Shown in pieces: positions 1-64,000 of a stretch of 64,000 nucleotides of DNA. The DNA is taken from positions 1-64,000 of the forward strand of contig JANQNU010000079.1 in the NCBI GenBank assembly GCA_028279405.1, read 5' to 3'. The notes beneath the pieces are model-generated. The model worked only from the letters and a program-made list of their open reading frames with translations, was not told the origin of the DNA and did not search any database. The stretch is from Phycisphaerae bacterium (lineage in GTDB: Bacteria; Planctomycetota; Phycisphaerae; UBA1845; Fen-1342). The translations under genes were made by a program, and so were the position numbers. How positions within the stretch are numbered: the stretch's first letter is position 1; every line of letters begins with the position of its first letter.

Positions 1-1073
1 AGTGAGGGACTCGGCGTCTCGCCGCGCCACACCATCTCGCCGAGTACATCTCCGCCCAGCGCCAGCGCCAACACCTCGGCGGACGCGGGCCGCAACGCGG
101 GGTCCTTCTCGATACACTGGAGGATGAGCCGTTCGACGTCGGCGGGAATGTCGTCCACGATGCTTGACGGTGTGGGCGGCGACGACTCCTTGTGCAGCTT
201 GCGGTAGTCCGTGAAGGACCTGGCAGAGAATGCCCGTACACCCGTGAAGAGTTCGTAGAGCAGTAGTCCGAGTGCGTAGATGTCGCTACGAACCGTCACT
301 TCGCGCCCGTCGATCTGTTCTGGCGCCATGTATGCGGGCGTACCGGCCAAGGCCTCCGACCCTTCGAGGTGGTCGCGTGTGGCGAGTCCAAAATCCGTCA
401 GGCGGACGGCCCCTTCGTTGTCAATCATGACGTTGGCCGGTTTGAGATCGCGGTGGAGAACACCCTGTCGATGCAGGGCGGCGAGTGCCATGCAGACCTG
501 GCTCGCGATCGAGCAAGCACGGTCCTGCGATATGCGCCCGACGCGTTTCAACAACGATTGCAGGTCGTCACCTTGGACGTACTCCATCGAGAGGTAGCAA
601 AGCCCGTCCGCGAAGCCGATATCGTGCACGCGGCAGACGTGCGGGTGGGTCACGCCGCGCGCGAGGCGCACTTCGTTCTTGAATCGCTCCGACCACTCGG
701 CGTTCTGACTGTATCGTGGCTGAAGCAGCTTCAACGCCACTTCCTGGTCCAGTATCTGATCGTGCGCACGGTACACCGTTCCCATGCCGCCGGAACCCAA
801 TGGCGCGATGATGCGATAGCGCTCGGCGAAGATCGCGCCCGACGGGAGCGCGTCCTTGGGGCGCTCCTCGACCTCAGCTGGCGCAACGCCGCGCGTGGTT
901 GTCTGCGTGTAGTCCGGGAGCGGCGTGGCGTTGCTGAGCAGGTGTCGTACGTGCCCGAGAAGCGTGTCGTCGCCGGCGCAGGCCTGTTCCAGATAGGCAG
1001 CCCGGGCATCTTCCGGTAGTGCGCGTGCTGCCGCGAACAGCGCCTTGGCTTTCGCGTGCTGAGCGGGGGTCAT
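1..1073 (-). CDS. Serine/threonine protein kinase (3' end outside window)
   Basis: This is a Hanks-type kinase read leftward that runs off the window edge, so its C-terminus is not seen. The 5' part is complete: an N-terminal helical leader (about 80 residues) precedes a glycine loop PLGSGGMGTVY (91-101), the ATP-anchoring Lys in VALKLL (about 115), the catalytic loop HRDLKPANV (207-215) and DFG (227-229). The last visible residues, RGETPSPSL, match the linker that often follows the kinase domain in bacterial kinases of this type. The ATG at 1073 overlaps the stop of the upstream ECF sigma gene in an ATGA arrangement, so the two are probably translationally coupled and act in one signalling pathway. 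Substrates are unknown. Confidence 0.93.
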   Translation of the reverse strand, partial: MTPAQHAKAKALFAAARALPEDARAAYLEQACAGDDTLLGHVRHLLSNATPLPDYTQTTTRGVAPAEVEERPKDALPSGAIFAERYRIIAPLGSGGMGTVYRAHDQILDQEVALKLLQPRYSQNAEWSERFKNEVRLARGVTHPHVCRVHDIGFADGLCYLSMEYVQGDDLQSLLKRVGRISQDRACSIASQVCMALAALHRQGVLHRDLKPANVMIDNEGAVRLTDFGLATRDHLEGSEALAGTPAYMAPEQIDGREVTVRSDIYALGLLLYELFTGVRAFSARSFTDYRKLHKESSPPTPSSIVDDIPADVERLILQCIEKDPALRPASAEVLALALGGDVLGEMVWRGETPSPS

Positions 1074-1648
1074 TGGTCGTCGTTCCGGTCGAGTTCGGTT
1101 CGCAGCCACGCCTTGGCGTGGGTCCAGTCACTCTCGATCGTGCGCTTCGAAACCCCGAGAACACGGGCCACTTCGTCCACAGTCAGGCCACCAAAGAAGC
1201 GCATCTCGACGATCTCGGCCTGCCGCGCATCGAGCGTCGTCAGGTGATCGAGCGCATGGCTCAACGCCTGCAGTTCGTCGAGTTCCCACACGGCGACCGT
1301 TTCGGGATCGAGTGGGATCCGGCGCCGACCGCCGGCGCGCCGCACGCGGTCGCGGGCCCGCGCATGGTCGATCAACACCCGCCGCATGACGCGCGCGGTG
1401 ATAGCAAAGAAGTGCGTTCGTGTCAGAGAGTCAGTCACATCCTGTCGCAGCAGTCGCAGGTACGCTTCGTGCACCAGCGCAGTCGGCTGCAACGTGTGAT
1501 TGGAGCGCTCGTCTCGAAAGTAGCGGCTGGCCAGCTGCCGCAGCTCGGGATAGAGCATCGGAAACAGGCGGTCCAGCGCTCTCACGGAGCGGTCGGACTT
1601 GAGCGCCTCGACCAGACGCGTGATCTCGTTTTGGTGCGCTTCGTCCAT
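1070..1648 (-). CDS. ECF sigma-70 factor, TIGR02999-like
   Basis: 192-residue RNA polymerase sigma factor with region 2 (LYPELRQLASRYFRDE, then LQPTALVHEAYLRLL) and region 4 (LDARQAEIVEMRFFGGLTVD, then VARVLGVSKRTIESDW). The segments HTLQPTALVHEAYLRL and RVLIDHARARDR are typical of the sigma subfamily abundant in Planctomycetes and Acidobacteria that is encoded beside Ser/Thr kinases. It probably directs core polymerase to an unknown regulon. The stop overlaps the start of the downstream kinase by four bases, and no classical anti-sigma gene is visible, which suggests control through the kinase. Start chosen at ATG 1648, which gives the normal family length. Confidence 0.95.
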   Translation of the reverse strand: MDEAHQNEITRLVEALKSDRSVRALDRLFPMLYPELRQLASRYFRDERSNHTLQPTALVHEAYLRLLRQDVTDSLTRTHFFAITARVMRRVLIDHARARDRVRRAGGRRRIPLDPETVAVWELDELQALSHALDHLTTLDARQAEIVEMRFFGGLTVDEVARVLGVSKRTIESDWTHAKAWLRTELDRNDDQ

Positions 1649-1890
1649 AACTTTCGACGGTATCCGATTTTGGCGAAATTCGCATCATTTTGCTGCGGAC
1701 TCGCGGCACAAACGGCGCCCTTCATCTTGGCGGCGAACCACTCTTGGCCGCCTCTTCCGTTCTGGCTCGTGTTCATCGTTCCGCGTCCACTAGTGTATCG
1801 GCGACGTAGCCGGCGCGAGTCGTCGTGCGGGGCGCATTCGAGCGTCACCGCACGATAAGCACTGGGACGCCATGGCTTCAAAAGGAGTGC

Positions 1891-2007
1891 ATGATGGTAC
1901 TGGGTGATTTGTTTGCATCGATCGCGACGTTCTTTCAGGAGTTTTTTACGGGATTCCTCGGCGACCTGATTACGACGCTGTTCGGCGGTATCTTCCCCGA
2001 CGCCTAA
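1891..2007 (+). CDS. Small hydrophobic peptide, 38 residues
   Basis: An ORF of 38 codons opens at ATG 1891 (or 1894), six bases after a strong AAAGGAG site. The peptide is very rich in Phe, Leu, Gly and Ile (for example FFQEFFTGFLGDLITTLFGG) and ends FPDA, so it could be a short amphipathic or membrane-associated peptide. It stands alone between a leftward sigma gene and a rightward TetR-like gene and is followed within 15 bases by a long GC-rich hairpin, as expected for a monocistronic unit. I recognise no family. Support rests on the ribosome site, the hairpin and the composition; function is unknown. Confidence 0.55.
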   Translation: MMVLGDLFASIATFFQEFFTGFLGDLITTLFGGIFPDA

Positions 2008-2021
2008 CCTCCCCGGACAGC

Positions 2022-2060
2022 ACGCGGGGACCGTTGTCGGTCTCGCGACCGGCCCCGCGT
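2022..2060 (+). terminator. Strong hairpin after the 38-residue ORF
   Basis: ACGCGGGG (2022-2029) pairs with CCCCGCGT (2053-2060). The helix continues through CCG/CGG, with one bulged A, and GTCG/CGAC, giving about 15 pairs around a 6-base loop. It is followed by CTCTTA rather than a clean T-run, so it is a terminator-like or RNA-stabilising hairpin. Confidence 0.5.
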
Positions 2061-2101
2061 CTCTTAGCCATATTCCGATCGCGTACGGAGGTCGTTATTA
2101 G

Positions 2102-2713
2102 ATGCCGGCGCAAAAAACCGTCCAGGCGCTGAGCCGTCAGGCAGAGTTCTATCAGCGCGCCGCGGCATTCGAAGGTCGCCCGCGCGAGCGAATGGTCGCG
2201 TTGGGCGAGGCGGACGAGTTGTTCTTCCGTCGCTTTCCGCACCACTACCGTGCACTCCAGGTCATCCGGATGGCGGGACAACTGGGTCGGACATCGGCAC
2301 ATCGCAGTCTGCCGCTGCAAGGCTGCGAGAGCCGCACGGTTGCGCTGCTGACAGGTGTCGTGACGGATGCGTTGGAGCAAGGTGATCTCAGCCTCGCTGC
2401 GCCTCGACGATCGGACGAGCTTGCGTTCTCGGTCTGGGCGCTGGTCTTTGGAACGCGCGCCCTGATGAGCACGGCCGTCGCGCGCGTACAGTTGAGTGTC
2501 TCAGATGGGCATGCCGTTGCTTGTGACACTGCTGACCTGCTGTTCGATGCGATGGATTGGCGGCCGTTGTCGACCGAATGGAACTACGCCGATGTTCGGG
2601 ATCGCGTTCGTCGAGAGGTATTTGCAGACGAGTGGCCGGGCGGAAGCGGTGTGCGCGCATCAGCTGGGTCGTTCCGAGAAGCGCCGGTCGGAGAACAGGT
2701 CACCGGGCGGTAG
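2102..2713 (+). CDS. Orphan TetR-type effector domain-like protein
   Basis: 203-residue protein starting at ATG 2102, ten bases after GGAGG and directly after an in-frame TAG, so no N-terminal extension exists in this frame. The mostly helical sequence, including ERMVALGEADELFFRRFPHH and ELAFSVWALVFGTRALMST, resembles the C-terminal ligand-binding and dimerisation half of TetR/AcrR regulators. No TetR helix-turn-helix is present ahead of it, which is odd: it is either an effector-only derivative or the remnant of a gene that lost its DNA-binding domain. It stands alone, with no obvious operon partner. Assignment to the TetR fold is an inference from pattern only. Confidence 0.5.
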   Translation: MPAQKTVQALSRQAEFYQRAAAFEGRPRERMVALGEADELFFRRFPHHYRALQVIRMAGQLGRTSAHRSLPLQGCESRTVALLTGVVTDALEQGDLSLAAPRRSDELAFSVWALVFGTRALMSTAVARVQLSVSDGHAVACDTADLLFDAMDWRPLSTEWNYADVRDRVRREVFADEWPGGSGVRASAGSFREAPVGEQVTGR

Positions 2714-2846
2714 CCGCCGCGCACGGCGCGGCACTTTATCATTCTGAAGATAGCTCGGGCGCGCTCCACTGGCGGACCGTCTCCGCGACAGCTATACGAT
2801 TTTCGGTGCGGGCTCCGCAGTCCAACCCGTCGATTTCCGACACGGA

Positions 2847-4142
2847 TTAGTTCGACGAGATGCAGTACAAGAATCTCTCAGACCGAACGAACAGTTCGCC
2901 GTCACTCACCGCCGGCGTAGCGCTGAAGGCGCTGTCGTCATCGGAGAATGCCGGGTTGTGGGCCACCAAATCGAACGCGTCACCTGCCTTGATCACGTAG
3001 CTTTCGCCATTGCGCGTGAATTGGATGATCTTGTCGCCGACGGCGATCGGCGACGAGTAGTCGGCGTTCGGGAACCCGCCGGTCGGCCCTCCAAGGCGCG
3101 GCAATCGGTGCTTGTAGATCTCGTCGCCAGAGGCAAGCCGTACTGCTCGAAACACGCCGTTCGTGCCCCAGTACATGTTGCCACCCACGACCAGGGGCGT
3201 GCAGATCCCAGAGCGCATCCGCTTCTTCCACAGCGTATGCGTCGTCGAGACATCTCCCGACCCGTCGCAGCGGACCGCCATGGCGTGTCCGGCGCGACTC
3301 CCCATCAGATAAGCATTTCCATCCTTGGTGACGATGCTGCCGCAAGTGGCGTCATCCAGTGGTGACGTCGCCGACCACAGCAACTTGCCGTCGTGCGGAT
3401 CGATGCCCATGACCTTGTGCGGAACATGGAAGAGCACTTGGGTTCGATCTCCCAAGCGAAGCGGTGTCGGTGTCGACCACGAGTTCGTGAAGCCCGGATC
3501 TTCGAGCGCCCATACGCGCTTCCCGGTCTTTTTATCGATACCGACCAGCTGGTTGCCCAGAATCCCGGCGTCGACGACGACCAGGTCGCCGACGAGAATC
3601 GGGCTCGAGCCGTCCCCCCAACGCGCCGGGTCGGACTTCTGTCCGAGGTCGATGCGCCACACTTGCTTGCCTTCGCGATCGAACGCGAAGAGTCCGGACT
3701 TGCCGAGCAGCGCATAGACGTGCTGATCATCCGCGGCCGGCGTTGAGCTCGCGTAGCCGTGCTGGGTGATGAATCCCTGATAGCGATCCTCCTCGGCGGT
3801 TGACGCGATCGACGCGCGCCAGATCTCTCGTCCGGTCGCCCGGTCGAACGCCAGTACATGCCGCACAAGGTCTTCGGGCCGACCCGGGCTGCCGGGCACG
3901 ATGCCGTAGCCGGTGTAGCTGGTCAAGTAGACCCGGTCTCCAGCCACGACAGGCGACGAGGCGCCTTTCCCCGGCAACGCGGTGCGCCACTTCAGGTTCT
4001 TTTCAGAGGACCACTCGAGCGGGACCGGGGGACCTGCGATCGCGCCCGTGCCGTTCGGACCGCGAAATCGACTCCAATCCTTGGCAGCGGCTCCCGTGGC
4101 GCTCATCATCATCAACGATGTGGCGACGACCACGATTTTCAT
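2847..4142 (-). CDS. Secreted PQQ-type beta-propeller protein
   Basis: Beta-propeller protein with repeated blade motifs (VLAFDRATGREIWRA, LFAFDREGKQVWRIDLG, GIDKKTGKRVWALEDPG, GIDPHDGKLLWSATSPL), each a PQQ-like W-motif repeat. The start was moved inward to ATG 4142, because AAGGAA lies just upstream and the N-terminus then becomes a clean signal peptide (MKIVVVATSLMMMSATGAAA) followed by KDWSRFRGPNG. The WSRFRGPNGTG opening is typical of planctomycete PQQ-binding-like proteins exported to the periplasm. No dehydrogenase active site is evident, so a scaffold or sugar/quinone-binding role is as likely as an enzyme. The gene appears monocistronic. Confidence 0.88.
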   Translation of the reverse strand: MKIVVVATSLMMMSATGAAAKDWSRFRGPNGTGAIAGPPVPLEWSSEKNLKWRTALPGKGASSPVVAGDRVYLTSYTGYGIVPGSPGRPEDLVRHVLAFDRATGREIWRASIASTAEEDRYQGFITQHGYASSTPAADDQHVYALLGKSGLFAFDREGKQVWRIDLGQKSDPARWGDGSSPILVGDLVVVDAGILGNQLVGIDKKTGKRVWALEDPGFTNSWSTPTPLRLGDRTQVLFHVPHKVMGIDPHDGKLLWSATSPLDDATCGSIVTKDGNAYLMGSRAGHAMAVRCDGSGDVSTTHTLWKKRMRSGICTPLVVGGNMYWGTNGVFRAVRLASGDEIYKHRLPRLGGPTGGFPNADYSSPIAVGDKIIQFTRNGESYVIKAGDAFDLVAHNPAFSDDDSAFSATPAVSDGELFVRSERFLYCISSN

Positions 4143-4888
4143 TCGCATTTCCTTTATGTAACAAGATCGACTGACATCGAAACACTGAAAGTGACCGCGG
4201 GTACACCATCGGTTTGTCGATGATAGTGCGCAAATCGGGGGCGGCGACCCGTCAGGCTCATCGAATTCTTCGTCGAGGATCACCCGGCAGATTCAGATTG
4301 TGGCGAAATCGCTGTGGGTCGGGGGGAGTGCCGCGAGACGAGCGCCAACCAATCCGTGGCTCGTCCGCGCGGGTACCGCTGCGCTCCGGGCCGCGGTTCG
4401 GCGGGCAAGGGCCGTCTCCGAACCGGCAAGCCCGGGCGCAAGCGCGTTCGAGGCGACCCACGGTCGAGGGCAACGGCGCTGCGGTCGCGTGACGGCCATG
4501 GCATGGGATGCCGGCCGGCTCACCACGTGACACGTCTGACGCGGATCGCGTCGCTAACCCTCGCTCCCCGGGCGGTTTGCGCTCGTAGAAGGATCCGGCG
4601 TGCCGGCTGTTTCGGCACGCGGATGCACCGCGAATCACCGACTCATTCGAGCCCGTGGGTGCCTCGTCAGGCCTCCTGTTGATTTACCGAAATCCACGGA
4701 GCAACGTGCGCAGGTATTTGTCTTTTATCTGATCTTGGGGTGTTCGGACGACGTTCGTCCTCATCTCTAGATAAAAACGAGCCCGCCGGACGCATCACAG
4801 TGACTACGCGTCATTCTTGACAATTGGTGCACCGTGTTGGGATCGGAAGCACTGGGGTGGCCACTGGACGTCCCTGCCGCGCGCTTCC
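4143..4888. other. Intergenic stretch, no gene seen
   Basis: About 745 bases between the PQQ-protein start and the 3' end of the large kinase gene. It is GC-rich and open in several frames on both strands, but the translations are Arg/Pro/Ala-rich low-information strings without ribosome sites. I see no convincing gene, RNA or repeat. Confidence 0.6.
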
Positions 4889-7372
4889 TCACGGCGAGCC
4901 CGAAGGGCGATTCTCCCGCAAGCGTTCCGCCCGACGTTCTCGCATGCGTGCAAGCCGCTCCGTGCGGGTTGCGCTCAACGACCTGTCGCCCAGCTCGTGA
5001 GCGCAGTCGAGCCGTGCGCTCGCGATCGCGATCATGAGCGGATGGTCGTTCCGTAGCAGCTTCTCGGCTTCGTCGCCGATCCGGAGTAGCTCGCGCTCGG
5101 ACGCTTCGACTTGGCCGAGCCCGAGCCGGGCTCGTTGCCGCAGCAGCCGTGCTTCCAACAATGCCCAGTGCCCCGTGCTCAAAATATCTCGTCGCACGGT
5201 CTCGCAACGCCCCGCGACGAACTCGGCATCCGCATACTCGGCCCGGCGGAGGTGCAGTGTGCTCAGGCACGCGTCCAACTCGGCCATGCGAACGTGAAGT
5301 GGGCCGACCGTGCGCGCGAACTGCGTTCTGGCCTCCGCCAGCAGGCGGGCCGCTTCGTCGAACTCGCGGTTCTCGATCAACACATATGCCAGAACGAGCT
5401 TTGCCCGCGCGCCGATGTACTCCGTTCCCTCGCCGGCGCATAGCCGGACGGCCTCGCGGGCAAAACCCTCGGCCCGATCGTACTTTTCCTGCCGAAGCGC
5501 GACCATGGCGAGCCCCCGCAACGGTCGGCTGACATCCGGGTGCTCAGCGTCGCGACGGGCGGTGAGCAGTCCTGCACTCCGCATGAAGGCCTCTTCGGCA
5601 TCGGCGAGCTTGTCGCCGGCGAGGCTGATGATGCCGACGTCGAGTAGCAACCATGCTTCGGTGGACGTTCCGGTCAGTCCGTTCGCTTCGTAGCTGGCGC
5701 GCGCCTGTTGAAGCAGCTCCAGCGCCTTATCTATATCCCCCTCGTGCTCGAAGAGAAGGTATGCCATCGCGATCAGGGATCGCGCTGTCTGGAGGTTCAG
5801 GTCGCCGAGCAACTCGCGCCTGATTTCAAGAGACCGTCGCAGATGAGGTGCCGCGTCGCTGAACATGGACAGGCGTCGGTACGCGACGCCGATCGATTCA
5901 CGGACAGAGGCCTCGACCTCCGGATGCTCACTCAGATCTTCTCCCACGGCCCGTGAAGCGATGTCGAAGACCTCCCGCAGCGACAGTCTGCCGCCGCCGT
6001 TTTCCGGGTCGACATGAAAGAGGACCTTCTGCAAGAAGTCGGCAGCCACCAGCGCGTTGTCGGCGCGGCGGTCGGCCAGTGCCTGGGCCTCCCGGGCGTT
6101 GATCAGTCCGATGGTCAGCCCGGCGACGCCCACGACCCCGGCAAGCAGAGTCGACGCCATCGCGAACGTGATGAAGCGGTGCCGCTTGACGAACTTGCGA
6201 AGCTTGTAGACAACGCTTGGCGGCCCGGCGAACACGGGCTCATCGGCCAGATAACGCTCCACATCCTTGTACAGCGCGCTGGCGGACTCGTAGCGGCGCG
6301 TGCGGTCCTTGTCGATGGCGCGCATCACGATCCAATCGAGCTCGCCGCGAAGGTGTCGCGCCTGTAGGCGCGCGTCGTCGCGTGGAGACGATTCGATGCG
6401 CCCGATCTCGGAGAGCCGCATGCTGGGGCGCGGCGGATCATCCTCGCGAATGATTCGTTGAATCTCCACATAGCCACCTGAACGAAGCCGCTGTGGATCG
6501 AACGGCAGCACCCCCGTGAGCAATTCGTACAGCATGACACCGAGCGAGTAGACGTCGGTGCGCGTGTCTACATCAAGGCCGGACATCTCCGCCTGCTCGG
6601 GCGACATATACTCCGGCGTTCCGATGAGTCGACCCTGCTCGGTGAACAGGGTCCGCTCCGACAAGCGCGAAGCAGTGGCTTTCGCCACGCCGAAGTCGAT
6701 CACCTTTGGGATCGGACGTCCCCCTTCGGGTGCAGCAACCAGCACGTTCGACGGTTTGAGATCGCGGTGGATGATCCCTCGTTGATGGGCGTGCTGGACG
6801 GCATCGCACATTTGCATGAAGAGTTGCAGACGATCGCGAAGCGAGAGCCGGTGTTTCGCACAATACTCGGTAAGCGGCAGACCCTTGACGAGTTCCATGA
6901 CGAAATAGGGTCGCCCGGCGTGTGTGCTGCCTGCGTCGAACACCCGCGCCACGCCCGGATGGTCCAACATCGCCAGCGCCTGTCGCTCGGCCTCGAAACG
7001 TGCGATCACCTCCTTGGTATCCATGCCGAGCTTGATCACCTTGACCGCGACACGCCGTCGGATCGGCTCCACCTGTTCGGCGGCGTACACGACGCCCATC
7101 CCGCCTTCGCCGATCAACTCGAGCACGCGATAAGGACCAATCCACCCCGGTGTCGGGTCGATGACGGCCACGCCGTGCGCGCTCGCGATCACCGCCGTGT
7201 TGTCCTTCGATTCTTCAGCACGATGATGACCGGACAACAAGCGGCGGAGACGTTCGATCAACTCCGGATCTCCCGCGTGGCGTTCCTCGATATACGCGTC
7301 ACGTCGATCCGGACGTTGTTCGAGGACTTCGTGAAAGAGATCGATCTCTCGCCGTTGCTCGCCTGAATTCAT
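4889..7372 (-). CDS. Membrane Ser/Thr kinase with TPR sensor region
   Basis: 827-residue kinase of the planctomycete/Acidobacteria type. Order: leader with a conserved LFHEVLEQRPDRRDAYIEER motif, kinase domain with IGEGGMGVVY (88-96), Lys 111, HRDLKPSNV (202-210), DFG (226-228) and the activation segment GTPEYMSPEQAEMSG; then one membrane helix (about 399-424, following the basic KFVKRHRF); then a long helical region with TPR-like repeats (about 430-800) that probably faces the periplasm and senses or binds proteins. It lies 122 bases downstream of, and on the same strand as, an ECF sigma gene, repeating the sigma-kinase pairing seen at the left edge. The full set of catalytic residues suggests an active enzyme. 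Confidence 0.95.
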   Translation of the reverse strand: MNSGEQRREIDLFHEVLEQRPDRRDAYIEERHAGDPELIERLRRLLSGHHRAEESKDNTAVIASAHGVAVIDPTPGWIGPYRVLELIGEGGMGVVYAAEQVEPIRRRVAVKVIKLGMDTKEVIARFEAERQALAMLDHPGVARVFDAGSTHAGRPYFVMELVKGLPLTEYCAKHRLSLRDRLQLFMQMCDAVQHAHQRGIIHRDLKPSNVLVAAPEGGRPIPKVIDFGVAKATASRLSERTLFTEQGRLIGTPEYMSPEQAEMSGLDVDTRTDVYSLGVMLYELLTGVLPFDPQRLRSGGYVEIQRIIREDDPPRPSMRLSEIGRIESSPRDDARLQARHLRGELDWIVMRAIDKDRTRRYESASALYKDVERYLADEPVFAGPPSVVYKLRKFVKRHRFITFAMASTLLAGVVGVAGLTIGLINAREAQALADRRADNALVAADFLQKVLFHVDPENGGGRLSLREVFDIASRAVGEDLSEHPEVEASVRESIGVAYRRLSMFSDAAPHLRRSLEIRRELLGDLNLQTARSLIAMAYLLFEHEGDIDKALELLQQARASYEANGLTGTSTEAWLLLDVGIISLAGDKLADAEEAFMRSAGLLTARRDAEHPDVSRPLRGLAMVALRQEKYDRAEGFAREAVRLCAGEGTEYIGARAKLVLAYVLIENREFDEAARLLAEARTQFARTVGPLHVRMAELDACLSTLHLRRAEYADAEFVAGRCETVRRDILSTGHWALLEARLLRQRARLGLGQVEASERELLRIGDEAEKLLRNDHPLMIAIASARLDCAHELGDRSLSATRTERLARMRERRAERLRENRPSGSP

Positions 7373-7494
7373 CTTTCCTGCACTCGACGCCTGACCGGGT
7401 ATTCAATCAGCCTCCGCCCCAATTGTAGGCGGCCTCGACAACGAGTCATCCGAGAAGATGTACGGCCGGAGGATTCGGTCACATGGCAGTACGA

Positions 7495-8049
7495 TCAGGC
7501 GCCGAGCCGGTCGTAGAGCCACGCCTTGGCAAACGTCCATTGCCGCTTGACCGTAGCGAGCGACACGCCGTCAATCTCGGCGACCTGTTCCAGGGTAAGG
7601 CCGACGAAATAGCGGTACCGGACAAGGGCGGCGAGTTCAGGGCTCTCCTGCTCCAACGCTGTAACTGCCTCGTGGATCGCCAACACGTCGAGATGCGCGT
7701 CGGACGATTGTGCGTGTACGTCGTGAAGCGACACACGGGGCACGCCGCGTCCGCGCTTGAGTGCCTGCTTCTGACGAGCATGATCGACCAGCACGCGTTC
7801 CATTGCCTTCGCCGCCGCACCGAAGAAGTGGGCGCGATCCTCCAACTGATCTTGATTGCCGACGAGTCGGAGAAAGGCTTCGTTGACGAGCGCCGTGGGT
7901 TGGAGCGTGTGCCCAGGGCGCAACGCCCGCATCTTGGCCTCCGCCATCCGATGAAGCTCCGCGTAAACCGCCTCGATCAGCCGGGCCCGAGCGCCGGCTG
8001 TGCCGCGGCTGACTGCCTTCAGCAAAAGGGTGACGTCGTCTGCGCTCAT
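7495..8049 (-). CDS. ECF sigma-70 factor, TIGR02999-like (second copy)
   Basis: 184-residue sigma factor. The longest frame reaches 8274, but its first 75 residues are low-information, and MSADDVTLLLKAVSRGTAGA at 8049 is the usual family N-terminus. Region 2 carries HTLQPTALVNEAFLRLVG, then ERVLVDHARQKQALKRG; region 4 carries LAALVRYRYFVGLTLEQVAE and VSLATVKRQWTFAKAWL. These are the same signature segments as in the sigma gene at 1070-1648, so the two are paralogues. It sits upstream of the TPR kinase on the same strand and probably forms a sigma/kinase signalling unit with it. Confidence 0.94.
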   Translation of the reverse strand: MSADDVTLLLKAVSRGTAGARARLIEAVYAELHRMAEAKMRALRPGHTLQPTALVNEAFLRLVGNQDQLEDRAHFFGAAAKAMERVLVDHARQKQALKRGRGVPRVSLHDVHAQSSDAHLDVLAIHEAVTALEQESPELAALVRYRYFVGLTLEQVAEIDGVSLATVKRQWTFAKAWLYDRLGA

Positions 8050-8445
8050 CCGCCCGTGTCGCACGACGGCCAAAAAAGTCTCACCGGTTGTGAGCCGCCC
8101 CGGGATCGCTTCCCGCAGGACTGGGTAAGGAGGCGAAACACGCCCTGATCCCGAAACACTCACTGAACTGTAAGGAGGATGTTGCAGGGAAACAAGCAGC
8201 GTAGTGCGAGAAACCCCGCCCCAACAGGTCCGCCCTCCACCGTTACCCCTCATCAGGCAAGTACGCGTGCCCACCAGTACGCGGTGCTCGCAAATTGCGC
8301 GGCGAGCGCCAGCGCTGTTGCATGGGTCTTGTGGGACGGCCCGAACCTACCGCAGGTAGCCCCCGAGTTGTATTGAGTCGCGCAGAACCTCGCGCGGCGC
8401 AGCATGGTTGCGCCGTCCAGGACCCATGGTTTGGAGATGGTCAAG

Positions 8446-9831
8446 ATGCAGAGTGCGGTTGTTCGTTTGATCGGATGGAAGACGTTCGCCTTCGCGGCGT
8501 TGTCACTGGGACTCGTCGCGGGGTGTCATCTCGGCGCGGGCCTCCTGCCCCCTGATGACAACCAAGGCGAGCAGGGAATCCCGGGTGTTCCCGGCCCGCA
8601 AGGTGAACCCGGGCCCGCGGGTGCACCCGGCGCCCCTGGTGCTCCGGGCCAACAAGGCGAACCCGGAGAGCAAGGGCCTCCGGGCGAACCTGGGGAGCAG
8701 GGGCCTCCGGGTGATCCGGGAGCGGATGGCTCGTTGCGCATTTTCGGCGACGGCTCCGCTGGAGATGTCGTCATCTCGAACAATGCGAATTGGGGCGACG
8801 ATGCACCCGATAACCTCCAGTTCGACAACCTGACGATCGAAGCGGGCGTCCGGCTGGAAGTGCCGAGCGGCACAACGGTTCGCGTCCTGGGCGAGTTCGT
8901 CAACAACGGGACGATCATCGTCCTGCCCGGCGGCGAGGGCGGCTTCCTTGTCGCGAATTTGAGAGGCGCCGGTTCCTTGCCCGATATCATCGCTCCGCTC
9001 GCGGGTATCAGCACCGCGACGCCCCAAGTCGGAGAGGTCGGCTTCAATCGAAGACCCATCTTGGAGAACCTCGAGTTCGGTCTTGGCGGCGGTTTCGGCT
9101 TCGTCGGCCAATTGGGCGGTCGCGGGGGGATCGGGCTGAGCGAATTCGAAGCGCGGAATATCCTGATGGCGCCGATCGTTGCGGGCGGCGGTGGCGCCGC
9201 GGGCGGACTTTCCATTGAAGAAGGCCTCGTAACCAAACTCGGATCGAGCGGCGGCGGCGCGCTCCGCATCCTCGCGATGGACGGCATCACCAACGCGGCC
9301 GACGCCGAAATCCGGGCCGACGGAAGCAGCGGCGAGGGCGGTGGTGGCGGCGGCGGCATCGTCATCCTGGCGTCGCTCGGCTCGATCGAGAACGCCGGCG
9401 TCATCAGCGCGGCGGGCGGTCGCGGCGAAGACGCCACTGAGGGCACTGTTCCGGAAGACGACCGTCTTCGTGGGCGCGATCCGCTGTTCTTCGCCGCGCC
9501 GAGCGGCGGTGGCGGCGGCGGCATCGTTCACATGCTGGCCCCGACCGTGAATCAAGGCAACGTTGACGTTTCGGGCGGCGCTGGAGGCGAGACCACCAGT
9601 CCGCTCGACCTCTTCAACACGACGTTCTTCTCGGCAGGTGCCGGCGGCGGGGCCTCCGCGGGCGACGGCGGCGACGGAGGCGCGATCTCGGCGCTGCCCG
9701 TGCCCACCACCCGGCCCGCCGAAACCGGCGAACCCGCGCGCGGCGGCCCTGAACCCGTCGTACAAGATGGCGAAGCCGGTGGGAACGGGTTCAACCTGGT
9801 GACGATCGTGGACCCGACGTCGTTGCTCTAA
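8446..9831 (+). CDS. Collagen-like surface lipoprotein
   Basis: The start ATG 8446 lies nine bases after GGAG, followed by a lipoprotein signal ([11 protein letters not shown], lipid-accepting Cys). Directly behind it is an uninterrupted collagen-like stretch of about 18 Gly-X-Y triplets rich in GEP, GPP and GAP (8557-8730). A globular part follows ([20 protein letters not shown] onward), then a long glycine-rich repetitive region with runs such as [12 protein letters not shown] alternating with short hydrophobic strands, as in a beta-helix or beta-roll. The product is probably a trimeric, lipid-anchored surface fibre. It stands alone. The repeats make it prone to slippage and length variation between strains. 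Confidence 0.85.
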
Positions 9832-9860
9832 TGCTCTTCAATCTCCGGTGGACGTAGCCG

Positions 9861-9908
9861 CGAGAGCCGGCTGCGCCTGCCAACGAGTGCCGCTCGTCGG
9901 CGCTCTCG
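9861..9908 (+). terminator. Branched hairpin after the collagen-like gene
   Basis: CGAGAGC (9861-9867) is the exact reverse complement of GCTCTCG (9902-9908), and a small CGAG/CTCG hairpin lies inside the loop. It starts 30 bases after the stop codon and may stabilise or terminate the transcript; no T-run follows. Confidence 0.35.
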
Positions 9909-10095
9909 TCACGTAGCGGCCGAGCCACGAGGGGTGGTTCCGGCCGCCTGCAGTTGGTCGTGGCTGTAACCCCATCCTTGGAGCGACGCTTTCTATCGAA
10001 TGCTCACGCGATCTTCGTCGAAAACCGAAAAAAATTGAGGCGCATGAGCTTCTCGACGTGCGAATCCCGCATGAAACAAATGAGGAGCCGAAATA

Positions 10096-10115
10096 CCCCC
10101 ACCGGCCTATGGGGG
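10096..10115 (+). promoter_or_regulatory. C5/G5 hairpin upstream of glutamine synthetase region
   Basis: CCCCC (10096-10100) can pair with GGGGG (10111-10115) around a ten-base loop, about 240 bases upstream of the glutamine synthetase start and just before the decayed copy of that gene. It could be a terminator remnant or leader structure; its function is unknown. Confidence 0.25.
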
Positions 10116-10137
10116 ACTACCCGAGGAGGGCATCACA

Positions 10138-10250
10138 GAAATAAGCCGATATGTTTGGCTCGACGGCGAACCCTACCCAATCAGCCCGCCTCGAAGCCCG
10201 GATCGTTGCGATCACCCGATGATCGACATCGATTCCCGCCCCAGCACGGA
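10138..10250 (+). pseudogene. Decayed 5' copy of a glutamine synthetase gene
   Basis: From 10138 the + strand reads ISRYVWLDGEP and then, after a frameshift, a stretch whose DNA (QPASK..RIVAI when one base is restored) parallels the start of the intact gene downstream (EYIWLDGETPAQQVRSKARI). Similarity fades after about 100 bases. This looks like the leftover of a tandem duplication or of a second glutamine synthetase that was mostly deleted. The alignment is by eye and one missing base is assumed. Confidence 0.5.
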
Positions 10251-10352
10251 TTGCATTCAATCGCACGGCGCGCGAACGATCCCTGGCGGGCGCCTTGTCG
10301 ATTGGAATGACGAGAGAACTCACGCCCTGGCCAGGACCGGGCGGAGGATCAG

Positions 10353-11444
10353 ATGAAGGCAGAGGTGACTACGATGAGACAAGCAGAGTACATCTGGCTC
10401 GACGGCGAAACACCCGCCCAGCAGGTTCGCTCCAAGGCCCGAATCGTCACGATCGACGACGACGTCAGCTTCCATCCGCACGGCTTTCCGCAATGGGACT
10501 ATGACGGATCATCAACCTACCAAGCTTCGGGGCACGACTCCGACCTGATTCTACAACCCGTGCGTGTTGTTCGAGATCCGCTTCGGTGTCACGGTGCGCG
10601 CCTCGTCCTGTGCGAGGTGCTACGGCCTGAGGGCGCACCCCACGAAACCAATACGCGCGCCCGTCTCCGGTCGCAACTCGCTAACGGCGCGGCGGCGCAC
10701 GAGCCCTGGGTCGGTTTCGAGCAGGATTACACCCTGTTTGAAGGCGAACGTCCGCTGGGATTTCCCACCGACAGTGCAGCACCCAAGTCGCAGGGTCCGT
10801 TCTATTGCGGCGTCGGAGCGGATCGCATCTTCGGCCGCGATTTCGTCGAGGCGCACACGCAAGCGTGCATCGACGCGGGGCTGATGATCTACGGCATCAA
10901 TGCCGAGGTCATGCCCGGACAATGGGAGTTCCAGATTGGCTACCGCGGCATCGACAGCGAGGCCCCCGACGTTCTCAAGGTCTCCGACCACCTCGTCCTG
11001 GCGCGATGGTTGCTTCGTCGAGTGGGTGAGCGGTTCGGCGTTGAGCCCCGCCTCGATCCCCGGCCGGTCACGGGCGACTGGAACGGGGCAGGAAACCAAA
11101 CGAATTTCTCGACTGCCAACATGCGCGACAAGGCGACCGGCCTGAACGCCATTCGCGACGCAGTGAAGCGCCTCGCCACCCGTCATGATGAGCACATCGC
11201 CGGGTACGGCTACGGACTGGCCGAGGGGACCAATTCGGCGCACGAGCCGTGGTCGATCACCGAATTCAAAAGCGGCGTGGCTGACCGTGGTGCCTCGATC
11301 CGTATTCCCCGCGCCGTTGAACTCGCCGGAGGCGGTTATCTCGAGGATCGTCGTCCGGGTGCGAATTGTGACCCGTACACCGTCTGCACGCTGCTGATTG
11401 AGACCATCTGCGGCACGTCGGTCGCCAGGCCATCGCTAAACTGA
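10353..11444 (+). CDS. Glutamine synthetase, eukaryotic-type (GSII)
   Basis: 363-residue enzyme that would join ammonia to glutamate using ATP. Start at ATG 10353 after GGAGG. The beta-grasp N-terminus has EYIWLDGE and the signature QWDYDGSST; the catalytic domain shows the metal-ligand segments VGFEQDYTLF and GQWEFQIG, the glutamate/ATP region TGDWNGAGNQTNFST, and the C-terminal ADRGASIRIPR and YLEDRRPGANCDPY. Its length is that of type II enzymes, not of the 450-residue type I family, and the Tyr-adenylylation tail of type I is absent. Type II enzymes occur in several Planctomycetes. No ammonium transporter or PII gene is adjacent. The short C-terminal tail (TSVARPSLN) is unremarkable. Confidence 0.93.
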   Translation: MKAEVTTMRQAEYIWLDGETPAQQVRSKARIVTIDDDVSFHPHGFPQWDYDGSSTYQASGHDSDLILQPVRVVRDPLRCHGARLVLCEVLRPEGAPHETNTRARLRSQLANGAAAHEPWVGFEQDYTLFEGERPLGFPTDSAAPKSQGPFYCGVGADRIFGRDFVEAHTQACIDAGLMIYGINAEVMPGQWEFQIGYRGIDSEAPDVLKVSDHLVLARWLLRRVGERFGVEPRLDPRPVTGDWNGAGNQTNFSTANMRDKATGLNAIRDAVKRLATRHDEHIAGYGYGLAEGTNSAHEPWSITEFKSGVADRGASIRIPRAVELAGGGYLEDRRPGANCDPYTVCTLLIETICGTSVARPSLN

Positions 11445-11465
11445 CGGGCGTCGTCGCGAAGTACG

Positions 11466-11516
11466 CGTCTACGACTACGAAGATGGGACCTTCGAGTTCC
11501 TGGAGCCGAGGTGTTT
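11466..11516 (+). repeat. 52-base repeat, copy 1
   Basis: This segment (GTCTACGACTACGAAGATGG onward) recurs at 14851-14902 in the same orientation with about five substitutions and one indel. In one frame it reads VYDYEDGTFEFLEP. It may be the fossil 3' end of a transposase or other gene; the family was not recognised. Confidence 0.5.
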
Positions 11517-11783
11517 GGACTCGGCGAAATCATGCGGGCCGTGGTTCTGGACCCACAGTCGGCGTTCCCGGATTTCAGAAGTGGCCGCGGTTCTGTGATA
11601 CATGGTGGAAGGTCCATCGAGGGAATCGCGTCGGCCCAATGAGTTTGGTCTGCCCAGAGTGGTTCGACGAGTCGGAAGGCGCCTGCCGGCGTGCAACCAG
11701 TCGGAGGCGGCGACACCGTCGGTGAGATCGCACCGGATCGCTCGGCGCCAATCAGTGACGATACGCGGGGTACGTCCCTCCGC

Positions 11784-12131
11784 GCCGGAGATGTATGGGC
11801 GTGGTGCGCTTCCACAGCGCTCCGAACCGAATTGGGCCATGGTGGCCAAGTCGAAGTCCACGAGACCGAGACGGGCGTCGAGGTTAACAAGGGCCGGTTG
11901 CCGATGTGGCCCGGTTTGCTGATTGTGCCGCTCGTGTTCCTGGCGCCGATCGTGGCGCAGGCGATGTGGACGGTCGCGGTAGTTTTTTGGTAGCACCGAC
12001 CGATCGTTAACGATCCTCGCGCCGTGAGAGACCAGCATGAAGGCGATGGAACACCGTGGCCGCAAGGTCGGGCGGCCAGTCGCGAAGCATTTGAAGACAA
12101 AGTGTGAAACGGAGTACCCGAATCAACGGTA
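11784..12131 (+). pseudogene. Relic of element primase tail and membrane protein gene
   Basis: The DNA parallels the intact island module in order. 11784-11850 matches the 3' end of the primase-helicase gene (30724-30812, including GAATTGGGCCATGGTGGCCA). A deletion then joins it to the membrane-protein gene (11860-11970 matches 31099-31222; LPMWPGLLIVPLVFLAP compared with VPLWPGLLIVPLAFLAP). A second internal deletion follows, and 12034-12131 matches the end of the same gene (GRKVGRPVAKHLKTKCETEY). Stops and deletions make it non-functional. It belongs to an older copy of the same kind of element that sits intact at 28-33.8 kb. Confidence 0.75.
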
Positions 12132-12198
12132 ACGGCGGATCGTTTTCGAATCGGCAGTTATTCGAGGGGTGCGACGATAGCTGACGGCGAAATCTCGA

Positions 12199-12459
12199 AT
12201 GAGGCTGAGCAAGCCCGAAGCGCTGGTATTCTTTGAGCGGCTAGCCAAAGCCGGGCCTCTCGGCGCGATGGTCCTCCGACACCCATCGGAAGAGAAGGTG
12301 ATCTGGAAACTTCAGGGTCAGCTCGAACCGATGTTGCCAGAACCGCTCGACGCTGACTATGGCGACATCCATTTCGGAAGCACGCACGTCGGTGGAATCT
12401 CAAGGGGGATGATGCGACGCTCTGGTCTCGGTCTGCAGATCGATGAAAGGAGGGAATGA
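12199..12459 (+). CDS. Small ORF kept in the relic element, 86 residues
   Basis: The ORF MRLSKPEALVFFERLAKAGP onward is open for 86 codons and ends just before the relic integrase start. In the newer element the equivalent spot (31731-31793) begins with the same MRxS sequence but lacks the middle: about 190 bases are missing and it stops after some 20 codons. The sequence looks protein-like, with balanced hydrophobic and charged residues, but I recognise no family and see no strong ribosome site. It could be a small element-borne regulator such as an excisionase, or chance. Confidence 0.35.
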   Translation: MRLSKPEALVFFERLAKAGPLGAMVLRHPSEEKVIWKLQGQLEPMLPEPLDADYGDIHFGSTHVGGISRGMMRRSGLGLQIDERRE

Positions 12460-12838
12460 TGAGTCTCATTCGGCAGCGATGCACGATGGCGCTTCCGAAG
12501 AACGCGAGCTGTATGTGCAGGATGACGCGCATCCGTTTCGAGCGCGCCTCAAGCAGCTAGCACCACCACTAATCATATCTACTAATGGGCGCGTAACGGG
12601 CGCGATACGCGCGGCAGCGATCAGGCCGCGGAAGGTTCTGGTGGTCGGACGCATACACCGGTTCATACCTGACATTGGGCAATTGGGGCGGTTTGAGTTC
12701 ATGTCGGAGCAATGGCGGAAAGCTGGATCATCACGACGCGCGTGTAGATGCTGCTCAGGACAGCACTAAGCATTGATTGTCTCGGGGCGGAAAAAAAAGA
12801 CGATGGGATTGGACCCACGACATTCACGTTGGCAACGT
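12459..12838 (+). pseudogene. Remnant of tyrosine integrase gene
   Basis: The 5' end (ATGAGTCTCATTCGGCAGCG, after AAAGGAGGGA) parallels the intact integrase start at 31817 (MSLVRQQYTKPLPKHAELYM). After about 100 bases the sequence jumps by a large deletion to the integrase C-terminal coding region (matching 33530-33835) and ends in the att core, with DDGIGPTTFTLAT in place of RVMGFEPTTFTLAT. All catalytic residues are lost. It marks the integrase-proximal end of an older element at the same tRNA target. Confidence 0.8.
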
Positions 12839-13932
12839 CCCCGACCAATCACCAACTCCCTTTCACCGCAACACTTACAGTCTTCGCCCCAACCGCTTAC
12901 GCCAACACTTACAAACACCACAGACAACACCAGGAAACAGAAGACAACGAACGGCAGAATGGCTGCACGCACGCTGATGAATGGCGGAGGGAATGTGAAC
13001 AACACACCGGCACCGATTGGACGCATGACGAGCGCAACGGAACAGCACGCGACTCAGACAAACCGCCGACCAACGAGCGACGCGTCAGCGCGCCGACCGA
13101 TGAGAAGCGCAACGGCAACGTAGGAGATGGCGAAGCGCGAAGAGCGCGCAACCGCGAAGAACACGGCTCACATCTTGCACTGGCCGATGATGAACGCTGC
13201 GCGCGCTGGACGCCTGATTCGGAACTAACGCACGAGCCGCGCGCCGATCACTGCACACAGTGCTCCAACAACGCCGTCTCCCACGTATCCGAGCCGCCGC
13301 GCTCTGCGCCGTTACCAGCACGTGTGCCGGCAGAACCGGTCGTGTCTCGGCCGTCGCGCGCACCTGCATCGGCTGACCCACCTCATGATGCGCTGAGCCC
13401 CACTAATCACGTATCCGAGCTGTCGCGTTCTGTGCCATCACAAGCATGTGCGCCGGCAGAACCAAACGCCAATGATCTCGCCGCAACGCTCGCAATGCTC
13501 GCGCGCCTCCCCCTCAACGACGACGAATGCACAACAGCCGTCCGCGCAATCCTCGGCACAGCAACCGCACCCAACCCTGATTCCGCCGACCATCGAGACG
13601 ACGAAGCGGACAACTTGATCGAACCAGGCGACCTGGACGACCCGAGCGCCGCCGGACGCGTCCGCCGACCACCCAACTGGGGCAAGAAACGCCCGCCGAA
13701 GAACGACGAGCCGCCAACACCCCCGACGATCCGCTTTTCTGCAACGGGTGATCCCCCGTACGGCGACGCTATGCGGGTGATTCTCGCATGGCTGAGCACG
13801 ACCACTCAACGCTCGATCAAAGGAATGGCCGGCCGCATCCGGTCTTTGAAGCGAACATACCGCTTTCCCCAGCGACTCCTGAACCACATCGACCGCATGG
13901 CGAACGACGACACCGAGCCGCCTGAGCTTTGA
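12748..13932 (+). CDS. Uncertain ORF, C/A-rich strand, low-complexity protein
   Basis: A frame of 394 codons that begins in relic integrase sequence (the GIGPTTFTLAT remnant) and continues through an unusual stretch whose + strand is very rich in C and A. The product would be hydrophilic and Pro/Thr/Asn/Arg-rich, with two in-frame copies of a segment reading HVSEPPRSAPLPARVPAEP. The last 150 codons look more like normal protein (NDLAATLAMLARLPLNDDEC, then YGDAMRVILAWLSTTTQRSI), so a real gene may start internally, but no good start or ribosome site was found. No family recognised. It could be an integrase-type C-terminal tail that lost its catalytic part. Confidence 0.35.
   Translation: MLLRTALSIDCLGAEKKDDGIGPTTFTLATSPTNHQLPFTATLTVFAPTAYANTYKHHRQHQETEDNERQNGCTHADEWRRECEQHTGTDWTHDERNGTARDSDKPPTNERRVSAPTDEKRNGNVGDGEARRARNREEHGSHLALADDERCARWTPDSELTHEPRADHCTQCSNNAVSHVSEPPRSAPLPARVPAEPVVSRPSRAPASADPPHDALSPTNHVSELSRSVPSQACAPAEPNANDLAATLAMLARLPLNDDECTTAVRAILGTATAPNPDSADHRDDEADNLIEPGDLDDPSAAGRVRRPPNWGKKRPPKNDEPPTPPTIRFSATGDPPYGDAMRVILAWLSTTTQRSIKGMAGRIRSLKRTYRFPQRLLNHIDRMANDDTEPPEL
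12802..12838. repeat. Degenerate att core (left boundary of island)
   Basis: 37 bases that repeat the tRNA-Gly 3' half at 33796-33833 in the same orientation, differing only by a one-base deletion and a substitution in the T-loop region (GATTGGACCC versus GATTCGAACCC). It ends in the anticodon-loop/stem segment ACGTTGGCAACGT. Similarity stops abruptly on the right side, as expected for a recombination junction. Confidence 0.8.
13282..13463 (+). repeat. Two 56-base in-frame repeats
   Basis: CACGTATCCGAGCCGCCGCG (13282-13337) recurs at 13408-13463 with about nine mismatches; the spacing of 126 bases equals 42 codons, so the surrounding frame is kept. Mismatches fall mainly at pyrimidine transitions. 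Confidence 0.6.
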
Positions 13933-14018
13933 CCGTGTCGGCGGTGATTGGTTGTGGTTACGATTGTGATCCAGGCAGCAGGAGAAACTGTTTGTTCTAC
14001 AAGACTGGAACTGCCAAA

Positions 14019-14606
14019 GTGACGCCCGAAATCTACGTGTTAAGTGGTCCGAACGGCGCCGGGAAGTCGACGACGGCGGCAGTGTTGCTCCCCGAGCACC
14101 TTGGTGTAAATCGGTTTGTGAACGCGGACCTGATTGCGGAGGACTTGTCGCCGTCTGCTCCTGAGAAGAGCGCGATCCAAGCTGGCCGTCTCATGCTGCG
14201 CCGAATTCGCGAGTTGCGTCAGCGGCGGGAGAGCTTTGCGTTCGAGACGACCCTAGCGACGCGGAGCTACGTTCGGTTCCTACAAGGTTCCCAGGCCGCG
14301 GGTTACGTCGTCCATCTCATCTATGTCTGGCTCTCGAACGTCCAACTCGCCCGCGCGCGTGTCGCCGTCCGCGTTCAGCAAGGCGGTCACAACATCTCGG
14401 ATGAGGTGGTCGAGCGTCGGTATTGGCGCGGCTTGTGTAATCTCTTCGCGCTTTATCGGCCGTTCGTCGACACATGGGCGCTTTGCGATAACTCGTCAAA
14501 CGAGCTAGCCGTGGTAGCTCACGGGGACCTGACGGGCGATGAGATCGTGCTCGCACCGTCGATATACGATAGAATCAAGAGCTATGACCGACATGAATCG
14601 AGTTGA
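14019..14606 (+). CDS. Zeta-toxin-like P-loop kinase
   Basis: 195 residues from GTG 14019 (the frame is open back to a TTG at 13929, but VTPEIYVLSGPNGAGKST matches the family N-terminus). The Walker A loop GPNGAGKST sits at residues 8-16. FVNADLIAEDLSP carries the Asp used by zeta kinases as a base, and FAFETTLATRSYVRFL is the expected substrate-site segment. Zeta toxins phosphorylate the cell-wall precursor UDP-N-acetylglucosamine, and chromosomal relatives are often annotated as AAA ATPases. The next gene overlaps its end and encodes a 68-residue protein that could be the antitoxin. Location at the edge of a mobile island fits an addiction or defence role. The actual toxic activity is inferred. 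Confidence 0.85.
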   Translation: MTPEIYVLSGPNGAGKSTTAAVLLPEHLGVNRFVNADLIAEDLSPSAPEKSAIQAGRLMLRRIRELRQRRESFAFETTLATRSYVRFLQGSQAAGYVVHLIYVWLSNVQLARARVAVRVQQGGHNISDEVVERRYWRGLCNLFALYRPFVDTWALCDNSSNELAVVAHGDLTGDEIVLAPSIYDRIKSYDRHESS

Positions 14607-14790
14607 TCCAGAGTTTCTTAAGCAGCGTCGTGCCACAATCGTCGCGGGCCTAAAAGAAGGCGTCCGACGCGAGGTCAAGCGGCTCCGCAAACTCGGCCTC
14701 CCACTATACGTCGCCCAGAACGGTTCGGTCGTCGCCCTCCCGCCCGAAGGCACTGCCTCAACCGATGAGAATCCGTCGTCGCCTCAATAG
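14584..14790 (+). CDS. Small partner of zeta-like toxin, possible antitoxin
   Basis: 68-residue protein from ATG 14584, overlapping the toxin gene by 23 bases in another frame, which implies co-translation. It starts MTDMNRVDPEFLKQRRATIV, has a basic helical centre (VRREVKRLRKLGLPLYV), and ends in a short strand NGSVVALPPEG followed by a Ser/Thr-rich tail. Proteins of this kind are often seen next to this toxin type, but the gene order (toxin first) is the reverse of classical epsilon-zeta pairs and there is no visible similarity to epsilon. The function is inferred only from position. Confidence 0.65.
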   Translation: MTDMNRVDPEFLKQRRATIVAGLKEGVRREVKRLRKLGLPLYVAQNGSVVALPPEGTASTDENPSSPQ

Positions 14791-15168
14791 TCCCTTGGTT
14801 GCTTGGGCGTCGTGAACGTGCTCGCATGGGGATTGGCGGGGTCCGTTTTGGGTCTAGGACTACGGAGACGGGATCTTCGAGTTCCTGGGAGCCGAGGTGT
14901 TTGCGGTTCCTGATAGCTCGTCCAAGGATGAACGCGCGTAGGACTTCATCGATGCCGACCCTTGTGTCGGCCTATCCAGGTCCGTCGCTCATCAAGCAGG
15001 GGCAGAAACGCCACCGAAAAGGACGTCCCGCTGATGTTCTAACGAGCCGCCTTCTGCCACCCGGCGATTCACTGTTTGACAGACCTACGTAGTCGTTGCT
15101 CACCCACACGTCGGCGATGTAGTTGCCAGCGGCTTCGGCTAGGTAGTGGTTGCTGGAGTTTGGCGCGT
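14791..15168 (+). other. Intergenic stretch with second copy of 52-base repeat
   Basis: No gene is seen. 14851-14902 repeats the sequence at 11466-11516 (the shared 3' part reads TTCGAGTTCCTGG and GAGCCGAGGTGTTT). The remainder has short frames with stops in all directions and may be decayed coding DNA. Confidence 0.55.
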
Positions 15169-16083
15169 ATGGAAGTTAAGCTGCCGCTTACGACGGACAC
15201 AGAAGTGCGTCGTCTATGGGTGGAAATGATGACCAGGCAATTGGGATTCTCAGTTAGAATTTTTGTCCCTTCCGGTGAACCGGATGAACTTCGTATTGTC
15301 GAGAAATCGAATTGGACAGGACAAGGCTTCGTTTTTCCTCGCTCGCTTTTTTCGGAGGTGCGGAAACGGCCAGAGTTGAAGCGAACTGGAGTGTATATCG
15401 TGTGGGGGCCAGGGGAGAGCGGTCAGCTGCCAAAGGTGTATATCGGCGAAGGTGACCTCGTGCTCGCACGCATGGACGATCACGCACGTAGGCGTGACTT
15501 CTGGACTCATGCGATTGTGTTTACGAGCAAGGATCAAAATCTCAACAAGGCCCATATTCAACACCTCGAATCACGTCTGATTCGCCTAGCCATGGACGCG
15601 AAGCGAAGCGAGCTCGACAATAACAACGTTCCTCAATCACCGCCCTTATCAGAGGCAGATGTTGCTGATGCCGAAGCGTTCCTAGCGGATATGCTATTGT
15701 GTTTGCCGGTGGTCGGAGTGAGCTTGTTTGAGAAGGCAAGGGTTACGGAGCAAGCGGGGAAAACCCTGTACCTACGAGTCAAAGAGATCGAAGCCAAAGG
15801 CGTTGACGGTGCGGAGGGATTTATTGTCTTGGCTGGTTCACTTGCTGCGAAGGCTGAGTCGCGATCAATTCATGCGTACCTCTCCACGTTGCGCCGTGCC
15901 TTGCTTGCGAAGGGCGTGCTCACAGATGCCGGTCCTACCTTTCGAGTGACGCAAGACTACACCTTCAATTCTCCGTCTACCGCGAGTGGCGCTCTTCTTG
16001 GCCGGACAAGTAATGGACGTATCGAGTGGAAAGACTGCAACGGTATCACACTTCGCGATATTCAAGAGGCAGACACCAGTTGA
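15169..16083 (+). CDS. GIY-YIG nuclease family protein with DUF4357
   Basis: 304 residues from ATG 15169 (GGAG ten bases upstream). The N-terminal half is a GIY-YIG module: RTGVYIVWG and KVYIGEGD give the two hallmark tripeptide segments, followed by an Arg in VLARMDDHARRRDFW and the metal-binding Glu in HIQHLESRLIRLA. The C-terminal 110 residues (from KTLYLRVKEIEAKGVDGAEG, including FIVLAGSLAAK) match the DUF4357 domain, which commonly follows such nucleases. It lies 250 bases upstream of the DUF499 gene on the same strand and may be an accessory nuclease of that block or an independent defence gene. Catalytic residues appear intact. Confidence 0.88.
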   Translation: MEVKLPLTTDTEVRRLWVEMMTRQLGFSVRIFVPSGEPDELRIVEKSNWTGQGFVFPRSLFSEVRKRPELKRTGVYIVWGPGESGQLPKVYIGEGDLVLARMDDHARRRDFWTHAIVFTSKDQNLNKAHIQHLESRLIRLAMDAKRSELDNNNVPQSPPLSEADVADAEAFLADMLLCLPVVGVSLFEKARVTEQAGKTLYLRVKEIEAKGVDGAEGFIVLAGSLAAKAESRSIHAYLSTLRRALLAKGVLTDAGPTFRVTQDYTFNSPSTASGALLGRTSNGRIEWKDCNGITLRDIQEADTS

Positions 16084-16335
16084 GCATGATGCGTGAGTTG
16101 CATTTGATAGTGCTATGCGCGAGCACAGGCGATCTCAATGGTCGCGCGTGGCTACCGCACGGGCCGGGAATCGCACAGAGCCTGCACCAGGTCGCAAGCA
16201 CAAGCTTCGTCGGCCGACACCCACCAACCTGTAACGTCAGGGCGTTTGGGCTTAAGATGGACTCTCGGGTTCGTAGCCACGGCTCGTTTTGGCCGCGGTG
16301 GCGTTATGACGGACGATGATTTGGGTGGAGGTCGA

Positions 16336-19300
16336 ATGCAGGCGTTGAAGCAGCTCTGCGAGCCGCGGCAAAGCGTCTTTGATAAGACCAAGCGAGATAC
16401 GGTCCTAGACCTTTCAGACTTGGCGAAGTCGAGCATTGATGGCGAGGTGTTCTTCACCGAGAACTTCGTAACGGAGGGTATGAAGACCCTTCTCGTTGAG
16501 GCGTTTCGTCGCCTGGAAGGCCAATCGGGCCAGGGCCTCTTCAAGTTGACCCAGGCAATGGGCGGCGGCAAGACGCACTGCTTGATCGCGCTGGGGCTTC
16601 TCGCACAGGTTCGCAGTCTCCGCGCCAAGGTCGTGGGCGGCTTCTATGACCCGAGCGCGGTCGGCGATGTCCGCGTAGTCGCGTTCAGCGGTCGGGAGAG
16701 TGACGCCCCGCTCGGAATCTGGGGCGAAATCGCCAGTCAGCTTGGCCGAAAGGAGGCATTTAAGGAATACTACTCGCCACTGCAGGCTCCGGGACAGACC
16801 GCCTGGATCAATCTGCTCAAGGGCGAGCCGACGCTTATCCTGCTGGATGAGTTGCCCCCATATCTCGACAACGCCCGTTCAAAGGCGATCGGTGATTCGA
16901 ACCTTGCGCGGGTCACGGGGACGGCGCTCGCTAACCTCTTCGTCGCACTCGGCAAGGCCGAACTCGCCAACGTCTGCGTCGTCGTCAGTGACCTCACGTC
17001 GTCTTACGCCCAGGGCCGACAGGCACTTGGCGAAGCGATGCGCGACCTTCAGGATGAAATCAACCGGCTCTCGATGGACCTTCAGCCAGTCCGGATCAAC
17101 ACCGACGAGTTCTACCACATCCTCCGCACCCGGTTGTTCGCGACGCTCCCCAAACAGCAGCAGGTTGGCGACGTTGCCCAGGCCTACGGCAAGGCGGTTC
17201 GTGACGCCAAACAGATGGACATCACGAACCAGTCGCCAGAGCAGTTCGCCCAGCGCGTGCAGGAGAGTTACCCGTTCCACCCCGCGATCAAGGATCTGTA
17301 CGCCCGCTTTCGCGAAAACCCAGGCTTCCAGCAGACGCGTGCCCTGATCCGACTGATGCGCATCGTCGTCTCCCGGCTCTGGGAGAGCGGCGAAGCGGAC
17401 AGAAAGCAGCTTATCAGCGCTCACGACCTTGACTTCAACGACCAGGAAACGATGTCCGAGGTCAAGCAGGTCAACTCCTCGCTCGAAAACGCGATCGCCC
17501 ACGACATCGCCAACGAGGGCAACGCCGTCGCCGAGACCATGGACACGAACCTGGGCGGCTCAGACACGCGCGATGCGTGCCGCCTGATCCTGATGTCGTC
17601 GCTCGCCAACGTGCCCAACGCCGTCGTCGGCTTGTCGGTGCCCGAAGTCATCGCGTATCTGTGCGAACCCGGCCGCAAGATTGCGAATCTCAAGGCCGAC
17701 GTTCTGGAAAAGCTGTCAACCGCTGCGTGGTATCTGCATTCAAATCGGGACGGCAAGCTGTTCTTCAAGGACGTTCAGAACCTCAACGCCAAGTTGGATT
17801 CCCTGTCCAAGGCGTACGTCCGCGAGCAGTCCATCAAGGAGCTACGGCAACGCCTCGGCGAGATGTTCACACCAGCGAATCGCTGGTGCTACCAGGCGGT
17901 GCAGGCGCTGCCCGCTGTGGACGAGATCCAACTTGATCAGGACAAGGTAACGCTCGTTGTTACACAACCTCATACGGGTGCCGGTCTAAATCCTGAGCTG
18001 AGTCGGTTCTGGGAGCAGGAAACCTGGAAAAACCGCGTCGCGTTTCTCACCGGTACGCGGAACACGTTTGAGAACTTGTTGGACAACGCCAAGCGGCTCA
18101 AGGCCATCGACCATATCCTCGGCGAGATGCACGCCGACAAAGTGCCCGAGAACGATCCGCAGATGAAGCAGGCGTCGGACCTGCTCGACAGCATTCAGCT
18201 CCAGTTTCTGTCGGCGTGCAAGGAGACGTTCACGATCCTGCACTACCCGACCAAGAACGGTCTCGCCAACGCCGATTTCCTGATGACGTATACGGACAAC
18301 AAGTACGAGGGCGAAGGCCAAGTCGTCGAGCTGCTCAAGAACAAGCATAAGTTCACGGACGACGTAAGCAGCGACACCTTCCGCAAGAAGTGCGAGGCCC
18401 GCCTGTTCACGGCCAAGAGCATGCTCTGGTCGGAGGTGAAGAAGCGCGCCGGTCAGAATCCCGAATGGCAGTGGCACCGCTCCGATGCCCTCGATGCGCT
18501 TAAGGGCGACTGCATCCACAAAGACATCTGGCGCGAGCAGGGCAACTATGTCGAGAAGGGCCCGTTCCCCCAGCCGGCCACGCAGGTCCAGATCCAGGAG
18601 CGTTCGCGCAACGAGGACACCGGCGACGTCGAACTCAAGATCACCCCGGTGCACGGCGACACCATCTACGCCGAGATCGGCGGCCCCGCGACGACGGCGT
18701 CGCAGAAGGTCGACAACGGCGTCTGCCACACGGCCGAGATGGAGGTCTCGTTCCTCGCCGTCGATTCCACCGGACAACACGACCCAGGCCCGCCGGCGAC
18801 CTGGCACAACCGCGTCACGATGAAGTACCGCCTGTTCAGCGGCGGCAACCGCAAGAAGATGTGCGAGCTGCACGCGGCTCCCCGCGGCGCCGAGATCCGC
18901 TACACGACGGATGGCTCCGACCCCAAGCTCGGCGGCGGCGCCTACGACAGCCCGTTCGAGGTGCCCAAGGGCACGCAGGTCGTTCTCGGCCACGCCGAAA
19001 AGGACGGGATCGGCTCCGAAGTGCTGAAAATCGCCGTCGACTGGGAGAAGGACGAGGAAGTCAAGGTCGACCCCGAAAAGCCCGTTTCCTGGAAGCGAAA
19101 GCACGATTACGGGCTCACCAACGAGACTTACGCGTTCCTTCAACGGATTCAGGACTTCAAAGCGCGGGCCTCAGGCGTGAGAATATCGATCACCGGCCAG
19201 CACTGGCTGGAGCTGACAATGCACGAGGACATGTGGCTCACCGGCATGCAGCTTATGGAGTCGCTCGAAGCCGTGCGAAAGCTCCTGCCCGACGGCCAGG

Positions 19301-19407
19301 TCGGCCTTGAATCGACCGCGTTGCATTTCGAGCGCGGCCAGGACCTGCTCGACTGGGTCAACGACGCGAAGACCGAGCTCAAACCCGGCGAGATTGTGCA
19401 GAAATGA
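16336..19407 (+). CDS. DUF499-family P-loop ATPase, putative anti-phage component
   Basis: 1023 residues from ATG 16336, just after GGAGG; MQALKQLCEPRQSVFDKTKR is the expected family opening (an upstream ATG at 16306 is possible). The AAA-type ATPase region has an unusual Walker A, QAMGGGKTHCL (about 74-83), and Walker B LILLDELPPYLDN (about 167-179). The C-terminal part contains a beta-sandwich-like segment near residues 845-900 (EIRYTTDGSDP, then YDSPFEVPKGTQVVLGHAEK) that resembles the chitobiase/beta-hexosaminidase C-terminal fold. It probably acts as the motor or scaffold of a restriction-like system. Its stop overlaps the next gene by four bases (ATGA), and three further system genes follow in line. 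Confidence 0.93.
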   Translation: MQALKQLCEPRQSVFDKTKRDTVLDLSDLAKSSIDGEVFFTENFVTEGMKTLLVEAFRRLEGQSGQGLFKLTQAMGGGKTHCLIALGLLAQVRSLRAKVVGGFYDPSAVGDVRVVAFSGRESDAPLGIWGEIASQLGRKEAFKEYYSPLQAPGQTAWINLLKGEPTLILLDELPPYLDNARSKAIGDSNLARVTGTALANLFVALGKAELANVCVVVSDLTSSYAQGRQALGEAMRDLQDEINRLSMDLQPVRINTDEFYHILRTRLFATLPKQQQVGDVAQAYGKAVRDAKQMDITNQSPEQFAQRVQESYPFHPAIKDLYARFRENPGFQQTRALIRLMRIVVSRLWESGEADRKQLISAHDLDFNDQETMSEVKQVNSSLENAIAHDIANEGNAVAETMDTNLGGSDTRDACRLILMSSLANVPNAVVGLSVPEVIAYLCEPGRKIANLKADVLEKLSTAAWYLHSNRDGKLFFKDVQNLNAKLDSLSKAYVREQSIKELRQRLGEMFTPANRWCYQAVQALPAVDEIQLDQDKVTLVVTQPHTGAGLNPELSRFWEQETWKNRVAFLTGTRNTFENLLDNAKRLKAIDHILGEMHADKVPENDPQMKQASDLLDSIQLQFLSACKETFTILHYPTKNGLANADFLMTYTDNKYEGEGQVVELLKNKHKFTDDVSSDTFRKKCEARLFTAKSMLWSEVKKRAGQNPEWQWHRSDALDALKGDCIHKDIWREQGNYVEKGPFPQPATQVQIQERSRNEDTGDVELKITPVHGDTIYAEIGGPATTASQKVDNGVCHTAEMEVSFLAVDSTGQHDPGPPATWHNRVTMKYRLFSGGNRKKMCELHAAPRGAEIRYTTDGSDPKLGGGAYDSPFEVPKGTQVVLGHAEKDGIGSEVLKIAVDWEKDEEVKVDPEKPVSWKRKHDYGLTNETYAFLQRIQDFKARASGVRISITGQHWLELTMHEDMWLTGMQLMESLEAVRKLLPDGQVGLESTALHFERGQDLLDWVNDAKTELKPGEIVQK

Positions 19408-20066
19408 CTGTGGCAGCGAAGAAACGACAAGCGACGAGTGCGTTGGCCGGCTGTTTCGGGTTCGACCCGCCGGAGTCGGCCGCCCATTTCGTTGTCGAAA
19501 TCCCTCCCGGCAATCGCCAGGATGTCTACGTCAGCGAGCATCTCTCGTGGACCGAGGAGGACGGCAGCAGCCCTGTCACCATGGGCGTCGATCGTGACGA
19601 CGGTCAGGCCCGCGTGCGCCTGCCGCGCAGCAAGTGGAACGAGATTGCCGAACCGCTCCGCGTCGAGTTGAACCAGCGGCTCAAGAAGATGGGCAAACGG
19701 CCCGGACGGTGGAAGACCGGCCAGAACCTCGTTTCGCGCCTGCTCGGCAAGGAGTTGACCCTGCTTGCGTGGGCGATCGAGGACGCCGACCCGACATTGA
19801 TCCCCGTCGCCGTTGCCAACTGGCGCGGGCTGTCGCCGGAGGAGCGCTGGTGGCTCTATACAATGACCGCCGCAGCCACCGGCAACTTCATGACCGGCCG
19901 CAACCGCGGCTGGCGGAAGGCGGTCCGCTTTGCGCTGACGGAGAATCCCGTTGCCGGCGGCCTGTCTGACCGTCCGACCGTGCCGGAATTCTTCCGTCTC
20001 GTTAGCGACTACGAAGAATCCCAGAACCAGAAGACCTCTGCGCCCGACGACGATGCGTCCGAGTGA
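19404..20066 (+). CDS. DUF3780-family protein
   Basis: 220-residue soluble protein, recognised as DUF3780 from its openings and core (LAGCFGFDPPESAAHFVVEI, RVRLPRSKWNEIAEPLRVEL, GKELTLLAWAIEDADPTLIP, LSPEERWWLYTMTAAATG). It has no catalytic motif that I can see. It is translationally coupled to the DUF499 gene (ATGA overlap) and followed 36 bases later by the DUF1156 methyltransferase. The family is known almost entirely from such neighbourhoods, so a subunit or adaptor role joining ATPase and methylase is a reasonable inference. The acidic C-terminal tail (APDDDASE) is probably disordered. Confidence 0.9.
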   Translation: MTVAAKKRQATSALAGCFGFDPPESAAHFVVEIPPGNRQDVYVSEHLSWTEEDGSSPVTMGVDRDDGQARVRLPRSKWNEIAEPLRVELNQRLKKMGKRPGRWKTGQNLVSRLLGKELTLLAWAIEDADPTLIPVAVANWRGLSPEERWWLYTMTAAATGNFMTGRNRGWRKAVRFALTENPVAGGLSDRPTVPEFFRLVSDYEESQNQKTSAPDDDASE

Positions 20067-20102
20067 CGGCGCACGGCCGCATGAGAGAGGCGACTGAATC
20101 GC

Positions 20103-23100
20103 ATGTCCGCACCGACTGAATCCAGCTCGCCCACTCCCGCTGCAGCATCCGACGTGCCGGAGCTCGCCGAGGTTGGCTCAGACCTGACGTTCATTGAAAC
20201 ACAGTTCCCCGTTTCCAAGATGAGCAAGGAGAGCTACGCGGAACGCCGAGCTAATCAGAGTCAGACTATCACGGGGCTCGGTAAGTGGTGGGGACGGAAA
20301 CCACTAGTCCTCTGCCGCTCCGCAATCTTGGGCCTACTGCTTCCAGCTACCGACGATCCTCGCAAGGACCGCGAGACTTTCTTGCGCCTGATGACCATGG
20401 ATGACGACGGCATGCTAAAACGCATAAAGTCGATTCCGCAGAAGGTCCTGTACGCGCATCTCCCTCCCGGCGATCGGGCGAAGTACTTCACACCTGATTC
20501 GACTGAGAAGAAGGCGCGTTTCCAAAAGGGTCTGAAAAGGGAAGTAAAGGACGAGCTCCAGCGAAGAGTCTTCCTGTCGATGTCGTACGACGACAGACTC
20601 GATTACTGCCTACGTCCAGAGCAAATCGATGGCCCCACAGGAGCGTCGTGGAAAGCCGTCAACGCTCACCTCGGTACAGATGTGCATTCTATCCCGGAGC
20701 TCATTGCCGAGTTAGGCAAGCGACGTTTCGGACATATTCCACGTGTGGGCGATTCGTTTTGCGGTGGTGGATCGATTCCGTTCGAGGCGGCGCGAATCGG
20801 TTGTGTTGCTTATGGGAGCGATCTCAATCCCGTGGGAACGCTGCAAACTTGGGCAGCCATCAACATAATCGGCGGAGGCGAGAAGCTAGCTACCCAGATC
20901 CGAAAGGTACAACGCGCTGTGTTCGACGCCGTCGACGAGCAGATCACGCAGTGGGGAATAGAGCACCGCGACCCTGACCCTGATACCGGTCGTCGCTGGC
21001 GCGCCGATGCCTTCCTCTACTGCAGTGAGTGCGTGTGCCCGGAGTGTGGGTGGAGAGTGCCGTTAGCGCCGACTTGGGCGATTGCGCCGACCTCGCGCGC
21101 CGTTGTGAGGCTCGTGCCCGTCCCCGAGCGGAAGTCGTTCGATTTCGAAGTCTTGAATGACGTACCTCCGGAGGATCTTGCTGCTGCTGCAGACGCGGGC
21201 ACAACGGGCGATTCAGAATTGCGATGCCCACACTGCAACGAGAAGACTCCGTTGCACGCTATCCGGGGAGACGGCCGGGGGACATTTGGCGACAGCCGGA
21301 GCCTGCTGCGACCTTGGACGCAAACGGACATTGCTCCGGCGCATGACGACATCTTCGGCGAACGCCTCTATTGCATAAGATGGGTCGACACGTGGACTGA
21401 ATGGGAAACCAACTCTAGGGGCGAACAAGTGGAGAAGACGTTCAGCGAGCGGCTCTTCCGTGCGCCCACCAGCACTGACCTTGAAAGGGAGCGATTCGTT
21501 CAAGAGCTCTTGAGCCAGCGATCCAGCGAGTGGCAGGCTCGAGGATTCATCCCGAGCAGGACTATTGAACCCGGATCAGAGACGACTCGACTTGGTCGCG
21601 AACGAGGCTGGACCCATTGGCATCACCTATTCAATCCTCGACAGCTCTTGATCAACGGGCTTTTCGCCGAGCGTAGTTTCGCGCTCTCGCAGAATCCCGA
21701 CCTACAGGTTGCGACTTTGTTGGGCGTGGGAAGATGCGCGGATTGGAATAGCCGCCTCTGTCGATGGGGCACCGGCGCTGCACGCGAGTCAATCGCTCAG
21801 ACGTTCTCCAACCAGGCGCTCAATACACTTGTAAGCTATGCGAGCAAGGGGCACGCGTTGCTGGATGGATCGTGGTTCCCGATCAGCCCTGTTTGTGAAA
21901 TGGCGGGGACGGCCGAAGTGACTGCCATCGACGCGCGTGAGGTCAATTGGGACGCCGACATCTGGATCACTGATCCGCCCTACGCGGATGCAGTCAACTA
22001 TCACGAGCTGTCGGAGTTCTTTCTCGCTTGGTACGACCTGACGATACGAAGGCTGTTTCCTGCGTGGTCGGCAGACTCCAAACGTGCTCTGGCAGTGAGT
22101 GGATCTGATGAGTCGTTTACCAGCGCCATGATCCAATGTTACAGCCGTCTCGCCGAGCGCATGCCCCCGGACGGCGTGCAAATCGTCATGTTCACTCATC
22201 AGGATGCCAGCGTATGGGCTAATCTCGCGCTCATTCTATGGGCCGCGGGGCTGAGGGTGACCGCGGCATGGTGCGTACAGACTGAACGGGAGGCATCGGG
22301 TACCCGTGAAGGCAACTACGTTCAAGGTACAGTACTTCTCGTGCTGAGGCGGCAGACGACTACCGAAACCACGTTCCTCGATGAAGTCTACCAGGATGTT
22401 GAAGCTGAGGTCCGGTCGCAGCTGGACGTCATGCGAGACCTTGATGATGCGCGTGATCCCAGCTTCGGCGATACAGACTATCAACTAGCTGCCTACGCAG
22501 CTGCATTGCGTGTCCTCACAAGCCGCCGAATCGAAGAGATTGACGTCGCGTACGAACTGCGAAGAGCCCGGTCATCGGACGAGAAGTCGGCCGTCGAGGA
22601 GCTCATTGAGAACGCAGTGCGGATTGCTTGTGATCACCTTGTGCCTCGCGGGGTAGATTCGCACTTTTGGAAGTTGATGACTCCAGCGGAGCGATTCTAT
22701 TTGAAGGGCATCGAAATCGAGAGTCACGGTGAGTACCGCAGTGGGGTCTATCAAGAGCTAGCACGGGGCTTTCGCCTGAACGAGTATACGCTATTACTCG
22801 CCAGCATCAAGGCTAACAAGACGCGACTCAAGACTGCCGCCGAATTCGGCCGGCGAGAACTCGGTTTCGACGGCTTCGGTAGTACGCTCGTCCGCCATGC
22901 ACTGTTTGCGATCTACAGGACCACCCAGACTGAAGGTACGCGAGAAGGCCTCCAATGGCTGCACGATGAGGTCAGTGAATATTGGGCCAGCCGCGAACGG
23001 TTGATCGCGATCCTTGAGTATCTGGCGACCTTGGGTAAGAACGCGTCGATGGAGCACTGGCACGTCGACGCCCATGCTGCTGATCTGATGGCTGGCGCCG

Positions 23101-23120
23101 TCAGTAATGACCACGTATGA
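20103..23120 (+). CDS. DUF1156 DNA methyltransferase with zinc ribbon
   Basis: 1005 residues. The N-terminal DUF1156 signature (QFPVSKMSKESYAERRANQS, then GLGKWWGRKPLVLCRS) is followed by the AdoMet-binding motif DSFCGGGSIPFEAARIG and SDLNPVG (about 216-243), a treble of Cys pairs forming zinc ribbons (CSECVCPECGW near 307-317; CPHCNE near 375-380), and the catalytic motif DPPY at 624-627 preceded by IWITDPPYADAVNYHE. This order (motif I before DPPY) fits an amino-methyltransferase acting on adenine N6 or cytosine N4. It probably marks self DNA for the island defence block. It overlaps the helicase gene by 14 bases. By eye the codon use is lower in GC than in the flanking DUF499 and helicase genes. 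Confidence 0.92.
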   Translation: MSAPTESSSPTPAAASDVPELAEVGSDLTFIETQFPVSKMSKESYAERRANQSQTITGLGKWWGRKPLVLCRSAILGLLLPATDDPRKDRETFLRLMTMDDDGMLKRIKSIPQKVLYAHLPPGDRAKYFTPDSTEKKARFQKGLKREVKDELQRRVFLSMSYDDRLDYCLRPEQIDGPTGASWKAVNAHLGTDVHSIPELIAELGKRRFGHIPRVGDSFCGGGSIPFEAARIGCVAYGSDLNPVGTLQTWAAINIIGGGEKLATQIRKVQRAVFDAVDEQITQWGIEHRDPDPDTGRRWRADAFLYCSECVCPECGWRVPLAPTWAIAPTSRAVVRLVPVPERKSFDFEVLNDVPPEDLAAAADAGTTGDSELRCPHCNEKTPLHAIRGDGRGTFGDSRSLLRPWTQTDIAPAHDDIFGERLYCIRWVDTWTEWETNSRGEQVEKTFSERLFRAPTSTDLERERFVQELLSQRSSEWQARGFIPSRTIEPGSETTRLGRERGWTHWHHLFNPRQLLINGLFAERSFALSQNPDLQVATLLGVGRCADWNSRLCRWGTGAARESIAQTFSNQALNTLVSYASKGHALLDGSWFPISPVCEMAGTAEVTAIDAREVNWDADIWITDPPYADAVNYHELSEFFLAWYDLTIRRLFPAWSADSKRALAVSGSDESFTSAMIQCYSRLAERMPPDGVQIVMFTHQDASVWANLALILWAAGLRVTAAWCVQTEREASGTREGNYVQGTVLLVLRRQTTTETTFLDEVYQDVEAEVRSQLDVMRDLDDARDPSFGDTDYQLAAYAAALRVLTSRRIEEIDVAYELRRARSSDEKSAVEELIENAVRIACDHLVPRGVDSHFWKLMTPAERFYLKGIEIESHGEYRSGVYQELARGFRLNEYTLLLASIKANKTRLKTAAEFGRRELGFDGFGSTLVRHALFAIYRTTQTEGTREGLQWLHDEVSEYWASRERLIAILEYLATLGKNASMEHWHVDAHAADLMAGAVSNDHV

Positions 23121-25914
23121 CACGCTGAACCTGATGGATGATGCGCGCAATCTAGTCCAGCGATTCTCGTCGCGGCGGCAACGACTCGACAAGTCATTTC
23201 TCGCCGACCGCCTTGACGGCGCACTTGCCTACAACCGGATTGCCGGCTACTTCAGCTCATCCATCCTCGAAATTGCCGGCGAACAGCTCGAAACTGTCGC
23301 CGGGGCCATCCGTGTTATCTGCAACTCGGGCCTGCACCCCACCGACGTGCAGACCGCCAAGGCGGCCCAGGCTGCGCTGCGCCAGGAATGGTGTGGCTCG
23401 GAACCCGAGAACCGCGTCGAGGTCGGCGGCAAGCAGGCGAAGTCACGTTTCGGCCGCCTGTATCGTTTCCTGACCCAGCGCGCAGCCGACGGGAATCCCA
23501 AGCTCGAAGTACGCGTATTGCCCGACGAACACTTCGGCCTCGTCCACGGCAAAGCCGGCGTAATCACACTCGCCGACGGCTCCAAGACTGCTTTTCTCGG
23601 CAGCGTGAACGAGTCGAAGTCGGCCTGGACGCTCAATTATGAGCTGGTTTGGGAGGACCAGTCGCCAGAGGCGGTTGACTGGGTTCAGCAGGAATTCGAT
23701 GCGCTGTGGGGCTCGCCGTTCGCCGTGCCGCTCGCGGAATTCGTGATCCAGGACGTCGAGCGGATCAGTCGTCGCCAAGTCATCGACGACGTCAGCGACT
23801 GGCGTGAGGGCGAGGAGGCTGCGGAGCCAGATCCCGCGCCCGTGTTCGTCGAATCGCCCGTGTATCGCCGCGAGGTCGGACTGTGGGAGCACCAGAAGCA
23901 TTTCGTGAAACTGGCGTTTGATGCTCATCGCGAGCAACCCGGCGGTGCTCGATTCGTACTCGCCGACCAGGTCGGACTCGGCAAAACCATCCAACTCGCC
24001 ATGTCTGCCCAGCTCATGGCCCTTTGCGGCGACAAGCCAGTGCTTGTCATCGCGCCGAAGACGCTGCTCTGGCAATGGCAAGCGGAACTGAAGGACCTAC
24101 TCGACATGCCATCGGCGGTCTGGGACGGCCGACGCTGGGTCGACGAGAACGACATCGAGTATCCCGCCGTCGGCCCCGAGGGCATTCGCGCGTGCCCCCG
24201 GCGTGTCGGCATGGTATCAAATGGCCTGATCTTCCGCCGCTCCGAGGCTGCTCAACACTTGTTGTCATTGAACTACGAATGCGTGATTGTTGATGAATCG
24301 CATCGGGCGCGACGTAGGAATCTTGGCCAGGACAAGGAAGGCGACCGGCCAGATCCGAACAACCTGCTGCGATTCCTCTATGACATTTCGACGCTAACAA
24401 AGAGCATGTTGTTGGCGACGGCAACGCCAGTGCAGCTCTATCCAGTAGAAGCCTGGGACCTGCTCGACGTGTTGTCGCGCGGCAGTGAAGCCGTGCTCGG
24501 CAACGCCTGGAGCCGGTGGAAAACGCGTGTTGCCGAGGGGCTGGGCCTCGTGATGGGGCGCGAGCCACTTCCCGACGACGACGCTGAGATTTGGGAATGG
24601 GTGCGGTCGCCATTCCCCCCGCGCTCAGAGCATCGTGACTTCGAGATGTTGCGGCGCTCGCTGGATATGTCTGACGATCTGTTCACGGCGAAGGGCGACG
24701 CTTATCAAAAGCTGCGGCCGCCGGATCGACAGCGGCTCAAGTCGTTGTTCCCGCGGTTTATCGAACAGCACAACCCATTCATCCGGCACATCGTTCGGCG
24801 CAGTCGCAGGTATCTGGAAGAAACCCATGACCCAGAAACTAACGAGCCGTATCTGAAGCCAATCGACCTAGTGCTCTGGGGCGAGCGGGACGAGGATGCG
24901 ATTCGTCTGCCGCCGTACTTGCGCGAGGCCTACGACATTGCCGAGCACTTCTGTCAAGAACTCGGTCGGCGAATGCTTGGCGCTGGGTTCTTGAAGACCT
25001 TGTTGCTCCGCCGCGTCGGAAGTTCGATTGCCGCCGGCAGGGCAACGGCCGACAAGATGCTGCGTTCGTGGGAAGACGTCGACACGCCGGAGTATGACGA
25101 GGACGAGGATCTTAAAGGCGAAGAGGAGGATGTCGTCCAACAGGAGGCGATGTCGAAGAGCCTCACCGCAACGGAGCGCGGCCTGTTGGAGCGATTCGTC
25201 GAGGCGTTGGAAGCAAACCAGGAACGGGATCCCAAGTACGCCGTCGTGCTCGACTGCCTGAGTGACAAACGCTGGCTCAACCGCGGCTGCATCATCTTCA
25301 GCCAGTTCTTCGATTCCGTCGACTGGCTCGCGAAACAGCTCATTGAGGACCTGCCCGGCGAGACCGTCGCCGTTTATGCCGGCGCTGGAAAATCCGGGAT
25401 CTACGAGGACGGATTGTTCAGCCGGTGCGAACGCGAGGAGATCAAGACAGCTGTGCGCCAGGGACGCATTCGCCTGCTTGTCGGCACGGACGCCGCCTCC
25501 GAGGGGCTAAACCTTCAACGTCTCGGCACGCTTATTAACCTCGACTTGCCCTGGAACCCGACGCGCTTGGAGCAACGCAAGGGCCGCATCCAACGCATCG
25601 GCCAGCTCAACGACTCGGTTGATATCTACAACATGCGTTACCTGGATTCGGTCGAGGATCGCGTCCATGCGCTGTTGTCGACCCGGCTCGAAAGCATCTT
25701 CACGCTCTTCGGCCAGGTCCCGGATGTGCTAGAGGACGTCTGGGTCGACGTAGCCCTTGGGCAAACCGAGCGAGCCAAGCAGATCATCGACGCCGTACCT
25801 CACGAACACCCTTTTGTTACCAAATATCAAAATATTGTCAGAAATGACTGGGATTCGTGCGAGCGAGTCCTCTCTGCTGTGGCAAGAAAACGGCACCTCT
25901 GCCGAGGATGGTAG
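23107..25914 (+). CDS. PLD-nuclease-like and SNF2 helicase fusion
   Basis: 935 residues. The N-terminus (about 20-205) resembles a phospholipase D-type nuclease domain with HGKAGVITLADGSKTAFLGS (His 147, Lys 149) and a downstream NYELVWED. The SNF2 helicase core follows: Walker A ADQVGLGKTIQLA (about 286-298), DESH (396-399), ATATPVQLYP, and the second RecA lobe with CIIFSQFFDSVDWLAKQL, LVGTDAASEGLNLQ and QRKGRIQRIGQ (about 822-832). It probably translocates on DNA and may cleave or block invading DNA, as the effector of the four-gene block. The frame overlaps the methylase by 14 bases, and no separate ribosome site is seen. Only one HxK motif is evident, so active PLD chemistry would need a dimer. 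Confidence 0.92.
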   Translation: MTTYDTLNLMDDARNLVQRFSSRRQRLDKSFLADRLDGALAYNRIAGYFSSSILEIAGEQLETVAGAIRVICNSGLHPTDVQTAKAAQAALRQEWCGSEPENRVEVGGKQAKSRFGRLYRFLTQRAADGNPKLEVRVLPDEHFGLVHGKAGVITLADGSKTAFLGSVNESKSAWTLNYELVWEDQSPEAVDWVQQEFDALWGSPFAVPLAEFVIQDVERISRRQVIDDVSDWREGEEAAEPDPAPVFVESPVYRREVGLWEHQKHFVKLAFDAHREQPGGARFVLADQVGLGKTIQLAMSAQLMALCGDKPVLVIAPKTLLWQWQAELKDLLDMPSAVWDGRRWVDENDIEYPAVGPEGIRACPRRVGMVSNGLIFRRSEAAQHLLSLNYECVIVDESHRARRRNLGQDKEGDRPDPNNLLRFLYDISTLTKSMLLATATPVQLYPVEAWDLLDVLSRGSEAVLGNAWSRWKTRVAEGLGLVMGREPLPDDDAEIWEWVRSPFPPRSEHRDFEMLRRSLDMSDDLFTAKGDAYQKLRPPDRQRLKSLFPRFIEQHNPFIRHIVRRSRRYLEETHDPETNEPYLKPIDLVLWGERDEDAIRLPPYLREAYDIAEHFCQELGRRMLGAGFLKTLLLRRVGSSIAAGRATADKMLRSWEDVDTPEYDEDEDLKGEEEDVVQQEAMSKSLTATERGLLERFVEALEANQERDPKYAVVLDCLSDKRWLNRGCIIFSQFFDSVDWLAKQLIEDLPGETVAVYAGAGKSGIYEDGLFSRCEREEIKTAVRQGRIRLLVGTDAASEGLNLQRLGTLINLDLPWNPTRLEQRKGRIQRIGQLNDSVDIYNMRYLDSVEDRVHALLSTRLESIFTLFGQVPDVLEDVWVDVALGQTERAKQIIDAVPHEHPFVTKYQNIVRNDWDSCERVLSAVARKRHLCRGW

Positions 25915-26324
25915 ACGCAGTCACTTGAGCGGAGCAGCGAAGTCTCCGATGAGATTCCGGACTGCTCTTGCAATGCGGTGGGTCCTTCCAGACCGTCTCC
26001 GGCTATGCGGGCAGGAGCACGCCGGAAAATCGATAAGAACATAGTGAGAACGGCGCTACTACGACAATGTCCTGGGTCGTGCGGCGGGCGCCGTGGCGAG
26101 ACTGGGCATCGTCTGGCGGGGTGTGTCGTTCTAGGGCGTTCTGCCTCGGGGTGGCGATCCAGGGGCAGGTGGTGACGGCCTAGTAGTGGAGTGCGGCGTT
26201 TCAGGCATCGAACCCGCCTCCTGTTGAAACTGGTTTCGGTAGAATAGCTGTTGATTCTGGAATGAGGTCGAACGCTAGGAATCCGAGATTTGGTCTGGCC
26301 AGGTGGACGGATGGAGAGTCGCAA
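25915..26324. other. Intergenic stretch, no gene seen
   Basis: About 410 bases between the helicase and the Nu1-like gene. Frames are short and interrupted. I see no repeat or RNA structure that I can support. Confidence 0.5.
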
Positions 26325-26633
26325 ATGCCGTACGTCACCAAGCTTGAGTTGTGCCAGTTCATGGGGCGGTCTTATGAATGGGTGCAGTACATCAGGAACA
26401 AGGGGCTGCTCGACGGGATCTCGCACTACAAAAACGGCCGCCTGATGATCGACTCTCATCAGCTCATAGACCGGCTAGTCAAGTACTACACGCGGCTCCG
26501 GGACTCGCCAGAGATGCGCGCGGCGCGGCTCAAGCGCATTCAGATCGAGAACCGGCTGCTCGAACTCAAGCTCGAACGTATGCAGAACGGGGAGCACGTG
26601 GGCCGTCGACGGCGGCCGCGCGGGCTTACTTAG
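26325..26633 (+). CDS. Nu1-like small DNA-binding protein
   Basis: 102 residues from ATG 26325, after GGAGAG. The N-terminus (TKLELCQFMGRSYEWVQYIR, then NKGLLDG) looks like a winged helix-turn-helix as in the phage terminase small subunit Nu1 and related HTH_17 proteins. The middle (MRAARLKRIQIENRLLELKL) is a charged coiled-coil segment like the one linking Nu1 to its partner. The short C-terminus is very basic (GRRRRPRGLT). No large terminase, portal or capsid gene is nearby, so it is more likely a phage-derived regulator or a satellite remnant than a working packaging subunit. Confidence 0.55.
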   Translation: MPYVTKLELCQFMGRSYEWVQYIRNKGLLDGISHYKNGRLMIDSHQLIDRLVKYYTRLRDSPEMRAARLKRIQIENRLLELKLERMQNGEHVGRRRRPRGLT

Positions 26634-26841
26634 GTACAATCGAGTCTGGCCGGCGAGCGACCTTGAGCGTGTCTGCAACTATGCGCTTCGTGCCGGCCCT
26701 CGATCGCTTCTTGGTATAGTACCTGACTAGAGTATGGCTCCGCTGTTTGCCGGCATGTTCGCTCCAGGGACACTCGTGCTGTGAAGTCATTCCGGCGGTG
26801 AGTCCCTGGACGGGCATCATGTGTCACCGACAGGTGCAACG

Positions 26842-27870
26842 ATGCCAGGTCTCTATCCGATTGACGCGCAAGACGCTCAAGTCTTGCGGTGTATGTACCG
26901 TTGGTTGTGTGAAGATGTCGAATCTATTCTTCTTCATAATCCGTTGAGGGAGTTCAGAACTACCGACAAAATTGGTGGCCCCGATGCCCCGTGGGGGACA
27001 ACCGAGATCAGTGACTTTGACGGACATAGCTTGGCACATCGTTTGTTCGAGCAGTACAGGGATAAGTACCTAGAAGCGGCACTAAGTTGCGACAAGATCG
27101 ATCGAGATCGCCCCGTTCGTGCCATCTACAAAGAGGTTCTGTTTGCCGAACTAGGTCGTCCTGCGATGCTATCCCTTTACAAGCTGGAGCAGTCTGGGTT
27201 GGCAAGGCGATCAATCCATACACCCGTTTGCTCCGGTGCTTGGAAGCTGCCGAGTGGCGACGTGATCGCCATGATCTGCTATGACTTCATCGACGTTTCC
27301 AAAAAAGACGGTCCGTGGCAGTGGTTTTACGAGTGGGTCTATGGCCCAGCAACGAAAGACGACGAGGTAAGATATCAGATTCGCGAGGGACCCTATCTGC
27401 TGAGAAAAGGGAGTGCGGAGTACGTCTATCGAGGCTCTGCCGCAAACCTGACTTTCGGTGCGTTCGACAGCGAGCATCCCTGTGCGACGTTTGAGCTTAC
27501 GCACGCGGGCGTTGTTGAGGCGCAGAAGTACGAGTTTCATCCCAAGTACCCCAAGGTCCGTCGGAAGTCCGGCCGTCTCCCGCGAGCGCGTCATACAGCA
27601 AAGGAGACCGTCAAACAGATCATGGGCCATATGGTCGCCCATCCGGACAAGTCTCAGAAGGAAGTTGCCGAGGCGATCGGCATTTCCGAAGCGCGCATTA
27701 GCCAGCTGATGAGAAAGTGCCCTTGCTTGGCGTCATGTCGAGATGAGCTCAGACGTCAAAAACGAAAAGCCGGCCAATCTCGCACCCCATATAAGCCAGG
27801 CATGGCTGATCGGCGTCGCGATGAGCCCGAAACCGTGGACGATGACGAAATGACGAACGAAAGCGAGTGA
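26842..27870 (+). CDS. Unknown protein with C-terminal helix-turn-helix
   Basis: About 342 residues from ATG 26842 (a GTG at 26821 is also possible; no strong ribosome site at either). The first 250 residues are of unknown family, mixed alpha/beta, with an aromatic-rich segment (GPWQWFYEWVYGP). The C-terminal part has a basic linker and a clear HTH: HPDKSQKEVAEAIGISEARI, then SQLMRKCP, followed by a charged tail ending DDDEMTNESE. The HTH suggests DNA binding. The gene ends 30 bases before a perfect 15-base palindrome that could be an operator. It lies between the defence block and the replication/integration module, which would suit an island regulator; this is inference. Confidence 0.7.
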   Translation: MPGLYPIDAQDAQVLRCMYRWLCEDVESILLHNPLREFRTTDKIGGPDAPWGTTEISDFDGHSLAHRLFEQYRDKYLEAALSCDKIDRDRPVRAIYKEVLFAELGRPAMLSLYKLEQSGLARRSIHTPVCSGAWKLPSGDVIAMICYDFIDVSKKDGPWQWFYEWVYGPATKDDEVRYQIREGPYLLRKGSAEYVYRGSAANLTFGAFDSEHPCATFELTHAGVVEAQKYEFHPKYPKVRRKSGRLPRARHTAKETVKQIMGHMVAHPDKSQKEVAEAIGISEARISQLMRKCPCLASCRDELRRQKRKAGQSRTPYKPGMADRRRDEPETVDDDEMTNESE

Positions 27871-27900
27871 AAAGAGAGTTGTACTCGCTGGTGGTTGGTC

Positions 27901-27915
27901 GACTTAAGTTAAGTC
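27901..27915. promoter_or_regulatory. Perfect palindrome GACTTAAGTTAAGTC
   Basis: Inverted repeat GACTTAA-G-TTAAGTC with exact symmetry, AT-rich in a GC-rich context, 30 bases after a gene with a C-terminal HTH and upstream of the AlpA-like gene. It is a plausible operator for a dimeric regulator. It lacks the GC stem of a terminator. Confidence 0.4.
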
Positions 27916-28281
27916 TTTAGGGGGCCACCTTAATTCTCTCACCTCAAGCGCTCGTTACTTCAGGGGGGGACCTGAGAAATGAAGTGAATTCCTGACGAAG
28001 GGTAGGCCGCTTGCACAGTTGCAGCGCCAAGCCCCATCCCTTCAATGGAGTTCGCCGATGGTCAGGGAGTTTCGCGAGACACGAATGGCTCGGAACGTGG
28101 GGGGCATGATCTGTATGCTTGATATGCCCGTTCATCGGGCCCCGGATGTCCGACGATCATACCCTCACATTACGCCGATGGCTCGAGCGGGTCAGGTATG
28201 TCTATTCGACTCGGAAGCGGTCGGTGCGATCCATCATGAGCCAATCCGCATCGCGGCGAGGCGCCGGGAAGGGCGTGAATC
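27916..28281. other. Upstream region of the replication/integration module
   Basis: About 365 bases without a convincing gene. There are G- and C-runs (AGGGGGCC near 27918, AGGGGGGGACC near 27962) that may form local hairpins. The promoter of the AlpA-like gene is likely here, but I cannot place -35/-10 boxes with confidence. Confidence 0.35.
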
Positions 28282-28551
28282 ATGATGATTCCACCGGATC
28301 AACCGGGAGCGCCCACCGAACAGACCGACCACGGCCCCGTACGGGAGGCGGCACTCCTGGCGGTTACGCAGGTGGCCCAGATACTCAACGTCGCCGAGCG
28401 GTCGATCTGGCGCTGGTCGGACGCCGGGCTGATGCCGCCGCCGATCTCGTTGGGACGGTCCAAGCGGTGGCGCTGGGAAGAAGACCTGAAGCCGTGGATC
28501 GCGGCCGGCTGTCCGCGGGTGCGAGGGCGAAAGGGGGCGGGGAATGGGTAG
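28282..28551 (+). CDS. AlpA/excisionase-like HTH protein
   Basis: 89 residues from ATG 28282 (or the adjacent ATG 28285). The core LLAVTQVAQILNVAERSIWR, then WSDAGLMPPPISLGRSKRWR and W, is the MerR-like winged helix of AlpA regulators and phage excisionases (HTH_17): strand, recognition helix, and the wing with the conserved R.RW. The basic tail (RVRGRKGAGNG) suits DNA contact. It is the first gene of the element's core module, ahead of the primase-helicase and integrase, so it probably controls excision direction or expression of that module. Confidence 0.85.
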   Translation: MMIPPDQPGAPTEQTDHGPVREAALLAVTQVAQILNVAERSIWRWSDAGLMPPPISLGRSKRWRWEEDLKPWIAAGCPRVRGRKGAGNG

Positions 28552-28775
28552 ACGCTGGCAGCGCGCCGGGCCGCGGCGCGCAAACCGACCCCACGGTGTG
28601 GCGCGTGGGGCTCGGCGGTCAAGTAGGTGTGGTACACCACCCGACATCGGTATCGGTAAGAACGAGCTACGATGTAGATCAAAAATCGGAATTCTAGAAA
28701 AAACTTCTCGGGGCGTGATTCCGGAAGCGGTTTCGGGGTACCGACGTGCTATCGTAAGTGCTCAGGGGGTGCCCA

Positions 28776-30872
28776 GTGGAACCTTTTGAGCGGTTTGAAG
28801 CGGCGATGCGCGGACTCGGGCGGCCGTTGAAGCGGGTCGGGAGCCACAAGTACACGGCGCGCTGCCCCGCGCATGATGACGAACACGCGTCGTTGTCGGT
28901 CACGGTCGGCAATGACGGTCGGCTGCTGCTGTATTGTTTCGCGGGCTGCGACTTCGAAGAGATCATGCGGGGCGTCAATCTGGAGCCGCAGGCGGCGTTT
29001 CCTGATTACGACGACAGGCCGCCGCATCGACGGCTTGGTCAGCGACCTCCCGCGCGAGATGCGCGCGCTCCCAGGACAAGGGGGACATCCGGGACGGTTC
29101 GGCCCCCGACTTCCTACCGTAGGAAGGAGGACGCTATCGAGGCTGCGGCGCGGCTGGTGCAGCGGGCAAACCAGCTGGCGGAATGTCCGACGCGGACCGA
29201 TTTCGAGTACTTGGCAGGGGGTGAGGTCGTCGCTGTCTCGCTGCGGTTCGATCTGCCGCCGGGTTCTGGGCGCAGTAAGGACATCCGACCAATCGCGCGC
29301 GGCGAGAACGGATGGACGATCACGGCGCCGCCGGCACCGCGGCCACTGTTTCGTGTTGATGAGCTCACGGGCGACGGGCCGGTTTTCATGGGCGAGGGCG
29401 AAGTTTGCGCGCTCGCGCTGGTGACGCTCGGATTGGCCGGGACGACATCGTTCGGCGGTTCCAACGCGCCACAGCATTCCGACTGGTCGCCGATGGCGGG
29501 ACGGGACGTCTACATTCTGGTGGACCGCGACAAGGCAGGCGAGGGGTACGGACAGAAGGTGGCACAGATTGCGGTCGAGGTGGGCGCGCGACATGTGTAC
29601 ATCATTCGCCTGTGGGAGCACGAGTCATGGGCCGATTTGCCGGTCGGCGGCGATATCGCGGACGTGCTCGATAGTCCCGACGAAACGCCCGAGTCCGTTC
29701 GAACCAAGCTGGAAACGCTGATCGAACGCGCCGAACTCGTCGAGCCGGCGGAGCGTCTGTCGGTCACGCGGATGGATCGGGTCGAGCCGCAAACGGTCGA
29801 GTGGGTCTGGCCTGGTCGGATTCCCGCCGGCAAGCTGACGATGATCGTCGGCGATCCGAGCGCGGGGAAGTCGTTCTTGTCGATGGACATCGCCGCCCGC
29901 GTTTCGACGGGCGTCGGCTGGCCAGATGATCCGGGGGCCACTCGTTCGTCCGCGGACGTGCTGTTGCTGAACGATGAGGACGGCTTGGCGGATACGATTC
30001 ACCCGCGGCTCGTCGCGGCGGAAGCGAACCTCGCGCGCGTCCACCACGTCGGCGCCACCCGACGGTGGAGTGATGACGGCGAGGCAACGTACCGGCCTTT
30101 CCATCTTGCGGCCGACCTTCGGCTGCTCGAAGACGAGTTGAAGCGGCACCCCAACTCGAAGCTCATCATCATCGATCCGATCAACGCCTACATCAGTGGC
30201 ACGGATGCACACAAGGACGTGGACATTCGATCGATCTTGACGCCGCTCGCCCAGTTGGCGGAGCGGACGGGCATCTCCGTTGTCGCGATCTGTCACCTGC
30301 GGAAGTCAGCAGGCAAGGCGATTCACAGTGTCCTCGGCTCGATCGGCTACGTCGGCGTCGCGCGCGTCGTTTGGCTCGTCGCACTCGATCAAGACAACCG
30401 CGAACGGCGGTTATTCCTCCCATTGAAGAACAACCTCGCGCCGCTCGGTCTCGGACTGGCCTACCGCATTGTCGCGCACGGAGACATGCCCCGTCTGGAA
30501 TGGGAGTCCGAACCGGTCGACAACCGCGCGGACGACTTCACGATCTCGGACGATGGTCGGCGCGATCAATCCGCGGTCGACGAAGCAGCCGACTGGCTGA
30601 AAGACGTCCTTGCGGTTGGCCCGGTTCCATCGAAGGAACTCGACAAGCGCGCCGAGGAAGATGGCATTCGTCCGCGGACACTCCGGCGCGCCAAGAAGAC
30701 ACTTGGAGTGCGTCCATTTCGTTCCGGAGCTATATGGGCGTGTGCGCTTCCGCAGCCCTCCGACGCTACACCCGGCGAGCCAACAGGATGTCGAACCGAA
30801 TTGGGCCAAGGTGGCCAAGTCGGCCAAGCTCCGGAAGCTGGCCATGTTGGCCAACTTGACCGATGGCGCTGA
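28776..30872 (+). CDS. Primase-helicase: CHC2 zinc finger, Toprim, RepA-like ATPase
   Basis: 698 residues from GTG 28776, seven bases after AGGGGG (a GTG at 28758 has no site). The N-terminal zinc-binding motif CPAH...C....C (residues 30, 33, 54, 58; LLYCFAGCDFEEI) is of the CHC2 primase type. A Toprim region follows with GEGEVCALAL and VYILVDRDKAGEGY (about 200-290), then a RecA/RepA-type ATPase (AAA_25) with GDPSAGKS at 359-366 and LIIIDPINAYISG (Walker B). The C-terminal 90 residues contain a winged-helix-like segment. This architecture is typical of plasmid and satellite replication proteins, so the island may replicate after excision. Its 3' end survives as a relic at 11784-11850. Confidence 0.9.
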   Translation: MEPFERFEAAMRGLGRPLKRVGSHKYTARCPAHDDEHASLSVTVGNDGRLLLYCFAGCDFEEIMRGVNLEPQAAFPDYDDRPPHRRLGQRPPARDARAPRTRGTSGTVRPPTSYRRKEDAIEAAARLVQRANQLAECPTRTDFEYLAGGEVVAVSLRFDLPPGSGRSKDIRPIARGENGWTITAPPAPRPLFRVDELTGDGPVFMGEGEVCALALVTLGLAGTTSFGGSNAPQHSDWSPMAGRDVYILVDRDKAGEGYGQKVAQIAVEVGARHVYIIRLWEHESWADLPVGGDIADVLDSPDETPESVRTKLETLIERAELVEPAERLSVTRMDRVEPQTVEWVWPGRIPAGKLTMIVGDPSAGKSFLSMDIAARVSTGVGWPDDPGATRSSADVLLLNDEDGLADTIHPRLVAAEANLARVHHVGATRRWSDDGEATYRPFHLAADLRLLEDELKRHPNSKLIIIDPINAYISGTDAHKDVDIRSILTPLAQLAERTGISVVAICHLRKSAGKAIHSVLGSIGYVGVARVVWLVALDQDNRERRLFLPLKNNLAPLGLGLAYRIVAHGDMPRLEWESEPVDNRADDFTISDDGRRDQSAVDEAADWLKDVLAVGPVPSKELDKRAEEDGIRPRTLRRAKKTLGVRPFRSGAIWACALPQPSDATPGEPTGCRTELGQGGQVGQAPEAGHVGQLDRWR

Positions 30873-31079
30873 ACGCGACGTCTCCGCACATCCGCTTTTC
30901 ACGACCGGGAAATCCAAGTCGTCGGCAGTACACGAATGACAACAGATTGTAATGGCGGTCGAGCTAGCTGTGAGGTATCTTCGAGCTGGGATAGCGAGTC
31001 AGTCAGGGTCGGCGGCACTCCGAGAACGTCGGAACGCGGGAATGCGAAGGTCGGCGTGCTGGGGCAGAAAAGGGTGGAT

Positions 31080-31670
31080 ATGGACCCATTAGGAAAAGTG
31101 GAAGTGCAGGCGACCGAGACGGGCGTCAAGGTTCACAAGGGCCGGGTGCCGTTGTGGCCCGGGCTGCTGATCGTGCCGCTTGCGTTCCTGGCGCCCATTG
31201 TGGTCCTGGCGATGTGGGCGGCATCCGTGGGGATCATGATCGCGCCGCCAAAAGACGGGGACATGCCGTTCTGGGGAAAGTCGATGGTCGCGCTGCTGTT
31301 CTTCGTGGCTGGCGTGGGCGGTGTCTGGGTCAGCTACAAACTCATTCTCGCGATCGTCCCAGTGCGGGCCAGCGTCAACACGACCGGCAGCCAATTCGAA
31401 TGCACGCGATACCTGGCCGGCATCCGTACTCGGAGAGCGCTGCTCGCCGGCGACGCAAGCGTCATCGTGCAGGTGTATGAGAACAGTCAAAGCCCGCCGT
31501 CGTTCCGCGTCGTGCTGCGGGACCATGCTCGGACAACGTTCCCGTTGACGATCCTCATGTCGGAGGAGACCAGCGTGAAGGCGACGGAAACACGTGGCCG
31601 CAAGATCGGGCGGCCGGTTGCGAAGCACCTGAAGATCAAGTGCGAAACCGAATACCCGAAGCGGTCGTAG
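31080..31670 (+). CDS. Two-helix membrane protein of the element
   Basis: 196 residues from ATG 31080, after AAGGGTGG (longer upstream frame rejected as low-information). Two hydrophobic segments, GLLIVPLAFLAPIVVLAMWA and MVALLFFVAGVGGVWVSYKL, form a hairpin in the membrane. The remaining C-terminal 90 residues are soluble and end in a basic motif GRKIGRPVAKHLKIKCETEY. No family recognised. It lies between primase-helicase and integrase, and a decayed copy holds the same place in the relic element at 11860-12131, so it is a core element gene and not random cargo. A role in element maintenance or conjugation is possible but unproven. Confidence 0.8.
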   Translation: MDPLGKVEVQATETGVKVHKGRVPLWPGLLIVPLAFLAPIVVLAMWAASVGIMIAPPKDGDMPFWGKSMVALLFFVAGVGGVWVSYKLILAIVPVRASVNTTGSQFECTRYLAGIRTRRALLAGDASVIVQVYENSQSPPSFRVVLRDHARTTFPLTILMSEETSVKATETRGRKIGRPVAKHLKIKCETEYPKRS

Positions 31671-31816
31671 CGGAGTGCCTGCAATCGACCGTTGTTCAGA
31701 GTGCACGACTATGGGGATGATGAAATAGCGATGAGGCCGAGCACGGATGCGGCCTTGGCGCGGATTGGACTGATAGCAGATCGTTCCGATCTGTAGATCG
31801 ACGAAAGGTGGGAATC

Positions 31817-33835
31817 ATGAGTCTCGTTCGGCAGCAATACACGAAGCCGCTTCCGAAGCACGCGGAGCTGTATATGCAGGGTGACGTGCAATACGCGCGC
31901 TGGAAGGGGCGCGGCGGGAAGCGCAAGACCGCCAGAGTCACGACGGGGCGCAACGGCGAGCCGCGGCTTCTTCTCACGTCGAACAAGTACAGCGCGCAGT
32001 ACCGCAACGGAGCCGGTCAGGTCCAACGTGTATCGACCGGGTGTCGGAGCAAGGAGGCCGCCGAACGGGTGTTGAACGAGCTGAACGTTCGTGCCGACAA
32101 GGTCCGGTCGGGTGCGTGGACCGCAGCCGAGGATGCAGTGCTCGATCATCAGAGCACGCCGATCAACGAACACGTCGAGGCGTATCTCAACGCGCTCAAG
32201 AACAAACGCGGCAAAGGCGCCAAAGTTCGCGTAGCGCCGAAACACGTCGCCAATGTTCGCCGTTATTTGACGCAGATCGTCGCCGAGTGCGGATGGAAGA
32301 CGCTGCGCGAGCTGAACCGGACCGCGATGGAGAAGTGGGCCGATCGGCAAGAGACGCGCGGGACCGCGCTGCGGACGTTGAATGACTACTTGATGGCGCT
32401 CTGCGCGTTCGGCAACTGGTGCGTCGAGACAAGCCGACTTGTTGCGAACCCGTTCAGCCGACCGCCGAAGCGCGATGCGAACGCTGATCGTCGCAGAGAA
32501 CGACGCGCGCTGACCGAGGACGAGCTTCGATTGTTGCTACGGATCACGCGGATGCGACCCATTGCCGAGAAAGGCCGCGAGAAAGCGAGCGTTGCCAACA
32601 AACCCCGCGATCCGAAGAGCCGGAAGACGTGGAGGCGCGCGACGCTGACACTGGACACGATCGAATCGGCGTATCAACGGGGACTGATCGCACTGAAAAA
32701 CCGACCAGACGAGATCGATCGGCGGGAACGGCTCGGAGCGGAACGGGCGTTGATCTACAAGACGCTCGTGCTCACCGGTCTGCGAAAGAACGAGTTGGCG
32801 TCGTTGACCGTCGGCAATCTGGAGACGGATTGGGCGGTGCCGTTTCTGCGGGTCGAGGCCGAGAACGAGAAGGCAGGGCGTGGGGCCGAGGTGGTTGTGC
32901 GAACAGATCTGTTCGAAGACCTCCAAGAACAGTTGAACCGACGGCTACGGACGGCGCAGGACGAAGCTCGGCGAAACGGACGACCCGTTCCGGCACGGTT
33001 GCCGATGGATGAGCCGTTGCTGTCGGTGCCGACCGGGTTGTTGGCGATCATGGATCGCGATCTGGTCGCGGCCGGTCTGGCGCGGGAGGTGGTGGATTCG
33101 AGCGGCAAGAAGTGGATCGACAAACGCGACGAGCGCGGGCGGACCATCGACGTGCATGCGCTGCGACACACCTTCGGCACGCATCTCAGCAAGGGCGGCG
33201 TCGCACCACGGACCGCGCAGGCGGCGATGCGTCACAGTTCGATCGATCTGACGATGAACACCTACACCGATCCGAAGTTGCTTGATATGGAAGGTGCGTT
33301 GGAGGCGTTACCGCCGTTGCCGCTCGATGGTGAGCGTGGGCGCGAATCGGCGCGTGCGACGGGCACCGATGGCGCGGCGGCGAACGCGGGTACGCGCGCG
33401 GCTAGGCAGCGCGACGGAACGGGCGATGAGCCGCGATTCCCCAGAGGAAATGCTACAACGAGGCCGGTCCCGGCGAACGGCGGGAGTGGGCGAGTTGAGC
33501 ACTCGGGTGCGGATTCTCTCCCGAGCGCGCCTCCGGTAGCAAGCACGACCACTAATACAACTAATGCGCGCGACACGCGCGATGCGTGCGACGACGATCA
33601 GGTCGCGGATGCCCCGGATGGCCACCCGAATGGCCAAGCGCTTACACGGATACTTACACTGACATTGGGCAATTTGGGTGGAATGGGGTCATGTGCGGGC
33701 AACGAGCGCGAAAATCAGTTTGAGAGCGACGCGCGCGTAAGTGCCGTTCAGGTCAGCACTAAGCATCGTGAGTCGTTTGGGGGAGAAAAGCGGGTGATGG
33801 GATTCGAACCCACGACATTCACGTTGGCAACGTGA
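31817..33835 (+). CDS. Tyrosine site-specific integrase reading into tRNA-Gly
   Basis: 672 residues from ATG 31817, after AAAGGTGGGA. There is an N-terminal arm-binding part, a SAM-like core-binding domain (about 110-210), and the catalytic domain with Arg 323 (LTGLRKNELASL), His 447 and Arg 450 (HALRHTFG), a downstream His (MRHSSIDLTMN) and nucleophile Tyr 483 (NTYTDP). A 190-residue Ala/Thr/Gly-rich low-complexity tail follows, and the final codons, MGFEPTTFTLAT, lie within the tRNA gene, so coding sequence and att site overlap. Integration must therefore restore both. It is the rightmost gene of the island and adjacent to its target, as is usual for such elements. Confidence 0.96.
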   Translation: MSLVRQQYTKPLPKHAELYMQGDVQYARWKGRGGKRKTARVTTGRNGEPRLLLTSNKYSAQYRNGAGQVQRVSTGCRSKEAAERVLNELNVRADKVRSGAWTAAEDAVLDHQSTPINEHVEAYLNALKNKRGKGAKVRVAPKHVANVRRYLTQIVAECGWKTLRELNRTAMEKWADRQETRGTALRTLNDYLMALCAFGNWCVETSRLVANPFSRPPKRDANADRRRERRALTEDELRLLLRITRMRPIAEKGREKASVANKPRDPKSRKTWRRATLTLDTIESAYQRGLIALKNRPDEIDRRERLGAERALIYKTLVLTGLRKNELASLTVGNLETDWAVPFLRVEAENEKAGRGAEVVVRTDLFEDLQEQLNRRLRTAQDEARRNGRPVPARLPMDEPLLSVPTGLLAIMDRDLVAAGLAREVVDSSGKKWIDKRDERGRTIDVHALRHTFGTHLSKGGVAPRTAQAAMRHSSIDLTMNTYTDPKLLDMEGALEALPPLPLDGERGRESARATGTDGAAANAGTRAARQRDGTGDEPRFPRGNATTRPVPANGGSGRVEHSGADSLPSAPPVASTTTNTTNARDTRDACDDDQVADAPDGHPNGQALTRILTLTLGNLGGMGSCAGNERENQFESDARVSAVQVSTKHRESFGGEKRVMGFEPTTFTLAT

Positions 33836-33860
33836 CGCTCTACCACTGAGCTACACCCGC
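33789..33860 (-). tRNA. tRNA-Gly (anticodon GCC)
   Basis: On the minus strand the sequence folds into a full cloverleaf: acceptor GCGGGTG/CACCCGC, D-arm GCTC/GAGC, anticodon arm TCACG-TTGCCAA-CGTGA, and T-arm GTGGG-TTCGAAT-CCCAT, with discriminator T. The anticodon GCC reads Gly GGC/GGT codons. CCA is not encoded. The 3' half is the attachment core of the island, and the integrase gene ends within it. Confidence 0.97.
33796..33833. repeat. att core within tRNA-Gly (right boundary)
   Basis: 38 bases, GATGGGATTCGAACCCACGA onward to the anticodon stem, shared with 12802-12838. Similarity ends exactly after AACGT on the anticodon-stem side, placing strand exchange in or near the TTGGCAA anticodon loop. 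Confidence 0.85.
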
Positions 33861-34019
33861 GCTCGGGTCTCGCGGTTGGCTTTCGCAAGATCCGTTATCA
33901 TGGAGTGAAGTGCCCTCCAAGGCAAGGCCATCGATCGAAAATTGCCGTTATCTGGGAATCGGGAACCTTGTTGCGGTGGGGCCGTCCCAGAATGTGTGGA
34001 CCTGACGCAGGGAGAACGA

Positions 34020-34781
34020 GTGTTCGCCTTTTCGCTCCAGTCGGGGTCATGTGGAAACAGCATCTACGTCGAGGCGGACGGAGTTCGGCTGCTTGTCGAT
34101 GCCGGTATCAGTGGACGGCAGGCCAAGCTACGGATGGCCGAGTATGGCTGCCGGATGCAGGATGTCGATGCGCTGTTAGTGACACATGAGCACAGTGACC
34201 ACGTGTGTAGCGCCGGTACCTGGAATCGGCTGTTCGGTTTTCCGATTTTCATGACGGAACCGACCTTTCAGCGTTGTCGGACGAAGCTTGGGAAGGTGCG
34301 CGACCTACGATTCTTTCGCGCCGGCACCGTCGTTGAGATCGGGTCTGTGCGAGTGCACTCCATTGGAACGAAGCACGATGCAGTTGACGGTGTCGCGTTC
34401 ATCATCGAGGCGAGCGGGCGTCGCTTGGGGGTGTTTACCGATCTCGGGCATGCGTTTGCTGACCTGCATTTCGCGATGGACGAGGTCGACGCGGTCTTCA
34501 TCGAGAGTAACTATGATCCGCACATGCTCGAGGTGGGGCCTTATCCGGAGAAGATGAAGGCGCGCATCCGCGGCAAACGCGGCCATCTATCCAACGACGA
34601 GGCGGCATGGCTGTTGGCGACGAGAGGGCGCAACTTGCAGTGGGCGTGCCTTGCGCATCTTAGCGCCAACAACAACACGCCCGAGATTGCATTGCGAACC
34701 CACCGGGCGGCGCTCGGTGACGAGTATCCCTTGCACATCGCACCGCGCTACAAACCGGGGCCGCGGTTGGAAGTTTGTTGA
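34020..34781 (+). CDS. MBL-fold metallo-hydrolase, YycJ/WalJ-like
   Basis: 253 residues from GTG 34020, seven bases after AGGGAGA; the product then starts with the family-typical FAFSLQSGSCGNSIYVEADG. Metal ligands are in THEHSDH (His-x-His-x-Asp-His) with further ligands expected at GTKHDA, FTDLGHA and the C-terminal HLSANNNTPE. The strand order and length match YycJ-like beta-lactamase-fold phosphodiesterases, some of which act on DNA ends or are encoded beside WalRK. Here no two-component pair is adjacent; it is the first chromosomal gene to the right of the tRNA. The substrate is not predictable. Confidence 0.9.
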   Translation: MFAFSLQSGSCGNSIYVEADGVRLLVDAGISGRQAKLRMAEYGCRMQDVDALLVTHEHSDHVCSAGTWNRLFGFPIFMTEPTFQRCRTKLGKVRDLRFFRAGTVVEIGSVRVHSIGTKHDAVDGVAFIIEASGRRLGVFTDLGHAFADLHFAMDEVDAVFIESNYDPHMLEVGPYPEKMKARIRGKRGHLSNDEAAWLLATRGRNLQWACLAHLSANNNTPEIALRTHRAALGDEYPLHIAPRYKPGPRLEVC

Positions 34782-34808
34782 TCGGCGTCGTTGTTTGGGA
34801 GGAACGCC

Positions 34809-37007
34809 ATGTTTCAGATCGCAAGTTTGGGAATACTGGTGGTTGCTGGTTCGATGGCACTGGGTGTCGCGCATGCGGGTTCGCCCGATGTCATTTACTA
34901 CGTCGATGCCGCCGCAGTCCCCGGGGGCGATGGGTTGAGTTGGTCGGCACCGTTTCGCTACCTGCAAGATGCGCTGGATGCCGCCGATCGCGAGCCGCCT
35001 GACGCGTCGGCGGAAATCCGCGTCGCGCAGGGGGTATATCGACCCGATCTTGACGACAGTGGCATGCGCGAACCGGGCGATCGCGAAGCGCGATTCACGC
35101 TCCAGCGCAACCGGACGCTACTGGGCGGTTTCCGGGGTCCGTTTACTTCCGGACACCCGGACGAGCGCATACCGGAGTTGTTTGTGACGCGCCTTTCCGG
35201 TGACCTACTTGGCGACGACAAACCCGGATTTGCCAATCGTGAAGACAACAGTCGTCGGGTAGTGCACGTCCGTTTCGGGCCCGTCCTTATCGACGGGCTC
35301 GTTATTGAAGGAGGTAAGGAAACGGACGGCACGGGTTTGGGGAGTGGCCTGTTCGTTGCCGGCGACCTGCAGCTCTCGCGTTGTATCGTTCGTGCGAACG
35401 AGGCGCTGCTTGGCGGTGGGCTCGCGGTCACCGGGACGGTGCTGGTCGATCGATGTACGTTCACCGACAATCGTGCCGCGGTTGGGGCCGCGCTCTTCGG
35501 GTTGTCGGCTGACGGGATCGAAGTTGCAGATACACTCTTTGACGGGAACGACGTTTCGAACGTCGCCGCAAATGCCGCAACCGTGTTTACGCAGGGATCA
35601 CCCGTTACACTCGAGCGCTGTGTGTTCCAGGACACCGACTTCATCACCGCCTGCCAGTTACGGGGCAGCTGGTTCACGCCAGACGCGCTGCGCATAACGG
35701 TTCGAGATTGTACCTTTGAGCGGGCCGCGGAACGGGCTCTGGCGATCGAGGACTACGCTCAGATCGCCGTCGAGCGTTGCCGATTCCTGGACAACAACAC
35801 CTACTCGATCGGGACCACGTACGGTGCGGGTCTGTTGATCGGACGCGGCTCAACTCAGTTCGGGCCGTCCGGAACGATTCGCGATTGCCGCTTCGAGCGA
35901 AATGTCGCTGGATTTGGCGCGGGACTGTTCATCGACGCCACGTTCGATCTCAGTGTGCTCGCGTGCGACTTCATCGACAACCGTGCTTTCGTCGAAGGCG
36001 GCGCTGTAGCGGTTGCCAACCTGTCGGCACACCGTTTCGAACGCTGTTCGTTCATCCGCAACAGGTCAGATATCTCCGGCGGGGCCTTTTATCGCGGCGT
36101 AACGTCCGGCGTGCCGAAGCAGCCCTCATTCCCAATCGTTGACTCGACGTTCCTTGACAACGACGCACCGTTTGGCGGGGCGGTTGCCAGCGTCAGTGAT
36201 CAGAACGTCTTCATCAACTGCTACTTCGGCGGCAACGTGGCGGATGAAGGCGGTGCGATTCACTTGATGGATCCGCAGGCCGAGAACTTGATCCTCGGCT
36301 GTGCATTTACCGGCAACAGCGCGACGCAATCCGCGGGGGGCGCCGTCGCGATCGTCGGCACTGGCAGCGTTGCGGCCACCAATTGCACCCTCGTGGACAA
36401 CACTGCAGCAACGATCGGCGGCGGGTGCTATAGCGAGGCCGCTACCCTGGCTGTTGCCAACGCGATCCACCGGTTCAATTCCCCCGACCAACTAGCCGCG
36501 GTCGGCGGACTGCTTACCGTCGAGTACGCCAACATTGAAGGTGGTTTTGTTGGGACGCAAGTGATCGACAGCGACCCGCGCTTCGTGGATCGGCTCGGAC
36601 CCGACGGAATAGCCGGCACGGGGGACGAGAACCTGCGGCTGACCGCCGGATCACCCTCGGTCGATGCCGGCAACAACGAGCGACTCCCGCAGGGCATCTT
36701 CGAACGTGACCTCAACGGGGACTATCGCCGATTGGACGACCCGACCGTTGCCGACACCGGCGCTGGCGCAGCCCCGATAGTCGACCATGGCGCCTTTGAG
36801 CGACGCGCGTTTGCGTTCGGCGACCTCAACTGCGATGGCCTTGTTTCGGTCGGCGACGTCAACCCCTTCATTCTGGCGCTCACCGATCCAGCCGGATACG
36901 CCGCCGCGTTCCCCAACTGCGAGATTACGGGTGCCGACTGCAACAACGATCAGCAGATTACGGTCAGCGACATCAACTGCTTCGTGGGCCTTTTGTTGGG
37001 GACGTGA
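34809..37007 (+). CDS. Secreted right-handed beta-helix protein with dockerin-like tail
   Basis: 732 residues from ATG 34809, after GGGAGGAA. A signal peptide (MFQIASLGILVVAGSMALGVAHA) precedes a long parallel beta-helix built of repeats such as LQLSRCIVRANEALLGGGLA, VLVDRCTFTDNRAAVGAALF and TIRDCRFERNVAGFGAGLFI, a pattern found in polymorphic outer-membrane and pectate-lyase-like surface proteins. The C-terminus has two calcium-loop motifs, DLNCDGLVSVGD and DCNNDQQITVSD, separated by a Cys-containing linker: the dockerin-like tail common on exported planctomycete proteins. It is probably on the cell surface or secreted, with a binding or structural role; no catalytic site is evident. Confidence 0.9.
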   Translation: MFQIASLGILVVAGSMALGVAHAGSPDVIYYVDAAAVPGGDGLSWSAPFRYLQDALDAADREPPDASAEIRVAQGVYRPDLDDSGMREPGDREARFTLQRNRTLLGGFRGPFTSGHPDERIPELFVTRLSGDLLGDDKPGFANREDNSRRVVHVRFGPVLIDGLVIEGGKETDGTGLGSGLFVAGDLQLSRCIVRANEALLGGGLAVTGTVLVDRCTFTDNRAAVGAALFGLSADGIEVADTLFDGNDVSNVAANAATVFTQGSPVTLERCVFQDTDFITACQLRGSWFTPDALRITVRDCTFERAAERALAIEDYAQIAVERCRFLDNNTYSIGTTYGAGLLIGRGSTQFGPSGTIRDCRFERNVAGFGAGLFIDATFDLSVLACDFIDNRAFVEGGAVAVANLSAHRFERCSFIRNRSDISGGAFYRGVTSGVPKQPSFPIVDSTFLDNDAPFGGAVASVSDQNVFINCYFGGNVADEGGAIHLMDPQAENLILGCAFTGNSATQSAGGAVAIVGTGSVAATNCTLVDNTAATIGGGCYSEAATLAVANAIHRFNSPDQLAAVGGLLTVEYANIEGGFVGTQVIDSDPRFVDRLGPDGIAGTGDENLRLTAGSPSVDAGNNERLPQGIFERDLNGDYRRLDDPTVADTGAGAAPIVDHGAFERRAFAFGDLNCDGLVSVGDVNPFILALTDPAGYAAAFPNCEITGADCNNDQQITVSDINCFVGLLLGT

Positions 37008-37189
37008 GCTGCTCGTTCGCCGGACGGTTCGGACGAGAACCGAGCGGTACCTGCCACCACGCTGGTTCGTGCGGGTATAAACCACCAAAGCCCGCGCAGG
37101 GTTGACGGAACGCTACAATGCGCAAACGGCCCCTTTGGGAATGCGCGGGCCCAAACGCGACCGTTGTTGTCGTAAATGGAGCGAATGAG

Positions 37190-37405
37190 ATGGATCGGCG
37201 TATGCAACGAATGAACCGCTATCGGCTGATGGCCGCACGCTGGCTACTGCCGATGAGCGGCTCGGTGTTTCTGCTGGACGGCTGTGACCCGACGATCCAG
37301 CAGACGGTCGAGAATGGCATCATCGATACCTCCACCGCCTTGCTCGGCTCGGTGCTCTCCGCCGTCGTGCAAGTCATCACCGAGAGTGCGACCATGATGA
37401 CCTAG
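37190..37405 (+). CDS. Small lipoprotein-like peptide
   Basis: 71 residues from ATG 37190, eight bases after GGAG. A basic N-terminus (MDRRMQRMNRYR) and hydrophobic stretch (WLLPMSGSVFLLDGC) end at a Cys in a lipobox-like context (LLDGC, with an unusual Asp). The rest is a short helix-rich segment (TIQQTVENGIIDTSTALLGS, then VLSAVVQVITESA). Short proteins of this design, with a Cys followed by an amphipathic helix, are frequent in Planctomycetes; function is unknown. It is followed convergently by the RdgC-like gene. Confidence 0.6.
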   Translation: MDRRMQRMNRYRLMAARWLLPMSGSVFLLDGCDPTIQQTVENGIIDTSTALLGSVLSAVVQVITESATMMT

Positions 37406-37481
37406 GGGCTGGTCTACCCGCGTGAGCACCCGGCCAGACGCGGATGGCAATCTCTCACTACGGCCTCGTGGACGTTTGAGA

Positions 37482-38657
37482 TCAAGCGCGGAGGCGAACC
37501 GCGCCCTTCGAGCCACCGCGCGCCCACGCCGACATGCTTCGTAGCTCACCGGCCCAGTCGCGTGCCACGCGATTGCGCAAGAACAACTCGAAGATCACCT
37601 CCAGCAGGTGGGCACAGTCGAAAATCAGCTCGAATCGCTGCTCGAACGCCTCTGCCGCCGAGCGATCCTCATCGTCCTCCGGCAGAATCAGGCCTGAGAC
37701 GGTCCACTTGCGACCGTCGAGGACCAACGAAAAGTCGCCCAGGGTCGAGCCGATGACCAATCCCATCTTGGTCGGTTGCTTACCGATCGCCAAGGCCGCC
37801 TTGGCTTCGGGCAGACCCGCCGGCGCGTCGCTGGTGATAACGTCGGTGCCCGTCATGCCGAAGTCGCATTCGAGCCGCAGCGTCCGATCGATCATGACCG
37901 TCAACTCGTTCCCATCCGTCAGCGTCAACGATGACCGCTCAGCGTCCAGCTTGAACCATAGCCAGGTAAGAAACTCCTTGCCGAGGTAGTTCAGGTCGAC
38001 GTGATCGAGGGACGATCCATCGCCATCGCCCTCAAAGGGGGACTCCACGAGATGGAACGGCGTGAGTTGCTCGAGCGCCCGGCTTTCTTCCCGCATCAAC
38101 GTCTCTGCAAGCGGATCCGGCTGGACCGGGTCCAATCCGCGCTGAAACGTGCTCCCGAACAGCTCCAGCAGCTTCTCGGCAACGGTCGCTCCCAGGTTGC
38201 CGAAGAGGAGCTCATTGCGCTCGAGGTCGATCAGCAACGGATAGGATGCGATACGACGGAACATTCCGCTGCGCGCTTCCTGCTCGGCGCGTTCCTTGGC
38301 GGTCTCGCGCGCCTGTCGGCGTTCGCCCTTGGTCAGGAACTCCCGTCCGCTGGCGCGCAGCGCGACGTCCTCCTCCATCTGGACGTAGCTGCGAACGATG
38401 TTCGCCGGCGGGTTGAGCTTGTCGATCCGCAGCCCCAGATAGGCGAACCGACCGAACGCGACCTTCTCGGCAGTCAACTCCGGATCGAATAGCGCGCCCG
38501 CCGGAATCCAGCCCACCTGAGTGTACGGATCGGCACTGCCGCGCTTACCAAAGCCGTAGTCGTTCACGGCCCGCAGAAAGTCGTCATCAACGCTTCCAAG
38601 CGATTTGCCGGCGATCCGAAAACGCTGAAACGCGACCATACCCGATGTGAAACCCAT
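37482..38657 (-). CDS. RdgC-like recombination-associated protein
   Basis: 391 residues from ATG 38657, after GGAGCAGG. Features that recall RdgC are the early QVGWIPAG, a central basic helix with R.K..P (LRIDKLNPPANIVRSYVQ), the Lys/Arg/Glu-rich coiled segment (SGREFLTKGERRQARETAKE), and the alternating strands IDLERNELLFGNLGATVAEK and LTWLWFKLDAERSSLTLTDG. RdgC is a ring-shaped DNA-binding protein that inhibits RecA-driven recombination, best known in Proteobacteria. The protein is about 90 residues longer than the E. coli one. The assignment is tentative, as pattern resemblance was not checked by alignment. No recombination genes are adjacent. Confidence 0.55.
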   Translation of the reverse strand: MGFTSGMVAFQRFRIAGKSLGSVDDDFLRAVNDYGFGKRGSADPYTQVGWIPAGALFDPELTAEKVAFGRFAYLGLRIDKLNPPANIVRSYVQMEEDVALRASGREFLTKGERRQARETAKERAEQEARSGMFRRIASYPLLIDLERNELLFGNLGATVAEKLLELFGSTFQRGLDPVQPDPLAETLMREESRALEQLTPFHLVESPFEGDGDGSSLDHVDLNYLGKEFLTWLWFKLDAERSSLTLTDGNELTVMIDRTLRLECDFGMTGTDVITSDAPAGLPEAKAALAIGKQPTKMGLVIGSTLGDFSLVLDGRKWTVSGLILPEDDEDRSAAEAFEQRFELIFDCAHLLEVIFELFLRNRVARDWAGELRSMSAWARGGSKGAVRLRA

Positions 38658-38899
38658 GCGCAGCCTGCTCCGATCCGCACTCCAAATCCTCCCCCATGAC
38701 CGTTGCGACGGTACCACGGCCGCGCGTCGAACGCTAGCCCGACAAGGTTCGACAAAACTTGTATTTCCTTAAGTCGTTTGTGGCTATAGATTAACTGAAA
38801 CACTGCCAGGCACAGTGACGGACACGCATGGCACAGGCGGGTGACGTTACCGTCGGATCGAGGGTCCGACGCGCGGTAGCCCCGATCTCGAGGTGATTG

Positions 38900-39631
38900 A
38901 TGAGCGAGCCATTCTGCGGAAACTGCGGCTACAAGCTGACCGGCCTCACCGATTCCAGCAAGTGTCCGGAGTGCGGCAAGCCGCTCGTCGAAGTCTTGCA
39001 ACGTGAGAAGAGCAAGATTCGCGGCCGGCGCTACACCTCCGACGTTGTGTTGTTCGGCCTACCGTTGCTGCACATTGCAATGGGACCGCACGAGGACGAG
39101 CCCGTTGGTCGTGCAAAGGGCATTATCGCAATCGGTGACGTCGCGGTCGGCTGGCTTGCGATCGGCGGTCGCGCTTTCGGGATCGTCGCACTCGGCGGGC
39201 TGGCTGGCGGGTTGGTATCGCTGGGCGGTATGTCATTCGGGCTCCTGGCGGCAGGCGGCTGGGCGCTCGGAGTGCTGGCGATGGGCGGCGGTGCTGTCGG
39301 CGGTGCCGCGATGGGCGGCGGCGCCGTGGGGTACGTCGCGATTGGCGGCGGGGTCGTGGGCTATTACGCAAAAGGCGGCGGCGTCGCTGGCAAATACGTC
39401 GTGGCGCCATACCGCAAGGACGCCGAGGCAGAGGCGGTCTTTGCGGGGGTCGAGCGGATATTCACGTTCGGCCAGCCAGCCGGCACGTTACGCGCCGGTA
39501 GCGTGATGCCGCAACTGCTGGCGGTGATCTGGTTCCTGCTGCTGGCCATTCTGATCGCCGCTCCTTTCGCTCTCGCGGCCACGTTCGAGTATTGGCGGCA
39601 GACGCGAAAAAAAGAGCTGACCTATCGTTAA
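38900..39631 (+). CDS. Zinc-ribbon protein with Gly/Ala repeat membrane-like region
   Basis: 243 residues from ATG 38900. The N-terminal zinc ribbon CGNCGYKLTGLTDSSKCPEC is of the type seen on many planctomycete membrane proteins. After a linker, about 100 residues consist of a short repeated unit of roughly eight residues (variants of AIGGRAFGIVALGGLAGGLV and GGGAVGGAAMGGGAVGYVAI), which could form a regular glycine-zipper or beta-solenoid. A true transmembrane helix follows near the C-terminus (VIWFLLLAILIAAPFALAAT) with a basic end (WRQTRKKELTYR). Function unknown. The repeated DNA may vary between strains. Confidence 0.75.
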   Translation: MSEPFCGNCGYKLTGLTDSSKCPECGKPLVEVLQREKSKIRGRRYTSDVVLFGLPLLHIAMGPHEDEPVGRAKGIIAIGDVAVGWLAIGGRAFGIVALGGLAGGLVSLGGMSFGLLAAGGWALGVLAMGGGAVGGAAMGGGAVGYVAIGGGVVGYYAKGGGVAGKYVVAPYRKDAEAEAVFAGVERIFTFGQPAGTLRAGSVMPQLLAVIWFLLLAILIAAPFALAATFEYWRQTRKKELTYR

Positions 39632-39685
39632 GGGGCGCGCCGTGTCTACGATCGGAAGGGATGGCGGTTACGTGAGGAGCCCGTT

Positions 39686-40177
39686 ATGAATCGTTCGTTC
39701 ACCATCATCACTGCGGCCATTATCGGTCTGCTGACTGCGGCGATACCCACGCGCGCCGCTGACGATCTCGAGATCGAGATCGACCGGCTCAAGTCCGAGA
39801 TGACGCGGTCGTCGGCCGGCTGGCATGTCGGGATCAAGTACGAGGTCGAAATCGAGAACGCGCGGAAGGACGAACCGTTCGCGATTCGTTTCTCGCTGCG
39901 CGAGCGAGGGCGTCCCGTTCGCGACGATCAGGGGCAGGCGGTCGTCGTACTGTTGCCGCTCGATCGTCCGGTGTCGGTCGATGATGACGAGCGCGAGTAC
40001 AAGGACGTCCTGACGATCGATCTGCCGCCGGCGCTGATCCGTTTTCCGAGCCACCTTCGGCTCGTCGCGCACGTTGTCGCGGAGGACGAATCCCACGTCT
40101 TCGCCGTCGATGATACGCGCGTGCGCTTCGAGCGCCCGGACGCCTTCCTCTGGACGGCGCTGACCGCTTGCCGCTAG
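39686..40177 (+). CDS. Secreted protein of unknown function
   Basis: 163 residues from ATG 39686, after GAGGAG. A signal peptide (MNRSFTIITAAIIGLLTAAI, PTRAADD cleavage region) is followed by a small all-beta-looking domain (YEVEIENARKDEPFAIRFSL, then TIDLPPALIRFPSHLRLVAH), possibly immunoglobulin-like. No motif for catalysis or anchoring is present. It stands between the zinc-ribbon protein and the convergent glycosyltransferase gene. Family not recognised. Confidence 0.7.
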   Translation: MNRSFTIITAAIIGLLTAAIPTRAADDLEIEIDRLKSEMTRSSAGWHVGIKYEVEIENARKDEPFAIRFSLRERGRPVRDDQGQAVVVLLPLDRPVSVDDDEREYKDVLTIDLPPALIRFPSHLRLVAHVVAEDESHVFAVDDTRVRFERPDAFLWTALTACR

Positions 40178-40189
40178 GCGGCGGACCAT

Positions 40190-41284
40190 TCACTCTGCGA
40201 GCGCAAGTTCATAGGCTGACTGCGTTGCGGCTGCCGCCTCCGACCAGGTGTATTGCGTACGGATGCGGTCGGCGAGGGCATCTTGCGGCCCCGCTGCGAT
40301 GGCGGCCTCGACGGCCTCGCGGATGCTGCTTGGGTCCGCGGGTTCGGCATACTGCGCGTCGGAGCCGAGGTACTCACGGGTACAGCCGCCGGGTGTGGCG
40401 ACGATGGCGCAGCCGCATAGCGCTGCCTCCAGACTGACCAACCCGGGCGTCTCATACCAGCTCACACACGCGTGCACACATGCAGCGTTGTAGTGTTTCC
40501 GCAGTTCGGCAGCATCACATGGTGGCGCGAACGTCACACGGTCCGCACCGCGGCGACGACACTTTTCGTAGTAGCGCCGACTGTAGCGGCCGGCCTGCCC
40601 GACGAGCGTGAGCGGCACGGCGCTGTCGCGCAACGCCTCGATGAGCGCCAGTTGATTCTTGCGCGGTTCGATGCGACCGACGCACAGTACACCTGTGCGC
40701 GGGCCGGCGGCGCCGGCTTCGACGTGGAACAACCCGACATCTGCCGCGTTGGGGACGACGACAGCGGGGCATGCCACGCCGAATGTTCGTTCAATGACTT
40801 GCTGTTCCGCGATACTGTTCGGCAGAATCGCACGCACTGTCTCGAGTACCGACCGTCCGGCGCGACGGAACGACAGCATGCGCGATGAGAGCGACAACCG
40901 GCGCGGCGCGCGGCCAGCGTGCAGCAATGCACGTTGCATCAGTCGCAGGTTCTCATAACCGCGGCTGCCGATGGTCCGTGCAAGCATTCCCTGGAAGCCG
41001 GCGCGCGCGTGGCGGTCAAATTCGTCGGCCGGCCAGTAGATCGTGCTGAGCACGGCCGGCATGCCGGTTTGCCGCAGCCTTCGGCAGATGGGCTCGTTCT
41101 CCCAGAGCCGATCGAGGTGGAAAAGGTGCGCCAGATCGAAGCGTGACAGCTCCACCCGGGGATCGCTGGTCAGCGTGACTTGCACGCCGCGGGCGCGGAG
41201 CCCGTCAGCGGTCTTGAGGATCTGTGTCGTATCACCGCCGGTGTGGGTGGTCAGATTGTCCCGGACGAACCAGACAACACGCAT
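40190..41284 (-). CDS. Glycosyltransferase family 4 protein
   Basis: 364 residues from ATG 41284 (a GTG at 41296 would overlap the antiporter stop by four bases; MRVVWFVRDNLTTHTGGDTT is the natural family start). It has a GT-B fold: an N-terminal lobe with GGDTTQILKTADGLRARGVQ, a hinge, and a C-terminal lobe with VLCVGRIEPRKNQLALIEAL, SWYETPGLVSLEAALCGCAI and the EX7E-type Glu residues (YETPGLVSLEAAL). It would transfer a sugar from a nucleotide donor to an envelope glycan or small molecule; the acceptor is unknown. It is probably co-transcribed with the antiporter gene just upstream. Confidence 0.88.
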   Translation of the reverse strand: MRVVWFVRDNLTTHTGGDTTQILKTADGLRARGVQVTLTSDPRVELSRFDLAHLFHLDRLWENEPICRRLRQTGMPAVLSTIYWPADEFDRHARAGFQGMLARTIGSRGYENLRLMQRALLHAGRAPRRLSLSSRMLSFRRAGRSVLETVRAILPNSIAEQQVIERTFGVACPAVVVPNAADVGLFHVEAGAAGPRTGVLCVGRIEPRKNQLALIEALRDSAVPLTLVGQAGRYSRRYYEKCRRRGADRVTFAPPCDAAELRKHYNAACVHACVSWYETPGLVSLEAALCGCAIVATPGGCTREYLGSDAQYAEPADPSSIREAVEAAIAAGPQDALADRIRTQYTWSEAAAATQSAYELALAE

Positions 41285-41292
41285 GGCAGGTA

Positions 41293-43173
41293 TCACGCCG
41301 GAGCGGGGTGTATGCCGGCGTCGTCTGGCCGCGCGGATGCGGCATCGGCTTCGCGGGCCACGTCAACGGGCACGGCCGCGATCAGCGTATGTCCCGGCTG
41401 CGGTTGCACCGCGTCCGCAGCCGTCACGATCAGCAGTCGGTTGGTCTTGGTGATGACGAACATCGGCACGGCGTGCTGGTGGTATCGTTCCTGGAACGCG
41501 TCGTAGTTGAATTCCTCAGTCAACGGGGTGGCCTTGATCGTTGCGCCCGATGCAAAGAGCGTCTGGAGTGCGCCGAATGTCGCGGTGGGGGCGAACGCCA
41601 CGCGCCCGTGACCGCCCATCGGACTGGACTCGAGCTTCTTCTTCTCCGGTGCCGGCAGGCGGTAGACTTCCTTGCGGCCGAACGCGTGCAGGAAGCGTTG
41701 CGCCGCGAGCGCATTGACCGCATCATTGGGCGTCAGCGCCAGAAGACGGCCGAGCCCGCCGAGGTCGAGGTCGTGCATAGCCGCCTCGCTCAGGACGTTT
41801 CCGTGGTAGGTGTCGAGTCCGGCCATCCGGGCAGCGTGCGTGTTCTGGCGATTGCTGTCGACCAGCAGCACGCGAAACTTCTTGTTCTTGAGGACCTCCG
41901 CCAGCTTCCGTGCCCAGGCGTGCGCTCCCACCAGCAACACACCCTGCGGGTTCGGCGACGTCAGATTCAACCACCGCGCCAGCGGCGCCGCCGTCAGTCC
42001 GTAGATCGAAACGGTCGCGATGATCACCGCAAACGTGAGCGGCACGAGCTGTTCGGCCTCCTGCAGGCCGCGATGCTCCAGTTCGAGCGCGAAGACCGAG
42101 GAGACCGCAGCCGCGACGATTCCGCGCGGGGCCATCCAGGCCAGGAAAAGCCGCTCACGCCAGGTGAGCCGCGTGCCGACCGTCGCCGCCCAGACCGACA
42201 GCGGCCGGACCAGCAGAATCAACACCAGCACAAATGCGATCACCGAACCGCTCAGGCCGTGGAAGTCCGCGAACCGGATTCGCGCTGCGAGCAGAATGAA
42301 CAGACTGGAGATCAGCAGGACGCGCAGGTTCTCCTTGAATTCGACGATATGCCGCACGTCCGTCCAGCGCTGGTTCGCAAGAACCAGACCCATCAACGTC
42401 ACCGCCAGCAGGCCCGACTCCTCCTGAATCAGGTTGGAGAGTGTGAAGACCGCGATCGCCAGCATCAGAGCGACGCTGGCTTGCAGGAAGTCGGGGATCC
42501 AATAGCGTCGCAGAAGCAACGCCAGCAACCACGCGCCGATCATTCCCAGCGAGCCGCCGAACACCAGCGTGGCGAATATCGCCCATACGGTGTGCAGGAA
42601 CTCCGACTCGCCGCCGCTGGCACTGATGAACTCGAACACCAGAACGGCCAGCAGCGCGCCGATCGGGTCGATGACGATTCCTTCCCACTTGAGGATCGGT
42701 CCCGTCGCGCCCGAAGGGCGCACGTGTTGCAACAGCGGTCCGATCACGGTCGGGCCGGTTACGACCAGCACCGCACCGAAAAGCACCGACAACGTAAGAC
42801 TGAGGCCGATCAGCCAATGAGCGGCGCCGGTCGCGCCGATCCAGGTGACAAGCGCGCCGACGCTGCAAAGACGGCGCACCACCGTGCCCGCCTCGTGCAA
42901 CTCGGAGAACCGTAGCGTCAGACCGCCCTCGAACAGGATCAACGCCACCGAGATCGACACCAACGGCGTCAACACATCCCCGAACAGCGCGTCGCTGTCG
43001 ATCAGCCGAAAGTCGCCGAACAGGGGAACGTTGCCTGCCAGGAACCCGCAGATCAGCAGCAGTAGGATCGATGGTGCCCGCAGCCGCCACGCAAGCCATT
43101 GGGCTCCGATACCCAGCACCACGATGCTGGAGAGGCCGATGACCAGCCGATGTGTCTCGATGAACTCGGGCAT
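41293..43173 (-). CDS. CPA1-type cation/proton antiporter with RCK-like domain
   Basis: 626 residues from ATG 43173. About twelve membrane helices form a NhaP/CPA1 fold, including LILFEGGLTLRFSELHEAG, VLVVTGPTVIGPLLQHVRPS (the TGPTV segment replaces the usual TDPV), WEGIVIDPIGALLAVLVFEF (Asp in the ion path) and WMAPRGIVAAAVSSVFALEL. The C-terminal 220 residues form a cytosolic TrkA-N/RCK-like nucleotide-binding domain (GVLLVGAHAWARKLAEVLKN, then VLLVDSNRQNTHAARMAGLD) plus a TrkA-C-like tail. It probably exchanges Na+ or K+ for protons, gated by a nucleotide. The GT4 gene follows with an overlap or short gap. Confidence 0.92.
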   Translation of the reverse strand: MPEFIETHRLVIGLSSIVVLGIGAQWLAWRLRAPSILLLLICGFLAGNVPLFGDFRLIDSDALFGDVLTPLVSISVALILFEGGLTLRFSELHEAGTVVRRLCSVGALVTWIGATGAAHWLIGLSLTLSVLFGAVLVVTGPTVIGPLLQHVRPSGATGPILKWEGIVIDPIGALLAVLVFEFISASGGESEFLHTVWAIFATLVFGGSLGMIGAWLLALLLRRYWIPDFLQASVALMLAIAVFTLSNLIQEESGLLAVTLMGLVLANQRWTDVRHIVEFKENLRVLLISSLFILLAARIRFADFHGLSGSVIAFVLVLILLVRPLSVWAATVGTRLTWRERLFLAWMAPRGIVAAAVSSVFALELEHRGLQEAEQLVPLTFAVIIATVSIYGLTAAPLARWLNLTSPNPQGVLLVGAHAWARKLAEVLKNKKFRVLLVDSNRQNTHAARMAGLDTYHGNVLSEAAMHDLDLGGLGRLLALTPNDAVNALAAQRFLHAFGRKEVYRLPAPEKKKLESSPMGGHGRVAFAPTATFGALQTLFASGATIKATPLTEEFNYDAFQERYHQHAVPMFVITKTNRLLIVTAADAVQPQPGHTLIAAVPVDVAREADAASARPDDAGIHPAPA

Positions 43174-43301
43174 GCGTGCTGCCTGAATGTGTCCGGTTGG
43201 CGACCGCGCGGCCGTCCTGCTATTGTAACCTCCCGCAATCATAGGCGCCGCGAGCACTCGTCGCGAGCGCCCTCCACAACAGTCATTTTGAAAGCGAGCC
43301 C

Positions 43302-43691
43302 GTGGTCGAAGGTGTGGTTATCGTGGTCGAACGAGCGGGGCGCCTGCTCGTCATCCAGCGAGCCCCGGAGATCCTGGCCGGCGGCGCGTGGTGTTTCGTC
43401 GGCGGCGCCATCGAGCCCGGTGAAACGCAGCCGGAGGCGGCGATTCGCGAGTTCCGTGAAGAAGTCGACGGCACCATCCGACCCTTGCGCAAGATCTGGC
43501 AGTCCGACCAGCCCACACTTCGGCTCCATTGGTGGCTCGCCGAACTGCTGGACGAATCACTCTCCGCCAATCCGGCTGAAGTCGCCGCGATCCGCTGGTG
43601 CACCCGCGCGGAAATGCGCGCTCTCGACGGCCTGCTCGCGACCAATCGCGAATTCCTCGACCGCTTCCCCGACGACGGGCTGTACCAGTGA
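43302..43691 (+). CDS. Nudix hydrolase
   Basis: 129 residues from GTG 43302. The Nudix box is GAIEPGETQPEAAIREFREE, followed by VDG: spacing of the first Gly, Glu and the REF.EE core fits, while the box Gly after EE is displaced by one residue (VDG). Flanking strands (VVIVVERAGRLLVIQRAPEI, GGAWCFVGG) are typical of the fold. It would hydrolyse a nucleoside diphosphate linked to another moiety, as in house-cleaning or cofactor turnover; the substrate cannot be told. It is transcribed away from the antiporter gene, with which it shares a short intergenic region. Confidence 0.9.
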   Translation: MVEGVVIVVERAGRLLVIQRAPEILAGGAWCFVGGAIEPGETQPEAAIREFREEVDGTIRPLRKIWQSDQPTLRLHWWLAELLDESLSANPAEVAAIRWCTRAEMRALDGLLATNREFLDRFPDDGLYQ

Positions 43692-43746
43692 GGGTCGATT
43701 GGCAATGCCGTCCAGCGGCACTCCGGTACCCCGACGCGATCGAGCG

Positions 43747-44235
43747 CTATCGATCGTGGAGGTACTCGCGAAGCGTGCGCACGAGCCGGCGCGTGTTCCG
43801 TCGGCCTCCGAAGGCCATGTCGCTCAGACGTCTGACGTTGCCCTGGTAGCGGATCCAGACCCAGTTCAAGAGCCAGTTGTAACCGATGTCTTCGATGCCT
43901 CGGCGTTGAAACGTGCGGGTCGATGACGCGTAGTGGATTGCGACTCGATCGCTCCAGAACTCGACATAGACCCGCCACCCAAACCAGGCTGACTTGATCA
44001 CCATTGTCAGGACCGCGATCGCGACCAACACGATGACGATCGTGGCTTCTCGAATATCGGCGCGCATGAGCATGATCGCGAGCAGGCCGGCTCCCAACAC
44101 TGCGTCACGTATCGCACGTGCGCCCGGATAGAACGTCATCACGCGCGGCACATCGGCGTTGTTGGTCCCGCATTCCGGGCAGACATCGCCGGAGTGCGAC
44201 AGGTCGTAGTCGCAGCGCCGACACAACGTGCTCAT
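43747..44235 (-). CDS. Zinc-ribbon membrane protein
   Basis: 162 residues from ATG 44235, coupled to the upstream HD-domain gene by a four-base overlap. The zinc ribbon is CRRCDYDLSHSGDVCPECG, then two adjacent hydrophobic helices (DAVLGAGLLAIMLMRADI; TIVIVLVAIAVLTMVIKSAW), and a cytosolic basic end (RRNTRRLVRTLREYLHDR). It is one of three proteins of this general design in the window. No known function; possibly membrane-anchored regulators or chaperone-like proteins. Confidence 0.8.
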   Translation of the reverse strand: MSTLCRRCDYDLSHSGDVCPECGTNNADVPRVMTFYPGARAIRDAVLGAGLLAIMLMRADIREATIVIVLVAIAVLTMVIKSAWFGWRVYVEFWSDRVAIHYASSTRTFQRRGIEDIGYNWLLNWVWIRYQGNVRRLSDMAFGGRRNTRRLVRTLREYLHDR

Positions 44236-44885
44236 GGAGCCGACAGTCGGTTGCGCTCCGCCGCCATGTTCGTCCGGGCCTGCGCTTCCCACCGGATCCG
44301 ACCGGTCTCGGTATGAAAGATGGCAGGTCGGGCCAGCATCGTCTCCAGGAATCGAACGCGGTGCGGCACGAACACTTCCCAGGGCACGCGAACCTCCGCG
44401 AAGATCGCCTCTGCGTAACCCTCGTAGGTCTTCTGATCGCGGCCCAGGATGCTCAAGTCGATGTCACAGAGGAACGCCGCATCCGCCGACCCCGGCGGCT
44501 CGCGGTGTGCCGTCGCTTCAATCAACGCGGCTACGATCTGGCAACGCTCGTCCGCAAGTCCCATGCCTCCGAGCTGCTCGACCGCCAGTCCCGCGCTGCG
44601 CGACTCGTTGTCGGTCGCCCCGATCTCGTAAATCACGTCGTGAAACCAGATCGCGGCCGCGACAAGTGCGGGATCTCCTGCCTGCTCGCGCAGTGGATCG
44701 AAGATCGTAAGGCAGTCGTCGATGTGGGCCAGGTTGTGATACGTGCGAACGGGCTCCTCGTACGCGTCGGCGAGCCGGTCGAACGCGCGATCGTCGGCGT
44801 CGGTGACGTGGAGTTGTTCACAGAGCGCGCGCCACTCCGGACGCAATCGGTCGCGCAGTTGGGTTGCGGGCGGGTCGGTGTTCAT
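44232..44885 (-). CDS. HD-domain metal-dependent phosphohydrolase (COG4339-like)
   Basis: 217 residues. Metal-binding motif set: YHNLAHIDDCL (His), AIWFHDVIYE (His-Asp pair of the HD motif), SRSAGLAVEQLGGMGL and a later Asp in DIDLSILGRDQKTYEGYAEA. The pattern matches predicted HD-type hydrolases of about 200 residues found widely in bacteria. The substrate is unknown; nucleotides are usual for the superfamily. It forms a two-gene unit with the zinc-ribbon protein downstream (ATGA overlap). Confidence 0.9.
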   Translation of the reverse strand: MNTDPPATQLRDRLRPEWRALCEQLHVTDADDRAFDRLADAYEEPVRTYHNLAHIDDCLTIFDPLREQAGDPALVAAAIWFHDVIYEIGATDNESRSAGLAVEQLGGMGLADERCQIVAALIEATAHREPPGSADAAFLCDIDLSILGRDQKTYEGYAEAIFAEVRVPWEVFVPHRVRFLETMLARPAIFHTETGRIRWEAQARTNMAAERNRLSAP

Positions 44886-44976
44886 GACGAATCCCCATTT
44901 CGCGCAGGCATTGGCCGGCGACCAGCTTCAATGGGGATCGTAGGGCTTGTTCAGATTGTCCGCCAGTGTATCGCGG

Positions 44977-45336
44977 CTACTCGAACACCATGCCGATGCG
45001 GTAACCGCCGAAGGTATCGGTGCAGTGCACGACCTTCGCGGTGCACCAATCGCCTTCTTCGCAGCTGATGCGAACGCGGACAAGGCTGCCGGCGGGGACT
45101 TTCTGCTTGGTTCGGACGCCGAGGGAGTGCGGGCTCGCGTCATACGCGGTGGCCATCATCGTCTGTCCGTTGAATTCGAGATCGATCGGCTCCATCGAGC
45201 ACTTTCGTGCTTCGGCACGTCGCCATTCGCTCTCCACCGGCTGGTCGGAACGCTCGAACAGGATCTCACCCGGGTTGCGCTGGGGTGCCTTGGGCCGTGT
45301 CGGCGGTGCCGGCTTGTGCAGATGCGGCGGCTTCAT
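44977..45336 (-). CDS. PilZ-like domain protein
   Basis: 119 residues from ATG 45336, after GAGG. The C-terminal 75 residues look like a PilZ barrel: WRRAEARKCSMEPIDLEFNG, then ATAYDASPHSLGVRTK, strands, and the closing GGYRIGMVFE. The classic c-di-GMP motif RxxxR plus D/NxSxxG is only partly kept (RRAEAR; DASPHSLG), so binding is uncertain. The N-terminal 30 residues are Pro/His-rich and disordered. It may sense c-di-GMP or be a degenerate adaptor. It stands alone. Confidence 0.6.
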   Translation of the reverse strand: MKPPHLHKPAPPTRPKAPQRNPGEILFERSDQPVESEWRRAEARKCSMEPIDLEFNGQTMMATAYDASPHSLGVRTKQKVPAGSLVRVRISCEEGDWCTAKVVHCTDTFGGYRIGMVFE

Positions 45337-45507
45337 CAACAACCTCGATTCGAGCGGCGCACGGTCCGCGCGGATCCACACCACGACCGTGCCGGTACTC
45401 AGTTATGCTGATGTATCGTCGCGACAGGCACGCGGGATCAACAACGGCTGGCGCCGTCCGGTAATGACTGTGGGCCGACCAATGGGATGGGTTTTCACGT
45501 CATCTGA

Positions 45508-45927
45508 TTATTCGCCGACCACCTGGACGATGATCTCGCGCGTTCGCGGGCGCGTGTCGAAGTCGATCAACACGATCTGCTGCCAGGTGCCAAGCGCAAG
45601 CCGTCCGTCGATCAGCGGGAGTGACACGGACGGACCCAGCGCACTCGCTCGAACGTGGGAATGCCCGTTGTCGTCGTGCCATGTTTCCTCATGGAGGTAG
45701 CGCGCGTCATCCGGAGCGACGCGGTCGAAAAACGCCTTCAGATCATGGGTCAGCAAGCCCGGTTCGGATTCCGTCGTCGTGATCGACGCGGTCGAGCCAA
45801 CGACCGATATGCAGACGATGCCGTTGCGGAGCCCGATCGTCCGGATCGCATGGGCCACCCGGTCGTTGATATCGAGCACGTGCGTGTGGCCGCGCGTTTC
45901 CACCTCTAGCCGCTCCGTACCGATCAT
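45508..45927 (-). CDS. YjbQ-family protein (UPF0047)
   Basis: 139 residues from ATG 45927 (upstream frame rejected as low-complexity). Conserved parts: STASITTTESEPGLLTHDLK, then ARYLHEETWHDDNGHSHVRA with the clustered His/Asp residues, SALGPSVSLPLIDGRLALGT, and the C-terminal WQQIVLIDFDTRPRTREIIV. YjbQ proteins are trimeric; some show weak thiamine-phosphate synthase activity, though their true role is unsettled. It is monocistronic, facing away from the histidine kinase gene region. Confidence 0.93.
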   Translation of the reverse strand: MIGTERLEVETRGHTHVLDINDRVAHAIRTIGLRNGIVCISVVGSTASITTTESEPGLLTHDLKAFFDRVAPDDARYLHEETWHDDNGHSHVRASALGPSVSLPLIDGRLALGTWQQIVLIDFDTRPRTREIIVQVVGE

Positions 45928-46078
45928 CTTTGCCGCTCCGCTTTCTCGACCGCGTTTCACCGCTCCCGGATGATACCGCCCCCGCCGCGCAGCGGTCGAA
46001 GGCCGCGTTCGATCGGACGACTCATTGGAGATCGGGTGCGATGGAGGTGTGGTAACGTCGGGGCAACCAACCGCTGCG

Positions 46079-47185
46079 CTACTCCTCGGACGGCGGCAGC
46101 ACGATTTCGAAAACGGCGCCTCCGTCCTCGGCATTGGATGCCGTGATTGTGCCGTTCATTTCGCCGACGAGGCCGTGCACCACTGCCAGCCCGAGGCCGG
46201 CATTGCGGCCGCAGCCCGGTCCGCCGGCACTCAACTCACCCTTGGTCGTGAAGAACGGCTCGAACAGGTGATCCATGGCTTCAGGCGGGAGTCCCTTGCC
46301 GGTGTCGCGGATCCGCAGCACGACCGTGCCGTCGTCGCGCTGAAAGAGGCGCGCGGCCAGCGTACCGCCAGCCGGCATCGCATCGACGGCGTTGTCGGTG
46401 ACATTCTTCAGGACAATGTGCAGATGCTCGCGCGGTACCGCGCGCATCGGGATCGGCGACCACTCCAGTTGCAGGTCGATATGCTGACTACGCAACCGTT
46501 GTTCGTTCTCGTCGACGAAGTAGAGCAATCCCTCCGTCAGGTCGCAGAGGTCGTGGCTGCGATGGTCCGCCTGCGCGAACGCCAGCAACTGCTGTGAGAT
46601 CTGCGCGGCACGGGCGAGCGGTTCTGCCGACCGGCCGAGCGCGCGGCGCATCGCTGACATCGTGTTCATGTTCTGGGCGTACTCGACGCTGGTCGCGATC
46701 GAGCAAAGCATGTTGTTGTAGTGATGCGCGACCGCTCCCGCCAACGCGCCCAGCGACGCCAGGCGCTGCTGCTTTTCAACCGTTCGCTGCAGCTTGGTGC
46801 GCTTCGTGATGTCGCGGAACCAGAGCGATACGCCGCGGACCGAACCATCCTGGTCGACCACAGGCGTGAACCAGACCGCGTACACCAGCTTCTGGCCGCC
46901 TTTTTCGAACTCGAGTTGATATTCGATCGATTCGAGCGTCTCCTGGCAGTTCTTGCGCAGACTCTCGACTGCGCTCCGATGAGATGGCGGAAACAGCTGG
47001 GAAAGCGCAATCCCTGCCGTGCCGACCCGCTCGCGGTCGAACAGCCGAACTGCCGCGGCGTTGCCCGCCACGACCATCCCGCCCGCGTCACAGGCCAGAA
47101 TCGCGAACCCGGCGCCCTGAAAAAGGCTCCGCAGATACGCGGCGTCAAGCCCCGACTGAGATGAGCTAGTTGTCCCGGCCGCCAT
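46079..47185 (-). CDS. Soluble PAS-domain histidine kinase
   Basis: 368 residues. The PAS domain (about 10-130) reads GAGFAILACDAGGMVVAGNA and ends with VWFTPVVDQDGSVRGVSLWF. The dimerisation/phosphoacceptor helix LGALAGAVAHHYNNMLCSIA has an HH-N arrangement as in atypical, NtrB-like kinases. The ATPase domain has NVTDNAVDAMPAGG (N box), RIRDTGKGLPPEAMDHLFEP (G1/F) and AGLGLAVVHGLVGEMNGTI (G2). There is no membrane segment, so it senses an internal signal. The first codons overlap the end of the upstream gene by 20 bases. No response regulator is adjacent; an orphan partner must be elsewhere. Confidence 0.92.
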   Translation of the reverse strand: MAAGTTSSSQSGLDAAYLRSLFQGAGFAILACDAGGMVVAGNAAAVRLFDRERVGTAGIALSQLFPPSHRSAVESLRKNCQETLESIEYQLEFEKGGQKLVYAVWFTPVVDQDGSVRGVSLWFRDITKRTKLQRTVEKQQRLASLGALAGAVAHHYNNMLCSIATSVEYAQNMNTMSAMRRALGRSAEPLARAAQISQQLLAFAQADHRSHDLCDLTEGLLYFVDENEQRLRSQHIDLQLEWSPIPMRAVPREHLHIVLKNVTDNAVDAMPAGGTLAARLFQRDDGTVVLRIRDTGKGLPPEAMDHLFEPFFTTKGELSAGGPGCGRNAGLGLAVVHGLVGEMNGTITASNAEDGGAVFEIVLPPSEE

Positions 47186-48128
47186 AATTCACTTCCGGTC
47201 GCAGAAAGACCAGCGAGTCGTACTCCGTGCCCAGAATCTCTTCGGTCAGAAACGCTCCGCCAATGATGCCGTAAACGTCCGAGTCACCTGCCGACGGTCC
47301 GAGCAGAACGATTTGACCGGATTCGATCGGCATCAGAATCCCCGCCTCCGCATACGCTCGACCATCATAGTGCGACTGCTGCAGGAGTCCGTCCGATGTG
47401 AACGCCCATTCGGAACCCTTGAGCCGTTGGCGCACCTCGGGAACCAGTTCGACCAAAACACGTCGCGGACTCTCGGGATCGATCACGTATTGCAACCGCA
47501 GCACGTTGCGACTCTCGTTCCACGTCGTACCGCTCAGCACACCGTCGGTGGCCACGCTGAAAATCGTCTGGTCGCGCGGCCCGGAATCGAGTTCCAGCCC
47601 CAGCGGGTATCCCGGCGGGATGCGAATCGGCTCGGGATGATTCACCCGTCGGTCTTCGATCGTCTCGAGAATCCCCCGGATCGCCGCCCAATCCTCCACT
47701 CGACCCAGGCCGATGCGGAAGCCGTTGTCCCGCATACGACCGAGCAACTCGGGATCGATCCGCTCTTCATCATAGTAGTCCCACAGCGCCTGCGTCGCCG
47801 AGCGCTCCGAACGGGGCGTCTGAACGAGCAGGATGTTGAACACGATGTCGAGCGTCAGCTGGCTTGACGACGTCGGGCGCGGCTTTTCGATCAGCTCCAC
47901 CGCCGACGCGCCGCTCGACGGTGCGGGATCGGAATCCGTTTTCTGGTCGGTGGTGCCGGGCTCGTCGGGGGAGTTCTGGTCAGTCGGTGTGCGGGGGGAA
48001 GATTCGGCGGGCTTGCGTCCGGTCAATTCGCAGCCCGGACAGAAGACCATCAGTAAGGCGACCGCGCGCCAACAGCCGCGACGCCTCCCGTGACGTTTTC
48101 GCTTGTCGAGTTGCCGAATATGCGTCAC
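47166..48128 (-). CDS. Probable lipoprotein of unknown function
   Basis: 320 residues from GTG 48128. A basic start (MTHIRQLDKRKRHGRRRG), a hydrophobic stretch (AVALLMVFCPGCELTG) and a Cys suggest a lipoprotein, followed by a disordered Ser/Thr/Asp/Pro linker (about 40-75) and a folded domain with mixed strands (LGLELDSGPRDQTIFSVATD, RVLVELVPEVRQRLKGSEWA). I do not recognise the domain. It overlaps the histidine kinase gene downstream by 20 bases, so the two are co-expressed; it might feed envelope information to the kinase, but the kinase is cytosolic, so this is speculative. Confidence 0.75.
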   Translation of the reverse strand: MTHIRQLDKRKRHGRRRGCWRAVALLMVFCPGCELTGRKPAESSPRTPTDQNSPDEPGTTDQKTDSDPAPSSGASAVELIEKPRPTSSSQLTLDIVFNILLVQTPRSERSATQALWDYYDEERIDPELLGRMRDNGFRIGLGRVEDWAAIRGILETIEDRRVNHPEPIRIPPGYPLGLELDSGPRDQTIFSVATDGVLSGTTWNESRNVLRLQYVIDPESPRRVLVELVPEVRQRLKGSEWAFTSDGLLQQSHYDGRAYAEAGILMPIESGQIVLLGPSAGDSDVYGIIGGAFLTEEILGTEYDSLVFLRPEVNYGGRDN

Positions 48129-48211
48129 CGTCGGATCAACTCACGCCCCCGCTGGATCCCGGTCTCGAAACGATTGCACAAACCATGGATTTTAGCACCG
48201 CCGAACGCTCA

Positions 48212-48949
48212 TTACCATTGCGCTTCGCCAAACGCTCCCAAAGGGTCGGACTTCTTCGGCTTTTTGCTGATCGTCTTCAGAATGGCGCCCGCCAGCGTCA
48301 GGTCGCCGGGCGTCGTGATCTTGATGTTGCGTTTATCGGCCGTGACGACCGTCACCGGATGGCCGCAGCGCTCGACGATCTGGGCGTCGTCGGTCGGCGG
48401 GTCCGTCGCGTCGAGCTGCGCGTACGCTTCCCGGATCAACTCTTTGCGAAAGACCTGCGGGGTCTGCGCCTCGTAGAGGCCCTCGCGCGGGACGGTTTGG
48501 TCGATCGCGCCTGAGTCGGCGACCTTCTTGATCGTGCCCGCCAGCGGGGTGGCCAGGATCGCCGCCCCGGATTTCGCCGCTTCCGCAAACACGTCGTCGA
48601 TCCAGCTCTCGAGCACACACGGGCGCACGGCATCGTGGATGCAAACGAACTCGGCCTCGTCCGCGACCGCGTCCAGGCCGCGTCGCACCGACTCGAACCG
48701 CTCCTGACCGCCTTCGACCAGCTTGATTCCCATGAACATCAGGTTCGCCGCATACTTCTCCTTGACTACCTCATAGTCCTCGGGAGCGACCGTGAGGATC
48801 GTCTGGCATACGTCCTCGCGGGTCAGAAACAGCTCGATCGACCGAATGAAGATCGGGCGGTTGTCGATCTGTGCGAAGGGCTTCTTGACGTCGCCGCCAA
48901 ATCGTTTGCCGGCCCCCGCCGCCGGGATGATGATCGCGTACTTGGCCAT
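48212..48949 (-). CDS. ispD: 2-C-methyl-D-erythritol 4-phosphate cytidylyltransferase
   Basis: 245 residues from ATG 48949, five bases after AGGAGG. The nucleotide-binding signature IIIPAAGAGKRFGGDVKKPF, the active-site VCIHDAVRPCV, and the C-terminal TADKRNIKITTPGDLTLAGA are those of IspD, the third step of the non-mevalonate isoprenoid pathway (CTP plus methylerythritol phosphate). Length and order of motifs are standard. A basic tail (KKPKKSDPLGAFGEAQW) extends beyond the usual C-terminus. ispF is not adjacent. Confidence 0.95.
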   Translation of the reverse strand: MAKYAIIIPAAGAGKRFGGDVKKPFAQIDNRPIFIRSIELFLTREDVCQTILTVAPEDYEVVKEKYAANLMFMGIKLVEGGQERFESVRRGLDAVADEAEFVCIHDAVRPCVLESWIDDVFAEAAKSGAAILATPLAGTIKKVADSGAIDQTVPREGLYEAQTPQVFRKELIREAYAQLDATDPPTDDAQIVERCGHPVTVVTADKRNIKITTPGDLTLAGAILKTISKKPKKSDPLGAFGEAQW

Positions 48950-49141
48950 GATGCCTCCTGCGGCCGATCCCCTCCCGGGTCGACCGTCAAACGGACCCAC
49001 CGCCGGCACCACCGATGCGCCGGTAAATGGGTCCACAAGTCGCTAATCAATGTTATACTAGCGGCTTACGTTGGGGGCGAGGTTTGCCGGCAAACGGGTT
49101 TGCACACAAACATTCCCAGGCCTAGCGAGAGGATTCGCACG

Positions 49142-50989
49142 ATGTACCTGCGGTGGTTGCCCGTGACGATTGGCGTGACCCTGTGCGCCGGGTGCGGCGA
49201 CATGGACTTCGATTGGTTCGGCAAACGCGACAAGGTGCCCGCGGAGGAGCGTCCCAAGCCGGAGCGCCGCAGCGATCCGCTCTTTGTCGACTCCGTCGGG
49301 TTGTATACGCTTTATAGCGGGGCTGAGCCGTTGCGTATCCGCGGATTCGGTCTGGTCGTGGGCCTCGGCCAGAACGGCAGCAACGACTGCCCGACGACCG
49401 TGCGGGAGCACCTGCTCGAATTTATGCGGAAAAACTACACGCCGGTCGGGCCTGGAGCGCACAAACGCGACTTTTCCGCCCAGCGGCTCTTCGACTCTGC
49501 CGACTCGGCGGCCGTACAGGTCCAGGGCGTGATCCCGGCGGGCGCGCCGCGGGGTACGATCATCGACCTGCAGGTCGAATCCATCCCCGGCACCTCGACC
49601 GAGTCGATCGAAGGCGGCCTGTTGCTGCCGTGCGAGCTGCGAATCTACGACGTTTCCGCCAGCGGCGAGGGATTGATCGAAGGGCGCACGGTGGCCCGCG
49701 CCGGCGGGCCAATCTTCACCAACCCATTCACCGGGTCGTCGGAGCGTGGCGGCCAGCGCGATCAGCGCCGCGGCTTCGTGCTCGGCGGCGGCCGCACGAT
49801 CGAGGATCGGACCGTCCAACTCCAGCTGCTCGAACCGTCCTACCCGCTGGCGCGCCGCATCGAGCGCCGCCTCAACGAGCGGTTCGGCCAGAGCCCCAAG
49901 GCTGCGGAGGCCATGAGTCCGGGTTCGTTGCAGCTGCGTACGCCGCCGCAATTCGCGCAGGATCCCGGCGCATTTCTAAGGCTGGTTCCCTATGTGTATC
50001 TCGAGGACCGCGCCGGCGCAAGCGAACGACGGCTCCAGACCCTGATCGAGCGGGCGCTCGATCCGGCCCTGCGCGAGTCGGACCTCGATGCCGAGAGTAC
50101 ACGCCTCGAACAGCTCACCGGCGCCTGGGAGGCATTCGGTGCCTCGGCGATCCCGGAGTTGCAGCCGTACTACACCAGTGATGTCGAGGTGGTGCGATAC
50201 TACGCGGCGCGCTCCGGGTTGCGCTTGGGGGACGCGTCCGCAGTACTGCTTCTGGCGCAATTTGCGAAAGACGCGTCGAGTGCGTTCGCGCGGCCTGCGA
50301 TTCGCGAGTTGGGCGCGTGCAAGTTTCCGTACGCCGGCGAGCAGCTGGTCCCGTTGCTGGAGCGTGGTCCGACGGACCTACGCGTGGCGGCCTACCAGGC
50401 GATGGTCAAACAACGGCACCCAGCGGTACGCTCGAAAGTGTATCCGAGCGTACTCGACCGGCAGCAGGTGAATTTGATCGTCGACGAGATCGACGTCGGC
50501 GGGTCGCCGTTCGTCTTCTACAGCCGGCGGGGTGTGCCGCGGATCGCGCTCTTCGGTCGTCGAATGCCGATGTTGCTGCCGGTGTTCTACAGTCATCCTG
50601 AAGACGTGGTGACCGTGCGGGCGATGGAGGCGACCGGCGCGGTGACGTTGTTCGCTCGTGGAAGGACCAGTGGTCGGCTTTCGGACGCGATCGAGATCGC
50701 GCCAACGGCGCATGCGCTGGTTCGTGCCATGGCGGACCTGCCGCTGCGCGACGGTCGTGGCCGGCTGCGGGGATTGGGGTTGCCCTACTCGCAGATTGTC
50801 CAGGTACTTGCAGAGTTGTGTAATGGCGAGGATCCTGCCATCCGCGCCGAGTTGGTGCAGGAAGAGAGCATCCTGGATGTGCTGCCGCCGACCGAGATGC
50901 CGGACCGTCCGGTGGGCGACGAGCCTGCGTTCGAGTGGCCACGCGAGACGGGCGATTCCGCGTCCGCCGCAACATCGAGTGAGAAATGA
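49142..50989 (+). CDS. FlgI-like (P-ring) lipoprotein with HEAT-like C-terminus
   Basis: 615 residues from ATG 49142, after AGAGG. There is a lipoprotein-like start (LPVTIGVTLCAGCGDMD). The first half contains the FlgI signature set LRIRGFGLVVGLGQNGSNDC, AAVQVQGVIPAGAPRGTIID and the GGLLLPCELRIYD strand, as in flagellar P-ring proteins. The second half, absent from ordinary FlgI, has helical repeats resembling HEAT units (VEVVRYYAARSGLRLGDASA, LLAQFAKDASSAFARPAIRE, LRVAAYQAMVKQRHPAVRSK). The lipid anchor also differs from the normal FlgI signal peptide. No flagellar gene is nearby. It may be a periplasmic ring or scaffold protein repurposed for envelope organisation; the flagellar role is doubtful. 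Confidence 0.8.
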   Translation: MYLRWLPVTIGVTLCAGCGDMDFDWFGKRDKVPAEERPKPERRSDPLFVDSVGLYTLYSGAEPLRIRGFGLVVGLGQNGSNDCPTTVREHLLEFMRKNYTPVGPGAHKRDFSAQRLFDSADSAAVQVQGVIPAGAPRGTIIDLQVESIPGTSTESIEGGLLLPCELRIYDVSASGEGLIEGRTVARAGGPIFTNPFTGSSERGGQRDQRRGFVLGGGRTIEDRTVQLQLLEPSYPLARRIERRLNERFGQSPKAAEAMSPGSLQLRTPPQFAQDPGAFLRLVPYVYLEDRAGASERRLQTLIERALDPALRESDLDAESTRLEQLTGAWEAFGASAIPELQPYYTSDVEVVRYYAARSGLRLGDASAVLLLAQFAKDASSAFARPAIRELGACKFPYAGEQLVPLLERGPTDLRVAAYQAMVKQRHPAVRSKVYPSVLDRQQVNLIVDEIDVGGSPFVFYSRRGVPRIALFGRRMPMLLPVFYSHPEDVVTVRAMEATGAVTLFARGRTSGRLSDAIEIAPTAHALVRAMADLPLRDGRGRLRGLGLPYSQIVQVLAELCNGEDPAIRAELVQEESILDVLPPTEMPDRPVGDEPAFEWPRETGDSASAATSSEK

Positions 50990-51909
50990 CCCGGAGTACT
51001 GGAAAACGGTCGAGGCCCCGCACGACTCCCGGCGCGCCGCCCGAGCGCGTTCGGTTGCAGAAGTTCCTTTCGGATGCCGGCGTCGCATCGCGTCGGCACT
51101 CCGAAGAGTTGATTCTGACGGGGCGCGTGCTGGTCAACAACGAGGTGATCGACGAGTTGCCCGCGTTCGTCGACCCGCGACGCGATCGGGTCATCGTCGG
51201 CGGCAACGTCGTCAAACCGCAGAAGCTGCGCTACTTCATGATCAACAAGCCGAAAGGCGTCGTCTGTACCAATCGCGATCCGGCCGGTCGTTTGCGGGCC
51301 GTCGACCTGCTGCCGCCGATTCGCGAACGGCTCTTTTCGGTCGGGCGCCTGGACGAGGAGAGTACGGGACTGTTGCTCCTTACCAACGATGGCGAATTGT
51401 CCGAACGGTTGGCCCATCCGCGGTTCGGCGTCGAGAAGAAGTATCGTGCCGAGGTTCGGGGCCGCGTGCCGGACGATTTGCCGGAGCAGCTCAAACAAGG
51501 CGTCTACTTGTCAGAGGGTCGCGCCCGGGCAGCCCACGTCGAAGTTCAATATGTCGGTCGCGAACGGTCGGTGCTGATGATAACGCTCAAGGAGGGCCGT
51601 AACCGCCAGATCCGGCGCATGTTCGCCAAGCTCGGGTTCGTTGTGCGCACCCTGAAACGGGTTGCGCTCGGACCGCTTTCGGTCAAGAATCTGCCGGTTG
51701 GTGCGGCTCGCGAACTTGCTGCCGGGGAACTGCGGGCGCTGCGCGAGGAGATCGAGCGGTCGGCGGCTTCCCGGTCGCGCAAGTCGGCGCAGCGATCGCG
51801 TGCCGGGTCGACTTCCAAGACCAGGAAGCGCGGAACTTCGGGGCCGGCGACGACAAGGCCGGCCGACGGAGACGCCCCGAGCGGGCCGCGCCGCCGACTG
51901 ATCACCTGA
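50986..51909 (+). CDS. RsuA/RluB-family 23S/16S rRNA pseudouridine synthase
   Basis: 307 residues, overlapping the previous gene by four bases (ATGA). The N-terminal S4 RNA-binding domain (RLQKFLSDAGVASRRHSEEL, then ILTGRVLVNN) precedes a catalytic domain with YFMINKPKGVVCTNRDPAGR and the active-site Asp in VGRLDEESTGLLLLTNDG, followed by RNRQIRRMFAKLGFVVRTLK. This is the order of RsuA/RluB/RluE/RluF. The Arg/Ser-rich C-terminal extension (about 255-307) is common in RluB but cannot settle the specificity. RluB (U2605 of 23S) is the most likely equivalent. Confidence 0.93.
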   Translation: MTRSTGKRSRPRTTPGAPPERVRLQKFLSDAGVASRRHSEELILTGRVLVNNEVIDELPAFVDPRRDRVIVGGNVVKPQKLRYFMINKPKGVVCTNRDPAGRLRAVDLLPPIRERLFSVGRLDEESTGLLLLTNDGELSERLAHPRFGVEKKYRAEVRGRVPDDLPEQLKQGVYLSEGRARAAHVEVQYVGRERSVLMITLKEGRNRQIRRMFAKLGFVVRTLKRVALGPLSVKNLPVGAARELAAGELRALREEIERSAASRSRKSAQRSRAGSTSKTRKRGTSGPATTRPADGDAPSGPRRRLIT

Positions 51910-51948
51910 GTCCGGATGCGGCCGGGGCCGGTGCTCCCGGGACAGGGC

Positions 51949-53049
51949 CTACTGCACGTTGGCTTCGCGGGGGAATGAGCCGAGCACCTTGATCTCCGAG
52001 CAGAATTCGCGCGCCGCATCGGTCGCATGCGCCAGCGGCGCGTCCTCGATGTGTCCTTCGACGTCGACGAAGAAGTGATACTCCCAATTCTTTCGGCGGC
52101 TCGGTCGACTGGTGATCATTGTCAAGTTGACGCGTTCGCTGCGAAAGACATCGAGTACGTCGACGAGCGCCCCGGCGCGATCAGTAGTCGTGAAGAACAG
52201 CGCGGTGCGGTCATCGCCGGTTGGTCGGGCGTGTGTCGGGCCAATGATGAAGAAGCGGGTAACGTTGTTGGCATTGTCTTCGACGTTGCGGACCTGGATC
52301 GGCAGCTTGTACAGCTCGGCGGCCAGTTCACTCCCCAGCGCGGCGGCGTTGTCCTCCTGCGCCGCTTGTTCCGCCGCTTTGCTCGTGCTCGAAACCGGGA
52401 CCGTTTTCGAGGTCATGCCAGTCTCGGTCAGCCAGCGTCGACACTGCTCGAAGACCTCAGGCTTGCTGTAAACCCGTTCGATTCGTTCGAGCGGGACCCG
52501 TGCCATGAGGTTGTGCTGGATTCGCCGATAGATTTCGGCGCAGATGTGGACGCTGTGTTCCGGGAAGGCATCCATCGTATCGATCACTCCGCCGCCGATG
52601 GAGTTCTCGATCGGCACGACAGCGAAGTCGGCATGGCCGCGCTCGACCTCGGCGAAGACGGCGTCGATGCTGGTGACCGGCTCATACTCGACCGACGCAC
52701 CGAACTTGCCGAGCGCCGCGAGATGGGAAAAGCTGCCTTCCGGGCCGAGATACGCGATCCGTAGCGGCTTTTCCAGCGAGAACGAGCCGCTCATCAGTTC
52801 GCGGTAGACCGCTTCGAGCACGCGAGTCGGGAAGGGGCCCGGGTTGCGCTCACGGAGCGCCTGCAGGATCTCCTTTTCGCGATCCGGTGCGTAGATCGGC
52901 GTCTTGTCGCGGGCTTTGAGCTGGCCGATCTGCTGCGCGAGGCTGCCGCGCTCACTGATCAGCTTGACGAGCTCCTGGTCGATCACGTCGATTCGGCTGC
53001 GGAGCGCTTCCAGCGACACCGGATCGGACGGCAGGCGTTCGGATGACAT
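51949..53049 (-). CDS. pheA: Bifunctional chorismate mutase/prephenate dehydratase
   Basis: 366 residues from ATG 53049, after GAGG. The N-terminal AroQ-type chorismate mutase (about 10-95; ALRSRIDVIDQELVKLISER, then IGQLKARDKTPIYAPDREKE) is followed by the prephenate dehydratase domain (about 97-270) with GPEGSFSHLAALGKFG, VVPIENSIGGGVIDTMD and NNVTRFFIIG (the Thr-Arg-Phe active-site motif), and an ACT regulatory domain (about 280-350; LFFTTTDRAGALVDVLDVFR, SRPSRRKNWEYHFFVDVEGH). It makes phenylpyruvate from chorismate and is likely feedback-inhibited by phenylalanine through ACT. Convergent with the pseudouridine synthase gene. Confidence 0.96.
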   Translation of the reverse strand: MSSERLPSDPVSLEALRSRIDVIDQELVKLISERGSLAQQIGQLKARDKTPIYAPDREKEILQALRERNPGPFPTRVLEAVYRELMSGSFSLEKPLRIAYLGPEGSFSHLAALGKFGASVEYEPVTSIDAVFAEVERGHADFAVVPIENSIGGGVIDTMDAFPEHSVHICAEIYRRIQHNLMARVPLERIERVYSKPEVFEQCRRWLTETGMTSKTVPVSSTSKAAEQAAQEDNAAALGSELAAELYKLPIQVRNVEDNANNVTRFFIIGPTHARPTGDDRTALFFTTTDRAGALVDVLDVFRSERVNLTMITSRPSRRKNWEYHFFVDVEGHIEDAPLAHATDAAREFCSEIKVLGSFPREANVQ

Positions 53050-53260
53050 CGGGGCACCTCAGTCGAGAATAGCGTCTCCGGCATCATACCCGCTTGAACG
53101 GCAACCGTGCTCGCACGCGCGCGACAGGCGGTTACAATACGCGCCCAAGAGCCCTGGAGAACGATAAACACCAGCGAAACCGGCTGAAGCAAGTATCGTC
53201 AGTGCGGATTCGGCATTCGCACGCTACGGTGTGGTGTCGCTGGTTGGGAAAGTCACGCTG

Positions 53261-54742
53261 ATGGGATTGCGCGTCTACAACACGCTCGGACGGAAGCTGG
53301 AAGCGTTCACGCCGTTGGATCCGCCGCGCGTAAGCATGTACGTCTGCGGGCCGACGGTCTACGGCCACAGTCATCTGGGACACGCCAAGAGCTATGTCGC
53401 GTTCGATGCGATCGTCCGCTGGCTGCGTTTCAGCGGTTACCAGGTCAACTATGTGCAGAACATCACCGACGTCGGCCACCTGACGGACGACGCCGACGAG
53501 GGTGAAGACAAGGTCGTGGCCGAAGCCCGACGGCGCGGGCTGCACCCGATGGCGGTGGTGGAGACCTACCTGCGCAGCTATCTCGACGACATGGATGCGC
53601 TGAACCTGGTCCGCCCGGACATCATGCCGCGGGCCACCGGCCACATTCCGGAACAAATCGAGCAGATCCAGACGCTGATCGAGCGCGGGCATGCGTATGA
53701 GGTCGGCGGTTCGGTCTACTTCGACGTTGCGTCGTTCCCCGACTACGGCAAGCTGAGCGGCCGTAGGGTCGATGAGCTGGAGGCCGGGGCGCGGGTGGCG
53801 GTCGGTGTGGAGAAACGCAACCCCGCGGACTTCGCACTGTGGAAATGCGCGGACGAGAGCCACATCATGCGCTGGCCGAGCCCGTGGGGGACGGGTTTTC
53901 CCGGCTGGCACGTTGAGTGCTCCACCATGAGCCAGAAGTATCTGGGCGAAACATTTGATATTCACGGCGGCGGGCTCGAGAACCAGTTCCCCCACCATGA
54001 ATGCGAGATCGCTCAGGCGGAAGCCGCGACCGGCAAGAAGTTTGCACGCTACTGGCTGCACAACAACATGTGCACGATCAACGGCCAGAAAATGGGCAAG
54101 AGCCTCGGAAACGCCGTCTCACTCAAGGATATCTTTTACACCGCCGAGCCGCTGCACGATCGCGACGGGAACCTGCTGCTCGAGCGCGCATTCGAGCCGG
54201 CGGTCGTGAAACACTTCATTCTGACGAGCCACTATCGCCAGAACCTTGATTTCTCCAATGATGCCTTGAAGGCGGCCGAGAGCGGTTCGTACAAGCTGCG
54301 CGATGCGCGACGCGCGTTGGTCGAGGCTGCTCGCAAGGCAGAGCCGACGCCACCGTCGGACGCCGTACGCACGCCGCTTGCGGAGTTCGAGCAACGTTTC
54401 ACGGATGCGATGAACGACGACTTCAATACGGCGTCGGCGATCGCAGTCGCCTTCGAGCTTGCCCGCGAAAGTGGGAAGTGGATCCGCGAAGGGGCTGGCA
54501 AGGACGACCTTACCCAAGCCGCAACACTGATGCACCGGTGGACCGACGAAGCGCTCGGATTGCGATGGCGTGAGGAGTCGAGCGCCGGCAGCGACGACCG
54601 CGATCAGGTCGTCGGCTTACTTGCCGATCTCCGTCAGGAAGCCCGTCAACAAAAAGACTTCGCGCTTTCAGACCGAATCCGCGATGGTTTGAAAGCGATC
54701 GGGATCGAGCTGCGCGATACGCCTCAAGGGCCGACCTGGTAG
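53261..54742 (+). CDS. cysS: Cysteinyl-tRNA synthetase
   Basis: 493 residues from ATG 53261 (the frame runs back to GTG 53231). Class I synthetase: the HIGH-equivalent CGPTVYGHSHLGHAKSY near the start also provides the first zinc Cys; further zinc ligands are in WHVECSTMS and PHHECE; the KMSKS-equivalent is KMGKSLGNAVS. The C-terminal DALR-like helical domain covers about 360-490. It charges tRNA-Cys with cysteine. The length is normal for the single-domain bacterial enzyme. No cysE or ispF neighbour. Confidence 0.97.
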   Translation: MGLRVYNTLGRKLEAFTPLDPPRVSMYVCGPTVYGHSHLGHAKSYVAFDAIVRWLRFSGYQVNYVQNITDVGHLTDDADEGEDKVVAEARRRGLHPMAVVETYLRSYLDDMDALNLVRPDIMPRATGHIPEQIEQIQTLIERGHAYEVGGSVYFDVASFPDYGKLSGRRVDELEAGARVAVGVEKRNPADFALWKCADESHIMRWPSPWGTGFPGWHVECSTMSQKYLGETFDIHGGGLENQFPHHECEIAQAEAATGKKFARYWLHNNMCTINGQKMGKSLGNAVSLKDIFYTAEPLHDRDGNLLLERAFEPAVVKHFILTSHYRQNLDFSNDALKAAESGSYKLRDARRALVEAARKAEPTPPSDAVRTPLAEFEQRFTDAMNDDFNTASAIAVAFELARESGKWIREGAGKDDLTQAATLMHRWTDEALGLRWREESSAGSDDRDQVVGLLADLRQEARQQKDFALSDRIRDGLKAIGIELRDTPQGPTW

Positions 54743-54888
54743 ACTACCCACGCCTCTTGTCGCCGAGATGTAGCCGGCGGCGGGTCGCTTGCTCGGCGCC
54801 TGAACCCGGCTAAAGTTGCGCGAGTGTAGGGCCGATCAGACGATCAGCCCTTCCGCCAACCATCGATGCGGACAAGGAGGTCTCGGGC

Positions 54889-56190
54889 ATGGGCGCCAGC
54901 AAGCCGGTCAGCTTGAATCTCAACGTTCGCGGCTTGGGGCTCTCCGCGACCCTCGCCATCAACGAAAAATGTGCGGCGTTGCGCTCCGAGGGCCGCGAGA
55001 TCTTCCGATTCGGGCTGGGACAATCGCCGTTCCCAGTGCCGACGCCCGTTGTCGAGGCGTTGCGACTCGCAGCGCCAGAGAAGGATTACCTGCCCGTACG
55101 CGGCCTGCGGGCGCTGCGCGAAGCGGTCGCCGACTTCCACCGTCGGAGCGACGGTATCGATGCCCACCACGATCGCGTGCTGGTCGGACCCGGCTCCAAG
55201 GAGCTGATGTTCCTGCTGCAGATCGCGTTCTACGGCGAGATCCTGCTGCCGACGCCATGCTGGGTGTCCTATTTTCCGCAAGCACAGATCATCGGACGAC
55301 GCGTGAGCCAGATCCACACCCGCGCAGAGGACGAGTGGCGGCTCACCGCGGCTCAACTCGAAGAAGGGATCGCGGACACGCAGGACGACCATCGTCCGCG
55401 GATCCTGGTCTTGAACTACCCGGGCAATCCGTCCGGCACGACCTACTCCGCGACCGAGCTTCGGGAGCTCGCGACGGTCGCGAAAAAGTACGGCGTCGTC
55501 GTTCTTTCCGACGAGATCTACGGTCAGACCAACCATCGCGGCGAGCACGTCTCGATCGCGCGATTCTATCCCGAAGGCACGATCATCAGCAGCGGGCTCT
55601 CCAAATGGTGCGGGGCCGGCGGATGGCGACTCGGGACGTTCGTGTTTCCACCAGACCTCGACTGGCTGCTGGACGCGATGGCCGCGATCGCCAGCGAATC
55701 CTACACCTCGGTCAGCGCTCCGATTCAATACGCCGCCGTGACGGCGTTCCACCTCGGTGTCGAAATCGAGCGGTATCTCTGGCATACGCGCCGGATTTTG
55801 CGGGAGTTGGGTGGGCGAATCACGTCGACCCTGCATACCGGCGGCGTCCGCGTCCGCCCGCCGGAAGGTGCTTTTTACCTGTGGCTCGATTTCTCGGAGC
55901 GGGCCGACACGCTCCGCGCCCGCGGTATCGAGACCTCCACGAGACTGTGCAGACGCCTCCTCGACGAGACCGGCGTCGCAATCCTCCCCGGAGCGGGCTT
56001 CGGACGCGATCCGCACGAACTCACCGCACGCCTGGCGTACGTCGACTTCGACGGTTCGAAGGCCCTCGCTGCGAGCGAGAATATCGCACTCGACACGAAC
56101 TTGCCGGAGGGGTTCGTCGACCACTGGTGCGGCAACGTCATTTCAGGCGTGCAGCGGCTCGTCGCCTGGCTGGACCAGGAGTCCGCCTGA
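54889..56190 (+). CDS. PLP-dependent aminotransferase, class I/II
   Basis: 433 residues from ATG 54889, after GGAGG. It is a fold-type I enzyme: the N-terminal FRFGLGQSPFPVPTPVVEAL, cofactor-phosphate part GPGSKELMFLLQIAFYGEIL, LNYPGNPSGTTYS, the Asp/Tyr segment LSDEIYGQT, and the Schiff-base Lys in SSGLSKWCGAGGWRLG. It is related to the aspartate aminotransferase group; the substrate cannot be fixed from sequence alone. It stands alone between cysS and the acyl-CoA genes. Confidence 0.92.
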   Translation: MGASKPVSLNLNVRGLGLSATLAINEKCAALRSEGREIFRFGLGQSPFPVPTPVVEALRLAAPEKDYLPVRGLRALREAVADFHRRSDGIDAHHDRVLVGPGSKELMFLLQIAFYGEILLPTPCWVSYFPQAQIIGRRVSQIHTRAEDEWRLTAAQLEEGIADTQDDHRPRILVLNYPGNPSGTTYSATELRELATVAKKYGVVVLSDEIYGQTNHRGEHVSIARFYPEGTIISSGLSKWCGAGGWRLGTFVFPPDLDWLLDAMAAIASESYTSVSAPIQYAAVTAFHLGVEIERYLWHTRRILRELGGRITSTLHTGGVRVRPPEGAFYLWLDFSERADTLRARGIETSTRLCRRLLDETGVAILPGAGFGRDPHELTARLAYVDFDGSKALAASENIALDTNLPEGFVDHWCGNVISGVQRLVAWLDQESA

Positions 56191-56407
56191 GACCGCGCCT
56201 CGCGGGGCCGATCGCCGACTTTTCCCGACCCTCCCGGCCAATCTCCAACAAAAATCGACACCGAGGAAGCTTTCCAATCGCTGCGCAGTTTGTTCAAATA
56301 TGATCAGGCGCTCGTTGGCGCCGGCTGAATGAGGTGGGGCTTCGGGCCGGCGTTCATGGCGAGCGATGCAACTCAGCAGCAGTTCACAGTGTCGGAAGGG
56401 AGCACGC

Positions 56408-57271
56408 GTGAAGATCCGCCAGGAGATCCGGACCGTTGCCGTTTTGGGGACGGGGCAGATGGGTGCCGGCATTGCGCAGACGTTTGCCCAGAGCGGCCGG
56501 AAGGTGGTCCTGTATGACAGCTTCCCCGGGGCGGTGGACCGCGCAGTGGCCGGAATCGGCAAGTCGCTGGACAAGTTCGTCAGCAAGGGCAAGCTCGAGG
56601 CATCCGTCGCGGATGCGGCGCGGTCGAATCTTTCGCCGGGCTCACTGAGTGACGTCGCGAACGTGGATCTGGTGGTCGAGGCGATCATCGAGGATCCCGC
56701 CACGAAGCGGGCGCTCTACGAACAAATCAGCGCGAATGTCGCCGAAGAGGTGATCTTCGCAAGTAACACGAGCAGCATCTCGATCAGCGAACTCGGGCAG
56801 GCCAGTGGCCGGCCGGAACGGTTCATCGGTATGCACTTCTTCAATCCGGTTCCGTTGATGAGTCTGGTTGAGGTCGTGGTCGGGCTGCGGACGGCGCCGC
56901 CGGTGGTCGAGACGATCACGAACCTGTCCAAGGACTTGGGCAAGACGCCGTTGACCGTGAAGGACCACCCGGGCTTCGTGAGCAACCGGATTCTGATGCC
57001 GATGATCAACGAGGCGGTTTCGTGCTTCGCAGACGGCGTGGCGGACGCCGAGACGATCGACGGCGTGATGAAGCTGGGGATGAATCACCCGATGGGGCCG
57101 CTGGCGCTGGCTGACCTGATCGGGCTCGACACATGTCTCTTCATTCTCGAGGTCTTGCATCGGGATCTCGGGGAGGACCGCTATCGCCCGACGCCGCTCT
57201 TGCGGACGATGGTTCGCGCGGGGATGCTCGGCCGCAAATCCGGAAAGGGGTTCTACGACTATGAGCAGTAA
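56408..57271 (+). CDS. 3-hydroxyacyl-CoA dehydrogenase
   Basis: 287 residues from GTG 56408, after AAGGGAG (upstream residues of the longer frame are low-information). Rossmann motif [20 protein letters not shown], then [40 protein letters not shown], the catalytic His in [17 protein letters not shown], and [15 protein letters not shown]. It oxidises L-3-hydroxyacyl-CoA with NAD+. The next gene, an enoyl-CoA hydratase, overlaps it by 11 bases, so the pair forms a beta-oxidation-like or butanoate-type module; a thiolase is not in the window. Confidence 0.95.
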
Positions 57272-58058
57272 CGAAAAGTCGACGACGACGGTCACCGTCG
57301 CGGTCGAAGGCGACCTAGGCCAGATTCGGTTCGCACCCCAAGGCACCAGCGGGGTCAATATCTTCTCCTCGCGCGTGCTCGGCGAACTCGGAAACGCAGT
57401 CGACCACATCACCGCCAAACGCGACATCCGCTTCATCGTCTTTCGCGGCGAGGGTCGCGCTTTCCTCGCAGGTGCCGACATCGCCGAGATGCAGGGCTTT
57501 GACGAATCGCGCGGCGAGTCCCTCTCGCGTCACGGCCATACGGTGATGGACGCAATCGAGGCGTTACCGGTTCCGACGTTCGCGTTGATGAACGGGCACG
57601 CGCTCGGCGGCGGTTGCGAACTCGCGATGGCGTGCGACTTCCGGATCATGGTCGCGGACGGCCGGATCGGTCAGCCCGAAGCGCGGCTGGGTCTGATCCC
57701 CGGCTGGGGCGCGACGCAGCGCCTCGCGCAGCTCGTCGGCGCGTCGCGTGCGCGGTGGATGATCTATTCCGGAGAGTCGATCACGGCCCATCAGGCACAC
57801 GAGATTGGTTTGATCGACGAGGTGGTGGACGATGAGGCCGGGCTGGACGAGGCGCTGGCGCGCTGGACCGCGTCGCTCCGCCAGGCGTCGGCGACGTCGA
57901 TCGCACGGATCAAGGGCGCGATGCGCGGCTGTCGCAACGAGACGCAGGAGTTCAGCTACTGCTTCAACACGACGGATTCCCGCGAGGGCATGCAGGCGTT
58001 CATGAACAAACGCACACCCGCATGGGCGCAACAAACCCGCGAGCAAGTCGAGGCGTAG
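57261..58058 (+). CDS. Enoyl-CoA hydratase/isomerase
   Basis: 265 residues, overlapping the dehydrogenase by 11 bases in another frame. Crotonase fold: the first oxyanion-hole segment [17 protein letters not shown], the second [19 protein letters not shown], and the Glu in [20 protein letters not shown]. It hydrates enoyl-CoA, supplying the substrate for its partner. The C-terminal helices are of normal length. Confidence 0.95.
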
Positions 58059-58390
58059 CGCGTAAGCACTGGGGTATACTCACCCCGAGGTGGGCGTCCG
58101 CACTTGCGTTCATCGCGAATCGGTACTACGCGCGGCGATGCTAGCGAGCGACGAGCTCCTCCGCCGGTTGCCCAGTGACGTCCCCAGCAAATCAGGGTGG
58201 GGCGGCGTCTCGCACGCCGGGCTAGCCGTAGATTTTTAGGTTCTTCATCCCCTTCAGAAGAGCTGCATCGTCTTTCATTTGTGCGTGCTGCAACGTCCTT
58301 GCATTTCGAGCCGCATCGGACCATATTGACTCTTCCGACGCATCGCAACACGATCAGTTTTTATCGAACTTGAGCAAGTGAGGATCGATC
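58059..58390. other. Intergenic stretch, no gene seen
   Basis: About 330 bases between the hydratase and the DUF3179 gene. It holds the probable promoter of the latter, but I cannot place boxes with confidence. No repeat or RNA gene seen. Confidence 0.5.
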
Positions 58391-59167
58391 ATGGCCGTGC
58401 GACGTTCGCGCACGTTCAATCTTGTGGTGGGTGTAGCCGCGGTTGTCGTCGTTGGTGCCAGCGGGTACCGCATCTGGGGCGAAGTACAGACCCTGCGTCA
58501 ACTGGAGCAAGTGCCCCCGCAGCGGACGAGGTTGGCGTCCGACAGCTTCCACGGCAAGCCAATCGTCGAGCGCGATGGGCGAAGATACCTGTGGGCCAGG
58601 GACGACGATAATGAGGAGACGGGCGCCCAGTGGTTCGATGTGACCGACTCCACGATCGACCCGCGCGAGTTCCAGTACGGGATCGGCAAGGACAGCATCC
58701 CGGCGATCGACCGGCCGGCGTTTGTCAGGCTCGACGATCCGCGTTTGACCGCGCATGAGATCAAGCCCGAAACGCAAATCATCGGCTACGTACACAACGG
58801 TCAAGCCAAGGCATACCCGCTGGATTTGCTGAATCGCCACGAGCTGGTCAACGACTTCGTCGGCGGTAGACCCGTGACGGTCGGTTACTGACCGCTGGTC
58901 GATCTGTCCGTCGTGTACGGGCGCGCACCATCGAACGAACCCACCACTTTCGGAACCACCGGCTACACCATGCGCAACACTTTCGTGCTCTACGACCGCA
59001 GTACCGAGACGGTGTGGTATCCGCGTGAGAGCTACCTCGAGGCGACCTCCGGCCCCCGTCGAGGAGAGAAGATTCCGTTCATTGAGAAGCCGGAGCCGAT
59101 GCGACTGGCCGAATGGGGCGCGCGACACCCCGAGACGCTGGTGCTGATCGGCGACGGTGATTCATAG
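58391..59167 (+). CDS. DUF3179 protein with in-frame TGA, candidate selenoprotein
   Basis: One frame of 259 codons from ATG 58391 (after GTGAGG) to TAG 59165 is broken by a single TGA at 58889-58891 (codon 167). Both sides belong to the same family domain: before it, IGYVHNGQAKAYPLDLLNRH and VGGRPVTVGY; after it, PLVDLSVVYGRA, TTFGTTGYTMRNTFVLYDRS and TETVWYP. In DUF3179 proteins the position is a conserved Cys (the Y/W-C-P-L motif). TGA could therefore encode selenocysteine, helped by the hairpin that follows, or be a fresh nonsense mutation. The second family Cys (CPLC) is Val here. The N-terminal membrane anchor (LVVGVAAVVVVGASGYRIWG) places the domain in the periplasm. Confidence 0.7.
58899..58934 (+). 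promoter_or_regulatory. Bacterial SECIS-like hairpin after the TGA
   Basis: Seven pairs (58905-58911 with 58917-58923, two of them G-U) close a five-base loop CGUGU with G in the second position. The loop starts 20 bases after the TGA. A lower five-pair helix, UCGAU/AUCGA (58899-58903 with 58930-58934), lies below an internal loop. As I recall, the bacterial SECIS consensus asks for a small apical loop with G in its first two positions, 16-37 bases after UGA, which this meets. Confidence 0.45.
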
Positions 59168-59255
59168 CGCCTGCCATCAGTTAAGCACACCAACGCTAAA
59201 AAAAGTAGTGGTAGGTGGAACGAATCGCGGCGCCGGCGGGTTATCTACTTTGGTG

Positions 59256-59699
59256 ATGATCATGCTCCCGGTGTTGCTGTGTCCAAGGTGTTTCTACGAA
59301 CTGCGCGTCGCGGACGTGGGTCGTTGCTCGGAGTGCGGCCATCCGTTCGAGCGGGCCAGCGTTGAGGCCTTCTGGCGCGAGCGTGAACTTGCCCCCGGCA
59401 CCGTAGGTTCCATGGTCCTCTGGCCGCCGCTGGCGACCCTGCTCGGGCTGGCATTTGCGGCCCTTTACCTGGACCCTCACCTTCTGCTACCGGCCTGCGT
59501 TGCGGTCGGCGGCGGACTGGTCAGCAATTGCGTGCTGGCGAACACACTCGAGTATGCGCGGATTCGACGGCAGGCTACCGGCGAGCGCAGCCTGAACTAC
59601 ATCCGCATCCTGGCGCGGATCCTCGTCATTACGGCATTGCAGGTTGCGCTAATGGTACTTGTGGTTTGGCTCATGGCTCTTCTGATCGCGGCCCGTTGA
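59256..59699 (+). CDS. Zinc-ribbon membrane protein
   Basis: 147 residues from ATG 59256 (ATG 59262 also possible; no strong ribosome site). The zinc ribbon LCPRCFYELRVADVGRCSEC is followed by a soluble linker, then two or three hydrophobic helices (VLWPPLATLLGLAFAALYLD; LLLPACVAVGGGLVSNCVLA; ILVITALQVALMVLVVWLMA). It has the same general design as the proteins at 38900 and 43747. Function unknown. The epimerase gene is convergent, with no gap between the stop codons. Confidence 0.75.
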   Translation: MIMLPVLLCPRCFYELRVADVGRCSECGHPFERASVEAFWRERELAPGTVGSMVLWPPLATLLGLAFAALYLDPHLLLPACVAVGGGLVSNCVLANTLEYARIRRQATGERSLNYIRILARILVITALQVALMVLVVWLMALLIAAR

Positions 59700-60788
59700 T
59701 CAGAAGAACCACTTGGCGACCTTGAGGATGCCTTGTTTCCAGGGCACGCGGTGGGAGACGCCGCTGGCGCCGTCGAACTTGTGCAAGTTGTCGAGGTACC
59801 ACTCGTAGTTGCGGACGAGCGCCTGCTTGTTCGAGAAGCGCGGCGCGTAACCCAGCACACGCTCGGCCTTCTCGATCGAAACGAACGAATCGGTCGATGC
59901 GGTCTCGTATACCCATTTGTAGAGTGGCGACAGCTTGAACAACTCGAGTACCCGCAACGTCCAGATCATCGGCGTCGCGGGGAAGCCGCGGATCTTCTTG
60001 CCGTGGCCGGCGCGATCGAGGACCGCCTGGTAGTCCTCTTTCATCGTCGTGTACTCTTTCGCGCCGATGTTGAACACGTCATTGACCGCATCGCGCTCGC
60101 CCGTGCAACAGAGGTAGACCGCGTCGCAGAGGTCTTCGACGTCCAGCAGTTGGTAGCGGTTGTTGCCGCTGCCGATCATCGGGAAGCCTTTGCCGTCCTT
60201 GGCCCAGTCGTAGAACAGCGCAAACACGCCGAGTCGTTCCGGTCCGATGAACGACTTCGGGCGGATGATCGGGACGCACATGTCATGCTTTTCGCGGTAC
60301 TCGACGCACAGCGCCTCGGCCTTGATCTTCGCTTCGCCATACGGGCCGACGCCGATCTTGCGGTCGTCCTCATAGAGCGGATGGTGATCGGGAATTCCGT
60401 AGACCGCGGTCGACGAGATGTGTACGACGCGTTCGACGCCGGCGTCACGCGCCGCCTCGAGCACGTTCCGGGTACCGTCGATGTCGGTCGAGAAGATATC
60501 CTCCTTGGAGTACAGCGGCAGGGCGGCGGCGCAGTGAATCACGATGTTCGCGCCGCGCGTCGCCTCGCGGACCTTTTCCGGGTCGCGGATGTCGCCGCGG
60601 ACCTCGGTAACCTGTTCCTTGCAGTCCTCGTAGTCGAAAGGTTCGAGGTCCAGCGACGTAACCGTGTGGCCCTCGGCCAGCAGATGTCGCACGAGGTTGA
60701 TGCCGAGGAATCCGGCGCCGCCGGTGATCATGTAATGCTTGGATTCGGTGGCCGGTGTGGTACCGGAGGAATCTGCGGATTGTGCCAT
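59700..60788 (-). CDS. NAD-dependent epimerase/dehydratase (extended SDR)
   Basis: 362 residues from ATG 60788, after GAGAGAGC. Rossmann motif MITGGAGFLGINLVRHLLAE, the Ser/Thr triad member in VVHISSTAVYG, and the catalytic Tyr-x3-Lys in VGPYGEAKIKAEALC. The C-terminal part (NRYQLLDVEDLCDAVYLCCT, NDVFNIGAKEYTTMKEDYQA) binds the sugar nucleotide or sterol-type substrate. It is an extended SDR acting probably on a nucleotide sugar, though 3-beta-hydroxysteroid-type relatives look alike. Monocistronic. Confidence 0.9.
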   Translation of the reverse strand: MAQSADSSGTTPATESKHYMITGGAGFLGINLVRHLLAEGHTVTSLDLEPFDYEDCKEQVTEVRGDIRDPEKVREATRGANIVIHCAAALPLYSKEDIFSTDIDGTRNVLEAARDAGVERVVHISSTAVYGIPDHHPLYEDDRKIGVGPYGEAKIKAEALCVEYREKHDMCVPIIRPKSFIGPERLGVFALFYDWAKDGKGFPMIGSGNNRYQLLDVEDLCDAVYLCCTGERDAVNDVFNIGAKEYTTMKEDYQAVLDRAGHGKKIRGFPATPMIWTLRVLELFKLSPLYKWVYETASTDSFVSIEKAERVLGYAPRFSNKQALVRNYEWYLDNLHKFDGASGVSHRVPWKQGILKVAKWFF

Positions 60789-60921
60789 TACGGTGCTCTC
60801 TCGAGTTTGCTGTCAGGGGGTACGCTCTGCCCTAGCCGTGACCCGCGTCGGGGTCGCGGACGCAAACCGATCCTTATAGGGCAGCGCCCGTCGCGGGGCA
60901 AGTCCCCGTCAATCCGGCGGG

Positions 60922-61557
60922 TCAGCCTCGCGACAGGAAACGCGTCGCGTTGCCGAGATTGTCACGGAGCTGTTTGAGCCCGCGATGGCAGAGCATCTGG
61001 GCGGCGCGGTCGCTGCGGCCCAGCGCCGTTGCGACTTCCGCGATGCTGAGCCCTTCCAGGTAGCGCAGCCGGAGCGCTTCGCGATAGTCTTCGTTCAGGC
61101 CGGCCAACTCGATCTTCAGGGTCCGAGCCCACTCCTGCCGTCGGATCACGCGGCTGGGCGTGAGACTGTCGACCTGGAGCAACTCCAGCAGCGGCGTCAG
61201 GCGGTCCTGGTCTCGTGTGGCGTTCGGTTCGACCTTTTTGTGGCCGCCGCCGCGCTTGGCGCGACGCAGCTCCCGGATTCGATCGAGCATCCGTTGCTGG
61301 GCGATTCGTGCCACCCAACGCTGAAATCCGTCCCAGCCGGATTCCGCCGAGAAGCGGTGCATTGTCCGAAAGACCTCCAGATGCACATCCTGGAGCACAT
61401 CTTCCGCCGCCAGTAGTGACCGCAAATCAGCCGGAACCGCTCTGCGAACCTGGTCTTCGGTCACCGAATACAGGGCGTACAGCAGTTCGCTGAGCGCTGT
61501 GTGATCGCCAGCCACGGCGCGCTCGATCGCGTCCTGGTACTCGGGGGCTTCGCTCAT
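60922..61557 (-). CDS. ECF sigma factor (third)
   Basis: 211 residues from ATG 61557 (GTG 61563 possible). Region 2 carries LAAEDVLQDVHLEVFRTMHR and WVARIAQQRMLDRIREL; region 4 carries LNEDYREALRLRYLEGLSIA and EVATALGRSDRAAQMLCHRG. It differs from the two TIGR02999-like factors at the left end of the window and resembles another planctomycete ECF group. No anti-sigma factor or kinase is adjacent. It lies between the aconitase gene and the epimerase, transcribed leftward. Confidence 0.92.
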   Translation of the reverse strand: MSEAPEYQDAIERAVAGDHTALSELLYALYSVTEDQVRRAVPADLRSLLAAEDVLQDVHLEVFRTMHRFSAESGWDGFQRWVARIAQQRMLDRIRELRRAKRGGGHKKVEPNATRDQDRLTPLLELLQVDSLTPSRVIRRQEWARTLKIELAGLNEDYREALRLRYLEGLSIAEVATALGRSDRAAQMLCHRGLKQLRDNLGNATRFLSRG

Positions 61558-61596
61558 GGTCACGCGTGCGCCGGCGGTTGCTGCCGACTTCCAGCG

Positions 61597-64000
61597 TCAG
61601 CTGTTCGCTTCACGGATCATTCGTCGTAGTACGGTCTGGAGCACGCCGCCGTTGCGGTAGTAGTCGACTTCGACGGCAGTATCGACCCGGCAACGCGTGC
61701 CGAATTCGGTGGTCTTGCCGGTCTCGGCGTGCGTCGCGACCACGCGCAACTCCTGGCGCGGTTGCAGGTTGTCGCTCAGGTCCGGGATCGAGAAGGTCTC
61801 GTGTCCGGTGAGTCCATGCGTCTCGCGGCTCTCGTTCGGCAGAAACTCGAGCGGCAGCACCCCCATGCACACCAGGTTGGTACGGTGGATTCGCTCGAAG
61901 CTCGTCGCGATCACCGCTCGCACACCCAGCAGAAACGTGCCCTTGGCGGCCCAGTCGCGGCTGGAGCCCATGCCGTAGTCCTTGCCGGCGATTACCACCA
62001 ACGGCGTTCCATCGAGGCGATACTGCATCGCCGCCTCGTAGATCGACATCTGCTCGCCTTCGGGAAGGTAGGTGGTAACCCCGCCCTCGGTGCCGGGTGC
62101 GAGCAGATTGCGGATGCGGACGTTGGCGAACGTGCCGCGGGTCATGACGCGGTCGTTGCCGCGCCGTGAGCCGTAGCTGTTGAAGTCCTTGGGCTGTACG
62201 CCGTGCTCTTGCAGAAACCGTCCGGCCGGAGAATCGGGCTTGATCGAACCCGCCGGGCTGATGTGGTCCGTTGTCACGCTTTCGCCAAGTAATGCCAGGC
62301 AGCGCGCGCCCTCCAGCGCCGTGATCATCGGTGCTTCCGCGGACAGGTTCTCAAAGAAGGGCGGCTCCTGGATGTAGGTGCTCTCCTCCCTCCACTCGTA
62401 GACGCTACCACCGGTTGCCGGGATGTTCTGCCAGTTTTCGTCACCGGTGAAAACGTCCGCGTAACGCTGCTTGAACATCTCCGGCGTCAGGCAGCGCTGC
62501 ACAGTGCTGTTGATTTCGTCCTGCTTCGGCCAGATGTCCTTCAGGAAGACGTCGCGACCGTCGCCATCGCGCCCGACGGGATCGCGATGCAGATCGATGT
62601 CGACCGTTCCCGCGAGCGCATACGCGACCACGAGCGGCGGAGACGCCAGGTAATTGGCCTTGATCGCCGGGTGAATCCGGGCCTCGAAGTTCCGGTTCCC
62701 GCTCAGCACGGACGCGACGACAAGATCGGCTTGAACGACTGCGTCGTTGATGGCCTCAGGCAGCGGACCGCTGTTGCCGATGCAGGTCGTGCAGCCGTAG
62801 CCGACAGTCTGGAAACCGAGTTGGTCGAGGCTCGTGTTGAGCCCGGCCTTCTCGAGATAGTCGGTCACGACGCGTGAGCCCGGTGCGAGACTGGTCTTGA
62901 CCCATGGCTGGACCGTCAACCCCCGCTCCACAGCCTTCTTCGCGAGCAGGCCGGCAGCGACCATCACCGACGGATTGCTGGTGTTCGTGCAGCTGGTGAT
63001 GGCGGCGATCACGACCGCTCCGTGCTGAAGCTGGAATTGGGCATTGTTGTAGTCGACCGCAACGCCTGCACTCGAGTCGGCTTCCGCGACGGCCGTTCCG
63101 GCGTTCGACTCGAGCGCGGCGCCCGTTCCGGGAGTGGAAGCGGCTGCCGCGCTGTCCGCGCCGGCCTTGCCGAACGTCGTGGACAGGTCACGTCGCCATT
63201 GTGTTTGCATCCCGGAGAGTGCGATCCGGTCCTGTGGTCGGCGCGGGCCCGCCAAACTCGGCTCGATCGTGCCGAGGTCGAGCTCGAGCAACGCGCTGTA
63301 CTCCGCTTCCGGGCTGTCGGCAGTCCGAAACAGCCCCTGCTCTTTGCAGTAGCGCTCGACGAGGTCGATCTCGTCAGCGTTGCGGCCGGTGAGACGCATG
63401 TAGGTCAGGGTCTGTTCGTCGACCGGGAAGAAACCGATGGTCGCGCCATACTCGGGGGCCATGTTGCCGATCGTCGCCCGGTCGGCGAGTCGCATGTGAT
63501 CGAGGCCGGGGCCCGAGAATTCGACGAACTTGCCGACCACGCCGTGACTGCGGAGCAGCTCCGTGACCCGCAGTACCAGGTCGGTGGCGGTGGCCCCCTC
63601 GTGCAGCGCGCCGGTCAGTCGTACGCCGACGACCTCGGGGACGAGCATGTAGATCGGCTGGCCCAGCATGGCAGCTTCGGCCTCGATGCCGCCGACGCCC
63701 CACCCGACGACGCCCAGCCCGTTGATCATCGTCGTATGGCTGTCCGTTCCGACCAGCGTGTCCGGGAAGGCGTGGGTCTCCCCGTTAACGGTGCGACGCA
63801 TCACCGCTTTCGCGAGGTATTCCAGGTTGACCTGATGGACGATGCCGGTCGCCGGGGGCACGACGGTAAAGTTATCGAAGGCCTGTTGTCCCCAGCGCAG
63901 GAACTCATAGCGCTCGCGGTTGCGCATGAATTCGAGCTTGGCGTTGAGTGCGAGGGCGTCATTGGCGCCGAAATAGTCGACCTGCACGGAGTGGTCGATG
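61597..64000 (-). CDS. acnA: Aconitate hydratase (5' end outside window)
   Basis: About 800 C-terminal residues of a large aconitase; the N-terminus lies beyond the right edge. Iron-sulphur ligands are in [13 protein letters not shown] and [15 protein letters not shown]; the early part has [13 protein letters not shown] and [20 protein letters not shown]; the swivelling C-terminal domain carries [12 protein letters not shown] and [14 protein letters not shown]. The order is that of AcnA/IRP-type enzymes, converting citrate to isocitrate. A variable Ala/Gly/Ser-rich insert (about [20 protein letters not shown]) falls between domains, as in several bacterial relatives. Confidence 0.96.

Follow-up and report, generated by a model that had tools for sequence, protein, structure and literature searches.

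DUF3179 (PF11376) already appears on published lists of selenoprotein families, and in the portions of those papers considered here its selenocysteine (Sec) motif is given as UxxC/T (PMC9312934, PMC13188914). A first-pass annotation of the DNA described below had stated that some DUF3179 proteins are annotated as selenoproteins, correctly according to the same portions of these sources (PMC9312934, PMC13188914). Different Sec motifs within one domain are treated as different subfamilies in the relevant part of PMC9312934, and the corresponding part of a 2026 review gives deiodinase-like selenoproteins and those of DUF3179 separate entries, each with a single Sec (PMC13188914). The family is known as a selenoprotein; what sequence comparison appears to add here is a subtype with a lone Sec, together with a set of fusions.

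The DNA that we analyzed, called the window here, is a stretch of 64,000 nucleotides (positions 1 to 64,000, forward strand, of contig JANQNU010000079.1) from assembly GCA_028279405.1 of Phycisphaerae bacterium (GTDB lineage Bacteria; Planctomycetota; Phycisphaerae; UBA1845; Fen-1342). Comparative evidence indicates that it contains an intact gene that almost certainly encodes a DUF3179 selenoprotein, with Sec predicted at an in-frame TGA.

A DUF3179 domain divided by a TGA codon

The frame opens with the ATG at 58391 and closes with the TAG at 59165-59167, and its sole internal stop is the TGA at 58889-58891. The read-through product (58391-59167; 258 residues, with Sec at residue 167; delimited by translation, Pfam match and a 40-row protein alignment) scored 123.9 bits against PF11376, well above the cut-off of 27 that defines membership in the family. 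The segments on either side of the TGA also passed this cut-off separately, the first at 59.3 bits and the second at 41.3 bits. Since each half matches DUF3179 separately, we conclude that one domain is split by one stop codon. These scores and the translation confirmed the first-pass description of a lone in-frame TGA with family-like sequence on either side, and the further disabling mutations that it had proposed to look for were absent: the frame contains no other stops or frameshifts. Standard annotation would end the gene at the TGA, and half of the domain would be lost.

All of the features discussed lie on the forward strand. Direct reading of the sequence suggests a possible Shine-Dalgarno element, GAGG, at 58380-58383, 7 nt 5' of the ATG. 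The N-terminal hydrophobic segment at approximately residues 7-26 (58409-58468) is a probable signal anchor, judging from its sequence and from a modelled helix spanning residues 7-39; the membrane anchor probably lies within the latter range and the domain outside the cytoplasm. The DUF3179 core (58673-59164) is half-length, covering profile positions ~1-150 of 292, and is delimited by the Pfam match and a structural model with a pLDDT of 93.9. An NCBIfam search yielded a family neither for the window protein nor for one close relative. An antisense open reading frame (ORF) of 255 aa at 58361-59128 was taken to be a shadow of the coding frame. Beyond the gene itself and this shadow ORF, no neighbor cluster occurred in more than 8 of the 48 loci compared for conserved neighborhood, and none of the clusters recurring among those loci was shared with the window.

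The TGA column and the Sec machinery

We surveyed 114 genomes of the window's taxonomic order, in which DUF3179 copies are either long forms without a TGA or short forms, almost all with one. The TGA-bearing copies (the window's and 48 others) align their TGA in one column in 49 of 49 cases, and most are 40-59% identical to the window protein. A scan of a genome collection and a search of the phylum gave 109 homologous loci, partly the same contigs under different names; the Sec column holds TGA in 70 of them, TGT or TGC in 39 and any other codon, including TAA and TAG, in none. The aligned column proposed earlier as a check is therefore occupied by TGA or Cys throughout, and the gene displays two marks of a bacterial selenoprotein, an in-frame UGA inside a conserved coding frame and the pairing of Sec with Cys in homologues. 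The named relatives are mostly from Phycisphaerae and other Planctomycetota, and Sec forms also occur under records labelled Nitrospirota, Desulfobacterales, Acidobacteriota, Gemmatimonadota, Sumerlaeota and Hydrogenedentota. In more distant long paralogues of the order, the site is occupied by N, S, D, A or C, and position +3 is nearly always Cys. The first-pass annotation had placed the TGA at the conserved Cys of the family, which holds for the gene's own branch and for most family members retrieved, where Cys or Sec is found, but not for these long forms, which can have N, S, D or A. Two of them, neither with a TGA, are encoded in the same genome (L018/L104 and L017/L103), one with DPLC and one with CPLC.

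A pseudogene, or a recent nonsense mutation converting TGC or TGT to TGA, would need one base change only, and the gene sits on its own rather long end branch (0.62). Against such inactivation, the 48 other copies in the order carry TGA at the same codon with the downstream protein conserved, the frame is otherwise undamaged, and dN against eight relatives (0.30-0.45 before the TGA and 0.38-0.52 after it) is well below dS (1.07-3.85, where estimable) on both sides. These sequence comparisons indicate that the part after the TGA is under purifying selection at the protein level, and we regard inactivation as extremely improbable. The same small probability applies to a functional product of 166 aa that ends at the TGA, with a relic or a separate gene downstream. 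Although the segment up to the TGA forms a complete ORF, the domain runs through the site in Cys homologues, and the invariant residues G188, D202, W209, W242 and L252 of the 40-row alignment all lie 3' of it.

The selenoprotein reading also agrees with the gene content of the genome. The assembly, which is 95.5% complete in 92 contigs, contains a tRNA-Sec with anticodon TCA, a SelB match above the curated cut-off, SelA (554.9 bits) and SelD (372.7 bits), so that all four of the genes named earlier as a check (selA, selB, selC and selD) were found. The selD frame of this genome contains one TGA, in CAG-U-AGK (L021:1531-1533), at the known Sec site of SelD. With its own TGA at that site, selD would be a second, independent Sec gene in the organism. 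A strong hairpin lies 3' of the selD TGA, its loop starting 33 nt downstream. Across the order, selA is present in 29 of the 35 genomes with a TGA-bearing DUF3179 copy, and the remaining six are incomplete assemblies (63-88%).

A hairpin conserved beyond the protein code

The predicted bacterial SECIS (bSECIS) hairpin occupies 58906-58922, with a stem formed by 58906-58911 and 58917-58922. Counted from the TGA, the stem begins at 14 nt and the apical loop (CGUGU, 58912-58916, with G at position 2) at 20 nt. The first-pass annotation had read the loop and its G correctly; its statement that the hairpin begins 20 bases after the TGA fits the loop but not the stem. Taken alone, the window hairpin has a folding z-score of 0.29 against shuffled sequences, no better than chance, and by the same rule 12% of the window's TGAs are followed by an equally good G-loop hairpin. 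For these reasons we dropped the hairpin as stand-alone evidence. The earlier argument from it was thus weak on the window sequence but became strong in the homologue alignment.

In 48 aligned sequences, 99.7% of the cells of the six-pair stem are paired. Four of the six pairs show compensatory changes, such as UA to AU and GC or CG to UA and GC, and cells with both sides changed number 14 versus 1.1 in shuffles, a count uncorrected for relatedness. Control alignments with slid partners destroyed the pairing. The window stem itself has a G-U where its relatives lead one to expect U-A. Codon choice points the same way: the Ser codon inside the hairpin is TCC in 42 of 42 sequences (9.2 expected) and the Gly codon is GGA in 41 of 43 (7.3 expected). 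The codon bias is already strong at the codon next to the TGA, peaks within the hairpin and is gone at most positions a few codons past it, and the synonymous constraint was located in codons 5-10 after the TGA. As in bacterial selenoproteins, the hairpin is kept beyond what the protein code requires.

All six stem pairs are present at 59 of the 70 TGA loci and at 1 of the 39 Cys loci. At some TGA loci without the full stem, from Desulfobacterales and Nitrospirota, a hairpin forms in a shifted register. The Cys homologue with all six pairs (L114, with TGC) may carry the remnant SECIS of a lost Sec codon, by analogy with the remnants described for other families in the part of PMC1794560 considered here. 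A second Sec-type DUF3179 branch (L056, L057, L063 and L101) has the motif SW-U-PSEQ and a different SECIS stem (CGATCGT/ACGATCG) that is paired equally well.

Translation would likewise pass through the frame if TGA were reassigned throughout the genome (to Trp, for instance) or if the stop codon were simply read through without Sec, and Trp or Tyr does adjoin the site. However, the column alternates with Cys rather than with Trp, many of the same genes terminate at TGA, the genome has a full Sec system and a selD with its own canonical Sec TGA, and the hairpin accompanies TGA and is mostly missing where Cys takes its place. We therefore consider this explanation very unlikely, if marginally less so than inactivation of the gene. 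Least probable of all is a sequencing or assembly error in which TGC or TGT was read as TGA; the assembly is a draft of 92 contigs, but the same TGA, with a covarying hairpin, recurs in dozens of independent assemblies. On the sequences compared, a pseudogene, a sequencing error and simple readthrough are in practice excluded. The proposal of a candidate selenoprotein gains support from the machinery, the TGA/Cys column and the lack of further disabling mutations.

We propose that ribosomes would read the UGA at 58889-58891 as Sec by means of the same cell's tRNA-Sec, SelA, SelB and SelD, directed by the predicted SelB-binding hairpin 14-31 nt after the UGA. The product, 258 residues long, would be anchored in the membrane near its N-terminus, and its beta-rich domain would probably lie outside the cytoplasm. 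The protein's one Sec, at residue 167, would sit where a strand ends, within G[WY]-U-P-L; the Cys that many relatives carry at +3 is missing.

A lone-Sec clade, its modelled fold and its fusions

On a tree of 112 cores rooted at the midpoint, the window protein falls in a 56-row clade (support, 100/99) of 54 Sec and two Cys members, none of which has Cys at +3. The clade has the motif UPL[V/A/D/S] in a half-length domain, with UPLV in the window protein, and the residue before Sec is Tyr in the window protein and Trp in nearly all clade relatives. Nearly all of the UPLC and CPLC forms are placed outside the clade, together with a few further forms that lack the second Cys (UPLA, CPLA and UPSE). 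Three residues after Sec, where the UxxC/T subfamily has C or T, the window protein has V and its clade V, A, D or S. If subfamilies are defined by Sec motif, as in the part of PMC9312934 cited above, the UPL[V/A/D/S] clade would be a variant, set apart from published examples by motif description only. The tree requires at least four changes between Sec and Cys. The family also provides a clean set of cases in which Sec and Cys are exchanged and the SECIS hairpin is gained or lost.

In a 75-row core alignment, the only invariant Cys-type residue is C/U73, and there is no second conserved Cys. The best 29 structural neighbors of the core model are all Rieske-type, with Z-scores of 6.7 to 3.0 that exceed those of unrelated rows; Z-scores below 8 are weak and can reflect a common arrangement. 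Foldseek searches of the PDB with the full protein and with the core gave no significant match, and a search of solved structures by sequence gave no match.

Three relatives encode deiodinase-TPR-DUF3179 fusions in one frame (L176:203-3190, L172:902-3223 and L166:1376-3196). Each fusion has two in-frame TGAs, one in the deiodinase motif FFGSYT-U-PPF and one at the DUF3179 site, and each TGA is followed by a hairpin. The TPR-like repeats were recognized by Pfam in two of the fusions and by NCBIfam in the third. No deiodinase-DUF3179 fusion was found in the portions of the literature searched. In other loci, Sec-DUF3179 is joined to PDZ (L109), trypsin-like and/or EF-hand (L121, L123 and L130) or DUF547 (L164) domains. 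Deiodinase-family matches above the cut-off occurred in 37 of the 114 genomes of the order, every match with exactly one in-frame TGA, and a profile search of the window's genome found none. Such matches were present in 23 of 35 genomes with a TGA-bearing DUF3179 versus 14 of 79 genomes without, and in 19 of 29 versus 12 of 66 among selA-bearing genomes, both comparisons being confounded by relatedness. Because of this confounding, and because the window's genome has no deiodinase, we treat the co-occurrence as a lead only. The double-selenoprotein fusions are the sole functional link found here for DUF3179, and they point to deiodinase-like enzymes.

Since the Sec interchanges with Cys only, no other Cys is conserved, and relatives have deiodinase-like Sec fusions, we infer that the domain probably performs redox chemistry through a lone selenol, which would need an outside resolving thiol or a partner protein. 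That partner could perhaps be deiodinase-like, a possibility that we hold only tentatively. The use of a lone Sec by planctomycetes of this order in a function-unassigned DUF3179 protein narrows the chemistry to be considered. More speculative still is the full picture of a lone-Sec DUF3179 type with a Rieske-like beta-fold without iron-sulfur ligands, a single selenol as redox center and deiodinase-like Sec thioredoxin-fold partners, the two being joined as a double selenoprotein in some Phycisphaerae.

Compared with canonical bacterial Sec decoding, the system is alike in having SelA, SelB, SelC and SelD and a conserved G-loop hairpin with its loop from 20 nt after the UGA; no difference was detected, with SelB binding being predicted. 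The core model resembles Rieske-type domains (NirD, dioxygenase ferredoxins and Rieske proteins) at weak Z-scores of up to 6.7, but the two Cys-His cluster boxes of a Rieske 2Fe-2S protein are absent, and DUF3179 alignments lack a conserved Cys/His set for the cluster. The published DUF3179 selenoprotein (PF11376) shares the Pfam family, the in-frame UGA for Sec and a Uxx-type motif, whereas the window's clade has V/A/D/S at +3 and approximately half of the Pfam domain, a comparison made by published motif only. Deiodinase-like selenoproteins (PF00837) have a different domain, one that is absent from the window's genome. In three relatives, however, this domain, listed with UxxC in the part of PMC13188914 considered here, is fused to Sec-DUF3179.
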